Origin: Calditrichales bacterium MX18-03
Lineage (GTDB): Bacteria; Bacillota; Clostridia; Lutisporales; Lutisporaceae
Direction of reading: 5' to 3'
Assembly: GCA_021083345.1 (NCBI GenBank)
Contig: JAJGRE010000001.1
Span: 1,364,001-1,428,000, forward strand
DNA: 64,000 nt
Shown: positions 1-64,000 of the stretch, piece by piece
Layout: every line of letters starts with the position of its first letter
Numbering within the stretch: position 1 is the stretch's first letter
Translations under genes and position numbers: made by a program
Notes under the pieces: model-generated
Database searches by the model: none
Told to the model about the DNA's origin: nothing
The model's input: the letters and a program-made list of their open reading frames with translations, nothing else

Positions 1-234
1 ACGTATCAAAGTCAGCATCAGGTTTTGATCGGAATAAGAATACCTGGAAAACATGGGCTGAAAAATTGCCATGAGGGATAATATCGTCAAAATGATAATT
101 GCCGTTATTGCAGCAGGATTTTTCTTCAGCCTTCTTCAGGCGTCCTGCCAATAGGTTAAGCTTGGTCTGACAATCTTTTGAGCTGTGCTCAAGTCCTTGC
201 CTATCATCTTAAATTGTTCCTGCTTCAATTCCAT
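1..234 (-). pseudogene. second oppC copy, broken, cut by window edge
   Basis: The minus strand from an ATG at 234 reads as the N-terminus of an OppC-type permease and is close to the intact oppC that starts at 3350. The ribosome site (AAGGGGG) and the stop region of an upstream oppB are duplicated too. Codon 33, where the intact copy has Trp in QDAWRR, is TGA (138-136); the frame is otherwise open to the window edge and still encodes the first membrane segment. It therefore looks like a duplicated opp locus whose oppC carries a nonsense mutation. Homology stops at about 258, right at the oppB stop codon. It lies beyond the terminator of the intact operon. Restart at a later codon cannot be excluded. 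Confidence 0.8.
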
Positions 235-398
235 CTTCCATTCCCCCTTGCTATTTACCTGATTTCATAATATACTAAAAATTTGAAAAATTCGGGTTGA
301 AAGAATGAAATATCTTTGAACAAAATGTTTAGAATTATTTACATGTTTGCTTATGTATTGTAATGTATCGAATACACTGAATCGTCTACGCTGGGCGC

Positions 399-431
399 AA
401 AAAAAGAACAGGGTGCAAATCATCCTGTTCT
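399..431 (-). terminator. intrinsic terminator after oppF
   Basis: On the minus strand an 8-bp stem (AGAACAGG with CCTGTTCT, arms 424-431 and 405-412) is followed by a run of seven T. It lies about 10 bases after the oppF stop and would end the opp transcript. Confidence 0.85.
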
Positions 432-441
432 CTCTATTTCA

Positions 442-1401
442 CTAGACAATATGACAAGCTACGAAATGGTCCGGTCCGACTTCCCTAAGCTCCGGCATCT
501 GCTGGTGGCAGACATCCTTGGCATACCGGCAGCGGCCTTTAAAGCGGCAGCCTGCCGACGGATTGATGGGACTCGGTACATCCCCTTCAAGAAGGACTCT
601 CTGCCTGCTTCTTTCGATATTGGGGTCCGGAATCGGGATTGCCGACAGCAGTGCCTGTGTATACGGGTGAAGGGGCTTGTCGTAAAGCTCTGTGCTGGAA
701 GCCAGTTCTACCATTGTACCCAGGTACATGACGGCAACTCTGTCCGATATATGCTTAACCATACTAAGGTCATGAGCGATAAACAAGTAAGTCAGCTTCA
801 TATCCCGCTGAAGCTCAATCAGCAAATTGACAACCTGCGCCTGGATGGAAACGTCAAGCGCCGAAATCGGTTCATCGCAGACGATAAACTTAGGCTCTAT
901 AGCCAAGGCTCTTGCAATACCGATTCTCTGCCTTTGTCCGCCGCTGAATTCATGGGGGAAACGGCTGGCATGCTCTCTATTCAAGCCAACTGTCTCAAGA
1001 AGATTATAGATCCGCTCCATTCTTTCCTTGCCGCCCATTATCCTGTGAATGTCGATGCCCTCCCCGATGATGTCGCCAACTGTCATTCTGGGGTTCAGTG
1101 ATGCATATGGATCCTGGAATATCATCTGAGCGTGCCGGGTGAAGTCCTTGTGTTCTGCTCTTGACATCTTGTGTACATCTTTTCCTTCAAACAGCACCTC
1201 ACCGGCAGTGGCATCATATAACCGGATCATGGTTCTTCCGGTAGTAGACTTTCCACAGCCCGACTCTCCTACCAGACCCAGGGTCTCACCCTCGTAGATA
1301 TAGAAGTTTAGATCATCGACTGCTTTAAGTGTCAGTCCGGGGCCAACATTGAAGTATTTCTTCAGATTCTTGACCTCAATGACTTTTTTATTCTTATTCA
1401 T
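442..1401 (-). CDS. oppF: oligopeptide/dipeptide ABC transporter ATPase OppF
   Basis: One of the two cytoplasmic ATPases that power peptide import with OppA, OppB, OppC and OppD. The Walker A motif GESGCGKST is near residue 45, the Q-loop MIFQDP follows, and the signature LSGGQ-type motif (FSGGQRQR) and Walker B (FIVCDEP) are in place. The C-terminus has the oligo_HPY region with the Cys-rich GCRFKGRC and YAKDVC segments that bind an iron-sulphur cluster in Dpp/Opp ATPases. The ATG at 1401 is preferred over an upstream GTG at 1413, because AGGAGG abuts the GTG but sits at usable distance from the ATG; this puts the start one base after the oppD stop. Length (319 aa) is normal. OppF or DppF naming depends on substrate, which the sequence does not show. 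Confidence 0.93.
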
Positions 1402-1402
1402 A

Positions 1403-2419
1403 CTATCTAGCACCTCCTATCCCAGCAGGCCGTTCTACCTTGGGCGCATCGGGATGTGTCAGCCAGCAGGCTGCATGATGACCATTCTCAACCTGTACAA
1501 AATCAGGTTGACTGTCTTTACAGATCGACATGCAGTACTCGCATCGGGCAGCAAAACCGCATCCTTTGGGAGGTGCAAACAGATCCGGCGGTGTGCCGTC
1601 AATGGGCATCAACTCTTCCTTCTGCTTTGCATCCAATCTCGGAACAGATTTCAGGAGACCCCATGTATAAGGATGTCTGGGATTGTAGAAAATATCATCC
1701 AGCGTACCGGACTCCACAATCTTGCCTGCATACATAACGATGATTCTCTGAGCCATATCCGCTACGACACCCAGGTCATGGGTAATCAGGATAATCGCCG
1801 TATTCAATTCTCTCTGAAGCTCTTTCATCAGATCGATAATTTGTGCCTGTATGGTCACGTCCAGAGCCGTTGTCGGTTCATCGGCTATCAGAAGCTTTGG
1901 GTTGCAGGCCAGAGCGATTGCGATCATTGCCCTCTGTCTCATTCCGCCTGAAAACTCGTGAGGATACTGCTTCAACCGTTTCTCTGCATTGGGTATGTTA
2001 ACAAGGTTCAGCATTCTCAAGGCTTCCTGGTAGGCTTGCTGCTTGGAAAGATGCCGATGCTTGATCAGACTTTCCATAATTTGCTTTCCAATCGTCATGG
2101 TAGGGTTCAGAGAAGTCATGGGATCCTGGAAAATCATACCGATTTCCGAGCCCCTGATGGCCTGCATCTGTCTTTCGGAAAGCTTCAGGATCTCCTTGCC
2201 GTTAAAGCTGATACTGCCATTTTTGACCCTGCTGGGCGGTGATGGGATCAATCTCATGATGGACTGAGCTGTAACGCTCTTGCCGCAGCCCGATTCACCA
2301 ACGATCGCCAGAGCCTCACCCTTATCCAGATGGAAAGAAACACCTCTTACCGCTTGAACTTCACCTGCATAGGTATCAAAGGATACTTCCAAATTCTTTA
2401 ATTCCAATAATCTTTCCAT
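1403..2419 (-). CDS. oppD: oligopeptide/dipeptide ABC transporter ATPase OppD
   Basis: Partner ATPase of OppF. Walker [11 protein letters not shown]-loop [12 protein letters not shown], signature FSGGMRQR and Walker [13 protein letters not shown] are all visible, followed by the H-loop (ITHDLG) and the C-terminal oligo_HPY domain with [11 protein letters not shown]. Length of 338 aa is standard. It starts 13 bases after the oppC stop and ends one base before the oppF start, so translation is probably coupled. The protein acts at the inner face of the membrane as an OppD-OppF heterodimer. Confidence 0.93.
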
Positions 2420-2432
2420 TCTCTCCTCACCT

Positions 2433-3350
2433 CTACTTCCTTAATCTTGGGTCAAGCGCGTCTCTCAAGCCGTCACCCAGCATATTGAAGGACAGCATGG
2501 CAAGACTGATTGCTATTGATGGAAAAAGTAGCAGATGCGGATGCGCGATAAGCTGCTGCTGTCCTGTTGCTGCCAGTGTTCCCCAGCTGGCCAGAGGCTG
2601 CGGTACGCCCATACCGATAAAGCTTAAGAAGGCTTCGAAGAAAATGGCACCCGGGATGGAGAAAGTCAAACGGACGATGATGGGTCCGATGACGTTGGGT
2701 ATCAAATGTCTTCCTATCATTCTTGAAGGACTTGCGCCCAATGTTCTCGCTGCCAATACAAATTCCTGCTCCTTTACCTGAAGGATCTGGCCTCTGACGA
2801 TACGCGCCATCGGCAGCCAGTGCAGGGAGGAAATCGCTAGTATAACAGTAAAAAGTCCGGGTCCCATAACCATGATCAAAAGAATCATCATGACGACTTC
2901 CGGTATAACATATAAAACGTCAACCACACGCATCATGATATTATCAACATTTCCGCCTTTGTAGCCGGAAACACCGCCGTAAATGATGCCGATAACCAAC
3001 TCGATAAGCGCCCCTGTTATCCCGATAAGCAGAGAAATCCTGGCACCGACCCACACGCGGACGAACAGGTCGCGGCCCAGATTATCTGTTCCAAACAGAT
3101 GCCCCTCGACACCTGGACGGGCCAAAGTCAGCATCAGATTCTGGTCGGAATAAGAGTACTTGGAAAACATGGGTTGGAATATTGCCAAAAGTGACAATAT
3201 TGTCAGTATAACGATCGCTGTGATAGCTGCAGGATTTTTCTTAAGCCTTCGCCATGCGTCCTGCCAGTAGGTCAAACTGGGCCTGACAATTTTCTGTGCC
3301 GTGCTCAAGTCCTTGCCTATGACCCTGAATTGTTCGTGTTTTAATTCCAT
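2433..3350 (-). CDS. oppC: peptide ABC transporter permease OppC
   Basis: Inner membrane permease of the peptide importer. The first 30-40 residues match the OppC_N domain (ending DAWRRLKKNPAA before the first membrane helix), and the BPD_transp_1 core contains the EAA loop (EFVLAARTLGASPSRMIGRHLIPN) that docks to the ATPases. Six membrane segments are expected; length 305 aa is typical. The N-terminal part is duplicated, with a nonsense mutation, at the left edge of the window. The ATG at 3350 is preceded by AAGGGGGGATTAAGAG. Confidence 0.93.
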   Translation of the reverse strand: MELKHEQFRVIGKDLSTAQKIVRPSLTYWQDAWRRLKKNPAAITAIVILTILSLLAIFQPMFSKYSYSDQNLMLTLARPGVEGHLFGTDNLGRDLFVRVWVGARISLLIGITGALIELVIGIIYGGVSGYKGGNVDNIMMRVVDVLYVIPEVVMMILLIMVMGPGLFTVILAISSLHWLPMARIVRGQILQVKEQEFVLAARTLGASPSRMIGRHLIPNVIGPIIVRLTFSIPGAIFFEAFLSFIGMGVPQPLASWGTLAATGQQQLIAHPHLLLFPSIAISLAMLSFNMLGDGLRDALDPRLRK

Positions 3351-3367
3351 CTCTTAATCCCCCCTTT

Positions 3368-4297
3368 CTATTTACTGGAGCCGTCCAGCCTGATTCTCGG
3401 ATCGATCAGCCCGTACAGTATATCAACCAACAGATTCATAAATACCATTAAAACACCCATAAATGCCGTTATACCTGTAATGAGAGGATAATCCTGCGCA
3501 TTGATACTCTGAACATAGAATTTTCCGATACCCGGTATGGCAAAGATCGTTTCAATAACGAAGGAACCGGTCAGAACAAAGGCAATCCACGGACCCAGTA
3601 TGGTGATAACCGGTAAAATGGCATTTCTGATTTCGTGGCTCCATATGATCTTCATTGTAGACAGGCCTTTTGCCTTTGCGGTCTTGATATAATCCTGTCC
3701 GATGACATCCAGCATGCTGGAGCGCATAAACCGTGCAACCTGCGCGATCATGGTCAAAGATAAGGCAAAGGTCGGCATAATGGTATGAGCAAAGCTCTTC
3801 CATTGTGCGACAGGCAAGATCTTCAGCTTGACCCCCAGGAACCATTGTAAGGTTGCTGCGATAACGAAGCCGGGTATGGATACCCCAAGAATGGCAACGA
3901 ATATGGAGAAGCGGTCCCAACCTTTGTTATGGTTTAATGCCGCTACAATCCCCAAGCTGATGCCCACAATAAATCCTACCGCTATGGCTCTAAGTCCCAG
4001 ACTTGCTGAATACGGAAGACCTTCCTTGATAATAGTATTGACCATCCTGTTTTTTCTAAGGAAGGACATACCTAAATTACCCTGAGCAAAGTTCTTCATA
4101 TAGACGCCGTACTGAACAACCAGTGGTTTGTCCAATCCGTAGTATTTTCTCAGCTGCTCTTTCAGCTCCGGAATGACCCTTCTCTCATTTTGGAAAGGGT
4201 CCCCGGGTATGGCCTGCATCATAAACCAGGTCAGACTGACAACGATCCAAACTGTGACCAATGCTCCGGCAATTCTTTTTAATATATATTTGAACAT
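3368..4297 (-). CDS. oppB: peptide ABC transporter permease OppB
   Basis: The second membrane permease of the system, paired with OppC. It begins with the conserved FKYILKRI start and first helix, contains QAIPGDPF near residue 30 and the EAA docking loop (DYIKTAKAKGLSTMKIIWSHEIRNA). About 309 aa, normal for OppB/DppB. The start is ambiguous: ATG at 4297 is chosen because all family members begin close to it, but a TTG at 4306 is better spaced from AAGGTGG. A 32-bp perfect palindrome lies between this gene and oppA. Confidence 0.92.
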   Translation of the reverse strand: MFKYILKRIAGALVTVWIVVSLTWFMMQAIPGDPFQNERRVIPELKEQLRKYYGLDKPLVVQYGVYMKNFAQGNLGMSFLRKNRMVNTIIKEGLPYSASLGLRAIAVGFIVGISLGIVAALNHNKGWDRFSIFVAILGVSIPGFVIAATLQWFLGVKLKILPVAQWKSFAHTIMPTFALSLTMIAQVARFMRSSMLDVIGQDYIKTAKAKGLSTMKIIWSHEIRNAILPVITILGPWIAFVLTGSFVIETIFAIPGIGKFYVQSINAQDYPLITGITAFMGVLMVFMNLLVDILYGLIDPRIRLDGSSK

Positions 4298-4333
4298 CTC
4301 TCCCAAACACCACCTTGCTTTTTTGATTGAATG

Positions 4334-4365
4334 AAGAAGGTATATGCAGCTGCATATACCTTCTT
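4334..4365. repeat. 32-bp perfect palindrome between oppA and oppB
   Basis: Each 16-base half (AAGAAGGTATATGCAG and its complement) pairs without mismatch or loop. It sits in the 93-base gap after oppA. There is no T-run immediately after it on the minus strand, so it is more likely an RNA-stabilising or partial-attenuation stem than a full terminator. In opp operons such stems commonly keep the binding-protein mRNA more abundant than the permease mRNA; that role is inferred here. Confidence 0.75.
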
Positions 4366-4390
4366 GCTTACTTCTATTAACTTTTAATTA

Positions 4391-6046
4391 CTAGTTTTTG
4401 CCTTCTATCCAAGCATAGATGAACTGGATATCCGGAGCGAAGGAGTCTCTTTCGAAGCCCTTCACGTATTCTCTTACGCCGTAGTTTCTATATCTGAAGT
4501 AGAGAGGACCGATCGGCATGTCATCCATCAGGATGTCTTCTGCTTTTCTCATCATCTCGAACTTCTTAGCCTTATCCGGTTCTGCCTTTGCAGCTTTGAT
4601 AAGTGCATCGTACTCAGGATTGCTGTAATCCGGGTCGTTGTTTCCGCCGCCGGTTACATAGAGGTCAAGGTCGGTCATTGGATCCGGATAATCCGGGCCC
4701 CAGCCTGCATAGGACATATCGAAGTCATGTTTCTGCTGTCTGTCGATTCTGACAGATGATGGAACCGGTTCAAGCTCAACTTCTATGTTGAGGTTCTTCT
4801 TCCACATTTCCTGCAATGCCTGTGCATACATCTGGCCTGTTGCGTTTTCGTTGCACATGATCTTCATCTTCGGGATAGAAGTAATGCCTAATTCCTTCAT
4901 GCCCTGCTCAAGAAGCTGCTTAGCAGTTTCTACGTCGTTATCCTTGAAGTATCCCGGCTTAGCATTTCTCCATGGAGTCTTGCCATCTGCATCCGGAATG
5001 ATGTCGGGCTGAACGAATGCCATTGCAGGAACCCAAGGCATCTTTGCAACGTTCTCGATCAAGCTCTTTCTGTCGATTGCGTATGTCATAGCTTTTCTGA
5101 TGTTTTTGTTCTTCAGGATCTTGTGCTTTGTATTGAAGTCGATGAACCATACGGAACCGTCGGAGTACTTTCTGACTTCGCCCTTTGTGAGAGCAGCTTT
5201 CTGATCAGCGTTCAGAGCGATTGTATGATCCAACTCGCCTGCTTCGTACATATTGAACTCAGTGGAGTCTTCAGCGATCATTAAGCCAGTAACCTTATCA
5301 AGCTTGATGGAAGCTGCATCCCAGTATTCCGGGTTCTTTACGAATACCATTTCGGATTCATGTGTCCAGCTTTCAACCTTGAAAGGACCGTTGGAAAGGA
5401 AAGTTTCCGGTGAAGTATTCAACTTGTCGCCAACTTGCTCAGCGAAGTCCTGTCTAACAGGAGCAAAGGTTGAGAAGGATGTCATGTAATCAAAATAAGT
5501 TACAGGCTGCTTCAAAGTAACTTCCAAGGTCTTGTCGTCAACGACTTTGATGCCGACCTGGTCAGCAGTTGCTTTGCCCTGGCTGTATTCTTCAGCGTTT
5601 ACGATGTCATATAAGAAATAAGTATAATCTCTGGGAGTTTTAGGATCGATTGCTCTCATCCAACCATATTTGAAATCGTTAGCTGTTACCGGCTTGCCGT
5701 CGGACCACTTTGCATCTCTCAAGTGGAATGTCCATACTTTTCCGTCCGGGCTGGCTTCATACTTTTCAGCGATACCTGGCTTAACTGAACCGCCGCCTGC
5801 GCTTCTGGTCAAACCTTCCATGATCCAGTTGTAAATCTGAATCTCACCTGATGATGAGCATGCCTGGAAGTCAAGTGTGCTGACTTCTGCGAAGAGGTTG
5901 ATTGTTAATTCCTGTGCTTCCTTCGGTGCTTCTGTCGGTGCAGCAGGTGCAGCCGGTTCAGCAGCAGGCGTCTTCGGTCCGCATGCTGTCAGTGTGAAAC
6001 TGAGGATCATCAGCATCGCGAGTACGATAACGAGTGACTTTTTCAT
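4391..6046 (-). CDS. oppA: peptide ABC transporter substrate-binding lipoprotein OppA
   Basis: Extracellular peptide-binding protein of the SBP family 5. From the ATG at 6046 the product starts MKKSLVIVLAMLMILSFTLTACG, a lipoprotein signal peptide with the lipobox LTAC, so Cys is lipidated and anchors it outside the membrane. A Pro/Ala linker follows, then the SBP_bac_5 fold with the signature region KWSDGKPVTANDFKYGWMRAIDP. Length 551 aa matches OppA/DppE. The longer frame to 6169 is rejected because AGGGGG lies correctly before 6046 and the extension would hide the signal peptide. First gene of the operon, with its promoter at 6217-6245. Confidence 0.93.
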   Translation of the reverse strand: MKKSLVIVLAMLMILSFTLTACGPKTPAAEPAAPAAPTEAPKEAQELTINLFAEVSTLDFQACSSSGEIQIYNWIMEGLTRSAGGGSVKPGIAEKYEASPDGKVWTFHLRDAKWSDGKPVTANDFKYGWMRAIDPKTPRDYTYFLYDIVNAEEYSQGKATADQVGIKVVDDKTLEVTLKQPVTYFDYMTSFSTFAPVRQDFAEQVGDKLNTSPETFLSNGPFKVESWTHESEMVFVKNPEYWDAASIKLDKVTGLMIAEDSTEFNMYEAGELDHTIALNADQKAALTKGEVRKYSDGSVWFIDFNTKHKILKNKNIRKAMTYAIDRKSLIENVAKMPWVPAMAFVQPDIIPDADGKTPWRNAKPGYFKDNDVETAKQLLEQGMKELGITSIPKMKIMCNENATGQMYAQALQEMWKKNLNIEVELEPVPSSVRIDRQQKHDFDMSYAGWGPDYPDPMTDLDLYVTGGGNNDPDYSNPEYDALIKAAKAEPDKAKKFEMMRKAEDILMDDMPIGPLYFRYRNYGVREYVKGFERDSFAPDIQFIYAWIEGKN

Positions 6047-6216
6047 TAATTCATCCCCCTTATGATTTTCTTTAGGCGTATATATCAACTTATCGCCTTC
6101 GTAGTGAATCCGCCTCTTTCCAATTCTATTGAAAAAAGAGCTTTTACTTGTGATACATTTCATCAGCATCTAATAAAAACAGCTGCTTAACAGCAATATT
6201 ATGAAGCCATAGTATA

Positions 6217-6245
6217 ATATTACATGATGTTCTCTTTTTTTTCAA
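6217..6245 (-). promoter_or_regulatory. SigA promoter of the opp operon
   Basis: Minus strand: TTGAAA, 17-base spacer, TAATAT. It would give a leader of about 160 bases before oppA. The sequence between it and the oppA start shows no recognised riboswitch. Confidence 0.6.
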
Positions 6246-6543
6246 GAAATTATATGTCAAAAAATCATAAACCCTTTATTCACTTTTCAAAGAACATAGA
6301 ATTTTCAAGAGTTTCAGGGTATTATCCCCATATATTACAATTTGTTAGTAAACTTTCAAATTTTATAACAATCTAATGTCGAAGGTATAGCTGGCACCGG
6401 TTGTAAGTCAAGAAGTTTCGGGAATTGCAATCGGAAGATTTTGATATGTCTATATTACAAATATAACAAATATTTGTGAAATAATTGTGAACTATTATTG
6501 TATTTTCCATGAACAACCCATGAAATTAATTATGAATATACCT
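6246..6543. other. AT-rich gap between ligA and oppA
   Basis: About 300 bases after the ligA stop without a supported gene. No convincing T-tailed hairpin for ligA is visible, so the ligA message may end by another mechanism. Confidence 0.5.
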
Positions 6544-8556
<2,013 letters not shown>

Positions 8557-8600
8557 CTAACGCATCATAAATATAATGCGTCACCTTGTTTGCATTTTAC

Positions 8601-11600
8601 TTATACTTTTATTATCAAATCCTTCGGTATCTCCTTGATGAACTGCGAAACGGTATTGTAGCTGGTGCTGCCGAAAAGCGTCCGCTCAAAGGCCGCTGTC
8701 AGATACAACCGCTCTTTGGCCCGTGTGATGCCTACATACATGAGCCGCCGCTCCTCCTCCATCTGCTTTTCCTCAAAATAGGAGCGCTGACTGGGAAAAA
8801 CCCCCTCCTCCATACCGGAAATGAATACGTACGGGTACTCCAAGCCCTTGGCACTGTGCAGCGTCATCATGATGATGGCATCCTTGCCCTCCTCCAGACT
8901 GTCGATATCGGACATCAAAGCCATCTGCTCCAAAAAGCTGGGTAGGGAGGGGTCTTCATTCTTTTCTTCAAACTCCAGGGTGGCCGACAGAAGCTCCCGT
9001 ATATTCTCCGCCCTGGATCTGGCGTCCTCGCTGTCTTCCTTCTCCAATTCGGCAAGGTAGCCGGTCCGTTCCAGAACCTCCTTGAGGATTTTCGATACAC
9101 TTTCCTTCTCGGCAATCGTAAAAAGGTCCATCATGATCCGGACAAACTCCTTGATGCTTTTCTTGGCCTTGGGGCCGATTCCGTCTACGCCGTCTATCTC
9201 CAGCAGCGCGCCGAACAAAGAGTCTCCGGTTTTCCTTGCATGCTCCACAACGGCTTCCAGCGTTGTATTGCCAATGCCCCTTTTGGGAATATTGATGATC
9301 CGTTTCAGACTCAGGTCCTCATCCGGGTTCTGGATCACCCTGAGATAAGCAATGACATCCTTGACTTCCTTCCGGTCATAGAATTTGAAGCCGCCGACGA
9401 TCCTGTAAGGTACACCGTGAGACATGCAGGCTTCCTCGAGGACACGGGATTGGGCATTGGTGCGATACAGGATGGCAAAGCTTCCAAGGTTCCTGCACTC
9501 CTCTTCCGAAAGCCGCGCGACTTCCTTCATGATGAAGTTGGCCTCGCCCCATTCATCCAGCGCATTGTGAAATATGATAGACCGCCCCTGCGGATTCTCA
9601 GTCCATAACTTTTTATTCTTTCTGCCGTAGTTGTTTTTGATGATGCAGTTCGCAGCATCCAGGATCGTCTGTGTAGAACGGTAATTCTGCTCCAGCTTAA
9701 TAACCCTGGCGCCAGGAAAGTCCTTCTCGAAGTTCAGGATGTTGCCGATGTCCGCGCCTCTCCATGAATAAATGCAATTGTGCACCAAAACGCCATTGGC
9801 TAAAAACTGCCGGAATTCGGGTACCGACAAATCATATACATATCCGCTGTAATCCACTTCAGAGATTTCATCAACAATATCCTCTACCAGCTCATTGTCA
9901 TGATAAACTGGAATGCTCATACCTTTCCGCAAGCTTCCAACAGGCATAAACAGAAACGGTTCATCCTGGGTCAGCTTCGCTTTTCTATAGAGCTCCAGTG
10001 AATCATCCACCTGCAGCAATTGTTTTACATATGCATCTGCTTCATCATATTTCTTTCTCTCTGTTTCGACCCGCCATCCATTTTCTTTTGAGTACCGCGT
10101 TTTGAATCCCGCATCATCAAATCTCAGTCTGTATTTTTCACCGGAAGTAGTCAAGCTTATTCTATGGGCTCTCGCCTTTCCTTCCATCGTCTTTTTTCCA
10201 CTGAAATAACTCACATACACATTTCTTCTGACAGAATGCCCCCGTACCACCGCAGATGCGATATGATGAGGGTATTGGGGCTGCAAATAAAGTTCATCCA
10301 TCAGCTTTTCAGCGTTATCTTCTGTGTGGATGTTATTAAAAATCCACTTGATTTGTTCATCCGATAAGGATATCCCTCGGCCTTTATTGTGAAAGCAAGT
10401 CTTCGGTATACCATATTTTACGGAGAGCAGCTCTTCGTACATGGTCGCCTCTCCCTTGTCCTTGCACACCTTCAGCAGCCACACTTTGTCAGCTTTTTCA
10501 CCGTTTAGCCTTACAGCCGGGCCACTTGCGACATTATCGCGTTTTCTGCTCCTGATTCCCTGAGTCTGACCTATCCTGTAGCCTAGACCCTTCTTGTACA
10601 TTAGATATACGATGTATGCACCCGGCATAGAATTAAGGCGGCAGAAAGCTATATGGTTGGGCGTTGCAGCAAATTCTTTACCGCTTGCCGTTTTGACCTT
10701 TATGAGCTTTCCGTTATACATCCTTTTCATCACATTGTCTACAGTACCCCTGGCTATTTCGCCAAAACCAGCTGCGGCTGCCACTTCTGTCCCTTCGGAA
10801 ATCTCTTCGACAGGAACCTCACCGTTTGAAGTTCTGATCAAAGTGCCTTGTGGAATGCATTGGTCATCATCGCCAACAACACAGAGATTCTTATGCTGCT
10901 TCGCCAGCAGGCTGATCAAACGGTATTGGCAGTAGTTGGTATCCTGATATTCATCAACCATGATATATTTGAACTTGTTCTGATAATACTTGAGGATATC
11001 CTCGTGATAACTTAAAAGCTCCACTGTTTTGAACAGGATGTCGTCAAAATCCATGGCATTGTTTTTGACCAGCTTTTTCTGGTACATGTTGTATATATCC
11101 GCATACTTCTTCATCTTGAAGTCATGCATGTATTTCTCATGGAACTTGTCCGGTGTCAGAAGCATGTCCTTCGCACCGGAAATAATGGAAGCTACAGTCC
11201 TGAAGGGAAAATTCTTCTCATTCAGATTCAGCTCCTTCAGGCACTCCTTGATGATGCTTTCCTGATCCTTGGTATCAAAGATGACAAAGCTTTTCTTGTA
11301 CTGTCCCAGCCGTTCGACATCCCTTCTCAATATCCGTGCACAAGCGGCATGAAAAGTTGAGACCCACATCTCCGGTACACTTCCGATCAGTTGTTCCACC
11401 CGCTCCTTCATCTCCCTGGCAGCCTTATTGGTAAAGGTGATCGCCAGGATATTGGAAGGGTAGATGCTTTTCTCCTGTATCAAATAGGCGATGCGGTGGG
11501 TCAGAACTCTTGTTTTCCCTGACCCGGCGCCTGCCAGAAGCAAAAGGGGCCCTTCGGTATGCAGCACCGCTTCCCGCTGCGGCTCGTTCATTTTATCCAA

Positions 11601-11609
11601 AAAATCCAT
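8601..11609 (-). CDS. pcrA: ATP-dependent DNA helicase PcrA/UvrD with intein
   Basis: SF1A 3'-5' helicase for repair and rolling-circle replication. Walker A (AGAGSGKT, residues 26-33), DEYQD (219-223) and later motifs such as TLHSAKGLEY and VGITRAKERL are intact. The host protein is broken at motif III: GDDDQ (to residue 250) is followed by a 361-residue intein, and CIYSWRGAD resumes at residue 612. After splicing the helicase would be 641 aa, shorter than most PcrA proteins (about 720 or more); the C-terminal extension seen in Bacillus PcrA is missing and the protein ends soon after FIKEIPKDL. Most homologues have Ser where Cys612 stands; Cys is the expected +1 splicing nucleophile. First gene of the pcrA-ligA pair. 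Confidence 0.95.
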   Translation of the reverse strand: MDFLDKMNEPQREAVLHTEGPLLLLAGAGSGKTRVLTHRIAYLIQEKSIYPSNILAITFTNKAAREMKERVEQLIGSVPEMWVSTFHAACARILRRDVERLGQYKKSFVIFDTKDQESIIKECLKELNLNEKNFPFRTVASIISGAKDMLLTPDKFHEKYMHDFKMKKYADIYNMYQKKLVKNNAMDFDDILFKTVELLSYHEDILKYYQNKFKYIMVDEYQDTNYCQYRLISLLAKQHKNLCVVGDDDQCIPQGTLIRTSNGEVPVEEISEGTEVAAAAGFGEIARGTVDNVMKRMYNGKLIKVKTASGKEFAATPNHIAFCRLNSMPGAYIVYLMYKKGLGYRIGQTQGIRSRKRDNVASGPAVRLNGEKADKVWLLKVCKDKGEATMYEELLSVKYGIPKTCFHNKGRGISLSDEQIKWIFNNIHTEDNAEKLMDELYLQPQYPHHIASAVVRGHSVRRNVYVSYFSGKKTMEGKARAHRISLTTSGEKYRLRFDDAGFKTRYSKENGWRVETERKKYDEADAYVKQLLQVDDSLELYRKAKLTQDEPFLFMPVGSLRKGMSIPVYHDNELVEDIVDEISEVDYSGYVYDLSVPEFRQFLANGVLVHNCIYSWRGADIGNILNFEKDFPGARVIKLEQNYRSTQTILDAANCIIKNNYGRKNKKLWTENPQGRSIIFHNALDEWGEANFIMKEVARLSEEECRNLGSFAILYRTNAQSRVLEEACMSHGVPYRIVGGFKFYDRKEVKDVIAYLRVIQNPDEDLSLKRIINIPKRGIGNTTLEAVVEHARKTGDSLFGALLEIDGVDGIGPKAKKSIKEFVRIMMDLFTIAEKESVSKILKEVLERTGYLAELEKEDSEDARSRAENIRELLSATLEFEEKNEDPSLPSFLEQMALMSDIDSLEEGKDAIIMMTLHSAKGLEYPYVFISGMEEGVFPSQRSYFEEKQMEEERRLMYVGITRAKERLYLTAAFERTLFGSTSYNTVSQFIKEIPKDLIIKV
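9777..10859 (-). mobile_element. intein in PcrA motif III, with GIY-YIG-like insert
   Basis: An in-frame protein-splicing element of 361 residues (251-611 of the precursor). It begins Cys1 (CIPQGTLIRTSNGEVPVEEI, block A), has the block B TPNH motif (ATPNHIAF), and ends GYVYDLSVPEFRQFLANGVL followed by VHN and Cys+1, the classical blocks F and G with penultimate His and terminal Asn. No LAGLIDADG motif is present. The insert after block B contains YIVYLM, then nine residues on GYRIG and R residues 6 and 8 after the Gly, and a later Glu (YEELL), which resembles the core of a GIY-YIG nuclease. The splicing residues look complete, so the intein is probably active; the nuclease assignment is inference. 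Confidence 0.93.
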
Positions 11610-11707
11610 TGAAACCTCCGTCTTTTTCTACATTATTTCCATCATTCAAGGCTGAGAAACCTCGAATTTTCATTTGTAAGGCAATAAACTTCGAATCGTC
11701 ATTTTCT

Positions 11708-11736
11708 ATTATAAAACATCCGGTTCATTATGGAAA
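11708..11736 (-). promoter_or_regulatory. candidate pcrA promoter
   Basis: Minus strand: TTTCCA, 17-base spacer, perfect TATAAT, about 95 bases before the pcrA start. The -35 matches only four of six consensus bases. Confidence 0.5.
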
Positions 11737-12047
11737 GAACAAAGGCGACCTTGAGCCGCATTTGAAGCCCATGCACCATTTCCGAGTTTATGAGGCGATT
11801 CGCAAATCACAAATACTGGTGCGGGCAGTTTATCATAGTTTAAATTGAAGTATTTTGACGATCAATGCAGCTTTTATGAAATGCGTTTAACGGAACATGA
11901 CAAATTAATGTGGAATAAATGTTCCTACGCACTATAAGATATTCACCGTATGAAATGAGCTCGACTGCAAAAACTATAGTTGCAGCCGCTGCTTAAGTGA
12001 AAAACAGGACGCATTTGAAAGCAATAATCATGAAATGGGGTATGAAG
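11737..12047. other. gap upstream of pcrA, no clear gene
   Basis: No supported gene. A pair of 7-base arms GGAACAT/ATGTTCC lies around 11895-11925. The minus strand has a short open stretch near 11750-11850 without a start site or known family. Confidence 0.4.
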
Positions 12048-12215
12048 ATGAGCCGAAAGGAACATAGCAGTGTCAACGTCATGCCTAAAGGTGCGGTAGA
12101 ACCGATCAGCGATATGGAATTGGTTATCGCAAAGGTCAGGCATGATGCTGACCAGACCTATCTGAGCATCAATACCGTGCCCAACCGGAATGAGCATGGA
12201 GAGGTACCGCGATGA
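12048..12215 (+). CDS. small protein, unknown function
   Basis: I do not recognise this 55-aa product (starts MSRKEHSSVNVMPKGAV). The ATG at 12048 is chosen because GGGG lies seven bases before it; an upstream ATG at 11997 is possible. No membrane segment or metal motif is visible; the composition is polar. Its last codons overlap the next gene by four bases (ATGA), which argues that both are real and co-translated. The pair ends at the hairpin at 12405. Confidence 0.5.
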   Translation: MSRKEHSSVNVMPKGAVEPISDMELVIAKVRHDADQTYLSINTVPNRNEHGEVPR

Positions 12216-12394
12216 AAATAATCGATGATACCTATAACGGTGAAAAGTATCCTATTGTTGAGCGGGAATATAACGCTTATTACTTTCCTGACAACTATGA
12301 TCCGGACAATCTGGAGGCGCAAACGGCAGAAATTGCTGAAGCTGAGGAAACACACCGGCAGGTGAGGATCTATCACAGAGCAGACCCCGGATAA
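12212..12394 (+). CDS. small acidic protein, unknown function
   Basis: A 60-aa acidic product beginning MKIIDDTYNGEKYPIVEREY, rich in Tyr, Asp and Glu, with no recognised domain. It has a clear ribosome site (GGAGAGG, eight bases before ATG), overlaps the preceding gene by four bases, and is followed within 11 bases by a stem-loop. The context supports a two-gene operon. Nothing shows its function. Confidence 0.55.
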   Translation: MKIIDDTYNGEKYPIVEREYNAYYFPDNYDPDNLEAQTAEIAEAEETHRQVRIYHRADPG

Positions 12395-12404
12395 GAGCCT
12401 TCCG

Positions 12405-12430
12405 GCGCCAGGTGCCATGCAGCCTGGCGC
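12405..12430 (+). terminator. stem-loop between convergent small genes
   Basis: Perfect arms GCGCCAGG/CCTGGCGC with a 10-base loop, followed by TTATTT on the plus strand. It lies between convergent genes and abuts the stop of the minus-strand gene. The right arm plus tail (GCCTGGCGCTTATTT) is identical to the right end of the palindrome at 16216, so it may be a member of a dispersed repeat family. Confidence 0.65.
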
Positions 12431-12625
12431 TTATTTCCCATGCAGATCCAAATAGGTTTCGATCGCCCTGACATACTTTTCGCCTGAACGCTCGCCATGC
12501 AAAACCACATTCAGGTAGACCTCTCCCATTCCCACAGCTTCAGCCAGCTGTCTCTGCGTCATATTGAGCTCGATCAGCTTCTTTTTTACTTCGATGCCAA
12601 AAGGGGTAAGCGCTCTTTTTTTCAT
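12431..12625 (-). CDS. small XRE-type helix-turn-helix protein
   Basis: A 64-aa protein that is almost entirely a lambda-repressor-like HTH: MTQRQLAEAVGMGEVYLNVVLHG gives the two helices and turn. Such minimal Cro-like proteins bind DNA as dimers. The ATG overlaps the upstream gene end by four bases and is preceded by GGTGGGG. It is the second gene of the minus-strand transcript from the promoter at 13025-13053. Whether it controls itself, its partner or other genes is not visible. Confidence 0.75.
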   Translation of the reverse strand: MKKRALTPFGIEVKKKLIELNMTQRQLAEAVGMGEVYLNVVLHGERSGEKYVRAIETYLDLHGK

Positions 12626-12894
12626 TTGTCCCCACCTTCCATCATCCCGCCGTATTTTATTCCTTCTTTCGCAACAGCCGACGCAATCAACTCCGATAAT
12701 AGGTCAGCCGATTGATTAATCTGTATAGCGTAAGAACATAATAGAGGGTTGCCATCCAATCTGTTCTGAAGAATCCTGCTGAAGCCCAGAATGACAGTCA
12801 GATGGTCCAGCATTTGCTGCTCCAAGTCTTCCGGATAGAGCCTCAGGACATGGGCGCCATACGGGGTTGTTCTCTCCCTGATTTCTGTAATCAT
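12622..12894 (-). CDS. small protein resembling a kinase dimerisation helix
   Basis: A 90-aa protein with no certain family. The central part (MLDHLTVILGFSRILQ, then about 25 residues on ADLLSELI) resembles the first and second helices of histidine kinase HisKA domains, where H-box sequences continue as xILGFSEIL. There is no ATPase domain. It could be a dimerisation decoy or anti-kinase, but this is speculation from a short resemblance. The ATG at 12894 is chosen because GGGG lies 11 bases upstream; the frame is open to 12924. It is the first gene after the consensus promoter at 13025. Confidence 0.55.
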   Translation of the reverse strand: MITEIRERTTPYGAHVLRLYPEDLEQQMLDHLTVILGFSRILQNRLDGNPLLCSYAIQINQSADLLSELIASAVAKEGIKYGGMMEGGDK

Positions 12895-13024
12895 CCGTGA
12901 TTCATCCCCTTTCTGTCTCACCAATAGCCTGGATGCTTTGATTTTTGCAATTTGATGGTTGAGCCATTATATATGCACGCAAAATATGATAGAATGATTG
13001 GTGATAAAGTTCTTATTCATTTAT

Positions 13025-13053
13025 ATTATATGTTCATATTTGAACATTGTCAA
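13025..13053 (-). promoter_or_regulatory. perfect SigA promoter with palindromic operator in its spacer
   Basis: Minus strand: TTGACA, exactly 17 bases, TATAAT. The spacer contains the perfect 16-bp palindrome TGTTCAAATATGAACA (13031-13046). A further half site GTTCAAAT lies at about 13061. The divergent XRE gene at 13089 is the obvious candidate repressor; a bound dimer would block polymerase directly. Confidence 0.85.
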
Positions 13054-13088
13054 CCTTTGCGTTCAAATTTTCACATTGGAGGTTTATT

Positions 13089-13448
13089 ATGGATACCATT
13101 GGCCAGAGAATCCGGTTTCTCCGGAAAAAGAACGGCATCCATCAGATCGATCTGGCACGGGAAACCGGCATTTCCCGCAGCAATATCAGTAAAATCGAGA
13201 GCAATGACATTAAGCCTGCCTCCAACTCCATTGTTGCCATTGCTGATTATTTCAGGGTGTCGACAGACTGGCTTCTGAAGGGTGAAGAATACCAGGAGGC
13301 CCTGGCAGAAGCGGAGGCTTCATACAATGCCAAACCCACAGATTTGCAGGAGGCATCTATGCTGCTTGGCCGGTTGGAACCCGACAGACTTCAGCGCGTC
13401 ATGGCTTTTGCCCGCTTTGAACTGACACAGCAGGAAAAAAAAGAATAA
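13089..13448 (+). CDS. XRE-family transcriptional regulator
   Basis: A 119-aa repressor-like protein. Residues about 5-60 form the HTH (IGQRIRFLRKKNGIHQIDLA, then GISRSNISKIES and the typical DYFRVSTDWLLKG end). The C-terminal half is a short helical tail of unknown role. The ATG at 13089 follows GGAGG at good distance; an in-frame ATG at 13047 is rejected. It is divergent from the two-gene unit at 12431-12894 and very likely binds the TGTTCA-N4-TGAACA palindrome between them, repressing that promoter and perhaps its own. The gene is followed by the hairpin at 13464. Confidence 0.9.
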   Translation: MDTIGQRIRFLRKKNGIHQIDLARETGISRSNISKIESNDIKPASNSIVAIADYFRVSTDWLLKGEEYQEALAEAEASYNAKPTDLQEASMLLGRLEPDRLQRVMAFARFELTQQEKKE

Positions 13449-13463
13449 AAATTTGATCAAAAA

Positions 13464-13492
13464 AGCGCAGGAGTGGGGGAGACTCCTGCGCT
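13464..13492. terminator. bidirectional terminator
   Basis: An 11-bp stem AGCGCAGGAGT/ACTCCTGCGCT lies between convergent genes. On the minus strand it is followed by a run of six T, on the plus strand by a weaker CTTTAC. Confidence 0.8.
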
Positions 13493-13523
13493 TTACGGTT
13501 TCCTTATGCTGTTCTTATATGCT

Positions 13524-14318
13524 TCAGCTCAGCTTTGACGCATCACCGTTGATTCCGATCCTGACCTTGTGCAGCGGAATAGGCTTGCCGGATTCCGCCA
13601 AAGCCTGTTCTGCAGCCCTGACGATCCCGCCGCAGCAGGGCACCTCCATGAAAGCCACGGTAATACTGTTGATATTGTTAAACCGGATGATGTTCTCCAG
13701 TTTTTCTGTATAGTGCTGAATATCATCCAGCTTTGGGCAGCCAACGACCACTTTTTTGCCCTTCAGCAAATCCAAATGGTAGTTGGGATATGCGAAGGGA
13801 ACACAGTCTGCAGTAACAAGGAGGTCTGCACCTTCAAAATAAGGCGCTCTTTCGGGTACCAGCATAAGCTGTACCGGCCACTGTGAAAGCTGAGGCTTGA
13901 TCTTGACTTCGATATCGTCCGATGAGACGGCGGTTGATGCTGTTGCATTATTATGACGGTTGATGGCCATGGCTCTGCTGCCGGGGCACCCGCCGCCGCC
14001 GTGGTGATGTACCGGTGCCGGTGCACTTATGGGCATCTCGTTCTGTACCGGTGCATGATGAACCGGTGCTTTCCCTTCTGCCGTCAGATGATTCTTAACC
14101 GCTTCCTCGTCGAATTCAGCTGCGTCCCTTTCTGTAATGGTGATGGCCCCCTGAGGACAGTCTCCCAGGCATGCACCCAAGCCGTCGCAAAGATTATCGG
14201 CAATCAGCTTCGCTTTGCCGTTGATGATTTTGATAGCGCCTTCAGCGCAGGATGGCACGCAGACACCGCAGCCGTTGCACTTATCTTCATCTATGTTCAC
14301 GATTTTTCTCAATGCCAT
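13524..14318 (-). CDS. 4Fe-4S ferredoxin-type iron-sulphur protein
   Basis: A 264-aa cytoplasmic protein. The first 65 residues hold a ferredoxin domain: CNGCGVCVPSC (CxxCxxCxxxC) and a second, altered cluster motif CDGLGACLGDCP, in which the spacing is Cx4-5CxxxCP. A His/Pro/Gly-rich linker with HHHGGGGCPG follows, then a C-terminal domain with CVPF, GCPKLDD and PCCGG cysteines. Related proteins are widespread in anaerobic Clostridia and are annotated only as 4Fe-4S proteins; the electron partner is unknown. The ATG at 14318 follows GGAGG. The promoter upstream carries a CRP/FNR-type box at -41.5, fitting control by redox or anaerobiosis. Confidence 0.85.
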   Translation of the reverse strand: MALRKIVNIDEDKCNGCGVCVPSCAEGAIKIINGKAKLIADNLCDGLGACLGDCPQGAITITERDAAEFDEEAVKNHLTAEGKAPVHHAPVQNEMPISAPAPVHHHGGGGCPGSRAMAINRHNNATASTAVSSDDIEVKIKPQLSQWPVQLMLVPERAPYFEGADLLVTADCVPFAYPNYHLDLLKGKKVVVGCPKLDDIQHYTEKLENIIRFNNINSITVAFMEVPCCGGIVRAAEQALAESGKPIPLHKVRIGINGDASKLS

Positions 14319-14358
14319 TTTTTTATTCCTCCAATTTCTTTTCAATTCTTATGTTTTT

Positions 14359-14401
14359 ATTATATCAATATTATCTGTATTGGAATGTGATATAAATCAC
14401 G
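14359..14401 (-). promoter_or_regulatory. CRP/FNR-type class II promoter of the ferredoxin gene
   Basis: A near-perfect palindrome TGTGA-N6-TCACG (14386-14401) lies upstream of a TATAAT -10 box on the minus strand (14359-14364) that has no good -35. With the start placed seven bases after the -10, the palindrome is centred at -41.5, the classical position for class II activation. Confidence 0.7.
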
Positions 14402-14541
14402 GTTGATACGTATTTTCTCTCGGAATGCCATATAATATATCATACCCTGCAGGATTTTCAAATTGAATGCAGAATTATTTAATTATTCTGAATTTATTAC
14501 GCAGTCTTTAACAAACATCTTTGCAATTGGAGGTGTAAGTG

Positions 14542-14904
14542 ATGAAGGATCTGAAAAGAAAATATATCAAAATGCTGGAACTGGAGTTTGACGATCTGCG
14601 GGAAGATATTGAGACACTGATAGAGGAAGAGCGGATCCGGGTAGAAACAGGAAAGATTTCCAACTATGTATTCATGGAGAACTTCAGCACCATGAAAAAT
14701 GAGATTGCCGGCATCAACAGCTTCATCCATGAAATCGAAGAGCTGGACGTCAGTGCCATTGGAAGCATCAGTGATATGCTGGAGGAAATCAAGCGGATAT
14801 TCGTGAAAAATTTCCGTCGGTACGGCTTTACAAAAACCTCAACCGACATCTTGTTAAGGAAAGTCGAAAAAATCAGCATGTATCTAATGCATCAGAACAA
14901 TTAA
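14542..14904 (+). CDS. conserved helical protein, unknown function
   Basis: A 120-aa, strongly charged, predicted all-helical protein (starts MKDLKRKYIKMLELEFDDLRED). It has no membrane segment, metal motif or recognised domain. GGAGG stands eight bases before the ATG at 14542; a GTG at 14539 is possible but too close. It is a single gene, convergent with purD and ended by the shared terminator at 14899. I do not assign a function. Confidence 0.7.
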   Translation: MKDLKRKYIKMLELEFDDLREDIETLIEEERIRVETGKISNYVFMENFSTMKNEIAGINSFIHEIEELDVSAIGSISDMLEEIKRIFVKNFRRYGFTKTSTDILLRKVEKISMYLMHQNN

Positions 14905-14938
14905 AAAATGCAGCAGATGTCTGCCGCATTTTTTAATT
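14899..14938. terminator. bidirectional terminator after purD
   Basis: Arms AATTAAAAAATGC and GCATTTTTTAATT flank an inner GCAGA/TCTGC stem; T-runs are present on both strands. It serves the plus-strand gene ending at 14904 and the purine operon ending at 14939. Confidence 0.85.
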
Positions 14939-16195
14939 CTATCTTTGCGCAATATCCTTGCGGTATTGGACATCCTTAAACCGAATCTCTGCTGCACGGG
15001 TGTATGCCTTTTGCCTTGCTTCCTCTGTCGTTTCCCCCAGAGCGGTTACCACCAGCACCCGTCCGCCGGCTGTGACAATGGCATCCTCCTGCTTTCTGGT
15101 TCCGGCGTGGAATACAACGGCATCTTCAGCCGCGTCTGTATCCAAGCCTTCGATCACATACCCGTTCTTATATTCCTCCGGATAGCCGCCTGAAGCCAGT
15201 ACCACCCCTACCGCCTTCTCCGCCCGCCATTCAATGGTATGTCCAGCCAGCTTACCGTCTATAACCGCTTCCATAATGTCAACCAGATCGGACTTCAACC
15301 GCGGCAGTACAACCTCTGTCTCAGGGTCGCCGAAGCGGGCGTTGTATTCCAGAAGCTTGGGTCCTTCCTCCGTAATCATCAGTCCGAAGTACAAAACGCC
15401 TTTATAAGTAATGCCTTCCGCATTCAAGGCTGCCAATGTTTTTTCGATAATATTCCTTTTAGCGGCTTTTGCTGTCTTTTCATCATAATAGAAAGCGGGG
15501 GAAACCGCTCCCATGCCCCCTGTGTTAAGCCCCATATCCTTGTCCAGAGCCCGTTTGTAATCCTGTGCGCTGACCATGGGGATAGCCGTCTTTCCGTCTA
15601 CAAAAGCTAAAATGGAGGCTTCCTTCCCGGTTAAGAATTCTTCAATGACCACTCTGCTCCCGGCATCGCCGAACTTTTTGTCCTGCATCATCTCATGGAT
15701 GGCGCTCACAGCTTCTTCCCGGTCCTGAGCGATGATAACCCCTTTACCGGCAGCCAGGCCGTCCGCTTTGATGACAACCGGGCAGCCGAAGCTGTCCAGC
15801 GCATGGATGGCTGCGTCTGCATCCGTAAAGGTCTCGTATCTGGCTGTGGGTATGCCGTGTTTTTGCATCAATTCCTTTGAAAACGCCTTGCTGCCTTCCA
15901 GGGTCGCCGCCAGCTTATTGGGGCCGAATACCCGAAGTCCATTCTCCATGAACAGGTCAACCACACCGACAGAAAGCGGCGCTTCCGGTCCTACCACCGT
16001 CAGTCCGATGCCCTTGTCCTTGGCAAAGCTCAGCAGTCCCTGTGTATCCGTTGCGGCTATATCAACGCACTGGGCCAATCCCGAGATACCGCCGTTGCCC
16101 GGTGCGCAGTAGATCGTCTCAACCTTGGGGCTTTGTGCAATTTTCCATACCAGGGCATGCTCACGGCCGCCGCCGCCTATTACCAATACTTTCAT
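14939..16195 (-). CDS. purD: phosphoribosylamine--glycine ligase PurD
   Basis: Second step of purine synthesis: joins glycine to phosphoribosylamine with ATP. Starts MKVLVIGGGGREHALVW, the PurD N-terminal fold; the ATP-grasp core carries IKADGLAAGKGV and YNARFGDPE near residue 290. Length 418 aa is typical. Last gene of the operon, 86 bases after purH, with a long palindrome in the gap. The shared terminator follows directly. Confidence 0.96.
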   Translation of the reverse strand: MKVLVIGGGGREHALVWKIAQSPKVETIYCAPGNGGISGLAQCVDIAATDTQGLLSFAKDKGIGLTVVGPEAPLSVGVVDLFMENGLRVFGPNKLAATLEGSKAFSKELMQKHGIPTARYETFTDADAAIHALDSFGCPVVIKADGLAAGKGVIIAQDREEAVSAIHEMMQDKKFGDAGSRVVIEEFLTGKEASILAFVDGKTAIPMVSAQDYKRALDKDMGLNTGGMGAVSPAFYYDEKTAKAAKRNIIEKTLAALNAEGITYKGVLYFGLMITEEGPKLLEYNARFGDPETEVVLPRLKSDLVDIMEAVIDGKLAGHTIEWRAEKAVGVVLASGGYPEEYKNGYVIEGLDTDAAEDAVVFHAGTRKQEDAIVTAGGRVLVVTALGETTEEARQKAYTRAAEIRFKDVQYRKDIAQR

Positions 16196-16215
16196 TCTAC
16201 CACCCCGTTTTCGGT

Positions 16216-16274
16216 GCCAGGCACGCCTGTTAGCTGGTTATTCTACCAGTAATCGGCTAACAGGCGTGCCTGGC
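16216..16274. repeat. 59-bp palindromic (REP-like) element between purH and purD
   Basis: Two perfect 19-base arms (16216-16234 and 16256-16274, starting GCCAGGCACGCC) enclose a small second stem CTGGT/ACCAG. The core GCCAGGC/GCCTGGC with CGCTTAT tail also appears in the hairpin at 12405 and, partly, at 52977. This looks like a dispersed palindromic repeat placed inside the operon. Readthrough must occur for purD to be expressed from upstream. Confidence 0.8.
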
Positions 16275-16281
16275 GCTTATT

Positions 16282-17823
16282 TTAATGCTTAAAGTGCCTT
16301 ACACCTGTAAAGATCATGGCGATGCCGAACTTATTGCAGGCTTCAATCGAATCCTGATCCTTCATGGAGCCGCCCGGCTGAATGATGGCCGTAACGCCGG
16401 CCTTCGCAGCCGCCTGCACCACGTCGTCAAAGGGAAAGAAAGCGTCGGATGCCAGTACTGCGCCGACCGCCCTCTCACCGGCTCTTTCCAAGCTCATCTG
16501 CGTCGGCCAGATCCGGTTAGTCTGCCCAGGTCCTATCCCGACGGTCATGCCATCCCTGGCAATAACAATGGCGTTTGATTTGACATGCTTGACAACCTTC
16601 CAGCCGAAAAGCAGATTTTTCATTTCTTCCTCTGTGGGCTTCCGTTCGGTCACATACTGAATATCCTTCATGTCAAAGTCCGACCAGTCCGCATCTTGAA
16701 TCAAGATGCCGCCGCCCACCTTTTTTATATCGACATCTTTGACGGGTACATTGGATATATCCGCCAGCGTCATGATCCGGATGTTCTTTTTACCCATCAG
16801 CACCTTCAATGCATCCTCAGAATAGGATGGTGCAATCACGATTTCAATAAAGATCTTATCGATTTCCTTTGCGGTCATTTCATCCACTTCTCTGTTCAGC
16901 GCAACAATGCCGCCAAAAATTGAAACCGGATCTGCTTCATATGCCCTTATGTATGCTTCGTAAAGGCTGCTGCCGATCCCCACGGCGCAGGGGTTGGCAT
17001 GCTTGACTGCCACGGCGGCGGGCTCGCTGAACGCCTTCAATGTCTCCAATGCCGCATTGGCGTCATTGATATTGTTGAAGGAAAGTTCTTTCCCGTGCAG
17101 CTGTATGGCATTCGCCATGCTGCCTTTTTCTGCCTGCATTGCTTTATAATAAGCGGCTGACTGGTGAGGGTTTTCACCGTACCGCAGATCCTGCACCTTC
17201 TCATAGGTCATGGTAATGGTCTCCGGATACTTCTCCAGCCCTGCCTTATCCCACAGATAATTGGCAATCAGCGCATCATAGCTGGCAGTATGGGAAAATA
17301 CCTTGGCCGCCAGCTTGAAGTTGGTTTCCTCGGACACGCCGCCATTAGACTTGATTTCGTCCAGAACCGGCTGATAGTCCCTGGGATCTACAAGAACCGT
17401 TACATAGGAATTGTTCTTCGCTGCCGCCCTCAGCATGGAAGGCCCGCCGATATCTATATTCTCAATAGCTTCTTCCAGCGCTGCGTTTTCTTTTTCAATA
17501 GTCTTCCTGAAGGGATAAAGGTTGACCACCACCATATCAATGGTATCAATGTCCAGCTCCTTCAGCTTGGCCATATGCTCTGCATTATCCCGGACAGCCA
17601 GCAGCCCCCCGTGAATTCTCGGATGCAGCGTCTTGACCCTGCCGTCCAGGCACTCCGGAAAACCGGTGACTTCGGAGATGCCCGTCACCTTGAGACCTGC
17701 GTCCTGCAAGGCTTTAGCCGTGCCTCCGGTAGAAATGATCTCCACACCCATCTCATACAGCACCCTGGCAAACTCAATAAGTCCCGTCTTATCTGAAACG
17801 CTCATCAATGCCCGTTTTATCAC
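16282..17823 (-). CDS. purH: bifunctional AICAR transformylase/IMP cyclohydrolase PurH
   Basis: Catalyses the last two steps to IMP. The N-terminal IMP cyclohydrolase domain (MGS-like, residues 1-195) has [11 protein letters not shown] and [11 protein letters not shown]; the C-terminal transformylase has [13 protein letters not shown] and the catalytic KHANPCAVG segment. Length 513 aa is normal. It starts one base after the purN stop. Neighbouring purN, purM and purF complete the pathway. Confidence 0.97.
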
Positions 17824-17824
17824 T

Positions 17825-18442
17825 CTAGCACCCCTCTCCAGAAATCCTTACGATTCTGCCTTCGATCCTTAAGCTGCCGCTGCAGTACAGCCGCACCGCT
17901 TCCGGCAGCAATTTATGCTCGATTTCCAATACCTTGGCAGCCAAAGTCTCCGCCGTATCATCCCCGGCAACAGCCACGGCAGCCTGAAGGATGATAGGCC
18001 CGCTATCCGTTCCTTCATCCACAAAATGAACAGTTGCCCCGGAAACCTTGACACCATATTCCACAGCTGCCCTGTGGACCTTTTCTCCATAGAAGCCCTT
18101 GCCGCAAAAAGCAGGAATCAACGAAGGATGTATGTTGATGATCCTGCCTTCATAGGCCTTTACAAAATCCCGGTCCAGAATGGTCAAAAAGCCTGCCAGC
18201 ACCACCACGTCCACCTGCATGCCTTCCAGCTCCGCCTGGATTCCTGTACCGCATTTCTTCCTGTCCATATGCACTGCTTTTATGCCGTGCTTCCTTGCCC
18301 GTTCCAATGCGTAGGCTTCAGGCCTGTCGGAGATGACCACGACGACTTCACCGTTAATCTCGCCTCTCCCGATGGCATCCAGCACCGACTGCAGGTTGGT
18401 TCCGCCTCCCGATACCAGTGCTCCGATCCTTACCTTTCGCAA
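17825..18442 (-). CDS. purN: phosphoribosylglycinamide formyltransferase PurN
   Basis: Transfers formyl from 10-formyl-THF to [11 protein letters not shown] near residue 11 and the active-site stretch [13 protein letters not shown] (His) with [10 protein letters not shown] (Asp) are the PurN hallmarks. Length 205 aa. Its start overlaps the purM end by 13 bases. The folate-dependent enzyme implies a one-carbon supply; no purT or purU is in the window. Confidence 0.96.
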
Positions 18443-19494
18443 AACGTGATACCTCCCTCACCCTTTTCCACTTGACCGATGACGGACGCTTTCTCACCCA
18501 TAGCCGTAAGCTGGTCCACAACTGCCCGGGCATCCCGGCTGTCTACAACCAGTACCAGGCCTACCCCCATGTTAAAGGTGTTGAGCATCTCACGCTCTGC
18601 AATGCCTCCCAACCGCTGCATCAGTCTGAAAACAGGGAGTATCTCCCAGCTTCCCATGTGCACTGCAGCCCTCAGCCCTTCCGGAATGGTTCTGGGTATA
18701 TTCTCAATAAAACCGCCGCCTGTTATATGGGCGATTCCTTTAATATCAAATTGCTGTATAAGTGCTTGAACGGTTTTTACGTATATCCTGGTGGGCTTCA
18801 GGAGTGCTTCCCCTAAAGTGCAGCCAAGCTCGTCAAACCAGGTATCCACTGTATAATCGTTGATGCCGAAGAACAGCTTGCGCACCAGCGAGTAACCGTT
18901 GCTGTGAATCCCGCTGGAGGCGATACCGATCAGGACGTCGCCTTCCTTGACCTTGCTGCCGTTGATGACCTTGTCCTTGTCCACAATGCCCACCGAAAAA
19001 CCGGCCAGATCGTATTCCCCTTCCTTATAGAAACCGGGCATCTCCGCCGTCTCTCCGCCGATCAGTGCACAGCCCGCTTCCACGCAGCCGTCGCAGACTC
19101 CTTTGACGATATCCGCCGCAACCTTCGGCTCCAAACGGCCTGTACCGATATAGTCCAGGAAAAAGAGCGGCTTTGCACCGTGGCAGGCCACGTCATTCAC
19201 GCACATGGCAACACAGTCAATACCGATGGTATCATGCTTGCCCGTCATGAATGCAATTTGCAGCTTTGTTCCCACACCGTCGGTACCGGATATCAGGACC
19301 GGATTTTCGTATGCCCCTTTGGCTATTTCAAAGAAACCGCCGAAGCTTCCCAGTTCTCCGAGAACCCCAGGAATCATGGTCCGCTTGGTATGCTCCTTCA
19401 TCAGCCTGACTGCCTCATAACCGGCCTCAACATCCACGCCGGCTTCCTTGTAGGTCAATCCTTTATTCTCATGGTTTTCGTGCTTGTTCTCCAT
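18430..19494 (-). CDS. purM: AIR synthetase PurM
   Basis: Phosphoribosylformylglycinamidine cyclo-ligase, ATP-dependent ring closure to AIR. After a variable polar N-terminus it has [21 protein letters not shown], and [22 protein letters not shown], typical of the PurM/SelD fold. ATG at 19494 is chosen because AGGGG lies eight bases upstream; a GTG at 19503 would overlap that site. About 354 aa. It starts 11 bases after purF. Confidence 0.95.
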
Positions 19495-19505
19495 GCATCG
19501 CACCC

Positions 19506-20927
19506 CTATCTGCCTTCAAATATATGCTTTCCGCAAAGCTCGGGTATTTCTATGGGATATTTGCCGCAGAAGCATGCGGTACAGAAACCGTCACCTTCGC
19601 TGCCTACCGATTCCAAGAGCCCGTTGTAGCTTAAATAGCCCAAGCTGTCCGCCCCGATCTTTTCCTTGATCCTCTCGATCATTTGGGAGGAACCTACCAG
19701 TTCCTTCCGTGTCGGTGTATCGATCCCATAATAGCAGGAATGTGTAACAACCGGTGAGCTGACTCTGACATGCACCTCTTTGGCGCCTGCATTCTTAAGC
19801 GCTGTCACGATCTTCTTGCTGGTAGTTCCCCTGACGATACTGTCGTCAACCATGACCACCCGCTTGCCCTCTACGGTTCCCCGCATGGGGTTCAGCTTCA
19901 GGGATACTCCGGTTTCCCGGATGATCTGGGATGGTTGTATGAAGGTCCTGCCGATATAGCGGTTTTTTATCAGTCCCACAGCATAAGGAATCCCGGAAGC
20001 CTGCGCATATCCGATGGCAGCCGGGGTACCGGAATCCGGCACACAGATAACCACATCCGCATCGGCAGGGCACTCCTTAGCCAGTATCTTGCCGGCTTTT
20101 TCACGGGCCTGATAGACACTGATCCCATCCATGATGCTGTCAGGTCTGGCAAAGTAAATATACTCAAAGATGCAAGACGCCTTGTCCGCTCTATTTCTCG
20201 CGAAGACGCTCCTGATACCTTCCTTGTCAATGATAACGATCTCTCCCGGAGCCACGTCCCTGATGAACTCGGCACCCACCGTATCCAAGGCGCAGGTCTC
20301 GGACGCCAGCACATAGCCGTTGCCCAGCCTGCCCAGTACCAGAGGCCGCAAGCCATGGCGGTCCCTGACGCCGATCAGCTTGTCATTGGTCATGATAACC
20401 AGTGCATAGGAGCCCTGGATGATATCCATGGTATCCATGATGGCATCCTCGACATAGCCCTTGAAGTTCTTTGCTATCAGGCTGGCGATGACTTCACTGT
20501 CTATGGTGGTGGTAAAAATCATACCCTGGTCTTCAAGCTGCTCCCGGACGCATCCGGCGTTGACCAGATTTCCGTTATGGGCTACGGCGATACTGCCGTT
20601 CTTATACTTGACCAGGAGCGGCTGCGCGTTGGTTACAAAGCTTTCACCGGTTGTGGAATAGCGCACGTGTCCGATGCTCATATCCCCCCTCAGGAGATTC
20701 AATATCTTGTCGTCAAACACCTCCGACACCAGGCCCATTTCCTTATAGCAGGTAATGATACCGTCCTTATTGACGGCAATTCCTGCGCTTTCCTGCCCTC
20801 TGTGCTGCAGGGCAATCAATCCGTAATAGGTGAGGTGTTCGATTTCAGTGTTTCCTTTGTCATATATGCCAATAATGCCGCATTCTTCTTTCAGCTTATC
20901 GTCTTTTTGCAGAATATCGTTATACAT
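19506..20927 (-). CDS. purF: amidophosphoribosyltransferase PurF
   Basis: Committed step of purine synthesis, making phosphoribosylamine from PRPP and glutamine. A 15-residue propeptide precedes the catalytic Cys ([10 protein letters not shown]), which is exposed by processing in the Bacillus-type enzyme. Cysteines placed as in the oxygen-labile 4Fe-4S form are present ([23 protein letters not shown]). The PRPP loop is [13 protein letters not shown]. Length 473 aa. A hairpin and a MITE-like element separate it from purC. Confidence 0.96.
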
Positions 20928-20967
20928 ACGCTATCTCCTAATACAAATTTTATTTAAAAGCACGATA

Positions 20968-20986
20968 AGGAGCTTATGAAGCTCCT
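20968..20986. other. short stem-loop before purF
   Basis: AGGAGCTT/AAGCTCCT with a three-base loop, about 40 bases before the purF start and next to the MITE-like element. It has no adjacent T-run on the minus strand; role unknown. Confidence 0.45.
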
Positions 20987-20998
20987 GTATCCTGCTTA

Positions 20999-21155
20999 GG
21001 AACAACTGAATAATAAAACCCGATTCTCAAGCGAGATAGTTTTCGTCAAGACAAGGCGGAGGAAGGCGCAATAGTGGTGCTATTGCAACTGAGGACAACG
21101 CAGTATTGGCGAAAAATAGCCGCTTCAGAATGGGAATTTATTATTCAGTTGTTCC
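20999..21155. mobile_element. 157-bp MITE-like element inside the pur operon
   Basis: Terminal inverted repeats begin GGAACAACTGAATAATAAA and match perfectly for 19 bases at both ends, then continue imperfectly for about 30 more. The centre has GCAATAG/CTATTGC. TTA directly flanks both ends (20996-20998 and 21156-21158), consistent with a 3-bp target duplication. It has no coding capacity. It lies in the purC-purF gap and would fold into a long RNA hairpin in the operon message. Confidence 0.8.
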
Positions 21156-21164
21156 TTAATTCAT

Positions 21165-21872
21165 TTATCTGCTCAGTCTGTCAACCACTTCCATGTAGCT
21201 TTCTTCAACCTTGCCCAGGTCTCTCCTGAACCGATCCTTGTCGAGCTTCTCATGGGTTACGGCATCCCACAGTCTGCAGGTATCCGGAGATATTTCATCC
21301 GCCAGAATGATCTCACCCTCCGGGGTCTTGCCGAATTCCAGCTTGAAATCCACCAGGTCGATGCCTCTCTGCTTCATATAATCAATGAGGATGTCATTGA
21401 CCTTGAAAGCCATTTCCTTTATGACTTCGACTTCGGCTTCAGATGCCAATTCCATCGCTTTAATATGGTAATCGTTAATCATGGGATCACCCAGTGCATC
21501 ATCCTTGTAGCAGAATTCCAAAACAGTCGTTTTAAGCTTCAGGCCTTCCTCCAGACCCAACCGCTTTGAAAGGGAACCGGCCGCATAGTTTCTGACCAGC
21601 ACTTCCAAGGGCACGATGCGGACTCTCTTCACAAGCATTTCCCTGTCGCTTTTTTTCTCCACAAAATGTGTCCGGATGCCGCCTGCTTCCAGAACCTCAA
21701 AAAGCTTTGTTGAAATCTGGTTGTTCATAACCCCTTTGTTTACGATGGTGCCCTTCTTGAGTCCGTTGAATGCCGTTGCATCATCTTTGTAATCCACTAT
21801 GTAAAGCGTGGGGTCATCTGTCTTATAAACCTTCTTTGCCTTGCCTTCGTACAACATTTCCAGCTTTTCCAT
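21165..21872 (-). CDS. purC: SAICAR synthetase PurC
   Basis: Joins aspartate to CAIR using [14 protein letters not shown] at the N-terminus, VRNYAAGSL near residue 95, and LVDFKLEFG plus [14 protein letters not shown] near 200 are the family's ATP and substrate regions. Length 235 aa is normal. It starts one base after the purE stop. The downstream gap to purF carries the MITE-like element. Confidence 0.97.
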
Positions 21873-21873
21873 T

Positions 21874-22377
21874 CTAAAATACCTCCTCTTTTATCTTCTG
21901 GTCCTTCCGGATCACATCCTGTTTCATTTTTTCCTTATGCTGCTTCAGCTTTTCACCCAGGAATTCATATTTGATGGCAAGCATCTGCACTGCCAAAAGT
22001 CCTGCATTCTCAGCCCCGTCAACGGCTACCGTCGCAACCGGTATGCCGGAGGGCATCTGTACGATGGACAGGAGCGAATCCAATCCGTCCAGCGTTGAGG
22101 ATTTGATGGGTATTCCGATAACCGGCAAAGTCGTAAATGCTGCCAAGACACCCGGCAAATGGGCTGCCTTTCCTGCTGCTGCGATTATAACCTCGAAACC
22201 GTTGTCCTGTGCATTTCTGGCATATTCTGTCGCTCTTTCAGGCGTCCTGTGGGCTGACATGACGTTGATTTCAAATTCTACCTCGAAAGCTTTGAGAATC
22301 TCTACCGCTTTCCTGACCACCGGAAGATCGGAATCACTGCCCATTATGACGGCAACCTTAGGCTTTTTGATTGACAC
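21874..22377 (-). CDS. purE: N5-CAIR mutase PurE
   Basis: AIR carboxylase catalytic subunit, class I type: [11 protein letters not shown] and [14 protein letters not shown] at the N-terminus, [10 protein letters not shown] in the middle. 167 aa. No purK is seen in the window, so the N5-CAIR synthetase must be elsewhere or the enzyme uses CO2 directly. The C-terminus has an extra Lys-rich tail of about 15 residues. It precedes purC by one base. Confidence 0.94.
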
Positions 22378-22452
22378 GCTTATCTCTCCTTTTCATCAAA
22401 ACACTTGCTCATATTTAAATTTTACTATAGACCAGTATGAATGAACAGTTCC

Positions 22453-22779
22453 TTACAAATCAGATAGCATTTCAAAAGCAAACCGTGCATTGGGGTAGGT
22501 AATTGATCCGCCTGCAATCACGCCTATCTTTATTGTCTCAATGATCTCGTCATATGTGGCGCCTTCTTTAACACTGCCGTCAATATGGTATTGTATACAT
22601 TCGTTGCAGCGGGTCACTATTGAAATTGCCAATCCCATTAACTCTTTTTGTTTTTTGCTTATGGACCCTTCCGAATACACTTTGTCATCCAGTTCGCCAA
22701 AGCTTTTAAAGAAAGAATCTGCTTCGACCATTTTCTGATTATAAAATGTGCGGTATTGTCTCATTTGTTCAGCTTTCAA
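22453..22779 (-). CDS. AhpD/carboxymuconolactone decarboxylase-like protein
   Basis: A 108-aa CMD-family protein: KELMGLAISIVTRCNECIQYHIDGSVKEGAT contains the CxxC and downstream His that form the redox site of AhpD-like proteins. Such small trimeric or hexameric proteins act as peroxide-linked thiol reductases or have unknown substrates. It sits inside the purine operon, 15 bases after purL and 75 before purE, an unusual position. One guess is protection of oxygen-labile enzymes such as PurF; the sequence does not prove it. Confidence 0.88.
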   Translation of the reverse strand: MKAEQMRQYRTFYNQKMVEADSFFKSFGELDDKVYSEGSISKKQKELMGLAISIVTRCNECIQYHIDGSVKEGATYDEIIETIKIGVIAGGSITYPNARFAFEMLSDL

Positions 22780-22794
22780 TTCATAAATCCTCTC

Positions 22795-25700
22795 TTATCT
22801 GAAATAATCGACGCCTGCCTCAAACAGCTTCTGGTACTTTTCACCCGGCACGTTTTTGTGCACACTCGCACCGGCGCGCTCGGAGTGCCCCATTTTTCCC
22901 AAGACCCTGCCATCGGGGCTTGTGATCCCTTCTATTGCATCAATTGAGCCGTTGGGGTTGAATGCAATATCATAAGTGGGGTTCCCACTTGGATCGACAT
23001 ACTGTGTTGCAACCTGTCCGTTTCTGAAAAGCTGGGCTGCCACTTCCGGATTTGCCGCAAACCGGCCTTCACCATGAGAAACGGCAATGCTGTGTATATC
23101 ACCTGCATTGACTTTGCTGAACCAGGGTGACAGGGTTGAGGAAATTCGCGTCTGCACCAGGCAGGATACATGCCGTCCTATCTTATTGTAAGTCAGTGTC
23201 GGGCAATTCTCATCAATGTCCCGGATCTCGCCATACGGCAGCAATCCCAATTTGATGAGCGCCTGGAAGCCGTTGCAGATGCCCAGCATCAGCCCGTCCC
23301 GTTGCTTCAATAGCTCCATGACCGCTTCCTTGACCCAGGGATTCCTGAAAGCTGTGGCAATGAACTTGCCTGAGCCCTCCGGCTCATCGCCGGCGCTGAA
23401 GCCGCCGGGCAATGCTACGATCTGCGCATGACCGATGCCTTTTGCCAGTGCAGTCATTGAAGCCTCTATGTCGCTTCCGTTCAGATTCCGGATAACCAGT
23501 ATTTCCGCTTCGCCGCCTGCCCTCTCAAAAGCTCTGGCAGTATCGTATTCGCAATTGGTACCAGGGAATACAGGGATGAGTATCCTGGGCTTTGCCAGCC
23601 TGACTGCAGGTCTTGAGCCGCTGCGGCTTGTGAAATCTTCTGAACGGGGTATCCCGCCGATTTCTTCTGTTTTTGTGGGAAATACCTTCTCCAGTGGTTT
23701 TCTCCATGCGCTTAATGCTTCTGCGAGCCCGATTTCCGTTTCACCTACCGTAATGACCGGCTTTTCCTGTGTAAAACCCAGTGTCCTGCAGTCGATGCCT
23801 GTCAGGTGTTCTTTTTCGTCGAAATCCTTTTCCACTTCAAGCAGAACCGACCCATATTCAGCAGCAAACAACCCCTGCAAGTCCATGTCCGCTTCAAATG
23901 CAAAGCCGATGCGGTTTCCAAAGCACATTTTGCTGATTGCTGCCGCCACACCACCATATTTGACCGTGCCTGCAGATAGGACCATCTGCTTGCGAACCAA
24001 CTGATGTACGCCGGCCAGATTGCTTTCCAGCTGTTCAAAGTCCGGTAGCTCCCGGCTATCCCGTTTCAAAGGCAGCAGGATCACCTTACTTCCTGTTTTC
24101 TTGAACTCCTGGGAGACGATTTTGTCCGCTTCAGCCACATTGACGGCAAAAGCCACTAGTGTGGGGGGAACGTTTATATCCTTAAAGGTGCCAGACATGC
24201 TGTCCTTCCCGCCGATGGCAGGTATTGAAAGCTTCATCTGTGCATAATAGGCACCTAGCAAAGCACTGAAAGGCTTGCCCCACTTGACGGGGTCTTTTCC
24301 CAGCTTTTCAAAATACTCCTGAAGGGTCAGTCTTGTCTTTTTATAATCACCGCCCAATGCAGCGATTTTTGTCACTGCCTCCACAACCGCATACAGGGCA
24401 CCGTGGAAAGGGCTCCATTTGCCTATCCTGGGATTGTAGCCGAAGGTCATCAGTGTTGCCGTATTGGTCTCTGCGTGCATGACAGGCAGCTTCATGGCCA
24501 GTCCCTCTGCCGGGCTTTCCTGATATTTGCCGCCGAAGGGCATCAAGACGCTGCCGCTTCCGATGGTGCTGTCGAACCGCTCCACCAGGCCTTTCTGGCT
24601 GCATACGTTGAGATCCTGAAGGTTGGCCAGCCACGCTTCCTTTATATCCGACGCATTGCTGCCGATACCTTCCGGGAGTTTCTGCAGCGCGCTTTCGCCT
24701 GTGGGGGCGGCAACCACAACTTCTGTTTTCTGCTGAATCCCGTTGGTATTCAGAAACTCCCTGGATATATCGACGATGGCGTTTTCACGCCAGTACATTC
24801 TGAGCCTGCTACTTGCCGTAACAGCTGCCACCGCGACCGATTCCAGGTTTTCTTCACCGGCCAGTGCCATGAATCGTCCGGCATCCGCCGGTGCCACAAC
24901 AACTGCCATACGCTCCTGGGATTCGGATATGGCCAGCTCTGTTCCATCCAGCCCTTCGTATTTTTTGGGAACCCTATTCAGCTGGATATCCAGACCATCT
25001 GCCAGTTCGCCTATAGCAACCGATACACCGCCAGCGCCAAAGTCATTGCATTTTTTGATCATCCGGCTGACTTCAGGATTCCTGAAAAGCCGCTGGATTT
25101 TCCTTTCCGTGGGCGCATTGCCCTTCTGTACCTCCGCACCGCATACAAGTAGGGATTCCTCCGTATGCTCCTTTGAAGAGCCGGTGGCACCGCCGCAGCC
25201 ATCGCGGCCTGTTCTGCCGCCCAAGAGGATGATCACATCTCCTGCTTCAGGGGATTTCCTGGTCACATTGGCTTTTGGAGCCGCTCCGATAACGGCGCCG
25301 ATCTCCATTCTTTTGGCAACAAAGTTTTCATCATATATTTCGGTGACCTGGCCTGTAGCCAAACCGATCTGGTTTCCATAGGAACTGTAACCGGCTGCCG
25401 CACCGGTAGTGATCTTCCGCTGCGGAAGCTTTCCGGCAAGCGTATCCTCCACCTTGGCTCTGGGGTCGGCACTGCCGGTTACCCGCATAGCACCGTATAC
25501 GTAGGACCGTCCGGACAGCGGATCGCGGATAGCACCGCCCAGGCAAGTTGCCGCGCCTCCGAAGGGTTCAATCTCAGTAGGGTGGTTGTGGGTCTCGTTC
25601 TTGAACATCACCAGCCATTCTTCCTTCTGGCCGTTGATATCTGTTTCAACAACGATGCTGCAAGCGTTGACCTCTTCCGAAAGCTCCAGGTCTGCGAGCT

Positions 25701-26571
25701 CGCCTCTCTTATGAAGCTCCTTCATGGCAATGACGGCTATATCCATGAGGCACTGGTCTTTCATCCTTTCGCCGTAAACATATGCACGTGAGGCCTTATA
25801 CATGCCGTACGCTTCCTGTACCGCTTCATTGAAAGGGTGGGCTTCGATGCCGGCCTTCTCGATTTTTGTCAGGAAAGTGGTATGCCTGCAGTGATCGGAC
25901 CAATAGGTATCTATGACTCTTAACTCTGCTACCGTTGGATTCCTTTTTTCCTTTTCCCTGAAATAGTCCTGGCAGAAAGCTAAGTCTTCCAGGCTCATGG
26001 CAAAGCCCATCTCATCCATGAAGCCCCGGAGACCGGCGTTCTCCAACGTGATAAAGCCTTTGACTTCGGGTACGTCAGGGGGCATCACCGCAGGCTCTTC
26101 AAGGGTCTCCGGCTTCCGGCTCCGAGCTTCTCTGGATTCAAGGGGGTTTATACAGTAGCTTTTGATATTTGCAAATTCTTCATCGGAGATAACGCCGTTC
26201 AGTATGATGACCTTGGCACTTTTCACCACAGGGCGTTCTTTTTGCGTGAGGATCTGAATGCATTGTGCTGCCGAATCCGCCCGCTGGTCAAACTGACCGG
26301 GCAGGTATTCAATAGCAAATGCGCGTGTCTCTTTATCTAAAGGCAGGATTTCATCATAGACGATGTCCACTGTGGGTTCTGAAAAGATGGTACTTCGTGA
26401 TGCCAGGTATTCTTCTTCAGAAATGCCCGACACATCATACCGGTTTACGATTCTCAAGTCTTTAAGACCTTGGATTCCCAGATTCTCTCTGATATCGTCG
26501 CAGAGATCCCGTGCCGAAACGGCAAATGCCTGCTTTTTTTCGACAAATATTCTTCTTACGCCATTATCCAT
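22795..26571 (-). CDS. purL: FGAM synthase, single-chain PurL
   Basis: Converts FGAR to FGAM with glutamine and ATP. This is the large fused form: an N-terminal PurS-like region, two PurM-type repeats (SDHCRHTTFLTKIE, FKNETHNHPTEIEPFGGAATCLGG) and a C-terminal class I glutaminase (PVFPGTNCEYDTARAF, LPGGFSAGDEPEGSGKF, catalytic Cys in GICNGFQAL). About 1258 aa, typical of clostridial PurL. ATG at 26571 is used; a TTG at 26574 precedes it. First gene of the operon, divergent from a LysR regulator. Confidence 0.96.
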   Translation of the reverse strand: MDNGVRRIFVEKKQAFAVSARDLCDDIRENLGIQGLKDLRIVNRYDVSGISEEEYLASRSTIFSEPTVDIVYDEILPLDKETRAFAIEYLPGQFDQRADSAAQCIQILTQKERPVVKSAKVIILNGVISDEEFANIKSYCINPLESREARSRKPETLEEPAVMPPDVPEVKGFITLENAGLRGFMDEMGFAMSLEDLAFCQDYFREKEKRNPTVAELRVIDTYWSDHCRHTTFLTKIEKAGIEAHPFNEAVQEAYGMYKASRAYVYGERMKDQCLMDIAVIAMKELHKRGELADLELSEEVNACSIVVETDINGQKEEWLVMFKNETHNHPTEIEPFGGAATCLGGAIRDPLSGRSYVYGAMRVTGSADPRAKVEDTLAGKLPQRKITTGAAAGYSSYGNQIGLATGQVTEIYDENFVAKRMEIGAVIGAAPKANVTRKSPEAGDVIILLGGRTGRDGCGGATGSSKEHTEESLLVCGAEVQKGNAPTERKIQRLFRNPEVSRMIKKCNDFGAGGVSVAIGELADGLDIQLNRVPKKYEGLDGTELAISESQERMAVVVAPADAGRFMALAGEENLESVAVAAVTASSRLRMYWRENAIVDISREFLNTNGIQQKTEVVVAAPTGESALQKLPEGIGSNASDIKEAWLANLQDLNVCSQKGLVERFDSTIGSGSVLMPFGGKYQESPAEGLAMKLPVMHAETNTATLMTFGYNPRIGKWSPFHGALYAVVEAVTKIAALGGDYKKTRLTLQEYFEKLGKDPVKWGKPFSALLGAYYAQMKLSIPAIGGKDSMSGTFKDINVPPTLVAFAVNVAEADKIVSQEFKKTGSKVILLPLKRDSRELPDFEQLESNLAGVHQLVRKQMVLSAGTVKYGGVAAAISKMCFGNRIGFAFEADMDLQGLFAAEYGSVLLEVEKDFDEKEHLTGIDCRTLGFTQEKPVITVGETEIGLAEALSAWRKPLEKVFPTKTEEIGGIPRSEDFTSRSGSRPAVRLAKPRILIPVFPGTNCEYDTARAFERAGGEAEILVIRNLNGSDIEASMTALAKGIGHAQIVALPGGFSAGDEPEGSGKFIATAFRNPWVKEAVMELLKQRDGLMLGICNGFQALIKLGLLPYGEIRDIDENCPTLTYNKIGRHVSCLVQTRISSTLSPWFSKVNAGDIHSIAVSHGEGRFAANPEVAAQLFRNGQVATQYVDPSGNPTYDIAFNPNGSIDAIEGITSPDGRVLGKMGHSERAGASVHKNVPGEKYQKLFEAGVDYFR

Positions 26572-26672
26572 CAAAATTCCACCTCATTCTCTCTTTACAT
26601 TTTAATTCTAGCATAGTAAAATTAATAAAAAAAATTAATATTATTAATGATATTAATAAGGAGAACTTATAG
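26572..26672. promoter_or_regulatory. purL/LysR divergent control region
   Basis: An AT-rich gap with the near-palindromic ATTAATATTATTAAT and ATTAAT repeats (about 26623-26659), suitable for LysR T-N11-A sites. On the minus strand an extended -10 (TGC then TAGAAT, 26605-26613) may start purL. No purine riboswitch is seen. Confidence 0.5.
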
Positions 26673-27566
26673 ATGGATATCAATTTTGAGCTGTATAAGG
26701 TATTCTATTTTGTCTCAAAAAATCTGAATTTTTCAGAGGCCTCGGAGCACCTGTACATCACACAGTCAGCCGTCAGCCAGTCTGTCAAGCTGCTTGAGGA
26801 AAAGCTCAACTGCCAGCTTTTTTTCAGGAATACAAAAAAGGTCAAACTGACGCGGGAAGGCGAAATTCTTTTCAAGCATATCGAACAAGCCTTCAACTTC
26901 ATCAAGTCCGGTGAACGCATCATCGAGGAAATGCACTCCCTGGAGCAGGGAGAAATCCGCATCGGTGCAAGCGATACCATATGCAAGTATTATCTGATGC
27001 CTTACATCAAAAAATTCAATGAGACCTACCCGAATATCAAAATACACCTGACCAACAGGACTTCGCCAAAGTGCATCGAGCTGCTCCGGAACGGAAGCGT
27101 TGATCTCAGCGTCATCAACATTCCTGAAAAGTGCAACTTCAATCATATTACAGTCCGCCGTACCAAAGCCATCCGTGATGTTTTCATCGCAAACGACCGT
27201 TTTGCCGAGCTTCGGAACCGCCGGGTTCCGCTGAAGGAACTGGAAAAGCATCCACTTCTGGTGCTGGAACGGCATACCACAACCCGGGCCTTTTTTGATA
27301 TGCTGCTGGAAAAAAACGGTGTGTCCATCAGACCGGAAATTGAGCTGGGCAGTGTGGATATCCTGATAGAAATGGCACGGATCGGGCTGGGCATTGCCTT
27401 TGTGCCGGACGAATGCATCCGGGAGGCGCTTTCGCAGAACGAAGTCTTTGTCCTGGATATAAAAGAAGAAATCCCCGAGCGGTCTCTGGGATTCCTGACG
27501 CATTCAAATATTCCGCTGCCCATCGCAGCTTCCAAGTTCGTAGAGTTGCTGATAAACGATAAATAA
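26673..27566 (+). CDS. LysR-family transcriptional regulator
   Basis: A 297-aa LTTR: N-terminal winged HTH (FSEASEHLYITQSAVSQSVKLLEEKL) and a LysR substrate-binding domain from about residue 90 (GEIRIGASDTICKYYLMPYIKKF). Effector unknown. It is divergent from purL, so it may control the purine operon, itself, or both; LysR control of pur genes is not the textbook PurR scheme of Bacillus and is only suggested by position. Ribosome site AAGGAG precedes ATG. Confidence 0.93.
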   Translation: MDINFELYKVFYFVSKNLNFSEASEHLYITQSAVSQSVKLLEEKLNCQLFFRNTKKVKLTREGEILFKHIEQAFNFIKSGERIIEEMHSLEQGEIRIGASDTICKYYLMPYIKKFNETYPNIKIHLTNRTSPKCIELLRNGSVDLSVINIPEKCNFNHITVRRTKAIRDVFIANDRFAELRNRRVPLKELEKHPLLVLERHTTTRAFFDMLLEKNGVSIRPEIELGSVDILIEMARIGLGIAFVPDECIREALSQNEVFVLDIKEEIPERSLGFLTHSNIPLPIAASKFVELLINDK

Positions 27567-27587
27567 TAATTTTCCTGGCAGATCTTT

Positions 27588-28304
27588 TTATTCCTCCAAG
27601 ACTACATATATCCGCTTGTTGATCTTTCCCTTGCTCTTATACTCCGGGATGCGGAGCTTGCCTACTTCACCGGTATCGGCGACATGGGTACCGCCGTCGG
27701 CTTGCAGATCCAAGCCCTCTATTTCTACGGTCCGGATGTGGGTAATGCCTTCCGGCAGCAGGTTGATCTTTGTCCGGATCAGATCCGGAATCTGAAAGGC
27801 TTCCTCCCTGGGCAGTATTTCCACCCGGACTTGCCGTCCTGCTTCCACTTCCGCGTTGATTTTCCTTTCAATCTCTCTGACCAGCTCCCCGTCCAGGTTC
27901 TCAAATTCAAAGTCCATCCGGCCTTGGAGGGGATCCATATTGCCTCCGGTCACTTGCGCCTTATAGTCCCGCCAGACTACACCGCATAGGATATGCATGG
28001 CGGTATGGGTTCGCATCAGCTTGTACCGGTTTTCCCAGTTTATCTGTCCGTTCACCTGTGCACCCAAGGTTGGCAGTTCTCCGTCGATGCAGTGCAGAAC
28101 CTGGCCGTTTTTCCACTTCGCTCTGACAACCGTGTAGCTTTTTTCAGCCTGAATCAGCGTGCCGGTATCATGGGGCTGTCCTCCCCCGCCGGGAAAAAAG
28201 GCTGTCCTGTCAAGAAAAATGCCGTTTTCCTCAGCATCAATGCCGGTGATCACACCCTCAAAGGCTTTCAGGTAGCTATCCTTCTGGAATAAAAGTTCTT
28301 CCAT
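27588..28304 (-). CDS. alanyl-tRNA editing protein AlaX
   Basis: A free-standing editing domain that removes Ser or Gly from mischarged tRNA-Ala. The fold matches the AlaRS editing region: FFPGGGGQPHDTG near residue 40, the zinc motif HTAMH (HxxxH) and GGTHV with the second His. Where many AlaRS editing sites have Cys (CGGTHV), this protein has Asp (ADGGTHV), so its zinc site would be three His-like ligands plus Asp or lack one ligand. Length 238 aa fits AlaX-M. It is convergent with the LysR gene. Confidence 0.9.
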   Translation of the reverse strand: MEELLFQKDSYLKAFEGVITGIDAEENGIFLDRTAFFPGGGGQPHDTGTLIQAEKSYTVVRAKWKNGQVLHCIDGELPTLGAQVNGQINWENRYKLMRTHTAMHILCGVVWRDYKAQVTGGNMDPLQGRMDFEFENLDGELVREIERKINAEVEAGRQVRVEILPREEAFQIPDLIRTKINLLPEGITHIRTVEIEGLDLQADGGTHVADTGEVGKLRIPEYKSKGKINKRIYVVLEE

Positions 28305-28346
28305 TTGTCTTCCGTCCCTCCTAATATTATTTTGCTTCGTAACGTT

Positions 28347-29441
28347 TTATCTGAATTTATACCGGTACAGCTCACCGATTTCGCCTTTCAGAAGAAAAGG
28401 CACCTTCCTCAATGCTTCGATGGAACCTGCGCCAAGCAGCAGCATCCGGCACCTGCACGCATCAATCAGTCTACCCAGCCAGTTTTCAGCCTCATCGTAG
28501 CCCTGCTCCAGCAGAACACGGAGAAGGATGCCGCTGATGCCTGTCATACGGGCACCGGCACAAAGCGCTTTGACGATGTCTTCCGATTTGCCCATACCGC
28601 CGCTGCAGATGATAAAAAGCGCTTCGCTGATATTGACACACTCAAGCAGGCTTAAGGCAGTCGGGATCCCCCAGTCCTCAAGAAAATGATCCGGCACCAG
28701 GCTCCGTCTGTTTTCGATAGCCGCAAAATTGGTACCGCCCCTGCCGCCAATGTCAATAAAGTTCACCCCAGACTCAAACAGCCGTTTTGCCGTCTCATAG
28801 GATATGCCGAAGCCTACTTCCTTGACGATCACAGGGACTGATGCCGCTTCTACCGCATGCCGGATGTTCTCTGCAATCCCCCTGAATTTTCTGTCTCCTT
28901 CAGGCATGCACAGCTCCTGTGCAGTATTGAGATGCAGCTGAACGGCATCCGCCCGGAGCATTTCAACTGCTTTTTCAATATGTTCAACCGGAGAGTTGGC
29001 ACCCAGGTTTGCAATCACGATCCCGCTTTCATTGATCTGCCGTACCACGCTGAAAGAAGCTTCCTGGGACGGGTCCTGAAGTGCGATAGTCTGGGACCCT
29101 ACGGCAATCGGCAGGCTGAAGGACTTGGCCAGCATCGCCAGCTGCCTGTTGATTTCATGGGCATAGGCCGTCCCGCCCGTCATGGCGTTGATCAGCAGCG
29201 GAAACCCTGCCTGCTTGCCCAGAAAGCCGCAGCTTGTATCTATTTCATCCAGGTCTGTTTCAGGCAATGCGTTGTTTTCAAGGATAATATCCGAAAAACC
29301 GTTGCCGCCTTGTTCCCGGTGTTCCATAAAGTGCTTCAGGTGGGCATCCTTGCGCTCTGCCCTCTGCTGTGTTTTATCTCGGCTCAAGTCATCACGACCT
29401 CCCAAATTTTCATTCGCACTGCTACTTCTATTATATTCCAT
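28347..29441 (-). CDS. fni: type 2 isopentenyl-diphosphate isomerase
   Basis: FMN- and NADPH-dependent interconversion of IPP and DMAPP for isoprenoids. N-terminal RAERKDAHLKHF matches the substrate-binding start of the family, MTGGTAYAHEINRQLA and VGSQTIAL follow, then VIVKEVGFGIS and GGRGGTNFAAIE in the TIM barrel, and SGGMGKSEDIVKAL binds FMN phosphate. 364 aa. No other isoprenoid gene is nearby. The 42-base gap to alaX suggests they are co-transcribed. Confidence 0.93.
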   Translation of the reverse strand: MEYNRSSSANENLGGRDDLSRDKTQQRAERKDAHLKHFMEHREQGGNGFSDIILENNALPETDLDEIDTSCGFLGKQAGFPLLINAMTGGTAYAHEINRQLAMLAKSFSLPIAVGSQTIALQDPSQEASFSVVRQINESGIVIANLGANSPVEHIEKAVEMLRADAVQLHLNTAQELCMPEGDRKFRGIAENIRHAVEAASVPVIVKEVGFGISYETAKRLFESGVNFIDIGGRGGTNFAAIENRRSLVPDHFLEDWGIPTALSLLECVNISEALFIICSGGMGKSEDIVKALCAGARMTGISGILLRVLLEQGYDEAENWLGRLIDACRCRMLLLGAGSIEALRKVPFLLKGEIGELYRYKFR

Positions 29442-29470
29442 TTACTTCACTTTACAAGCGGTTTATCTGC

Positions 29471-30346
29471 TCATACGGCACGCTTCTCCTGATGCCATTC
29501 GCCCGGCAGCGGCAGCTCGATTATAAACTCGCTTCCCTTTCCGGTCTCACTGACAATGGATATGCTGCCGCCATGCAATTCCACCATGGACTTTACAACA
29601 CACAGTCCTATGCCGCTGCCGACTCCATGAGGCATCTCCTGATCAGAAAGCTGCACATACCGTTCAAAGACCCGCTGCTGCTCAGCAGAAGGAATACCGA
29701 TGCCGGTATCGCGTACCGTTATGACAGCCCAGCCAGGCTTGAGGAGGACCCCCACCGTTACACTACCCCCAGCTTTTGTATACTTAACCGCATTTGTCAG
29801 CAGATTGAACATGACAGCCTCGATTTTGCTGCGGTCACAGGCCAGCTTGATTTCCTTGTGCGTCGAGCAAAAGTAGAGCGCAAGGCCGCGGCTCTCGGCG
29901 TAATCCTGCAATGCTGCCGCCGTACATTCAACTACTTCAACAATATTATGCGCACATAAATGCAAATGATGAGAGCCCGATGCCTGTTTAGCCTCTTCCA
30001 GCAACCAGCTGACCAGTCTGGATAGCCGGTCGCCGTTGTTCCTGATGATCTCTAAGTGCCGCTTGATTTTCTCCCGGTCCGGCACGCTGTTGCTCTGCAG
30101 GTGAAGCTCAAGCAGCTGCTGTGAGCCCATCATGACATTGAGCAGCGTCCGGATGTCGTGAGACAGGTCCATGATGGATTCCAGCCTGAGCTTTTCTTCT
30201 TCCAGCCGTACCTCGTACTTCTGCTGCAGTCCCTGGCGCTGCTTCCTGCTCTTCAGAGACATAAGCAGGCAGATACTTGTGGCACACACCAGCAGCACCG
30301 CTTCCGCATAACTGGCAGCCTGCCAGAATTCGGCATTTCCTGTCAT
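29471..30346 (-). CDS. orphan membrane sensor histidine kinase
   Basis: A 291-aa kinase with one N-terminal membrane helix (about 13-31) and almost no extracellular part. A coiled stretch leads to the H-box LSHDIRTLLN (His63), where the usual Pro is Leu. The HATPase domain is complete: FNLLTNAVKYT (N box), DTGIGIP (G1) and GSGIGL (G2). No response regulator is adjacent, so its partner is unknown; with so little sensor it may sense the membrane or a partner protein. GGAGG-rich leader precedes the ATG. Confidence 0.88.
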   Translation of the reverse strand: MTGNAEFWQAASYAEAVLLVCATSICLLMSLKSRKQRQGLQQKYEVRLEEEKLRLESIMDLSHDIRTLLNVMMGSQQLLELHLQSNSVPDREKIKRHLEIIRNNGDRLSRLVSWLLEEAKQASGSHHLHLCAHNIVEVVECTAAALQDYAESRGLALYFCSTHKEIKLACDRSKIEAVMFNLLTNAVKYTKAGGSVTVGVLLKPGWAVITVRDTGIGIPSAEQQRVFERYVQLSDQEMPHGVGSGIGLCVVKSMVELHGGSISIVSETGKGSEFIIELPLPGEWHQEKRAV

Positions 30347-30520
30347 CCTTCTTCCTCCTTCTCCCCCTCAATATTTCATTGACACTATATTCTATTTTCC
30401 GAGGAAGAAATTATGACAAATTATTTGAGACCTTGCCCCTTTTGTGCTTATATTTTGTACGCATTGCTGTCCGGATGCATATACTGATATGGGAAATTCC
30501 AGTATGGGAGGTGAAAGCCT

Positions 30521-30793
30521 ATGGCAGGTTTTGCTGAAGATTTGATCTCGATACTGACTTCTGATGCCTTCAGCACCTATTTGCGCGACAGCAAGCTCCG
30601 ACTGGTGGAGGTGGACGTCATTATCGCTTTACTAGTCAATGCATGCATGCCTTTCGATCTGACCTTTTCCCCCGGCACAAGGAGGCTAACTCCGGCTTTT
30701 CAGCTGACCATCCCGCTGAATCCTACCACCAGGCTGAGCTTCACCATCAACCTGGATGGGGGTGCAAGCATTTTCAATATAATCAACCGTTAA
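30521..30793 (+). CDS. small protein, unknown function
   Basis: A 90-aa product starting MAGFAEDLISILTSDAF, well supported by GGGAGG nine bases before ATG. The C-terminal half is rich in Thr, Leu and Pro with alternating beta-type residues (LTPAFQLTIPLNPTTRLSFTINL). No signal peptide or known domain. It is divergent from the histidine kinase and convergent with the chemoreceptor gene. I do not recognise it. Confidence 0.6.
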   Translation: MAGFAEDLISILTSDAFSTYLRDSKLRLVEVDVIIALLVNACMPFDLTFSPGTRRLTPAFQLTIPLNPTTRLSFTINLDGGASIFNIINR

Positions 30794-30802
30794 ATGCAAA
30801 AA

Positions 30803-30820
30803 GGACAGCTTGCGCTGTCC
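30803..30820 (-). terminator. terminator after chemoreceptor gene
   Basis: Stem GGACAGC/GCTGTCC with a four-base loop, followed on the minus strand by TTTTTG. Serves the gene ending at 30836. Confidence 0.75.
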
Positions 30821-30835
30821 TCAGTCTTGTCTGTA

Positions 30836-33019
30836 TTATTTTGTTTTGAATTCTTTGATGACGCTGTCCAAGCTGCTTACTACCTGCTTAAGCTTGCCTG
30901 ACGTATCAGAAATATTGGCCACTGCAGAGGATTGGCTTTCCAAAGAAGCCGCTACCTCTTCGGTGGAGGCTGCCGTCACCTGGCAAATGGACGCGATTTC
31001 CTGAATGGCTGCAACAACAGCACTCTTGCTGTGGTCCATCTGGCGGATGCTGTTGATCAGCTGATCCAACTGCTGGCTCATTTTCTTGATTGCAGAATCG
31101 ATATACTCAAAGGAACCACTGGTTACCGTCAGCGCCGTATTGGAATCGTCCATAATGGCATTGGCACGGTCCATTTTCTTCTTTGCACTCCCGATATCCT
31201 GCTGGATGCCGCCGATAATGCTTTCAATCTCTTTTGTTGAAAGCGCCGTCTGCTCCGCAAGCTTTCTCACTTCATCCGCCACCACCGCAAAGCCGCGGCC
31301 GTGCTCGCCTGCCCTGGCTGCTTCGATCGCAGCATTCAAGGCCAGCAGGTTGGTCTGTTCCGCTATGGTTTTTATGACGTTTATGATCTGTGTGATGCTG
31401 GCCGATTTCCCGGATAAGGTATTGACATCCGCCGTTACCTCATCAGTGATCCTGATATTCTCCTTGAACTGGTCCTGCAGCTTGACAATAGATTCCAATG
31501 CCTCTTTGCAGACCTGATTGGTCTCATTGGCATATTGCTTTACAGAATTTGACCCTGCTACCGATGCTTCAATCTCCCCTGCCAGATGAGATAGCTTCTC
31601 AGCCCCTGTCTGTGCGATATCGGCCTGCTTGGCTGCACCGGCAGTCAACTCCTCCGAGGCTCTTGAGACCTCATTGACCGCTTCTGCCGTCAGTCCGGTA
31701 GCCGCAGCCAGATCCTCCGCATATTCGGCCGTCTCTTCCGCATTGGCCTTAAGCTTCTCCACCATGGCGTAAAGCAGCTGCCTCATATCATAAACAGCCT
31801 GTGCCATTACACCGGTTTCGTCCTTATTCTTCAGCAGCTCCCTGGCCGATCCGTCGTCGACCAGATCCAGGTTGGCTGTCTTATCAATCAGCCTGGTCAC
31901 CTGCACAATCGGTCTGGAAATCAGCCTGCCTACAAACAACGCCACAAGAACGGACAAAACAACCCCTGCGGCTGTTAAGCCGGCCACTATCATCGTAATG
32001 GCGTAGATATCCTTCAGCACTTGCTTCTCCGGCACATCCAGCATCAGAATATAACCGTTTGACAAACGAGTATATCCGAAAATCTTATCCAAACCATCAT
32101 AGTTATACTCAATCATGCCGGAAACATTCTTTGCCATCTCTTCGGTAAGAAACTTCAAAGCACCGTTGTTCGCAGTAGCCAGATTGTTTTCCCCTTCGGC
32201 ACTGGCTTGAGATACGGTATCGGCATTCTGCGCATCGGCACCCGCCGCATCGGCAGTGCCGCCGGCCTGTTCTTCCTGCTTGAAGGAAGGCCGGACCAGA
32301 AAATCATAGTTCTGGTTCAAAAGCGCCAAATAGCCGGTATCATAAAGCTGTGTTTCGTTGATGACCTTCTTAAAGTAATCAAAATTGATGTCCATCCCGA
32401 CGACTCCGGTCAGAACGCTGTTCTGGTATATCGGCATGACATAGGAAACCATTTCGATGTTCAGGTCCGCATCCACATAAGGCTCCAGCCAAAGCGGCTT
32501 TCCTGCGTTCACCGGTTCATAGTACCAGGCCATATCCTCGTTGTCGGGCGTGAATTCGGTGTAATCGCCCAGGTCCTGCTTAAGAAAGACGCCATTGTTC
32601 TGCTTGTCCGCATACCATGCGCCGTAGAGACCCCCTGTCAGCTCCGGATTGACATATACATAGGCGCTCATGGCCCCTTCAGTCATTTCTCCCAATTGCT
32701 TGGAAACGTCTTCTATCTTTTTCTGATAATCCAATATGATATCGCTGTTCTCTTTGACAGCATCAAGCTCCAGTAGGGCATTGGCCACAGAAGCCAAGCC
32801 TGCTACGGCACTTTCCATTTCGGCTATGGTCCTGTTAAATTCACCTGCACTGTTTTCAGCAGTCAGCTGCAGCTTTGCTTTTGCTTCCTGTTCGAATAAC
32901 CGGGTACAGTTCAGAATGCTGATACCACCAACTGCTACTGCTACTATTGTACAGCATGCCACGATGGCAGCGATGATCCGGTGGCTGACCTTCTTGTTTC
33001 TCAGCGCTGTTTTTTTCAC
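30836..33019 (-). CDS. methyl-accepting chemotaxis protein, dCache type
   Basis: A 727-aa chemoreceptor. Membrane helix near residues 14-36, a large extracellular double Cache domain ([44 protein letters not shown]), a second helix near 345-370, HAMP, then the cytoplasmic signalling hairpin with the conserved tip [37 protein letters not shown]. An Ala/Glu/Asn-rich low-complexity insert (about residues 255-295) interrupts the Cache region. Ligand unknown. A TTGAAT-17-TAAAAT promoter precedes it. Confidence 0.94.
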
Positions 33020-33101
33020 TATAAATCCCCCTTGATATCAAATACAGATACTCAGTAATGCATCTTTTCAAGGAACACTTCCGTTTAAGGACTTATATTC
33101 T

Positions 33102-33130
33102 ATTTTACAGACAAATTAACATAAATTCAA
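33102..33130 (-). promoter_or_regulatory. SigA-type promoter of the chemoreceptor gene
   Basis: Minus strand: TTGAAT, 17 bases, TAAAAT, about 80 bases before the start at 33019. Confidence 0.5.
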
Positions 33131-33373
33131 CAAATGTTTACAGGATCATACAGAAAATTACAAAAATGTTTTCATTTATCGTTTGTTTTTTTGAAACTCG
33201 ATGGTTACCGGCGGTTTTGAGGTAACACTAGTCTTCATTTTGCCATTCAAGGCCTACTTATCGTAAAATAATTCTGTCCTCTTCCATTGCTTTCAGACCC
33301 CTTGCACCCCAACGTTTCCCAAATCTACTTATCAAAAAAATTCATTCTTTTATCAAATTGTGTCGGATTTTAA
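33131..33373. other. gap with guaA-end remnant, no gene
   Basis: No intact gene. It holds the guaA-like remnant at 33194-33226; the rest is AT-rich sequence I cannot assign. Confidence 0.5.
33194..33226 (-). pseudogene. remnant of a guaA 3' end
   Basis: The minus strand reads VTSKPPVTIEF, against [12 protein letters not shown] at the end of the intact GuaA in this window. Over 27 bases there are about four differences, mostly synonymous. It stands about 13.1 kb from guaA with accessory DNA between, as expected for a displaced gene end left by integration of an element at guaA. Confidence 0.65.
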
Positions 33374-33519
33374 AGAATTGCTCTTAAGAGTAGAGTTGGT
33401 AAAGACAGTACATTCTCTGTACTGCTTCCGTCTATTGAACTGACTGCCCTTGAGGAAGCTGCTGCTTGTGGTGATGCTAATAACCAGTTTATCAATAGCG
33501 ATAGTCGTATAATACAAAC

Positions 33520-34884
33520 GATAACGTATAATAAATTGCGCACATTTTAAAACAAAAAAGTTGCACGGATATAACTCCAAGTGTAAATTTAAGTTGCGAG
33601 ACAAAAATCCAACACTAAAGGAGGAATATCCGTGTCTGACAACATTATACACCTGAATGAGAATCTGTTAAAGAACCAACTTAGCGAATTGGTGCGCGGC
33701 ACCGTAGAGGAAACCCTGAATAACCTGCTCGACCAGGAGGCGGACAGGCTTACCAATGCCAGTCGCTATGAGCATACCGAAGCCCGAAAAGACACGAGAG
33801 CCGGCTACTACAATCGTAAGCTCCTAACTAAAGCAGGAGAGGTTGATCTTAAAGTGCCAAAGCTGCGGCATCTTCCCTTCGAAACTGCCATCATCGAGCG
33901 CTATAAACGTCGTGAAAGCAGTATCGAAGAAGCATTGATAGAAATGTACCTTGCCGGCGTTTCAGTCCGTAGAGTCGAAGATATTACCGAAGCTCTATGG
34001 GGGACCAAGGTATCCCCTGGCACTATCAGCGAGCTTAATAAGAAAGCATATAGTCATATTGAAGCCTGGCGAAACAGACCGCTATTGGCTACTTATCCTT
34101 ATGTCTATCTGGATGGCATCTTCCTGAAGAGATGCTGGGGCGGCGAAGTAGAAAACGTTTCTATTCTCGTAGCTATTGCTGTTGATAATGAGGGCTTCAG
34201 AGAGATCATTGGTGCTGCCGAAGGCGGTCGTGAGGATAAAGCCAGCTGGCTTCAATTTCTTAGAAACCTTAAAGAGCGAGGCCTTTCCGGTACTCAGCTC
34301 TTTGTCGGTGACAAATGTATTGGTTTGGTTGAAACCATCGGCGAAGTATTTCCGGCAGCCAAATATCAGCGCTGCATCGTCCATTTCTATCGGAATGTAT
34401 TTTCCGTCGTCCCTCATGGTAAAATGCGGGATGTAGCAGCAATGCTTAAGGCAATCCATGCCCAAGAAGACTTGGAAAGTGCGCGGGAAAAAGCTGCGGC
34501 AGTTGCAGAAAAGTTACGCAGTATGAAGCTGGCTGAGGCTGCAAAGAAGGTTGAAAATAGCATAGAAGAAACCCTTACCTATATGCATTTCCCTAATGAG
34601 CATTGGATCAGGATCCGGACGAACAATGGAATTGAACGGATCATGAAAGAAATCCGCCGCCGGACCCGCGTCGTCGGAAGCTTTCCTGATGGAAACTCTG
34701 CGCTCATGCTTGTCTGTGCCCGTCTGCGCCATGTAGCCTCAAGTAATTGGGGCACAAAGCGTTATCTTAATATGAACCTACTAATAGGCGGAAATCTGGC
34801 TGCCGATCAGCACGATGTCGGATAATGAGCCGGAAGTCACTTGGAGATATCCGTAAAAATGTGCGAAAGATTCTTGACACTACC
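33520..34884 (+). mobile_element. IS256-family insertion sequence
   Basis: A 1365-bp element with one transposase. The direct repeat ATACAAAC flanks it (33512-33519 and 34885-34892), matching the 8-9 bp duplications of the family. Right end (complement) starts GGTAGTGTCAAGAATC; the left end GATAACGTATAATAAA matches at about half of these positions, then both share CGCACATTTT and further in GGATAT and CTCCAAGTG. The left end has either drifted or is naturally imperfect. Confidence 0.88.
33632..34825 (+). CDS. IS256-family transposase
   Basis: A 397-aa Mutator-type DDE transposase. YLDGIFLKRCW carries the first Asp, FVGDKCIGLVETI the second, and the region around NNGIERIMKEIRRRTRVVGSFPDGNSAL is the family's conserved C-terminal motif with the Glu nearby. 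CIVHFYRN (C-x2-H type) is also conserved. GTG start with AAAGGAGG seven bases upstream. The frame is complete, so the element may be active. Confidence 0.95.
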   Translation: MSDNIIHLNENLLKNQLSELVRGTVEETLNNLLDQEADRLTNASRYEHTEARKDTRAGYYNRKLLTKAGEVDLKVPKLRHLPFETAIIERYKRRESSIEEALIEMYLAGVSVRRVEDITEALWGTKVSPGTISELNKKAYSHIEAWRNRPLLATYPYVYLDGIFLKRCWGGEVENVSILVAIAVDNEGFREIIGAAEGGREDKASWLQFLRNLKERGLSGTQLFVGDKCIGLVETIGEVFPAAKYQRCIVHFYRNVFSVVPHGKMRDVAAMLKAIHAQEDLESAREKAAAVAEKLRSMKLAEAAKKVENSIEETLTYMHFPNEHWIRIRTNNGIERIMKEIRRRTRVVGSFPDGNSALMLVCARLRHVASSNWGTKRYLNMNLLIGGNLAADQHDVG

Positions 34885-34935
34885 ATACAAACCGCATCTA
34901 TAGAGTTTAGTGATATATATTTTGATTAAATATTT

Positions 34936-34974
34936 AAAGGATAGCCCGTTGTCTGAATGAACTGACTATCCTTT
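34936..34974. terminator. stem-loop after kinase remnant
   Basis: Arms AAAGGATAG/CTATCCTTT with a 21-base loop. It lies just outside the proposed att site at 34989, where the original guaA terminator would be expected. Confidence 0.6.
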
Positions 34975-34988
34975 AATCTTGTCTTTAT

Positions 34989-34996
34989 TCCCACTC
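34989..34996. other. candidate left att core
   Basis: TCCCACTC; on the minus strand the context reads ATAGAGTGGGAATAA, coding IEWE-stop like the true GuaA end. Confidence 0.55.
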
Positions 34997-35100
34997 TATG
35001 TTTTGAGTTTTTGCTGTTTTAATGTTCATTGTCATCACTACTTTTCTTTTCTCTCGTATCAAAAATAGTTTTCAATTTTCATGAGCTTCACAAAAAATAT

Positions 35101-35116
35101 GTACGCTTTTTGTACG
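35101..35116. repeat. GTACG-N6-GTACG repeat, left end of island
   Basis: Direct repeat with six-base spacer, same orientation and spacing as the pair at 46274-46289. Candidate arm-type integrase site. Confidence 0.55.
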
Positions 35117-35138
35117 CCGCTGGAATATAACATTTGAA

Positions 35139-36596
35139 TCAAGAATTGTATTCTTGTGAATCAATAATCTGGACAAATTCTTTAGTTATATCATTGATTC
35201 TTCCTTGGGGTCCGAATAAGTAAAACGATATATCCTTAAATTTTTCATAATTCTTTTGTGGTAATAATGATGAAATTGGTTGATTTCCTTTACCTTCTAA
35301 AAAAATGTAGAATTTAGAATTATTTTTAGAAAAATAGAACTTATTAGACCTGATTATAAAAAATACATTGCCATAATCCAGTTTCAGCTTTTCCATGATC
35401 AATTTTACAATTTTTCTTCTTCTATCATTTGCAACTTCTGAATCCTCAATTAGATCAGTGTATAATTTTTCGATAGTTTTCTTGTCTGTAAATGAATTTT
35501 CTTCAAATGCAAGATATTCATATACAGTTTTCCATGTAGGCTTCAAGAATTTTCTCTCGAACAACTGTGGCAGTACTGTAGTTGAATAAGTAGATGTTTT
35601 CCCTTTAAGTGACAATACATATGCTTTATTTAAGTGTGCATACAAATCAGCATCAGATACAAAGTTCTCGCAAATTGCTTCACATGAAAAATAATCTTCC
35701 CATTTCATTTCTTCAGGATATGTTCCTTTATATGCACTTAATTCAATAAAGTGCTTTAAAAGATCATGAACAATGTAATCCGTATATACAGCAGTATGAT
35801 GGTTATATACCCACAAATATAATGCATCCCTTGAGTCAATTAATGATTGCACAGATGCAATTCCATTGCTTTTATAGGTAAGTTCTTTAGTTTTATCGAT
35901 ATACAATGAGTTCAATAATCTTTTTACATCAATCTTTTGAGCAGGATAACCTGCCATATGGTTATCTCTTAATAAATAGTCTAATTTATCAACATCAGCT
36001 GTATTGGAATTTAAAATCCCAATAATTATATTCTCAGCCCATTTATCTGTTGTTGTATATTTCTTTCCTATGATTATTCTAAAAATAAATTCTAAGTCAA
36101 TAGATGTTTCAAGTTTTAAAAGAATATCTCTATAATTTCGTAGAATACAATAGCATGACATTTTCTCATGTGCGCTTCCAGCACTAAAAATGCTTAAATC
36201 AATTTTAATGTCATTTTGTGTAACCTCTTTTTTAATGTTGCTAACTATCTCATCCTTCTTATAGAATGACTCCCCTAAATGTGAGAAGGGTGCATGTCCA
36301 ACATCATGTAATAATGATGCGTATCTTAGGTTTTCGCGTAAATATGTTATCTTTACAGTATGGTTATCACCAACCATACCACAAAGTTGCTTTTCTATAC
36401 TATCAAAGAAATCCATAGCTAGTTTCATAACCCCTAATGAATGTTCAAATCTAGTATGGTTTACCGAGGGAAACAAATGATATGATGTAAGTTGAGAGAT
36501 ATTTTTGAGTCTTTGAAATGATGGAGTATCAATGACTCGTTTGACCTCCTCAGAAATTTCTATATACTCGTGTACTAAGTCTTTGATTATTCTCAT
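35139..36596 (-). CDS. HD-domain phosphohydrolase
   Basis: A 485-aa protein of the dGTPase/SAMHD1-like HD group. H in NHTRFEHSLGVMKLA, HD in LLHDVGHAPFSH and a later Asp in TADVDKLDYLLRDN form the metal site. The N-terminal VHEYIEISEEVKRVIDTPSFQRLKNISQL is the usual lead-in. ATG at 36596 follows AAGGAG; the frame is open to 36716 but that lacks a ribosome site. It is the last gene of the hsdM-hsdS-hsdR unit, 122 bases after hsdR. Its placement in a restriction island suggests a defence role such as nucleotide depletion, which is unproven. Confidence 0.88.
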   Translation of the reverse strand: MRIIKDLVHEYIEISEEVKRVIDTPSFQRLKNISQLTSYHLFPSVNHTRFEHSLGVMKLAMDFFDSIEKQLCGMVGDNHTVKITYLRENLRYASLLHDVGHAPFSHLGESFYKKDEIVSNIKKEVTQNDIKIDLSIFSAGSAHEKMSCYCILRNYRDILLKLETSIDLEFIFRIIIGKKYTTTDKWAENIIIGILNSNTADVDKLDYLLRDNHMAGYPAQKIDVKRLLNSLYIDKTKELTYKSNGIASVQSLIDSRDALYLWVYNHHTAVYTDYIVHDLLKHFIELSAYKGTYPEEMKWEDYFSCEAICENFVSDADLYAHLNKAYVLSLKGKTSTYSTTVLPQLFERKFLKPTWKTVYEYLAFEENSFTDKKTIEKLYTDLIEDSEVANDRRRKIVKLIMEKLKLDYGNVFFIIRSNKFYFSKNNSKFYIFLEGKGNQPISSLLPQKNYEKFKDISFYLFGPQGRINDITKEFVQIIDSQEYNS

Positions 36597-36718
36597 TTCG
36601 GTTTCTCCTTTACAACTCATTTTATAGATATTTAACGCTCGGTCTTTAAACTTCAAAATTGATTGTTTAGCCGTTAGTCTAGCATATGTGTACAGGCTAT
36701 CTAGACATTTATTCATTA

Positions 36719-39700
36719 TTAAGCTGCAGGGTATGTTGAATAAACGAACTCATATATACGCTGTCTGTAAGCGCTAAGCGCAGTATCATCATAACTCTCA
36801 GGCAATTCACTCCAGAGGGTATCGCGTATCAAGACATCGACAGCTGCTTTTGTTTCTTCTTTTTCAGTCCAATGATCAAGTTCTTTGATTTTTGACTTAA
36901 TACGGTCTAGCAGCATTTTTGCCAGCTGTTTAACTTTTTTTATTTCAGCAGGAGTGAGCGACTCTTTCATTAGAAGGTCGTAAACAGTCAACTCCTCATC
37001 ACTATCGAACCCTTCACGGGCATAACGCTTTTCTTCAGTATCCAAATCGTTTACAAAATTCAGCAAATCAATAAAGGTCTTTTCAATCAAAGCCTTATCC
37101 TGCTCCGCATTGTACTCCTCAATGATTTTTTGATAACGTTCATAATAATTTATCCTTGTGGGATTAAACTTCATCATATCAGCAAGTCGATCTTCCACCA
37201 TATCCTTCAGGTCTTTAAGAAGAAGATTCCTGTTTTTTGCCTTAGCAAACTCCTGACGTAGTCGGTCGAAGTCAATATTACTGATATCAAATCGCTTGCT
37301 TTCTACGGTTGAAGGTTCGTTTTTCTTAACCACCACATATTCGCTAACGATCTCATTAACTGTGAGCATCAGGTCGGTTGTATCGGAGTATTTTCTTTTT
37401 TCCTGCATTTGGTCATAAACTGCACTGATAGCATTTTTGTAAGCTCGATGTGAATCAGATACTTCATGACGCTCTGCATACTTAAAGAGTTTGAAAAGCT
37501 CGCGAGCCATGATCTCGAAGCGCTTTTTAATCTCCTCTGAAATAGACATTGCATTGGCACCAGACTGAACAAGAGCTAGTTTCTCGAAGCCACTTGAATT
37601 TACCAGCTCTTTCAAATCAAAATCGTTCTGTGTCATATAATCGGTTATTTCTTTCAGTAGCTCGAATATTCTTGTTAGCAGTTTCTCTTTATCTGGTGCT
37701 GGATCAGAAACACTCCCTCCTGCTGTAGCCGTGTAGTCAGCAAGAGCCTTTCGTAATGCTTTTACTACACCGATATAATCAATAATCAAACCATTGCTCT
37801 TTCCTTCAAAGACACGGTTTGCTCTGGCTATAGTTTGCATCAGTGTATGGGCTTTTAGCGGCTTATCCAGATATATATTAGACAGGCATTGCACATCAAA
37901 GCCAGTCAACCACATAGCACAAACAAATACGATGCGGAAAGGATTGTCGGGGTCTTTAAACTCCTTATCCATTTCCCGTTTTTCCATATTTGTCCTGTGT
38001 GGTTTAATATCCAGACCCCATTTTTCAAAGTGGGTGATTTCATTCTGCTCCTGACTGATGACTACTGCCATTTCAGTTGATTTCATCCATTCAAGCTTTC
38101 GTTCTAGCTCCTGATATTCCTGCTGAGAAACAGTATTTTTTAGGCTGTGTTCGATCTCATTAATTTTTTGAGCCCAGTACTTCATGGCTAGATCATGCAT
38201 TCTTACAGCAGTTGTCTTATTTACACAGACAAACATGGCTTTTCCAGTACTCCAAAGGTCAGTGTAATGCTCAACAAAGTCCTGCGCGATGGTATCCAGT
38301 CGTGGAGTACTGGTAAGGATATGTATGTCTTTTCGAAGATCCAATTCTACTTTGGCTTTCTGGTCGACATCCAAATCCGCGGTCTCTATTGCATCAAGTA
38401 GCTCATCGTTAATTTCAGGATTCGTAATTTCGAGCATATCTGCGCGGTTTTCGTAGTAGAGTGGCACTGTAGCTCCATCTTCAACTGCCCTCTTAAAATC
38501 ATAGATTGACACATATCCCCCAAAGGTACGCTCTGTTATATTGTCATAGGCAAATAACGGCGTTCCTGTAAATCCGATGCGTGATGCAGTAGGAAGTAAT
38601 GCACACATATTGTCTGCAAAAATCCCATTTTGCGTCCTATGTGCTTCATCTGACAGAATGATTATATCGTGGTCTGGGATAATAGGGGTTGCCCCGGGTT
38701 GATTGAATTTATGGATTAATGTAAATATAAAGCTTGGATTGCCATGAAGTTTCGCAATCAAGTCTTCGCCGCTAGATGCTATAAACTGTTTTGCTTTAAC
38801 CGTTCCTAGACAGCCACAAGCTTCAAAGGTATCGCTAATTTGCTTGTTGAGCTCTTCACGGTCTGTCAGCACAACAAACGTCGGAGAGCCTGTGAACTTA
38901 CGCCGGACTTTCTGTGCAAAGAACACCATGGAATAACTCTTACCGCTACCCTGTGTATGCCAGAATACGCCTAATTTTCCCTCTTTCAGTTTTCGATCTT
39001 TGTATGACTCGACGGCTTCGTTTACACCCAAATACTGATGGTTTCGGGCGAGTATTTTTGCCATCTTCCCACCTGAACAGTCATAAACAATGAAATTCTC
39101 AAAGAGATCCATGAAGTTAGATTTATCACAGATGCCACGCAGCATTGTTTCCAAATCCACTGATCCAGCATCCTTTTCCTTCAGACGCTTCCATTCATGA
39201 AAAAAATCATACTTGCTGCCAAGTGTGCCAATTTTTGCTTCCAATCCATTTGACAACATAATAAAGGTGTTAAAATGAAAGAGCTGTGGGATAGTAGTCT
39301 GATAATCTGTATAGTTGCAGGTATAAGCATCTTGGACGTCGACATTCTGCTTTTTTAGTTCAACGAACAATAAAGGAATACCATTAACAAAACCTACAAT
39401 ATCAGTGCGCCTACGGTAAAGGTCCCCATGAATTTTCATTTCCTTTACTGCTAGAAAATGATTTTTATCCGGCTGATCCAAATTGAACACTCGCACAAGG
39501 CGATCTTCCATTTCGCCATTTGGCTTCTTATATGCCACAGGTACGCCATTGCGGAGCATCTCATACTTCTTATGGTTGATTTGCATGGGAGTGTCAGCGG
39601 CGGTATAGGATAGCAAGGATTTAATGGCTGTATCGCAAAGTTCGTCCGTTAACCATTCGTTTAGATCAAACATAGCTTTCCTTACATATTTAGTCAGTAC

Positions 39701-39850
39701 AATTTCCTTGTAAGACTTGCGCCCAAAGGTACCGTTTTCTCCGAGTATTTCTTTGTTATATGCAAAAATGACATCCCACCCTAACACATCATGGAGCAGG
39801 TCGCCTGCATTGTTTTGGACAAGTATGTTTTCAGAGTATTCCCAGCTCAT
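36719..39850 (-). CDS. hsdR: type I restriction enzyme subunit HsdR
   Basis: Motor and nuclease subunit. The N-terminal PD-(D/E)xK nuclease is seen as RRTDIVGFVNGIPLLFVELKK (residues about 147-167), followed by SF2 helicase motifs: TQGSGKSYSMVF (Walker A), SDEAHRTQ (DEAH), GFTGTPL (motif III), and AMWLTGFDVQ/QTIARANRVF (motifs V-VI). The C-terminal helical domain contacts HsdM. 1043 aa, full length. It cuts unmethylated DNA together with HsdM and HsdS. Confidence 0.96.
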   Translation of the reverse strand: MSWEYSENILVQNNAGDLLHDVLGWDVIFAYNKEILGENGTFGRKSYKEIVLTKYVRKAMFDLNEWLTDELCDTAIKSLLSYTAADTPMQINHKKYEMLRNGVPVAYKKPNGEMEDRLVRVFNLDQPDKNHFLAVKEMKIHGDLYRRRTDIVGFVNGIPLLFVELKKQNVDVQDAYTCNYTDYQTTIPQLFHFNTFIMLSNGLEAKIGTLGSKYDFFHEWKRLKEKDAGSVDLETMLRGICDKSNFMDLFENFIVYDCSGGKMAKILARNHQYLGVNEAVESYKDRKLKEGKLGVFWHTQGSGKSYSMVFFAQKVRRKFTGSPTFVVLTDREELNKQISDTFEACGCLGTVKAKQFIASSGEDLIAKLHGNPSFIFTLIHKFNQPGATPIIPDHDIIILSDEAHRTQNGIFADNMCALLPTASRIGFTGTPLFAYDNITERTFGGYVSIYDFKRAVEDGATVPLYYENRADMLEITNPEINDELLDAIETADLDVDQKAKVELDLRKDIHILTSTPRLDTIAQDFVEHYTDLWSTGKAMFVCVNKTTAVRMHDLAMKYWAQKINEIEHSLKNTVSQQEYQELERKLEWMKSTEMAVVISQEQNEITHFEKWGLDIKPHRTNMEKREMDKEFKDPDNPFRIVFVCAMWLTGFDVQCLSNIYLDKPLKAHTLMQTIARANRVFEGKSNGLIIDYIGVVKALRKALADYTATAGGSVSDPAPDKEKLLTRIFELLKEITDYMTQNDFDLKELVNSSGFEKLALVQSGANAMSISEEIKKRFEIMARELFKLFKYAERHEVSDSHRAYKNAISAVYDQMQEKRKYSDTTDLMLTVNEIVSEYVVVKKNEPSTVESKRFDISNIDFDRLRQEFAKAKNRNLLLKDLKDMVEDRLADMMKFNPTRINYYERYQKIIEEYNAEQDKALIEKTFIDLLNFVNDLDTEEKRYAREGFDSDEELTVYDLLMKESLTPAEIKKVKQLAKMLLDRIKSKIKELDHWTEKEETKAAVDVLIRDTLWSELPESYDDTALSAYRQRIYEFVYSTYPAA

Positions 39851-39903
39851 AGATACACCGCCTTAAAAATCGTTCAAGATTCAACATAATACTTGCTATT
39901 AAC

Positions 39904-41112
39904 TTACACTTCGATTTCGCCGCTCATCAGTTTGGGCAGCAATCTATCACGTGCTTGTTTACTATTTTCAATTTGCTTTTTTATGACCCGAATTTCTTTT
40001 ATCATTGGATATATATGATCTTGGAACATTGAAAGTATAATTTCATCAGGGAGTATAATATCAAGGTTTCTGAAGGTTGATTTACTAATTTCAAGATATG
40101 TTGCTCCCCCTGCCTTTTTTCTGATTTCATCAACTCGATTTATAAGATTATATAGAAGATACATTTTACTATTCTCATTGTTTGGAATGCAAGAAATAAA
40201 CCCTTGATTAGTACACACTTCTTTTTCACAAAGACCAAAATATCCTACACTTGCTCTACTAGTCATGAGAATAGTATCTGAAGGCAATAGCTTTGCTGAA
40301 CTCCCTTTTAGTCCTGCCTCTGTTATTTTCTTTTCTGTATCCAAAAGAACTATGCAATTATTCTTTGTGATATCCGTTGGAGTAACCCATAGTATTTTTC
40401 CGCCCTCATAAAACGAACGATTTTTAGTAGAAGGTGTTCCCCCTCCAATAGTCTGGCATACTTTCTCAATTGTCGTTTTCTCCCATCCCTCTGGCACACC
40501 ATCCATATTAGAGATATTTTCATGCCCAGGGAAACGCAGATTAACAAACCACTCCTTATAAAGCCGCATGGCTGCTTCCTCTAGCAACTTGATCTGCCTC
40601 TGGTTGTTCTCTATCAAGTCGTCATAAGCGGAAAGTATACCACCTATTCGCCCCTGCACTTCTTTATCTTCAATTACTTGTAACTCCATATTGGAAAATG
40701 CTGACTTTGAAACATTCTCACGTCCAGATGAGGTTCCTGAATCGAGTGACTTTAATTTAGATAAATTATTCTTTAAAAGATAGTATACATATTCATTGTC
40801 AAAGTCTTCATTTGGAATTATTGCATTCATGGCTTGGTTTATAAAGCAATCTCTATGTGCCATCGTCATTTTTTTGCCAATACTACCAATTGTAACAACA
40901 CACGTCGCACCCTTGGGAATCAAGCTCGTTCGATATTTGTTTGTCCCCTTTTCAGAATAACATTCTTCAGGTTCAAAAGTATATTTTGAGTTTTCAGATA
41001 TATCTGTTGGTTTGATAAAAATGGTAGCGTCTCCATATAAGTCTGGCTGATTACGAGGAGGGGTATTGCCTGTGACAATTCTTCCTAGTTGCCCAACTGT
41101 TATCGTTCTCAT
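39904..41112 (-). CDS. hsdS: type I restriction specificity subunit HsdS
   Basis: Determines the bipartite recognition sequence. Two target recognition domains are visible: TRD1 (residues 1-150) and TRD2 (about 205-360), each followed by a helical spacer (IGGILSAYDDLIENNQRQIKLLEEAAMRLYKEWF and the C-terminal IKKQIENSKQARDRLLPKLMSGEI). 402 aa. The ATG overlaps the hsdM stop by four bases, giving coupled translation. No second or inverted hsdS copy is present, so no shuffling is evident. The target sequence cannot be read from the protein. Confidence 0.95.
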   Translation of the reverse strand: MRTITVGQLGRIVTGNTPPRNQPDLYGDATIFIKPTDISENSKYTFEPEECYSEKGTNKYRTSLIPKGATCVVTIGSIGKKMTMAHRDCFINQAMNAIIPNEDFDNEYVYYLLKNNLSKLKSLDSGTSSGRENVSKSAFSNMELQVIEDKEVQGRIGGILSAYDDLIENNQRQIKLLEEAAMRLYKEWFVNLRFPGHENISNMDGVPEGWEKTTIEKVCQTIGGGTPSTKNRSFYEGGKILWVTPTDITKNNCIVLLDTEKKITEAGLKGSSAKLLPSDTILMTSRASVGYFGLCEKEVCTNQGFISCIPNNENSKMYLLYNLINRVDEIRKKAGGATYLEISKSTFRNLDIILPDEIILSMFQDHIYPMIKEIRVIKKQIENSKQARDRLLPKLMSGEIEV

Positions 41113-43094
41113 AATTCTAACCCCTTAAAATTTGCAGTAATGATATCTATGAGTTCATTTGCCTCTGATTGAAGAGTCAACAATTCATTATGGATTTCTG
41201 TCATCCTTTCCGCAAAATTCTCCCCATCGCCATCTACAACAGGAGCGACCCCGACATATGCACCAGGGGTCAACGACCAGTTTTTTTCTTCAATCTCATC
41301 TCGTGTAGCGGCCTTGCACAGGCCTAAGACGTCGATATACTTGCCCACACCAAATTTTTCTGTCAACCAATGGGCTTCCTTGATGATCTGGCGTATCACC
41401 TTTATATTACAGTCTACTGTCTGTTCGCCGATTGTCGCTCCCGTTACTTGATCGATCATTATAGAAAGCTGTTTTTTATATTGTTGCCATGAACTAAATC
41501 CTTGGCCTTCTGCAAAGGTTTTGGCTTCAGCCTTCTCTAGTGAATCCCCGTGTGCAAGCAGATCCTTCTGCTGTTCGTGTAATATTGACGCATATTCTTT
41601 CAAGAGGGATCTGAGTGGATAAAGCTGTTCAAGGGTGTCTACGTGCTCGATATTTTCTGTTATCTTTTGACAAAGTGGTTCCAGCGGTTTGCCAAAAGTG
41701 CCCATCAGCTTTATAGACTTTTCCAAATAAGAACTAAGTTCATGAATTTCATTAATAATAGCAATGCAATAATTCCGGATCAGTTCTTTATACTTCTCGA
41801 TTTCACCACGATAAAGCCACACGATGGCATTAATGTTTTTCATTTGCCATTCACTCCACTCGTTGAGTGTGCGATCGACAACGGTATAATAATTACGTGT
41901 GTCAATGAACAGGACAGTGTCTTTCAAATTATCGTGTTTTCCTTTATCAAAGAACCAGAGGGAGCAGGGCAAAGATTTTGTATAGAAGAAGTTATTGCCA
42001 ACAGAGATCATCACATCGACATGGCCTGTCTTAACCAGCTTTTCACGAATATCGCGTTCCTTATTTCCGCTATCGGTAGTGGAGGCAGCCATAACAAAGC
42101 CAGCCCGTCCTTTTTCGTTTAGGTAAGAATAGAAGTAATTAATCCATAGATAGTTCCCGTTTGAAAATGCCTTGTCCTTGTTTATACCGGGAAGTCCGAG
42201 GGGCAGGCGTCCTGCGTTCTGTGCGTTCTCTGCATTGACAAGGTCAACATTAAATGGAGGATTAGCCATGACATAGTCACATTGCCCCTCCAGATTGTAC
42301 GCGTCGTTATAAAACGTATTAGCACCATCACCTGATTTGATATTGCCGTTTAAACCGTGAACTGCCATGTTCATTAAGCATAGCTTGGCGTTGTAATCAA
42401 CTTTTTCCTGTCCATAAAAGGTCATGGCTGTATTGGCATTTGTTCCTTCGGCGCTGACAAAATCACCAGTCTGAACGAACATACCACCGCTACCACAGGC
42501 AGGATCAAGCAAAACGCCGCGATGTGGCTCGATGATGTTAACTATCATTTGAACCAGCGATTTGGGTGTGAAAAACACACCGTCATCTGAAGCCACAGCG
42601 GGAGCGAACTTACTGAGGAAATACTCATAAATACGGCCAATAATGTCTCCGCCGACCTCATCCAATGTCTTGTTATTGAAAACACGGAGCAGTTCCCTGA
42701 GTAGGTCATTCTTAAAGGCTGTATATGTCTTAGGCAGCACGCCTATAAGCTGTGCGCTCTGTTTCTCGATCAGTTCCATTGCTTCATTTACTGCCTTGCC
42801 CACATCCTCATTGTCAGGAAGGTTTAGAAGATAATCATACCTTGCTTTTTTAGGAAGGAAGAGTGCACTTTTAGTTTTAAAGTCGTTTGCTTCAACAGGC
42901 AGAACCCTGCCACCGCGCATAGGTCTATCTTTAAGGATATTTGCTTCAACCATTTTGAATCGACTATATGCATAGCGAAGAAAAATCAGCCCTAATACGG
43001 GCATACAGTATTCTTGTGAAGTCAGCTTCGAACCCTGACGTAAAAGATCCGCTGATGTCCAAAGTTCATTTTCGAGTTTGCGTATATTAATCAT
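41109..43094 (-). CDS. hsdM: type I restriction-modification methyltransferase HsdM
   Basis: N6-adenine methyltransferase subunit. N-terminal HsdM_N helices (LENELWTSADLLRQGSKL), SAM-binding DPACGSGGMFVQT and catalytic NPPF (MANPPFNV) are intact. The C-terminal 200 residues form an extension with coiled segments (IHEQQKDLLAHGDSLEKAEAKTF). 661 aa, longer than E. coli HsdM (529) but normal for this subfamily. First gene of hsdM-S-R-HD; promoter at 43179-43207. GAGGAG lies nine bases before the ATG. Confidence 0.96.
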   Translation of the reverse strand: MINIRKLENELWTSADLLRQGSKLTSQEYCMPVLGLIFLRYAYSRFKMVEANILKDRPMRGGRVLPVEANDFKTKSALFLPKKARYDYLLNLPDNEDVGKAVNEAMELIEKQSAQLIGVLPKTYTAFKNDLLRELLRVFNNKTLDEVGGDIIGRIYEYFLSKFAPAVASDDGVFFTPKSLVQMIVNIIEPHRGVLLDPACGSGGMFVQTGDFVSAEGTNANTAMTFYGQEKVDYNAKLCLMNMAVHGLNGNIKSGDGANTFYNDAYNLEGQCDYVMANPPFNVDLVNAENAQNAGRLPLGLPGINKDKAFSNGNYLWINYFYSYLNEKGRAGFVMAASTTDSGNKERDIREKLVKTGHVDVMISVGNNFFYTKSLPCSLWFFDKGKHDNLKDTVLFIDTRNYYTVVDRTLNEWSEWQMKNINAIVWLYRGEIEKYKELIRNYCIAIINEIHELSSYLEKSIKLMGTFGKPLEPLCQKITENIEHVDTLEQLYPLRSLLKEYASILHEQQKDLLAHGDSLEKAEAKTFAEGQGFSSWQQYKKQLSIMIDQVTGATIGEQTVDCNIKVIRQIIKEAHWLTEKFGVGKYIDVLGLCKAATRDEIEEKNWSLTPGAYVGVAPVVDGDGENFAERMTEIHNELLTLQSEANELIDIITANFKGLEL

Positions 43095-43178
43095 TTCGAT
43101 ATCTCCTCATCATTTTCGCATTTTCAAAGCATTTTTATCTAGTAGCCATAGAAATTACCTTCATCCCAGTCATTTCCT

Positions 43179-43207
43179 ATTATACATCTATAAATTTCTG
43201 AACACAA
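43179..43207 (-). promoter_or_regulatory. promoter of the hsd operon
   Basis: Minus strand: TTGTGT, 17 bases, TATAAT, about 85 bases before hsdM. Confidence 0.6.
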
Positions 43208-43752
43208 CAAAAACGGAGATACCGCATACCTCTACGCATAGAAAGACAAGGAAAGGCTAACTCAGTAACAAGGTAATCGCTATTCAATCCAAATTGTTTA
43301 TCCCTTTCTATCAAAAAGTAACTATAGCTTCTCACATTGAAGTAAAGTTACATTTTTCTTCAGGATGTAATTTTTTCCTAAGTCTTTCTCTCCTCTCTAC
43401 TTCATGCTGAAAAATAGCCATTCTACGAAAGAATGATTCAAAGAAATAACTTATATTATGTAAGTTTATCTCGTGTAAGTTTTCTTTATCATCGTCACTT
43501 CGTCCTAATGCTCTTTTTTCAGGATTTTATAATTCTAACACTAATAATTAAATTAAAACGGTACATCTAGAAAAACAGCTACGTGAATTTCTCAATTTTA
43601 TGGAGTTTGCTGTGATTTTGGGTCTGAAGAAAACATTCTAGGAACCCCCCTAATTATAGTGCAGTTTGGGTAGCTATACTCTGATTTTTTTGTGAGAATT
43701 ATTTTTCGATCAAAAACATAAATCTATATTCCCCTGAAAGGAGGGGATGAAT
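43208..43752. other. non-coding gap in the island
   Basis: AT-rich, no supported gene on either strand. It separates the hsd operon from the divergent small accessory genes. Possible weak stems (AAAGTAAC with GTTAC at 43313-43350) but no recognised element. Confidence 0.5.
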
Positions 43753-44013
43753 ATGACAATTTTTAGTAATATACCAGCAAAAACATTAAAAATACTCTTT
43801 GAGCAGCTGGTAAATATCCATACCACTTTGGTGCGATTTGAAGACAGTGATAAAAACCTCATCGAAGCTGTAGTTTATAAGAGCACAGTTATTACAGAAG
43901 ATCCATGCAAATTAAATACAATTACATTTACAGATTTAGAAACCCAAATAACTTATACAATTCCAGCGAAAAGCTTAGTTTTTGCATGTGTACTTGACCG
44001 TATCAATGGCTAG
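43753..44013 (+). CDS. small island protein, unknown function
   Basis: An 86-aa product (starts MTIFSNIPAKTLKILFEQL) without recognised domain. ATG at 43753 is chosen because GGAGGGG is nine bases upstream; the ATG at 43747 overlaps that site. The sequence alternates beta-type stretches (NTITFTDLETQITYTIPAK). It begins a run of three closely spaced genes with the HTH and zinc-ribbon proteins, typical accessory cargo of integrative elements. Confidence 0.65.
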   Translation: MTIFSNIPAKTLKILFEQLVNIHTTLVRFEDSDKNLIEAVVYKSTVITEDPCKLNTITFTDLETQITYTIPAKSLVFACVLDRING

Positions 44014-44044
44014 ACATCGCTAAGAAATAGTGGAGGTTGATAAT

Positions 44045-44227
44045 ATGGTTTTGAAGAGCGATCAAACATTCTATAATGCTAAAGATGTTTCTGAAATCTT
44101 GGGGGTATCCGTTACATCGGCATACAGAGTAATTAAGCGTTTGAATGAGGAGCTAGAAGCTAAAGGATACCTTTTTATAAGAGGCAAAATAAGCAAAAAG
44201 TTCTTTGATCAAAAGCTTTATCAATAG
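44045..44227 (+). CDS. excisionase-like helix-turn-helix protein
   Basis: A 60-aa protein with NAKDVSEILGVSVTSAYRVIKRLNEEL, a MerR/HTH_17-like fold, then a basic tail ending KKFFDQKLY. Small HTH proteins of this form sit near integrases in Firmicute elements and act as excisionase or replication accessory factors. GGAGG stands eight bases before the ATG; a GTG at 44030 overlaps the ribosome site and is rejected. Role inferred from size and place. Confidence 0.75.
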   Translation: MVLKSDQTFYNAKDVSEILGVSVTSAYRVIKRLNEELEAKGYLFIRGKISKKFFDQKLYQ

Positions 44228-44245
44228 TTGAAGGAGATTATTATC

Positions 44246-44425
44246 ATGAAAGATTACGAGAACGGCTATGTTAAAGAAATAGAATGCAAGCACTGTGGTG
44301 CAATCCTAACGTACTTTTGCGCAGAATATATCGTAAGGGAAGAGCAGTCGGTCTGCCCAAAGTGCAACAGAGTGATCTATGAATTCGACCAGTACGACTG
44401 GTGCATTTTAATATCTCAGGAGTAA
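44246..44425 (+). CDS. small zinc-ribbon protein
   Basis: A 59-aa protein with two CxxC knuckles (CKHCG and CPKCN) separated by about 23 residues, the pattern of a zinc ribbon. It is acidic otherwise. AAGGAG lies before the ATG at 44246 (a TTG at 44228 is too close to it). Third of three linked island genes; a T-tailed hairpin follows at once. Function unknown. Confidence 0.7.
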   Translation: MKDYENGYVKEIECKHCGAILTYFCAEYIVREEQSVCPKCNRVIYEFDQYDWCILISQE

Positions 44426-44431
44426 TACTAT

Positions 44432-44475
44432 AAAGTGCGCATTAAGAAATAATAATATTTCTCAGCGCGCACTTT
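44432..44475 (+). terminator. terminator after zinc-ribbon gene
   Basis: Arms AAAGTGCGC/GCGCACTTT with an inner GAAATA/TATTTC stem, then TTTAC. Confidence 0.75.
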
Positions 44476-44494
44476 TACAACAAAATTATTTTAA

Positions 44495-44526
44495 ATTTTG
44501 CGTGTGATGCAAAATTATGCTATAAT
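44495..44526 (+). promoter_or_regulatory. promoter and operator of the island XRE gene
   Basis: TTGCGT, 17 bases, TATAAT with extended TGC (44498-44526). The inverted repeat ATTTTGC-N7-GCAAAAT (44495-44515) covers the -35 and is a likely autorepression site. Confidence 0.7.
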
Positions 44527-44551
44527 ATAAATGAAAAAGGGGGTGAATTAA

Positions 44552-45016
44552 ATAGTTACCAACATCCATAAAAATATACGGCATTACCGTAAGCTACATG
44601 GTTTTACTCTAGAGTGTGTTGCTGAGTTAATTGGAGTCAGTAAAACAACCATTCAGCGATATGAATCAGGTAGTATTTCTAACATACCTTTAGAATCAAT
44701 TGAGAGACTAGCAAAACTTTTCAACGTAACTGTAAATGATCTAGTAAACTTCGAAAATAGTGAATTAACAAACTACTCTTTTATCAATTTTTTGGTTGAT
44801 CTAGGCTTTGACTGCATTATCAAACGGCTTGATAGATTTGAAACGAAGCCAATTGAGAATACTGAATCAGAATCTTATCCAAGAGAACAATCAAACAGTT
44901 TCATAATTAAGAATCATAATGGTAAGAAAATCGAACTGACTGATGATGAATTTAATTTGTTAAAATCTTCAATAAAAGATTATGTCGAATTTGAACTCTT
45001 TAAACTCCAAAAATAA
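44552..45016 (+). CDS. XRE-family regulator with ATA in place of the start codon
   Basis: The frame from 44552 reads IVTNIHKNIRHYRKLHGFTLE, CVAELIGVSKTTIQRYESGSI and LAKLFNVTVNDLV, a complete XRE DNA-binding domain, then a variable C-terminal half. About 154 codons. GGGGGTG lies at ideal distance before codon 44552, but that codon is ATA, preceded by an in-frame TAA; the first in-frame ATG is at 44792, beyond the HTH. Either the original ATG has mutated or AUA is used weakly. The presumed job is repression of the integrase side of the island. Confidence 0.7.
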   Translation: MVTNIHKNIRHYRKLHGFTLECVAELIGVSKTTIQRYESGSISNIPLESIERLAKLFNVTVNDLVNFENSELTNYSFINFLVDLGFDCIIKRLDRFETKPIENTESESYPREQSNSFIIKNHNGKKIELTDDEFNLLKSSIKDYVEFELFKLQK

Positions 45017-45178
45017 TAACTGCCCCGTGCTGGTAACACAAAGCAGTTATTTCACTAGATACTATTTCAGACAATATGCCTGATATAATACCATGTGGCA
45101 ATGACATTATATCATTCATGGCATCGAATCTGCAATGGTTCTATTTCTTTGCATATTTAAGAAAGGGTGAATGATATT

Positions 45179-46270
45179 ATGCCAGTTTATAAAAATGAAA
45201 AAGCAGGAACTTGGCTTACCAAATTTAATTATAAAGATTGGCAAGGCAAAACAAAGCAGAAGAAAAAAGAAGGCTTTAAAACTCAAAAGGAAGCAAAGGC
45301 CTATGAAAGAGATTTCTTAAATAAAGCTCATGCAAGTCCAGATATGACTTTTGGGACATTGGTTGGACTATATATGGAAGACTGTAAAGCAAGGTTAAAG
45401 CCAACAACCTATTCCAACAAAGAATATGTGATCAACCTGAAGGTACTTCCATATTTCAAGGATATGCCGATCAACACAATTGAACCAGCAACCATCAGAA
45501 AATGGCAAAATGAATTGCTTTCACATGAAAACGAGTATAGTCAAACATATCTGAAGACGGTCAATAATCAAATTTCAGCCATCTTCAATTATGCAATGAA
45601 ATATTATAAGCTGCCATCCAACCCTGTAAAAATTTGTGGATCAATGGGAAAGAAGAATACTGAATCAATGTTGTTCTGGACAACTGATGAATTCAATAAG
45701 TTCATGCCAATTGTATCGAGCAAGCCACTTTCCAAGGCTGCATTTGAAGTTCTGTTTTGGACTGGCATCAGATCAGGTGAACTATTGGCATTGACATTGA
45801 ATGACTTCGATTTTAGTGCACAAACTGTTTCAATCACCAAGAACTATTCAAGGCATGAAGGTGAAGATCTGATTCTTGATCCAAAGACACCCAAAAGTAA
45901 AAGGATCATAACAATCCCAAAATTCCTATGTGAAACCGTGCAGGACTATGCTTCAAAATTATATGACTATGAACCAAGTGAAAGGTAGTTTCAAGTTACA
46001 AAGTATTACCTGCATCATGAAATGGATCGCGGCTGCAAGAAATCAGATGTGAAGCGAATCAGGATTCATGATCTTCGACATTCCCATGCATCTCTGCTGA
46101 TTGAAATGGGTTTTTCCCCTTTGCTGATCTCTGAAAGGCTCGGGCATGAAAATATTGAAACAACCCTACAAACTTATTCACATTTGTATCGTAACAAACA
46201 TTCTGAAGTTGCAGACAGATTGCAACAGTTGAACAAAACTTACACTACTGAAACCAGTGAAAAACAATAA
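45179..46270 (+). pseudogene. tyrosine integrase with in-frame TAG
   Basis: Phage-type site-specific recombinase. N-terminal arm-binding (KAGTWLTKFNYKDWQGKTKQKKKEGF), core-binding domain, and catalytic residues Arg in GIRSGELLAL, HDLRHSHAS (His, Arg), GHENIETT (His) and Tyr in QTYSHLY are all present. Codon 270 (45986-45988) is TAG; the frame continues unchanged afterwards (FQVTKYYLHHEM). Without readthrough the product lacks the second catalytic Arg and the Tyr. ATG at 45179 chosen over GTG 45167. It lies beside guaA, the inferred integration site. Confidence 0.88.
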
Positions 46271-46273
46271 TAA

Positions 46274-46289
46274 GTACGTTTCTAGTACG
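46274..46289. repeat. GTACG-N6-GTACG repeat, right end of island
   Basis: Just after the integrase and about 65 bases from the guaA end; pairs with 35101-35116. Confidence 0.55.
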
Positions 46290-46305
46290 CAAAATAAAAA
46301 AAGAG

Positions 46306-46338
46306 CCCTGCAAGCCTTGATAATTCAAGGATGCAGGG
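46306..46338 (-). terminator. guaA terminator
   Basis: Stem CCCTGCA/TGCAGGG with inner CCTTG/CAAGG, followed on the minus strand by a T-rich tail (CTCTTTTTTTA). It lies on the island side of the proposed att core, so the element may have supplied it. Confidence 0.8.
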
Positions 46339-46348
46339 TTTCTTGTTA

Positions 46349-47881
46349 CTACTCCCACTCGATTGTTGCCGGAGGCTTTGAGGTGATATCGTAAACCACG
46401 CGGTTAACATGCTCGACTTCGTTGACGATCCTTCTCGATATGATGTCCAGCACATCATAGGGTATCCTTGCCCAATCGGCTGTCATGGCATCCGAGCTGG
46501 TAACGGCACGGATGGCCACCATATGGGAGTAGGTGCGTTCATCTCCCATAACACCTACGGTCGTAACGTTGGGCAATGCGGTGAAATACTGCCAGATGCT
46601 TCTTTCCAGCCCGGCCTTCTTGATCTCTTCACGAAGGATGGCATCCGTTTCCTTTACGATATGCAGCTTATCCTTTGTGATCTCTCCCAGTACCCTGATG
46701 CCCAAGCCCGGTCCGGGGAAAGGCTGCCGCCAGACCAGATCCGCCGGTATGCCCAGCTCCAGGCCCAACAGCCTGACCTCATCCTTAAACAGTGTTTTCA
46801 AAGGCTCAATCAGCTTAAACTGCATATCCTCCGGCAGACCTCCTACATTATGATGGGATTTGATGGTGGCTGCCGTCTTTGTTCCGCTTTCGATTATGTC
46901 AGGATAGATGGTGCCCTGCACCAGAAAATCAATCTGCCCCAGCTTACCGGCTTCTTCTTCAAATAACCGGATAAATTCTTCACCGATGATCTTACGCTTC
47001 CGCTCCGGATCGGAGACGCCTGCCAGCTTACCGAGAAAACGCTCCTCAGCATTGACCCTGATCAGGTTCATGGCAAATTGTTTCTTGAAAATGGTTTCCA
47101 CCTGGTCCCCTTCATCTTTGCGAAGCAGACCATGATCTACAAACACACAGGTCAGCTGGTTTCCTATGGCTTTGTGTACCAGAACCGCCGCAACGGAGGA
47201 ATCAACCCCGCCGCTTAACGCGCAGAGCACCTTCCTGTCTCCAACGATACGTCTGATTTCAGCAATGTGCTCATCCACAAAATTGCCCATCGTCCAGTCC
47301 CCTGTGAGACTGCAAACCTTATAAAGGAAATTTTTCAGGATTTCTTTGCCGTACTGCGTATGCTCAACCTCTGGGTGGAACTGTACGCCGTACAGCATTT
47401 TCTCCCGGTTGCCCATGGCTGCTACCGGGCAAGTCTCTGTGGTACCCAGTATGTCAAAGCCCGCAGGCGGTGTTTCAACAAAAATGGTATGGCTCATCCA
47501 GCAGATGCTGCTGTCTTCTACATCACAGAACAATACTTCATCCTTCAGCCGGACATCTGTTTTGCCGTATTCCCGCTTGTCTGCCCTGGAAACCTTTCCG
47601 CCCAGCATATAAGCCATCAACTGGGCGCCATAGCAGATACCCAGAACGGGCACGCCCAATTCAAATATGCCCGGTTCGCATTTGGGCGCTCCTGCCTCAT
47701 AGACGCTGGCAGGCCCGCCGGTAAATATGATCCCTTTCGGGTTTTTTGCCCGGATCTCTTCAAGAGTGACATCATAGGGGACAACCTCGCAGTAAACATT
47801 GGCTTCCCTGACTCTTCTGGCAATCAGCTGGTTGTATTGCCCTCCGAAATCCAGGATCAATACCATATCCCTGTTTTCCAT
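46349..47881 (-). CDS. guaA: GMP synthase (glutamine-hydrolysing) GuaA
   Basis: Makes GMP from XMP. Class I glutaminase domain with catalytic Cys in GICYGAQL and [11 protein letters not shown]-pyrophosphatase domain with SGGVDSSV; C-terminal dimerisation domain ending [12 protein letters not shown]. 510 aa from the ATG at 47881, chosen because GGAG lies eight bases before it. It follows guaB by 36 bases. The 3' end is the apparent integration site of the neighbouring island yet the coding sequence is complete. Confidence 0.96.
46353..46360. other. candidate right att core in guaA end
   Basis: TCCCACTC inside the last codons of guaA, matching 34989-34996. Confidence 0.55.
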
Positions 47882-47917
47882 TTTGCACGCTCCATTCATT
47901 TGTATAGATAGAAGAAA

Positions 47918-49369
<1,452 letters not shown>

Positions 49370-49415
49370 TTACCCTAACACTCCTTATAAAATCTCCGTT
49401 ATTATATTGTTCTAT

Positions 49416-49444
49416 AGTATAGTGAAAGCTGTGTACTTTGTCAA
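49416..49444 (-). promoter_or_regulatory. SigA promoter of guaBA
   Basis: Minus strand: TTGACA, 17 bases, TATACT. The leader to guaB is about 40 bases. Confidence 0.8.
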
Positions 49445-49466
49445 ATAGTTTACTAATAGACAGAAT

Positions 49467-50738
49467 TTACTGATTTTCCTGTTTTTCCTTATACACCTGC
49501 CCTATAGCTTCGGCATATACCGCCATAATGCTTTTTCCTGTTTTCTCAGCTGCCAGCCTGCAGTCTTCATACTCCGGAGAGACTCTGAGCAATGCGCCGT
49601 CATGCCAGCCCAGCTTGCAGCTGATGCTTCCGGCCTTGGTTTCCACCACGGTCTGTGCTCGCTCCAGGATCTCTCTTTCGTAGAGTGCATAACGGATACC
49701 GAAGGTACTGGTATGCTTGAAAACGGCATCTACGATCCCAGACTTTTTCTCCGGACTGCACAGTACCGACAGCCTGACTCCCGGGCGGTTCTTTTTCATC
49801 AGGATGGAAGTATAGCTGACATCCAGGGCGCCCTCCGAAAAAAGCTTCTCCATGGCGTAACCCATCTGCTCAGGGGTCATATCGTCAATATTGGCTTCAA
49901 TGGCTAATACCGAATCTTTTATTTTTTTTTTTGACTCATACAGCATGACGCGGAGAACGTTGGGAATCTCATAGGTTTTCTTACCCAAACCATAGCCGAT
50001 CCTTTCGATGCAGCCTTCACCCAGCGCTCCGAATTCATGGGCCAATGCCTTGGCAATGCCTGCCCCGGTAGGCGTGACCAGTTCAAAGTCCAAGCTGGTA
50101 TAGTATACCGGAACGCCCCTGAGTATCTCCAGTACAGCGGGAGCAGGCAGCGGGAAGGTTCCGTGCTGGCACCTGACAAAACCTCTCGAGAGGGGCAGAC
50201 TGGAAAAAATGATCCGATCGGGCGATAGCTGGTCGATGCATATGGCGGTACCAACAATATCCACAATGGAGTCTACTGCGCCGACTTCATGAAAATGGAC
50301 CTCATTGGCAGGCTTTCCATGAATCTTCCCTTCCGCTTCTGCAATCAAGCGGAAAATATCCAGGCTGATTTTTTTTGTATTGTCATTGAGGCCGCTTTCC
50401 ACAATAAGATGCTCAATATCGTGAAAACTTCTGTGAGCATGGCTGTGTTGATGCTCACCATGATGATGCGCTTCAGAATGGCTGTGTGCATGGACATGAG
50501 GATGCTCATGAATATGTACATGGGGATGCTGATGCTGCTCCTCATCCAACAAGACTTCAAATTGCGTACCTGAGATTCCGTTCTTCAGCCTTTTTTCTAT
50601 TTTCAGCCTGTAGCCTTCAACATTCAGCATTTTCAACCCAGTCTCCAATACGGCAGTATCCGCACCCAGATCAAGCAAGGCGCCTACGGTCATATCCCCA
50701 CTGATGCCTGAAAAGCAATCGAAATATAAGGTTTTCAT
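49467..50738 (-). CDS. larC: nickel insertion protein LarC
   Basis: CTP-dependent cyclometallase that inserts nickel into the pincer cofactor of lactate racemase-type enzymes. Starts YFDCFSGISGDM; a His-rich stretch (about residues 69-105, motifs HPHVHIHEHPH and HSHSEAHHH) likely binds Ni. PTGAGIAKAL and the C-terminal EANIDDMTPEQMG (LarC2) follow. In Lactobacillus the protein is made as LarC1/LarC2 by a programmed frameshift; here both parts are in one frame, 423 aa, joined across an A11 run. Last gene of larE-larB-larC. Confidence 0.92.
   Translation of the reverse strand: MKTLYFDCFSGISGDMTVGALLDLGADTAVLETGLKMLNVEGYRLKIEKRLKNGISGTQFEVLLDEEQHQHPHVHIHEHPHVHAHSHSEAHHHGEHQHSHAHRSFHDIEHLIVESGLNDNTKKISLDIFRLIAEAEGKIHGKPANEVHFHEVGAVDSIVDIVGTAICIDQLSPDRIIFSSLPLSRGFVRCQHGTFPLPAPAVLEILRGVPVYYTSLDFELVTPTGAGIAKALAHEFGALGEGCIERIGYGLGKKTYEIPNVLRVMLYESKKKIKDSVLAIEANIDDMTPEQMGYAMEKLFSEGALDVSYTSILMKKNRPGVRLSVLCSPEKKSGIVDAVFKHTSTFGIRYALYEREILERAQTVVETKAGSISCKLGWHDGALLRVSPEYEDCRLAAEKTGKSIMAVYAEAIGQVYKEKQENQ
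49922..49932 (-). repeat. A11 homopolymer at LarC1/LarC2 junction
   Basis: On the coding strand TCA is followed by eleven A and TAAAAG. In frame it reads Lys-Lys-Lys-Ile; loss of one A yields TAA at once, gain of one A leads to a stop shortly after. A prime slippage site. Confidence 0.8.
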
Positions 50739-50741
50739 CGC

Positions 50742-51488
50742 TTACCTCCTGTTAATCATACTGGCAAGATAACCGGCTCCGAAGCCGTTGTCGATGTTGA
50801 CCACTCCAATACCGCTGGCGCAGCTGTTGAGCATGGTCAGCAATGAGGATAAGCCGCCGAAGTTGGCACCATAGCCCACACTGGTGGGGACGGCTACCAC
50901 AGGGCAATTTGCCAGTCCGGCAACAACGCTGGCCAATGCACCTTCCATACCCGCTACGGCGATAATGACTCTGGCATCCATCAGCTTTTCGGTGTTCATC
51001 AGGAGCCTATGGATGCCTGCAACACCTACGTCATAAAGCCGCTCAACCTGATTGCCGAGAAAATCAGCTGTCACTGCCGCCTCCTCAGCCACGGGTATGT
51101 CGGAGGTTCCGCCTGTCACAATGACGATGCGTCCGGATGCCCGCTCCGTTTCATGCCTTATAACGGTTATGGCTTTCGCCTGCTCATGGTATACCGCATC
51201 GGCTATTGCTGCTTTGACTGCCTCAAAGGTTGCCCCATCCGCCCTGGTGCCCAGAACATTATCATGATGCACCAGCATTTTCTCAAAAATAGCCGTGGTC
51301 TGATCCGGTGTTTTTCCGGCACAATAAATGACCTCACCCTGACCCTTCCGGATTTTCCTGTGGTGATCCAGCTTTGCAAACCCCAAGTCCTCATAGGGAA
51401 GCTTTTTCAATACCTCCAGCGCTTCATTCAAATCTATGGCGCCACTTTTTACCTGCATCAGCAGGTTTGTCAGATGCCTCTCGTCCAT
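50742..51488 (-). CDS. larB: pyridinium-3,5-biscarboxylic acid mononucleotide synthase LarB
   Basis: Carboxylates nicotinic acid adenine dinucleotide in the first step of nickel-pincer cofactor synthesis. The C-terminal half is PurE-like: VTGGTSDIPVAEEAA, VGVAGIHRLL, AGMEGALASVVAGLA and PTSVGYGANFGG. 248 aa. It starts three bases after the larE stop and ends three before larC. The superficial likeness to PurE is structural; purE itself is at 21874. Confidence 0.95.
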   Translation of the reverse strand: MDERHLTNLLMQVKSGAIDLNEALEVLKKLPYEDLGFAKLDHHRKIRKGQGEVIYCAGKTPDQTTAIFEKMLVHHDNVLGTRADGATFEAVKAAIADAVYHEQAKAITVIRHETERASGRIVIVTGGTSDIPVAEEAAVTADFLGNQVERLYDVGVAGIHRLLMNTEKLMDARVIIAVAGMEGALASVVAGLANCPVVAVPTSVGYGANFGGLSSLLTMLNSCASGIGVVNIDNGFGAGYLASMINRR

Positions 51489-51491
51489 GTA

Positions 51492-52316
51492 TTACACCTC
51501 CGTCAATGTCTCATTCAGACTCCCTGTCCGATAACCGGCCAAATCCATTGCCGTATAACTAAAGCCGATCGCCTTAAGCTTGGTATGGATATCCAGCATC
51601 CGTTTCTTGTCAAAAATCCGCTCCATTTCAGCCGGTATAAGCTCAATACGTGCCAAGTTTCCGTGACATCGCACCCGAACCTGCTGGAAGCCTTGTCCCA
51701 TCAGATATTCCTCTGCCGCCTCCACCATGCCCAGCTTTTCGGGTGTAATCCGCTCATAATAGGGGATGCGGGATGCCAGACAAGCCTTGCTGGGCTTGCA
51801 CCAGGTGGGAACCGAAAGCTGCCTGGAAAGGCTGCGGATCTCTTCCTTGCCTAGTCCGCTGAGCTTCAGCGGACTTTTGACACCCAGTTCCTCCAGGGCC
51901 TTCATGCCCGGCCGGTAGTCATTGTCATCCTCCGCATTGGTCCCGTCCACAACAATAGGCAGTCCCTTTGCTGCCGCAATGTCCAGGACGCGGGTAAAGA
52001 TAGCTTTCTTACAGGTATAACACCGGTCCGGAAGGTTGTCGGCAAAGCCGGGTATGGAAAACACATCGGCTTCCACCTGTATGAAGTCAACCCCCAGCTC
52101 CCCGGCATATGCTGCAGCCGAAGCCATCTCTGCAGATGGATTGACGGCAGCCTTGATAGTAACGGCTGCAACCTGTTCCTTCCCGAGGGCATCCACCGCT
52201 GCCTTCAACAGAAAGCTGCTGTCCACCCCCCCCGAAAACGCTACAGCTATCTTGCCGTAAGCTTTCAATCTCTCCTTAAGCACATGCAATTTCTCCAAAT
52301 GTCGTATCCTCCTCAA
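51492..52316 (-). CDS. larE: ATP-dependent sulphur transferase LarE
   Basis: Second enzyme of pincer cofactor synthesis, adenylates and thiolates the carboxylated nucleotide. PP-loop SGGVDSSFLL near residue 30; RCYTCKKAIF; and WCKPSKACLASRIPYYERIT with the Cys that donates sulphur in sacrificial LarE enzymes. 274 aa. It heads larE-larB-larC; the racemase or other LarA-family apoenzyme is not in the window. Confidence 0.95.
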   Translation of the reverse strand: MRRIRHLEKLHVLKERLKAYGKIAVAFSGGVDSSFLLKAAVDALGKEQVAAVTIKAAVNPSAEMASAAAYAGELGVDFIQVEADVFSIPGFADNLPDRCYTCKKAIFTRVLDIAAAKGLPIVVDGTNAEDDNDYRPGMKALEELGVKSPLKLSGLGKEEIRSLSRQLSVPTWCKPSKACLASRIPYYERITPEKLGMVEAAEEYLMGQGFQQVRVRCHGNLARIELIPAEMERIFDKKRMLDIHTKLKAIGFSYTAMDLAGYRTGSLNETLTEV

Positions 52317-52317
52317 A

Positions 52318-52800
52318 TTACATCAAAACTCTGAAATAGAATATAATAACCATTATCCCTGCAAAAAATACCTTGATGATGCTTGCCGCCAGGTATCCAG
52401 CAAAAACAGCAAACCCTGCCCGGAAGGATTTTTTCATCTCGGTGCCAAAGCACAATTCACCCGCTACAACGCCCAGCAGCTGGCCTGCCAGCATGCCGGG
52501 AATGCTGAAGAATACAAGTCCCGTTATACCGCCCACAATGCTTCCGATCAGGCCGTATTTGGATGCGCCGAATTTCTTGGCGGTCATCAGTCCCCCCACA
52601 TAATCGATCAGGGATGCAAGGACGGTCAGCACAGCGAAAAGGATAACGTAGCCGATGGTAATGACGTTGAAATTCGTTGCCCAGGCGTAGATGAAGGTGC
52701 CGGCAAATACCAGCGGTACGCCCGGCAGGACCGGTATGAATATACCGGCCAATCCGATTATCATGATGATGCTGCTCAGTAAAAGATACAAGATGCTCAA
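52318..52800 (-). CDS. DUF456 family membrane protein
   Basis: A small hydrophobic protein of about 160 aa with four or five membrane helices: LLLSSIIMIIGLAGIFIPVLPGVPLVFAG at the start and a Gly-rich GSIVGGITGLVFFSIPG segment. This matches the DUF456 pattern; no function is known. The TTG at 52800 is preferred because AAGGTG stands five bases upstream; the frame is open to 52845. It abuts larE, so it may be part of the lar operon, though a metal transport role is not shown. Confidence 0.8.
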   Translation of the reverse strand: MSILYLLLSSIIMIIGLAGIFIPVLPGVPLVFAGTFIYAWATNFNVITIGYVILFAVLTVLASLIDYVGGLMTAKKFGASKYGLIGSIVGGITGLVFFSIPGMLAGQLLGVVAGELCFGTEMKKSFRAGFAVFAGYLAASIIKVFFAGIMVIIFYFRVLM

Positions 52801-53004
52801 CTGTTCACCTTCAATTCTATCATGGCAGGACTGCCGTGAAAACACCTGAGATAGTCATAAACCTCTATGTTCTGCCGGCTTCCTACCTATACTATGCCAA
52901 ATTGCGTCCTGTCTGATTCATGATCATAAGACAGGTATTGCCCATAATATATCCCTAAAGGAGCGGGTTGTCAAGCGCCAGGCAAAGCATGGGACGCTTG
53001 AGCG

Positions 53005-53040
53005 GCAAAAGCCGGCACCACTGTGGGTGCCGGCTTTTGC
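53005..53040. terminator. strong hairpin terminator
   Basis: Perfect 15-bp stem GCAAAAGCCGGCACC and complement, six-base loop; T4 lies within the arm on both strands. It ends the chemoreceptor gene. Directly left, AGCGCCAGGC (52976) resembles the palindromic repeats at 12405 and 16216. Confidence 0.8.
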
Positions 53041-53046
53041 GCTGGC

Positions 53047-54756
53047 TTAAATGATAAACTTCTGTATGCTTTCCTTCATCTGGCGGGCTGTATCCGACAG
53101 CTCCTTTGCAGATTGAGCGATACTCTGTATCACCATGGCCTGCTCCTCAACGGTAGCCGAAACCTGCTCCGTTCCTGCCGCTGTCTCTTCTGAAATACTT
53201 GCAATATCGGAAACTGCTTCTCCGGCTTTTCCGGCATTGTCATTGAGACTGCTGACGGAAAGGGATATGGCTTCGGTATTGTCTGCAGCTGCCGTTACAG
53301 CCTCTGATATTTCTGCAAAAGCTTTAACCGTATCCTTTAAGGCTTTTTCCTGCTCATCCACGATCTTACCGGTCCTGTCCATTTCAGATACAGCGTGGGC
53401 AATACCTCCCTGGACTTCATTGATCAGGTTACTGATCCGCTTCACAGAAGCGCCGGATTGCTCAGCCAGCTTTCTGACCTCATTGGCGACGACTGCAAAG
53501 CCCTTGCCCATTTCTCCGGCCCGTGCCGCTTCTATGGCTGCATTCAGCGCCAGTAGATTCGTCTGCTCTGCAATACCGTTGATGGTCTCAAGGATTTGCC
53601 CGATTTCATTGGATTGATGCGACAGCAGTGTAACCGCTTGGGCAGCTTTGTCGGCCGCCTGCCTGTTTTCATTCATTTTCTGTGTCTGATAGCTTAAAGA
53701 GCCTTCACCCTTTTCCACCGTGGTCCTGGCTGTGCGCATCAGGCGTCCTGCTACGCCGGCATCATTGGAAATGTGTCCAAGCCTGTCCACGATTTCACTG
53801 ATCATGACACTTCCCTGCTCCGCGGAAACGGCCTGCTCCGTTGCGCCTTTAGCCAGCTCCGTAACCGTCATGGCAGTCTGTTCTGAGCCGATGCCAATCT
53901 CCTCCAATGCTTTATCAATGACCTTCAGCGTATCATATGTGATTTGCTCGGACTGCTTGATTTCACTTATCAAACCCTTCAGGTCGGCAACCATGCCGTT
54001 GATGGTCTCGGAAATTGCGCCCAACTCGTCCTTCTGCTGCATTTCCACAGACTGAGAAAAATCGTAATTGGCAATCTTTTTGATGTAGGCCGTAATTTTA
54101 TTCAGATTCTTATTTAGCGGTATAACGATGGCCAGGATCATGATCAGTGCCATCAGTCCCAATAGGCCGGTTGCAACCAGTATTCTATTCCGGAAGGCCG
54201 CCTTCATTGCTTCCAGATCATCAACATAAATGCCGCTCCCGATTACCCACTGCCAGGGTTCAAAGCCTTTTACAAAGGACGTCTTGGGCTGCGGCTTATC
54301 CTTCCCGGGTTTTTCCCATTCATAATTCACAACGCCCTCACCCTTTGATTTGACTACATCGACAAATGCGACAAAAAGTTTAAAGCCGTTGGGGTCCTTG
54401 TAATCGTTCAAATCTTTTCCATTGAGGGCTGCGTTGATGGGATGCATAATCATCACCGGCTGGTAATCGTTGATCCAGAAGTAGCCGTCTGCTCCAAACC
54501 GGAGGTTTTTGACCGCATCCATTGCCGCTTCCTTTGCCTGTTCCTCTGTCAAAGCACCGCTCTTGAACTGGTCGTAATGGGTTTGAATAATACTGTGGGC
54601 TGTCTCCACCAAGCTGCGCATCTTATCTTCCGTACGAACTTCAATCGTGGTGTTCATAGACGGAATGATATATCCGACGATCAGCCCCATAAAAGAAACA
54701 AGCAACAAGCCGCACAATAAAATGATTTTGTTTCTCAGCTTCATGTTTTTTAACAT
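53047..54756 (-). CDS. methyl-accepting chemotaxis protein, sCache type
   Basis: A 569-aa receptor. Membrane helix (about 10-32), extracellular single Cache_2 domain ([20 protein letters not shown] and [19 protein letters not shown]), helix near 190-212, HAMP, and signalling tip [37 protein letters not shown]. sCache_2 receptors often bind small organic acids; ligand not visible. ATG at 54756 fits AAGGCGG; GTG at 54762 rejected. Single gene with terminator at 53005. Confidence 0.94.
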
Positions 54757-54949
54757 GATCACACCGCCTTTTCATTTCTACAAAGTTAGACATAATTCGA
54801 CATTTTGTTTCAGTAACATATTAAGAATACTAGAACTCTTTTGATAATTCAATTGGTAATTATATAAAATTTATATTAAAAAAGTCTATATAATAGTATT
54901 TATAATTTAATAATCATTATATTTTATCTCCATTCCAATTGCAAGTTTA

Positions 54950-54977
54950 AAACCCGGAGTCCCAAGACGCCGGGTTT
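54950..54977 (-). terminator. terminator after the hydrolase operon
   Basis: Stem AAACCCGG/CCGGGTTT with a 12-base loop and a TTTTAAAC tail on the minus strand. Confidence 0.7.
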
Positions 54978-55027
54978 ACTTTTTATCCCTTTTTGAAAAA
55001 AACCATCAGCAATACTCCTCTCCTTTT

Positions 55028-55333
55028 TTATTTAACTATCAGAATATGAATCACCAAGATGATCTCTGTTATCAGGCCTATGGCTGCGGCCATACAGCCT
55101 TCCACGTCCCTAACCGTTCCTTTCAGCCGCAGTAAAGTCCCTGCCGCCAAAAGTACGATGAATGCAATCAGCAGCAAATTTCCGGATATCAGCTTTAGTG
55201 CCATATTGTTCAGCGCATCTGCAATCTCATAACTTTTTGCACCAAAAAAACGGGTGTTCAGGAGCAGCAGATTGGCGGCATACACACCTACGAGCAGTAC
55301 AGGCCAGCATAACGCTTTTATAAAAGCTCTCAT
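55028..55333 (-). CDS. small membrane protein
   Basis: A 101-aa protein with three predicted helices (near residues 5-25, 45-65 and 80-100) and a basic loop LLRLKGTVRD. No known family recognised. ATG at 55333 is chosen because GGAGG stands six bases upstream; ATG 55339 abuts the site. It follows the alpha/beta hydrolase by 20 bases and is probably co-transcribed and membrane-partnered with it. Confidence 0.7.
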   Translation of the reverse strand: MRAFIKALCWPVLLVGVYAANLLLLNTRFFGAKSYEIADALNNMALKLISGNLLLIAFIVLLAAGTLLRLKGTVRDVEGCMAAAIGLITEIILVIHILIVK

Positions 55334-55353
55334 GACCATCCTCCTGCCTCAAC

Positions 55354-56328
55354 TCACTTGCTGGTGCATTTTTCAATGAAGGCGTCCGTCAACCCTTTGA
55401 CTTCGTTGTGATGGCCAAGGAGAATGTGACCTCCTGTCTCAAAGCTGATGAACTGGCTCCCCCTGATATTCTTTGCTGTATACTCACTCCATTCCGGGAG
55501 TGCAATGGTATCATCCTTGGCGCTGATGATTAGTGAGGGTGCCGTAATCTTTTCCAGCGGCATTTCCTTCAGGTTGTCGCAAAGAGGTCCGTCCATTTCA
55601 AGGCAGCTTTTGTACCGCTGCGAAACCGGCAGGAAAGAGCCAACCATCTGGTTGAGGAGCTCCAGTTCGTTCCGGTCGCAGGCCTGCTTCATCTCTTCCG
55701 ATGCGCTGAATGAGTTGTGCAGACTGGATGGTGAAAGCTTCAGGAGCGTCCAGAAGATGTAATCCGACTTCAGCAATGCCTTATACATGAAATCAGGCAG
55801 CGGGAACTTGCGTGAATCTTCATTGGTAGCGGGAGCATAAGCCGCTGTTGCAAGCAGCACCAGTCCTTCGCACTTCTCAGGATGTCGGATGGCAAACTGG
55901 ATGGCAGGGACACCGCCGGCCGACATGCCCTGGATCACGACCTTATCAATCTCCAGTTGATCCAGCAGATACGCATAGGCGTCAGCCTGCGCCTCATAGG
56001 TCGCGTCGGCCGGCATCCCGGACTGAAGGTATCCGAAGCGGGAGGGAATGATGAACCGGTACTTTTCGCTCATGAAGCCCTTCGCCTGGATCAGCCCCAC
56101 ATCATATCCCCCCATGGTGCCGTGGGATATCAGAACCGGCTCTCCCTTTCCTATCTCTATATACTCTATGATGCCATAAGGTGAATCCATCGTTTTGCTT
56201 TCTGCCTTGAGCTTTGCTTTCATAACGGATATATCACGGAAAAAGAACGGGAGTGAAACCAGAATGCAAAGCGTAATAAGTCCTGCCACAATTCCGATTC
56301 CTTTTAAAAAGTTGTTCATTACATGCAT
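55354..56328 (-). CDS. membrane-anchored alpha/beta hydrolase
   Basis: A 324-aa hydrolase with an N-terminal helix (about 8-30) as anchor. The nucleophile elbow GMSAGG (Ser), acid in SAKDDTIALPEW (Asp) and GGHILLGHH (His) complete the triad; HGTMGGYD forms the oxyanion region. Substrate unknown; esterase, lipase or C-C hydrolase all fit. AAAGGAGG precedes ATG. Possible operator and promoter lie upstream; the next gene upstream is a LuxR-type membrane regulator on the same strand. Confidence 0.88.
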   Translation of the reverse strand: MHVMNNFLKGIGIVAGLITLCILVSLPFFFRDISVMKAKLKAESKTMDSPYGIIEYIEIGKGEPVLISHGTMGGYDVGLIQAKGFMSEKYRFIIPSRFGYLQSGMPADATYEAQADAYAYLLDQLEIDKVVIQGMSAGGVPAIQFAIRHPEKCEGLVLLATAAYAPATNEDSRKFPLPDFMYKALLKSDYIFWTLLKLSPSSLHNSFSASEEMKQACDRNELELLNQMVGSFLPVSQRYKSCLEMDGPLCDNLKEMPLEKITAPSLIISAKDDTIALPEWSEYTAKNIRGSQFISFETGGHILLGHHNEVKGLTDAFIEKCTSK

Positions 56329-56370
56329 GATTAATAGCCTCCTTTAATTTCGTTTGTCTTTCATGTTTCC

Positions 56371-56428
56371 ATTGTAGCCGGGAGGCACTGGTAAAAATAT
56401 CGGATAAATGGATGAAAACCCATCCGAT
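56371..56428 (-). promoter_or_regulatory. candidate activator site and promoter of the hydrolase operon
   Basis: Minus-strand TACAAT (56371-56376) with a poor -35, and immediately upstream the inverted repeat ATCGGAT-N16-ATCCGAT (56399-56428) with nested GGATG/CATCC. Such a position near -42 fits a LuxR-type activator; the neighbouring LuxR gene is the obvious candidate. Confidence 0.5.
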
Positions 56429-56518
56429 TTCCGTATGATTTGAGTTGTTTTTTTGTATACGACTTTTGTATGAGACAGCTGCAAACCCGCATGAAGACTG
56501 GATAAACAAAAAACAAAA

Positions 56519-56542
56519 ATACCCTCCTATATGAGAGGGTAT
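56519..56542 (-). terminator. terminator after luxR-type gene
   Basis: Stem ATACCCTC/GAGGGTAT, followed by TTTTGTTTTTTG on the minus strand. Confidence 0.85.
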
Positions 56543-56565
56543 CGTCTTATCTTGTCAATAAAATT

Positions 56566-57516
56566 CTATGCAGGTGTATCGCTTTTCATCAGATTGATCA
56601 GCTCTACCTTGTTCTTTGCACCGGTTTTCTGATAAATGTTATAGATATGGGTTCTTGCCGTCGTCAGGCTGATGACCAGTTCCTCACTGATCCGGTTATA
56701 ACTGTACCCCTTAGCCAGAAGCAGGATAACTTCCTTCTCCCTATTGGTTATTTTGTATTTCTCATAAAAACGGCCATCGACCTTATCCTGCTCCAACGCT
56801 ATGACCATTGACCCTTTTTGGTCTGCACTCTGTGTATCAACAAAGCTTCCGAAGTACTTGTATCCGAAATACAGGCTCAGTATGTTCCATACCAGATAAA
56901 ACAGGGGTACCGCCAGCAAGCCGTATGGAAAGGTCCGGCGAAGCACTTCAACCTGCTCTACCTTGGATTCAAGAATTTCAAATGGGATCCACAGGCCAAA
57001 AACAAGTAAAAAGGTCTTCATGACGGCTTTCACCTCGGGTCTCTTTACCGTCTTGAGGTGGACCGCTCCCAGACACACGCAGTACAGCAGGTTAAGGAAC
57101 ACGATGGTGCTGATGACTGTCAGGACTGTTACTTTATAAGGCAGGGTATAATACAGTACAAGTGAAACAATGGGAAGGTAAGCCAGCATTCCGAAGAGCA
57201 GTCTTTTTCTTTCCGGAAGCTGCAGCTTCAGAATGTCATGCATCAGCAGGGGAAGGGAATACATCAGAAGACCGCTTCCCAGGCAGGAGATGATCCAGAA
57301 GATGACCTCCAGGTATTGGACGCTGACGACACTGGCAAGCCGGTAGAAAGTAACCAGCCTTTCCAGCAGCACCGTGCTCATGGCAATCAGGAAGCAGGTA
57401 TAGTATTTGACCAATCTGCTTTTGTATCGCCTGTAAGCCAATAACGAAAGTGCAATGGTAATGCCTCCCAGCATAAAAGAAACAAGATGGACGAAAAACA
57501 CCAAATGCTTCACCAC
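56566..57516 (-). CDS. membrane-bound LuxR-family regulator
   Basis: A 316-aa protein with about seven predicted membrane helices in the first 225 residues and a C-terminal LuxR HTH: ITNREKEVILLLAKGYSYNRISEELVISLTTARTHIYNIYQKTGAKNKVELINLM. This is a one-component membrane sensor-regulator layout known from Clostridia and Actinobacteria; the signal is unknown. GTG start with GGAGGTGGT just upstream. TTGCAT-17-TATAAT promoter. It likely acts on the downstream hydrolase operon. Confidence 0.9.
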   Translation of the reverse strand: MVKHLVFFVHLVSFMLGGITIALSLLAYRRYKSRLVKYYTCFLIAMSTVLLERLVTFYRLASVVSVQYLEVIFWIISCLGSGLLMYSLPLLMHDILKLQLPERKRLLFGMLAYLPIVSLVLYYTLPYKVTVLTVISTIVFLNLLYCVCLGAVHLKTVKRPEVKAVMKTFLLVFGLWIPFEILESKVEQVEVLRRTFPYGLLAVPLFYLVWNILSLYFGYKYFGSFVDTQSADQKGSMVIALEQDKVDGRFYEKYKITNREKEVILLLAKGYSYNRISEELVISLTTARTHIYNIYQKTGAKNKVELINLMKSDTPA

Positions 57517-57554
57517 ACCACCTCCAGCCTATGATTGATATTACCTTATCCATC

Positions 57555-57583
57555 ATTATACCTGTTGCCATACCTCAATGCAA
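57555..57583 (-). promoter_or_regulatory. SigA promoter of the LuxR gene
   Basis: Minus strand: TTGCAT, 17 bases, TATAAT, about 40 bases before the GTG start. Confidence 0.75.
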
Positions 57584-57601
57584 TGTTCCCAAATATTAAA
57601 A

Positions 57602-57627
57602 AAGCCGATGCCGTAAGGCATCCGCTT
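57602..57627 (-). terminator. terminator of the tup-moe-moa operon
   Basis: Near-perfect 11-bp stem (AAGCCGATGCC with GGCATCCGCTT, one mismatch), four-base loop, T6 on the minus strand. Confidence 0.85.
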
Positions 57628-57645
57628 CTTGATACATGCTCCAAA

Positions 57646-58089
57646 CTACTTCAGGATTTCGATTTTGTCCCCTGGTCTGACTAAGCCTTCCTTAAGTACC
57701 TTTGTGAAGATCCCCTCCGTCGGCATGACGCAGTTGCCAACCTGATGGAAAATGGCACATTTGGTATGACACTCCTTGCCGATCTGGGTAACTTCCTGTA
57801 CGGTCTCCCCGATCTGAAGCCTGGTACCCACCGGCAGCTTCCACAGCTCAAGTCCCTCTGTGGTTATATTTTCTGCAAACTTGCCGGTGCATAGGCCTTC
57901 AATACCCAAAGCCTTCATTTTATTGATGCTTTCTATCCCCAAAAGGCTCACCTGGCGGTGCCAGTTGCCTGCGTGCGCATCCCCCTCGAGGCCATGATCG
58001 ATTCTGAACAGGCCCTCGGGAATGGTCTTTTTTGGAACGCCTTTTTTCTCACTGATATTGATTGCGATTACTTTCCCTTCCACATACAT
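57646..58089 (-). CDS. MOSC domain protein
   Basis: A 147-aa stand-alone MOSC domain: IDHGLEGDAHAGNWHRQVSLL near residue 30 and the Cys-bearing GKECHTKCAIFHQVGNCVMPTEGIF at the end. MOSC proteins bind or sulphurate molybdenum cofactor and related metal-sulphur units. It is the last gene of the tungstate/molybdopterin operon, 12 bases after moaA, fitting a step in cofactor maturation. Second ATG (58089) chosen by spacing to AAGG. Confidence 0.92.
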   Translation of the reverse strand: MYVEGKVIAINISEKKGVPKKTIPEGLFRIDHGLEGDAHAGNWHRQVSLLGIESINKMKALGIEGLCTGKFAENITTEGLELWKLPVGTRLQIGETVQEVTQIGKECHTKCAIFHQVGNCVMPTEGIFTKVLKEGLVRPGDKIEILK

Positions 58090-58100
58090 CATCCTTTCCT

Positions 58101-59081
58101 TTATCCGCCGATCCGGAACATATCCCTGCCAATGGGTTCACAGCCCTCTTGATTCAACCCATGCTGCTCCGGTTTGCCTTTCACAGCTTGCTTTACAGCC
58201 TGAGCCAGGAGCTGTTCCCGTTCACCCGGCTTCTCTTGCCTCAGTATTGCTTTCACATCGATCTCTTGGTTCGAGTGCAGGCATGGCTTCAGCTTCCCAT
58301 CAGCAGTCAGCCTGATCCGGTTGCAGTGGCTGCAGAACTGGTGGCTGATGGGGTTGATAAAACCGATGCGCCCTTTGGCTCCCGGCACCCGGTAATACTT
58401 GGCCGGGCTGCTTTTGTCCTCATTTTCCAAAGGAATCAGCTCCGGATGCTTTTGAAGTATGATACTATTGGAAACAAAACGCTCTTTTGCCCAGGCACCT
58501 GCTTGTCCCAGAGGCATCAGCTCAATAAAGCGGACATCCACCGGTTCGGTGACGGTAAGCGCCAAAAAGCTGTCGATCTCATCGACATTGAACCCGCCTA
58601 TCAGCACCGTATTGAGCTTGATAGGCGTCAAGCCCACCATCTGCGCCTCCCGCAGTCCTTCCAGCGTTTGGTTCAGGTCGCCGCCTCTTGTTATATCCCG
58701 GTATTTTGCTTCATCCAGTGTGTCCAGACTGACATTGATCCGGTTCAAGCCCGCCTGTTTCAAATCATATGCATATTGCTTCAATAATATGCCATTGGTG
58801 GTTAAAGCGATATCCTTCACGCTGGATAGCCCGGATATCCTTTTGATCAGTCCTGTGATCCCCTTTCTGACCAGCGGTTCGCCGCCGGTAATCCGAACCT
58901 TGTCAATGCCCAGGGCAGCACAAGCCCGCACCACCTCGAAGGCCTCCTCCAACGTCATCATAACATCATGTTCTTTCTTGGAGATCCCTTCAGGCGGCAT
59001 GCAATACCGGCACCGGAGGTTGCACCGGTCGGTAACCGATATCCGCAGATAGTTGATTTTTCTTCCCAGTTCATCCCGCAT
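58101..59081 (-). CDS. moaA: GTP 3',8-cyclase MoaA
   Basis: Radical SAM enzyme that starts molybdopterin synthesis from GTP. N-terminal cluster CNLRCRYC (CxxxCxxC with DRC), GGEPLVR for SAM; C-terminal second cluster FCSHCNRIRLTADGKLKPCLH. 326 aa. It ends two bases... close to the MoeA-PBP start side and precedes the MOSC gene. The neighbouring moaC and moaB or moaD/E are not in the window, so other steps are encoded elsewhere. Confidence 0.96.
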   Translation of the reverse strand: MRDELGRKINYLRISVTDRCNLRCRYCMPPEGISKKEHDVMMTLEEAFEVVRACAALGIDKVRITGGEPLVRKGITGLIKRISGLSSVKDIALTTNGILLKQYAYDLKQAGLNRINVSLDTLDEAKYRDITRGGDLNQTLEGLREAQMVGLTPIKLNTVLIGGFNVDEIDSFLALTVTEPVDVRFIELMPLGQAGAWAKERFVSNSIILQKHPELIPLENEDKSSPAKYYRVPGAKGRIGFINPISHQFCSHCNRIRLTADGKLKPCLHSNQEIDVKAILRQEKPGEREQLLAQAVKQAVKGKPEQHGLNQEGCEPIGRDMFRIGG

Positions 59082-59083
59082 CG

Positions 59084-61012
59084 CTATTCTCCAATCCTGA
59101 TGATTTCGCCTGCTCCGTCGAAACCGTATCCACCCATCCCCGAAAGCTGCCTCTGAAACGCCGTGGAGCGGATAATGTCCAAAAATAACTGCAGCATATC
59201 CTCCACTAGGTATTTTGCGGGGACAGCAAAGTCATATTCCTCTTCACCAATCGGTATGAAGTCCAGATCCATTGCTTTGGCTGCAGAGAATACACCGACT
59301 CCCATATCCGCTGTTCCCGATGCCACAGCAGCAGCCACAGACATATGGGTTGCCATTTCCCTTTCATATCCGGTGATGGCTTCCGTTTTTATTCCCTTTC
59401 CTGCCAGAAGGTAATCCACCAGGATCCTGGTGCCAGCTCCTTTTTGCCGGTTGACAAAGCGGACATCGCCCCGCAGCAAATCCGAAATATCCTTTATGCC
59501 CTTCGGGTTCCCCTTCCTGACCATCATCCCCTGCACCCGTTTGACACCCTTTATGAGTGCCATGTCCATACCGGACAGATACCGCTTGATATAATCAACG
59601 TTATAAGACCCGGTAGCCTCATCCAGCAAGTGGATGGGTGCCATATGGGCCTCGCCTCGACGCAATGCCATAATGCCGCCCAAGCTGCCCACATGGGCTG
59701 ATGAAAGGCTGTATCTGGAATTCTGCCTGTGCATCAGGCTGCCGATCATATCCATGGCCAAATCGTGGCTCCCGATAGATACGATGGTGTTGCTGATGTC
59801 TTCTATGTTTTTCAGAAGCTCTACCTGCACCGTTTCTCCTGCTTCAATGCCTTCACTGTTCTGCGGTATGACAAGAATGCCGTCCGCCCTTACAAGGGAC
59901 ATGGTGGCACCTGCTCCTCTGTTCAAAGGCGTAGCAATCAGCTTTCCCTCAACTTTTCCCAGCTTCATCCGCACATATTCCAAATGCTTCAGGGAGGATA
60001 CGATCCTTCTGGAGGATACCGCCTCCACCGATTCCCGCTTGGGAACCGGCTGGTGTAAATAACGCTTGATCAGCGGTTTTGCAAAGGTCTCAAAAACAAA
60101 ATACGCCGACACCGGATATCCGGGAATCCCAAGCACAGGTTTTCCCTCTATCAATCCCAAAATGGCCGGTTTTCCGGGTCTGGTTGCGATGCCATGCACC
60201 AGCACTTCCCCCAGTTCATCCACCAGCTTGACTGTAAAATCCTCCGAACCCGCAGAAGAGCCGGCATTGATGATAACAATATCATGCTGTGCAGCGGCTT
60301 GGCGGATGGTTTCCCTCAGCAGCCCGTAATCATCGGGCACAGGGCTGAAGCGATGGGGCTCGCCGCCGTATTCCCTGACCAGGCCCTCGAACATCCTGGA
60401 GTTGGATTCGATGATCTTTCCCAATGTCATTTCCTCGCCCGGCTCAATGATTTCTGAGCCTGTCGGTATGATGGCCACCTTGGGCTGCTTATAAACGGTC
60501 ACCTCCAGGATCCCGCCCGAAAGCATGGCTGCCGCATCCACCGGACGGATAACATGGCTTTCAGGTACGATCATTTCGTGGGCTACGATATCCTCGCCGA
60601 TGGGACGTATGTCCTGCCAGGGCGATGCGGCTTTTATGATTTCAACGGTGCTTTCATCTATTTCCACAACATCTTCTATCATGATGACGGCATCATAAGG
60701 GTCCACGATAGGGTCTCCGGTATCCACATAGATGAAATCCTCTTGCTTCTTCAGCCTGACCGGGTTGACCTCGCTGGCATCAAAAGTGCTCCTGGCCTTT
60801 ACGGCAACCCCGTCCATTGCCGATGCGTTGAAATTTGGCGCTGAAAGACGCGCAAATACCGGCCGTCCGGTTACCCGGCCTACTGCATCCATTACGTTTA
60901 CAGCTTCAGTCTCCGGTTTTTCAGCACGGGTATCAACGCTTTGCATAAAAAGCTCCAGCGCTTCTGTTACATCCATATTGGAAAGGTATATGTTGCGTTC
61001 CTGCTTCTTCAA
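59084..61012 (-). CDS. MoeA-type molybdenumtransferase fused to a PBP-like domain
   Basis: The N-terminal 410 residues are MoeA: NFNASAMDGVAVKA near residue 70, TGSEIIEPGE, INAGSSAGSEDFT, and LGIPGYPVSA. The last 190 residues form a PBP_like domain as in ModE/LysR binding folds (SIGSHDLAMDMIGSL, LGGIMALRRGEAHMAPIHLLDEATG, NRQKGAGTRILVDYLL). The fusion probably senses or delivers oxyanion or cofactor. Start TTG at 61012 gives LKKQERNIYLSN, the usual MoeA beginning, with GGAG upstream and no overlap with the preceding gene. 642 aa. Confidence 0.9.
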   Translation of the reverse strand: MKKQERNIYLSNMDVTEALELFMQSVDTRAEKPETEAVNVMDAVGRVTGRPVFARLSAPNFNASAMDGVAVKARSTFDASEVNPVRLKKQEDFIYVDTGDPIVDPYDAVIMIEDVVEIDESTVEIIKAASPWQDIRPIGEDIVAHEMIVPESHVIRPVDAAAMLSGGILEVTVYKQPKVAIIPTGSEIIEPGEEMTLGKIIESNSRMFEGLVREYGGEPHRFSPVPDDYGLLRETIRQAAAQHDIVIINAGSSAGSEDFTVKLVDELGEVLVHGIATRPGKPAILGLIEGKPVLGIPGYPVSAYFVFETFAKPLIKRYLHQPVPKRESVEAVSSRRIVSSLKHLEYVRMKLGKVEGKLIATPLNRGAGATMSLVRADGILVIPQNSEGIEAGETVQVELLKNIEDISNTIVSIGSHDLAMDMIGSLMHRQNSRYSLSSAHVGSLGGIMALRRGEAHMAPIHLLDEATGSYNVDYIKRYLSGMDMALIKGVKRVQGMMVRKGNPKGIKDISDLLRGDVRFVNRQKGAGTRILVDYLLAGKGIKTEAITGYEREMATHMSVAAAVASGTADMGVGVFSAAKAMDLDFIPIGEEEYDFAVPAKYLVEDMLQLFLDIIRSTAFQRQLSGMGGYGFDGAGEIIRIGE

Positions 61013-61040
61013 TCCGCTCACGCTCCTGTCTGTACTTGTT

Positions 61041-62270
61041 TTATGGAAGCAGCTCCACTTTGACCGCCTCACCTTTTTTTATGCCCTCTTTGTTAAGGGG
61101 TATCCGGATAAAGCCATGGGCCCGGGTGAGATGCGAAACAGCTGCCGACTTGGCATGAATGGGCTTGGCTTCATACCCGCTGCTGCTTTCCTGCAGCTCC
61201 ACCATTTGGTAGGTTTCCTTTCCGGGCGAGGCATGAAGGTTTGTGGTGCATATTGCATTGGTGCTCAGCTTTTCCCCAGTACGGGCCTGCAGCCGGTCTA
61301 TCAGATATTCCACAAAAACCTTGAACACCGTCATGGCTGAAACGGGATGACCCGGCAAGCCAAAGACGGCCGTATTGCCAATCTTTCCGATGATGGTGGG
61401 TTTCCCGGGCTTGACGGCTACGCCATGTACGAAAACGCCTTGCTGGCCGAAGGAATCCAATACCTTTTCGGTATTGTCCTTAACGCCTACCGAGCTGCCG
61501 CCCGACAGCAGCACAATGTGATTGTCCTTTACGGCTTCAGCCACTGCTGCCTTTAGCAGCTCAAAATCATCCCGGACAAGGGATTTTGAAGTGACCTGTG
61601 CACCCAATGCCTGTGCCATCGCGGCCAATACGTAGGTGTTGATATCCCGTATCTGCCCCGGATCCACAGGGCCAAAGGGGTCTACGATCTCATCCCCTGT
61701 AGAAATAACGGCAACCCTAGGCTTACAATAAACCTTGATTCTTTCCACCCCGGCAGCAGCCAACACGGCAATATCCTGCGCTCTGATCCGCCTTCCTTTC
61801 GAGAGCAGGACGCCGCCCTGCTTTACATCATCGCCCTTCCGGATGATATAATCACCCGGTGATATGGCGGTATAAGCGGCTATGGTCCTGCTGTCCAGGT
61901 TTTCTACATATTCGATCATCAGCATCGCATCTGCGCTCTGCGGTATCATGCCGCCGGTAGGCACATAAACGCACTGTCCGGGTGAAACCGAAAGCCTGGT
62001 GTCACTGCCCATCAGTACCTGTCCCATCACCTGGAGAAAAACCGGCAGGCTCTCGCCAGCCCCGAAGGTATCCTTTGCCTGTACGGCATAGCCGTCCACT
62101 GTCGACCTGTCAAAATCAGGAATGTCCACCCTGGAAGCTATGTCCTCATAAGCGGTCCTGTCCATAGCGTCCGTTATATGAACTTCTTCGAATCCGACAT
62201 GTACATCTGCAAAGTGCAAGTCCATTTTTTCCTTAACCTGGTCGACAGTATCAACCTGCAAAAGCTTCAT
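61041..62270 (-). CDS. moeA: molybdopterin molybdenumtransferase MoeA
   Basis: Inserts Mo or W into adenylated molybdopterin. DIPDFDRSTVDGYAVQAKD at residues 50-68, STGDEIVDPFG, LSGGSSVGVKDNT and FGLPGHPVSAM are hallmarks. 409 aa. It is the first of two adjacent MoeA proteins, the second having a PBP fusion. Paired MoeA genes in tungsten users are thought to separate molybdenum from tungsten insertion. A 103-base gap to tupA lies upstream. Confidence 0.95.
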   Translation of the reverse strand: MKLLQVDTVDQVKEKMDLHFADVHVGFEEVHITDAMDRTAYEDIASRVDIPDFDRSTVDGYAVQAKDTFGAGESLPVFLQVMGQVLMGSDTRLSVSPGQCVYVPTGGMIPQSADAMLMIEYVENLDSRTIAAYTAISPGDYIIRKGDDVKQGGVLLSKGRRIRAQDIAVLAAAGVERIKVYCKPRVAVISTGDEIVDPFGPVDPGQIRDINTYVLAAMAQALGAQVTSKSLVRDDFELLKAAVAEAVKDNHIVLLSGGSSVGVKDNTEKVLDSFGQQGVFVHGVAVKPGKPTIIGKIGNTAVFGLPGHPVSAMTVFKVFVEYLIDRLQARTGEKLSTNAICTTNLHASPGKETYQMVELQESSSGYEAKPIHAKSAAVSHLTRAHGFIRIPLNKEGIKKGEAVKVELLP

Positions 62271-62373
62271 TGGCCGTCCTCCTTACAAGAAAATGCAACG
62301 CTACCTGTTTTCATATTATTTGTCATTACTTAAAAATAATTCTACCGCATCAACCTGTCATTAGCAATGCGGC
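62271..62373. other. gap between tupA and moeA
   Basis: Contains only a short stem (CCGCA/TGCGG) after tupA followed by AT-rich sequence, possibly partial attenuation. No Moco riboswitch shape was recognised by eye. Confidence 0.35.
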
Positions 62374-63474
62374 TTATTTCGCATCCGGCATAAACAGTTG
62401 CTGCCCGTTCTTCTTGTAGTCTGCGATCATCTTCTGGCCTTCGTCAGAAGTGATGAAGTAGATAAAGGCATTGGCTGCATTGTGATGAATATTGGGGTAC
62501 TTTTCAGGGTTGACAGCAATAACGCCATAGGGGTTGAAGAGGATCGGATCGCCTTGTAGTACGACCTTCAAGTTGACCTTATCCTGGAAAGCAAACCAGG
62601 TGCCGCTGTCCACCAAAGTGTATGCACCCATTTCACCGGCCATCATCAGCGTATCCCCCATGCCCTGTCCGGACTCCATGTACCAGGCTTCGCCCTGAGG
62701 TTTGATGCCGTATGTGCTCCAGATCGCCAATTCTTTCTTGTGGGTTCCGGATTGGTCGCCGCGGGATACGAACTTGGCTTTGGATGAAGCAACCTTAGCC
62801 ATTGCTTCCTGCACGGTCTTCAAATCGGCTACCCCCACCGGATCATCCTTGGGACCCACAAGGAAGAAGAAGTTGTACATGACATCCTTCCTGTTTACGC
62901 CAAAGCCGCTGGCTACAAACTCATCCTCTGACTTTCTGGCATGTACCAGAATGACATCCGCGTCACCGCGTTTTCCCATTTCAATCGCTTCGCCTGTACC
63001 CACCGAAACCACTTTGGTGGTTACGCCGTATTTCTTGTCAAAGGCAGGCATCAGTACGTCCAGCAATCCGGTGTCCCTTGTGCTTGTAGTGGTTGCCAAT
63101 ACCATGGTTGGTTCCGCCTTGAAGACGGGTTCTGCTGCGGGCTGCACTGCAGGTTGGTTTTCTGCTTTGGCTGCAGCCTGAGCCAGCATCAGGTATTTAG
63201 CGTAAACATAGCCGACTTTTCCATCGCTGAGCTTTACCTGATACCAGCCACCCACTTTGTTCAGTACCGTCACTTCGGTGTTCCTGACCAGAACCTTTGC
63301 AATCTTGCCCGTCATACCGGCAGCTTCCCTGAAGTTGAGAGCTGTGGTTGTTTTTGCTGTATCTCCAATATTGACGGGTGCTCCTTCCGAAAAGACCATG
63401 GAAGCTGTGAACACGATCATCAGCAGAACCGTTGCCAGAAAGAGAATCTTTTTTCTTTCCGCACCTTTTTTCAT
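62374..63474 (-). CDS. tupA: tungstate-binding protein TupA with N-terminal SH3 domain
   Basis: Extracellular oxyanion-binding component of the Tup importer. A signal peptide or anchor (LFLATVLLMIVFTASMVFS) is followed by a bacterial SH3 domain (residues about 37-97: TTALNFREAAGMTGKIAKVL, VGGWYQVKLSDGKVGYVYAKYL), an Ala/Pro-rich linker, then TupA with ATTTSTRDTGLLDVLMPAFDKKYG and the conserved YNFFFLVGP. There is no lipobox Cys, so the SH3 domain may hold it to the cell wall. 366 aa, about 90 more than usual TupA. Downstream of the ATPase gene. Confidence 0.92.
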   Translation of the reverse strand: MKKGAERKKILFLATVLLMIVFTASMVFSEGAPVNIGDTAKTTTALNFREAAGMTGKIAKVLVRNTEVTVLNKVGGWYQVKLSDGKVGYVYAKYLMLAQAAAKAENQPAVQPAAEPVFKAEPTMVLATTTSTRDTGLLDVLMPAFDKKYGVTTKVVSVGTGEAIEMGKRGDADVILVHARKSEDEFVASGFGVNRKDVMYNFFFLVGPKDDPVGVADLKTVQEAMAKVASSKAKFVSRGDQSGTHKKELAIWSTYGIKPQGEAWYMESGQGMGDTLMMAGEMGAYTLVDSGTWFAFQDKVNLKVVLQGDPILFNPYGVIAVNPEKYPNIHHNAANAFIYFITSDEGQKMIADYKKNGQQLFMPDAK

Positions 63475-63486
63475 ACTTACGCCTCC

Positions 63487-64000
63487 TTAATAGATCATGA
63501 CCCCTGCAATAAAGTCCCGTGTTTTGACCTCTGCGGGATTTTCAAACATCCTTGCCGCTTCCCCTTTTTCAATAATTCCACCTTCCAGCATGAAGACGGC
63601 GTCATCCGCCAGCCTTTTGGCCTGGTGCATATTGTGGGTCACAATGACAATGGTCGTACTGTATTCGGACTTGAAATAATCCAGCAGCTTTTCAATCATC
63701 GCCACATTGGCAGGATCCAGGTTGGTTGTAGGCTCATCCAGAAAAAGAACACGGGGCTTATAGATCATGGCCCTGGCCAAAGCCAGCCGCTGGGCCTCTC
63801 CCCCGGACAGCGTCGCCGCCCTTTGCTTCTGCTGCTCACGCAGTCCCACAAGCTCCAGCATCTCTGCGACCTGTTTTTCCGTGCTTTGCTTGCTTTGTCC
63901 TCTCAATCTGAGGCCATAGGCCGCATTGTCATAAACAGAGCTGTTGAAAACCACTGGTTTCTGGAAGACCATTGCCAGCTCCCGCCTTACAGCCATATCG
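63487..64000 (-). CDS. tupC: tungstate ABC transporter ATPase TupC (partial)
   Basis: C-terminal part of an ABC ATPase cut by the right window edge. The Q-loop MVFQKPVVF, signature TLSGGEAQRLALAR, Walker B VLFLDEPTTNLD and switch His (VTHNMHQ) are seen; Walker A lies outside. Frame is open to the edge. Assignment to TupC rests on its neighbour tupA 12 bases downstream; a tupB permease is expected beyond the edge. Confidence 0.88.
   Translation of the reverse strand, partial: DMAVRRELAMVFQKPVVFNSSVYDNAAYGLRLRGQSKQSTEKQVAEMLELVGLREQQKQRAATLSGGEAQRLALARAMIYKPRVLFLDEPTTNLDPANVAMIEKLLDYFKSEYSTTIVIVTHNMHQAKRLADDAVFMLEGGIIEKGEAARMFENPAEVKTRDFIAGVMIY

Follow-up and report, generated by a model that had tools for sequence, protein, structure and literature searches.

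A run of eleven A at the LarC1/LarC2 junction of a fused larC gene is probably a retained slippery site of reversed polarity

Introduction

Does a larC gene that is open from end to end, with a run of eleven A at the border of its two halves, make one protein or two? This question is raised by a locus of Calditrichales bacterium MX18-03 (family Lutisporaceae in GTDB), lying in a stretch of 64,000 nucleotides that is called the window here. The lactate racemase of Lactobacillus is reportedly the subject of a study by Desguin et al. (Nature Communications, 2014). An earlier note on the window held that LarC is split by a programmed frameshift in Lactobacillus, that its two parts are fused across the A run here, and that slippage on the run may be another route to the same pair of products, LarC1 and full LarC.

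Among the literature found, frameshifting in the LarC family is treated only by Antonov et al. 2013 (PMC3711429). DUF111 belongs to the four frameshift families that were newly validated in that study, with cassettes that shifted frame at up to 39% in Escherichia coli, and a magnesium chelatase cassette with 11 A reached 63% in the same host. Coding regions are depleted of long A runs; for runs of nine, this holds in a large fraction of genomes (PMC1088944). In lacZ reporters carrying 7-11 A, insertion has at least double the efficiency of deletion (PMC6260861), and the longer the run, the more single-base insertions transcription produces, with an exponential rise in E. coli (to 9) and Buchnera (to 11) (PMC5574713). 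The words "frameshift" and "slippage" are absent from PMC11796402, PMC7583248 and PMC9283937, the available part of the review PMC5009743 names neither LarC nor DUF111, and within the literature searched, which comprised papers accessible without subscription, none was found to describe an A run in a fused larC.

The larC gene and its reading frames

The product of the window gene is LarC: it matches PF01969 (Pfam), which we take to be the family once called DUF111, with 486.1 bits, passes the curated cut-offs of the LarC1 and LarC2 models, and is encoded adjacent to larB and larE (Table 1). The LarC1 model TIGR00299 covers residues 103-266 (214.3 bits, cut-off 90) and the LarC2 model NF052512 covers residues 277-394 (153.8 bits, cut-off 50; both NCBIfam), and the gene has no internal stop, so that LarC1 and LarC2 are fused in the zero frame. 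The A11 run sits between the two model matches. LarC2 alone (6bwo in the PDB, aligning to query residues 275-413) and whole LarC (12bi) have both been solved, which places the run at a domain border. The histidine-rich stretch within LarC1 is possibly a metal-binding or storage segment. Since larC has a single match in the whole genome, there is no separate larC1 gene in this organism.

Table 1. The larC locus in the window (position 1 is the first letter of the window)
Feature	Position	Strand	Basis
larC, 423 aa, LarC1 and LarC2 in a single frame	49467..50738	-	PF01969, 1e-145
A11 run, proposed slippery site, codons 269-273	49922..49932 (T11 on +)	-	sequence; relatives
TAA reached immediately after loss of one A (+1 frame)	49919..49921	-	sequence
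TGA, 8 codons on, after gain of one A (-1 frame)	49897..49899	-	sequence
LarC1 His-rich stretch, about residues 69-102	50433..50534	-	translation
larB	50742..51488	-	NCBIfam NF033503, 295.5 bits
larE	51492..52316	-	NCBIfam TIGR00268, 317.4 bits

The genome thus carries larE, larB and larC, yet no LarA scored above cut-off: the best match to PF09861 reached 21.3 bits (cut-off 23.3), and the LarA model NF033504, a strict model that gives sub-cut-off matches in 2 of 14 control genomes, had no match at E<=0.001.

The eleven A at the fused junction are present as described, in the sense strand of larC. In the zero frame the site reads TCA AAA AAA AAA ATA AAA GAT. With one A less, or after a +1 shift of the ribosome, the site becomes TCA AAA AAA AAA TAA and translation stops immediately; with an additional A, or after a -1 shift, it continues as AAT AAA AGA TTC GGT ATT AGC CAT TGA, which adds eight codons. 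The idea that slippage by one meets a stop at once therefore holds for the loss of an A or a +1 shift and fails for the gain of an A or a -1 shift. The peptide would end in KKK-stop after a deletion and in KKK-NKRFGISH-stop after an insertion, and both products would be of LarC1 size.

Occurrence of the run in the genome and the gene

Within the genome of 4,686,761 bases there are 40 distinct runs of at least nine A, four of which are A11. Only the larC run lies in a sense open reading frame (ORF) longer than 79 aa, the other three having either no sense ORF or sense ORFs of 40 and 79 aa. Genome-wide, no other run of at least ten A lies in a sense ORF exceeding 204 aa. A run of A10 in a 204-aa sense ORF (L287, contig C8 near 113581) is the sole other run of at least ten A within a sense ORF above 79 aa. 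Apart from the larC run, sense A runs reach at most 7 in the 40 non-overlapping window ORFs with at least 150 aa. The window larC has 50% GC, and the window ORFs use AAG (708) more often than AAA (541) for lysine. When the protein was held fixed and its codons were redrawn 4000 times from the gene's own usage, an equally long linker run arose in 0.9% of the redraws; the corresponding P value is 0.009 for the window gene and 0.04-0.54 for fourteen other tested in-frame genes with A8 or longer, most of which fall short of significance when taken singly. By these counts, the larC A11 run is non-random.

Junctions across LarC loci

In 293 distinct LarC loci, the frame and the A run were scored between two conserved asparagines, N260 and N283. 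Copies of the window locus (L003, L281-L283), loci without the junction, and loci identical around it (among them L233, L262 and L308-L315) were omitted before counting. The loci from named organisms are the 80 with the lowest E-values out of 588 and, by that choice, lean towards fused genes; in the broader genome samples the loci given and those fetched were analysed, a subset of all matches, and the split loci of the last sample were chosen from the match list as likely split or larC1-only.

The 293 loci comprise 253 in frame, 38 frame-broken, and two whose linker contains an in-frame stop. Every one of the 38 distinct frame-broken genes needs a -1 shift and none a +1 shift, and their runs are A7 (4 genes), A9 (9) or A10 (25). 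The longest run in the in-frame genes measures 2-6 in 230, 7 in six, 8 in five, 9 in three, 10 in eight, and 11 in the window gene alone. A run of at least seven is consequently found in 38/38 split and 23/253 in-frame genes, and within the window's family 9 of the 11 in-frame genes have junction runs of A8-A11, vs 8 of 242 other in-frame genes, counts that are not independent because many of these genes are kin.

Matches to larC occur in 28 of 151 Lactobacillaceae genomes. All 17 distinct split loci of this family read GAA AAA AAA AAC, with TAA directly after in 15, and they agree with the published DUF111 cluster (PMC3711429). The split ascribed to Lactobacillus LarC is thereby borne out, since the frame-broken genes of this family break at the same junction and carry the run. 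The window A11 occupies the position of the frameshift site in split larC genes.

Other arrangements were also observed. In L044 (Alkalihalobacillus sp.) and L050 (Paenibacillus sp.), which were scored neither as split nor as fused, LarC1 and LarC2 share a frame with a stop between them, and an apparent ribosome-binding stretch and a restart are seen by eye, which makes a third, two-gene arrangement. In four split genes of one family (L201, L221, L222 and L033), A7-TAG is followed by CCCC(C/T)GGGGAGG, possibly a hairpin or a Shine-Dalgarno (SD) element.

The window's family and the phylogeny of frame states

A LarC match is present in 14 of the 22 genomes of the window's family. Nine of the 14 junctions are in frame with A8-A11 (L001, L006-L012 and L028, the A8 of L008 lying about three codons further on), three are split with A9-A10 (L016, L017 and L018), and two are in frame without a run (L013 with A5 and the remote L021 with A3). 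All of these proteins except L021 form a clade of 13 with support 100/99 and end branches of up to 0.56 changes per site, in which nine are in frame with A8-A11, three are split, and one is in frame without the run. The run is thus kept in 12 of the 13, and close relatives do not lack it, a comparison that the earlier note had proposed as a check. The nine in-frame and three split genes, all with the run, have opposite ground frames, which qualifies the notion of an alternative route to the same two products: the slippery site is the same, and the difference is better described as one of ground frame.

Both frame states also meet in other groups. Family f21 has L115 and L137 in frame with A10, beside L165, L215 and L218 split with A9-A10; genus g46 has L014 in frame with A10, L316 in frame without the run, and L208 and L345-L348 split with A9-A10; and among the Lactobacillaceae, the in-frame L236 (A8) stands next to L244, its split sister. 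A tree was built from 47 selected rows (L021 absent; the short L259 omitted from trees); on it the split label changes at least 13 times, eight of these changes being forced by well-supported branches, and the deep forks are weak. Of the Clostridia rows, 24 were grouped together in a 255-row FastTree; this grouping did not hold as one clade in the 47-row tree and was dropped. Placement of the window in Clostridia is suggested by loci of its class (f40), whose junctions are identical to those of records named Clostridium liquoris and Clostridium hydrogenum (L128 and L084; L343 and L039).

Codon evidence for conservation of the run

Codon-usage and redraw tests covered 223 in-frame genes, as against the 253 of the run-length survey, and AAA expectations were computed from each gene's own codon usage. 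In the 11 genes whose linker contains KKK, AAA encodes 31 of 33 lysines where 16.8 are expected (z 5.2), and in the linker lysine runs of the window's family it encodes 23 of 25 where 11.3 are expected (z 4.9), pooled values that ignore kinship. Linkers with KK and not KKK have AAA in 24 of 36 positions against 22.3 expected (z 0.6), and runs of two or more lysines elsewhere in the same genes have it in 794 of 1308 against 757.6 (z 2.2), pooled in the same way. Because the excess attaches to KKK linkers, the DNA run seems to be preserved, and not the lysines alone. Linkers contain KKK 11 times in 6,078 codons, vs 11 times in 85,767 codons elsewhere, and runs of at least nine A occur 12 times in 7,173 linker codons vs once in 97,479 codons of the rest. 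Of the in-frame genes with GC of at most 0.42, 99 of 109 have no run of eight; since low-GC genes mostly do without the run and the window gene has balanced composition, AT-richness is insufficient to account for it.

Stimulatory elements and out-of-frame stops

The sequence downstream of the window junction folds no better than its shuffles (z 0.13). A consensus fold of 16 of the 17 Lactobacillaceae split sites reached -0.31 kcal/mol, with compensatory change in 0 of 6 pairs, and mean fold z values against 60 plain shuffles each were -0.6 for the 38 split sites and -0.4 for the 17 in-frame sites with A8 or longer. Individually, 7 of these 55 sites have a fold z below -2 and five have an SD-like stretch; neither downstream structure nor an upstream SD-like element forms a common pattern across the 55. 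Programmed -1 ribosomal frameshifting with stimulators was accordingly set aside as a classification. The absence of a common element means that little beyond the run argues for programming, and it fits simple poly-A slippage, whether by the polymerase or by the ribosome. An immediate out-of-frame TAA is found in L001, L115, L137 and L236; otherwise, in the 15 in-frame genes compared, out-of-frame stops follow the run at much the same distance as they do at other places in the gene. Close stops were dropped as a general argument for slippage, their distance being ordinary in most in-frame genes.

Stand-alone larC1 genes

Nine larC1-only loci (L349-L354, L357, L358 and L364) were picked from the match list, a selection and not a census, in seven genomes of Clostridium-family bacteria. 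Their ORFs end within about 20 residues of the junction, and a tblastn search with one LarC2 query (E<=1) found no LarC2 in the 3.2-3.4 kb around them. The model scan covered seven of the nine (L349-L354 and L357), each of which matches the LarC1 model, whereas no LarC2 match appeared (E<=1e-5). By model, larE follows L349 and larB lies at L353, and similar ORFs are seen by eye at others. Each of the seven genomes also has a full larC match elsewhere, which makes a separate LarC1 product plausible. A run shorter than seven in 230 of 253 in-frame larC genes argues that LarC1 is not generally needed.

Interpretation and alternatives

The reading that we favour, at a probability of roughly two in three, is that A11 is a slippery site of the LarC recoding family that has been retained with its polarity reversed, full LarC being the zero-frame product and LarC1 the product of slippage. 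The zero frame would yield full-length LarC, the nickel insertion enzyme for the nickel-pincer cofactor. RNA polymerase would add or drop an A in part of the larC mRNAs, and alternatively or additionally the ribosome may slip -1 on A_AAA_AAA, with the same product as an insertion. The slipped products would stop 0 or 8 codons past the run, at 272 or 280 aa, and would be LarC1-sized proteins that keep the histidine-rich part and lack LarC2. Split relatives would use the site in the opposite way, LarC1 being their zero-frame product and slippage making full LarC. Established at the level of sequence comparison are the position of the run, its conservation, the occurrence of both frame states, the -1 direction in all split genes found, and the AAA excess. 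We infer a useful slippage frequency in this bacterium, mainly transcriptional, and, more tentatively, a use for LarC1; the gene probably still makes two products.

A bolder proposal, which we regard as tentative, holds that larC is indifferent to frame: the run would give LarC1 and LarC from either ground frame, indels would be tolerated, and LarC1 would be a needed partner, for example a nickel-storing or complex-tuning subunit. The gene would then switch between split and fused states in evolution through one-base indels in or near the run, and lineages without the run would do without LarC1 or have a separate larC1 gene.

The intermingling of split and in-frame genes on the 47-row tree also suits a less favoured account, a relic, in which a split ancestor needed slippage, a one-nucleotide change joined the halves, and the run persists unselected with slippage as mere noise. 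We consider this unlikely, if still the most serious of the rival accounts. The window A11 is indeed a Lactobacillus-like A10-TAA site plus one A, and the loss of the run in L013 and L316, both in frame, and its shortening to A8 in L236 are as expected if slippage is dispensable there. Against a relic, the run outlives deep divergence in the window's clade despite the silent option of AAG, and AAA is in clear excess in the lysine runs of that family; a long in-frame run should, moreover, cost full-length product, so that neutral persistence seems unlikely.

Very improbable, in our estimate, is a plain codon or composition effect, that is, a lysine-rich linker in AT-rich genomes with no slippage function. 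A variable and charged linker, P values of single genes that are modest for the most part, and a slight AAA excess in KK runs elsewhere speak for it; opposed to these points are the GC content of the window gene, the preference of window ORFs for AAG, the low-GC genes that have no run, and the concentration of KKK in linkers. Similarly small is the chance of an assembly error (a true A10, and hence a classic split gene) or of strain-level variation in DNA length (phase variation). Homopolymers of eleven are error-prone and mutable, and A10 would yield the split form seen in Lactobacillaceae, but eight other in-frame run genes of the family hold the frame with differing run lengths and flanks. 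If A10 were correct, larC would fall into the split class and the two-product reading would survive.

Should the reversed-polarity reading be true, one slippery site would serve both polarities across a gene family, which would account for the repeated splitting and fusing of larC and would raise the question of a role for LarC1 itself in nickel-pincer cofactor synthesis. Annotation and heterologous expression of an "intact" larC would then overlook a second product.

Comparison with known systems

The nearest relative of the proposed site is the LarC/DUF111 recoding family (Antonov et al. 2013, PMC3711429), the same gene family with a slippery site between two annotated genes, for which fused homologues were also noted. 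Equating the DUF111 site with the LarC1/LarC2 junction rests on the split loci of the present survey. In DUF111 and the larC1-larC2 genes of Lactobacillus, the parts are out of frame and slippage produces the fusion, whereas in the window they are in frame and slippage would produce the short form. The window larC has the poly-A run of this family; its halves are joined in the zero frame and do not need the -1 shift of the split members, so that we class it as a reversed-polarity variant within a known recoding family, and not as a split member or a new kind of system, as far as its sequence tells.

An in-frame gene whose slippage yields a shorter second product is known from dnaX of Thermus thermophilus, with nine A, and in this it resembles larC; dnaX is unrelated, and both of its products are established, whereas LarC1 is here predicted (PMC1088944). 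A further parallel is tssM (PMC4256274): Citrobacter rodentium tssM1 has A11 with about 20% transcriptional slippage that makes the long form, and Yersinia pseudotuberculosis tssM3 has a poly-A run with 15-25% slippage that makes a truncated form. As proposed for larC, tssM combines an A11 run (in tssM1), two length variants per gene, and both polarities within one family. It is an unrelated gene, whose slippage was demonstrated by mass spectrometry of RT-PCR products and by blots, in contrast to the sequence-derived case of larC; by analogy, it is the closest precedent for the use of both polarities.
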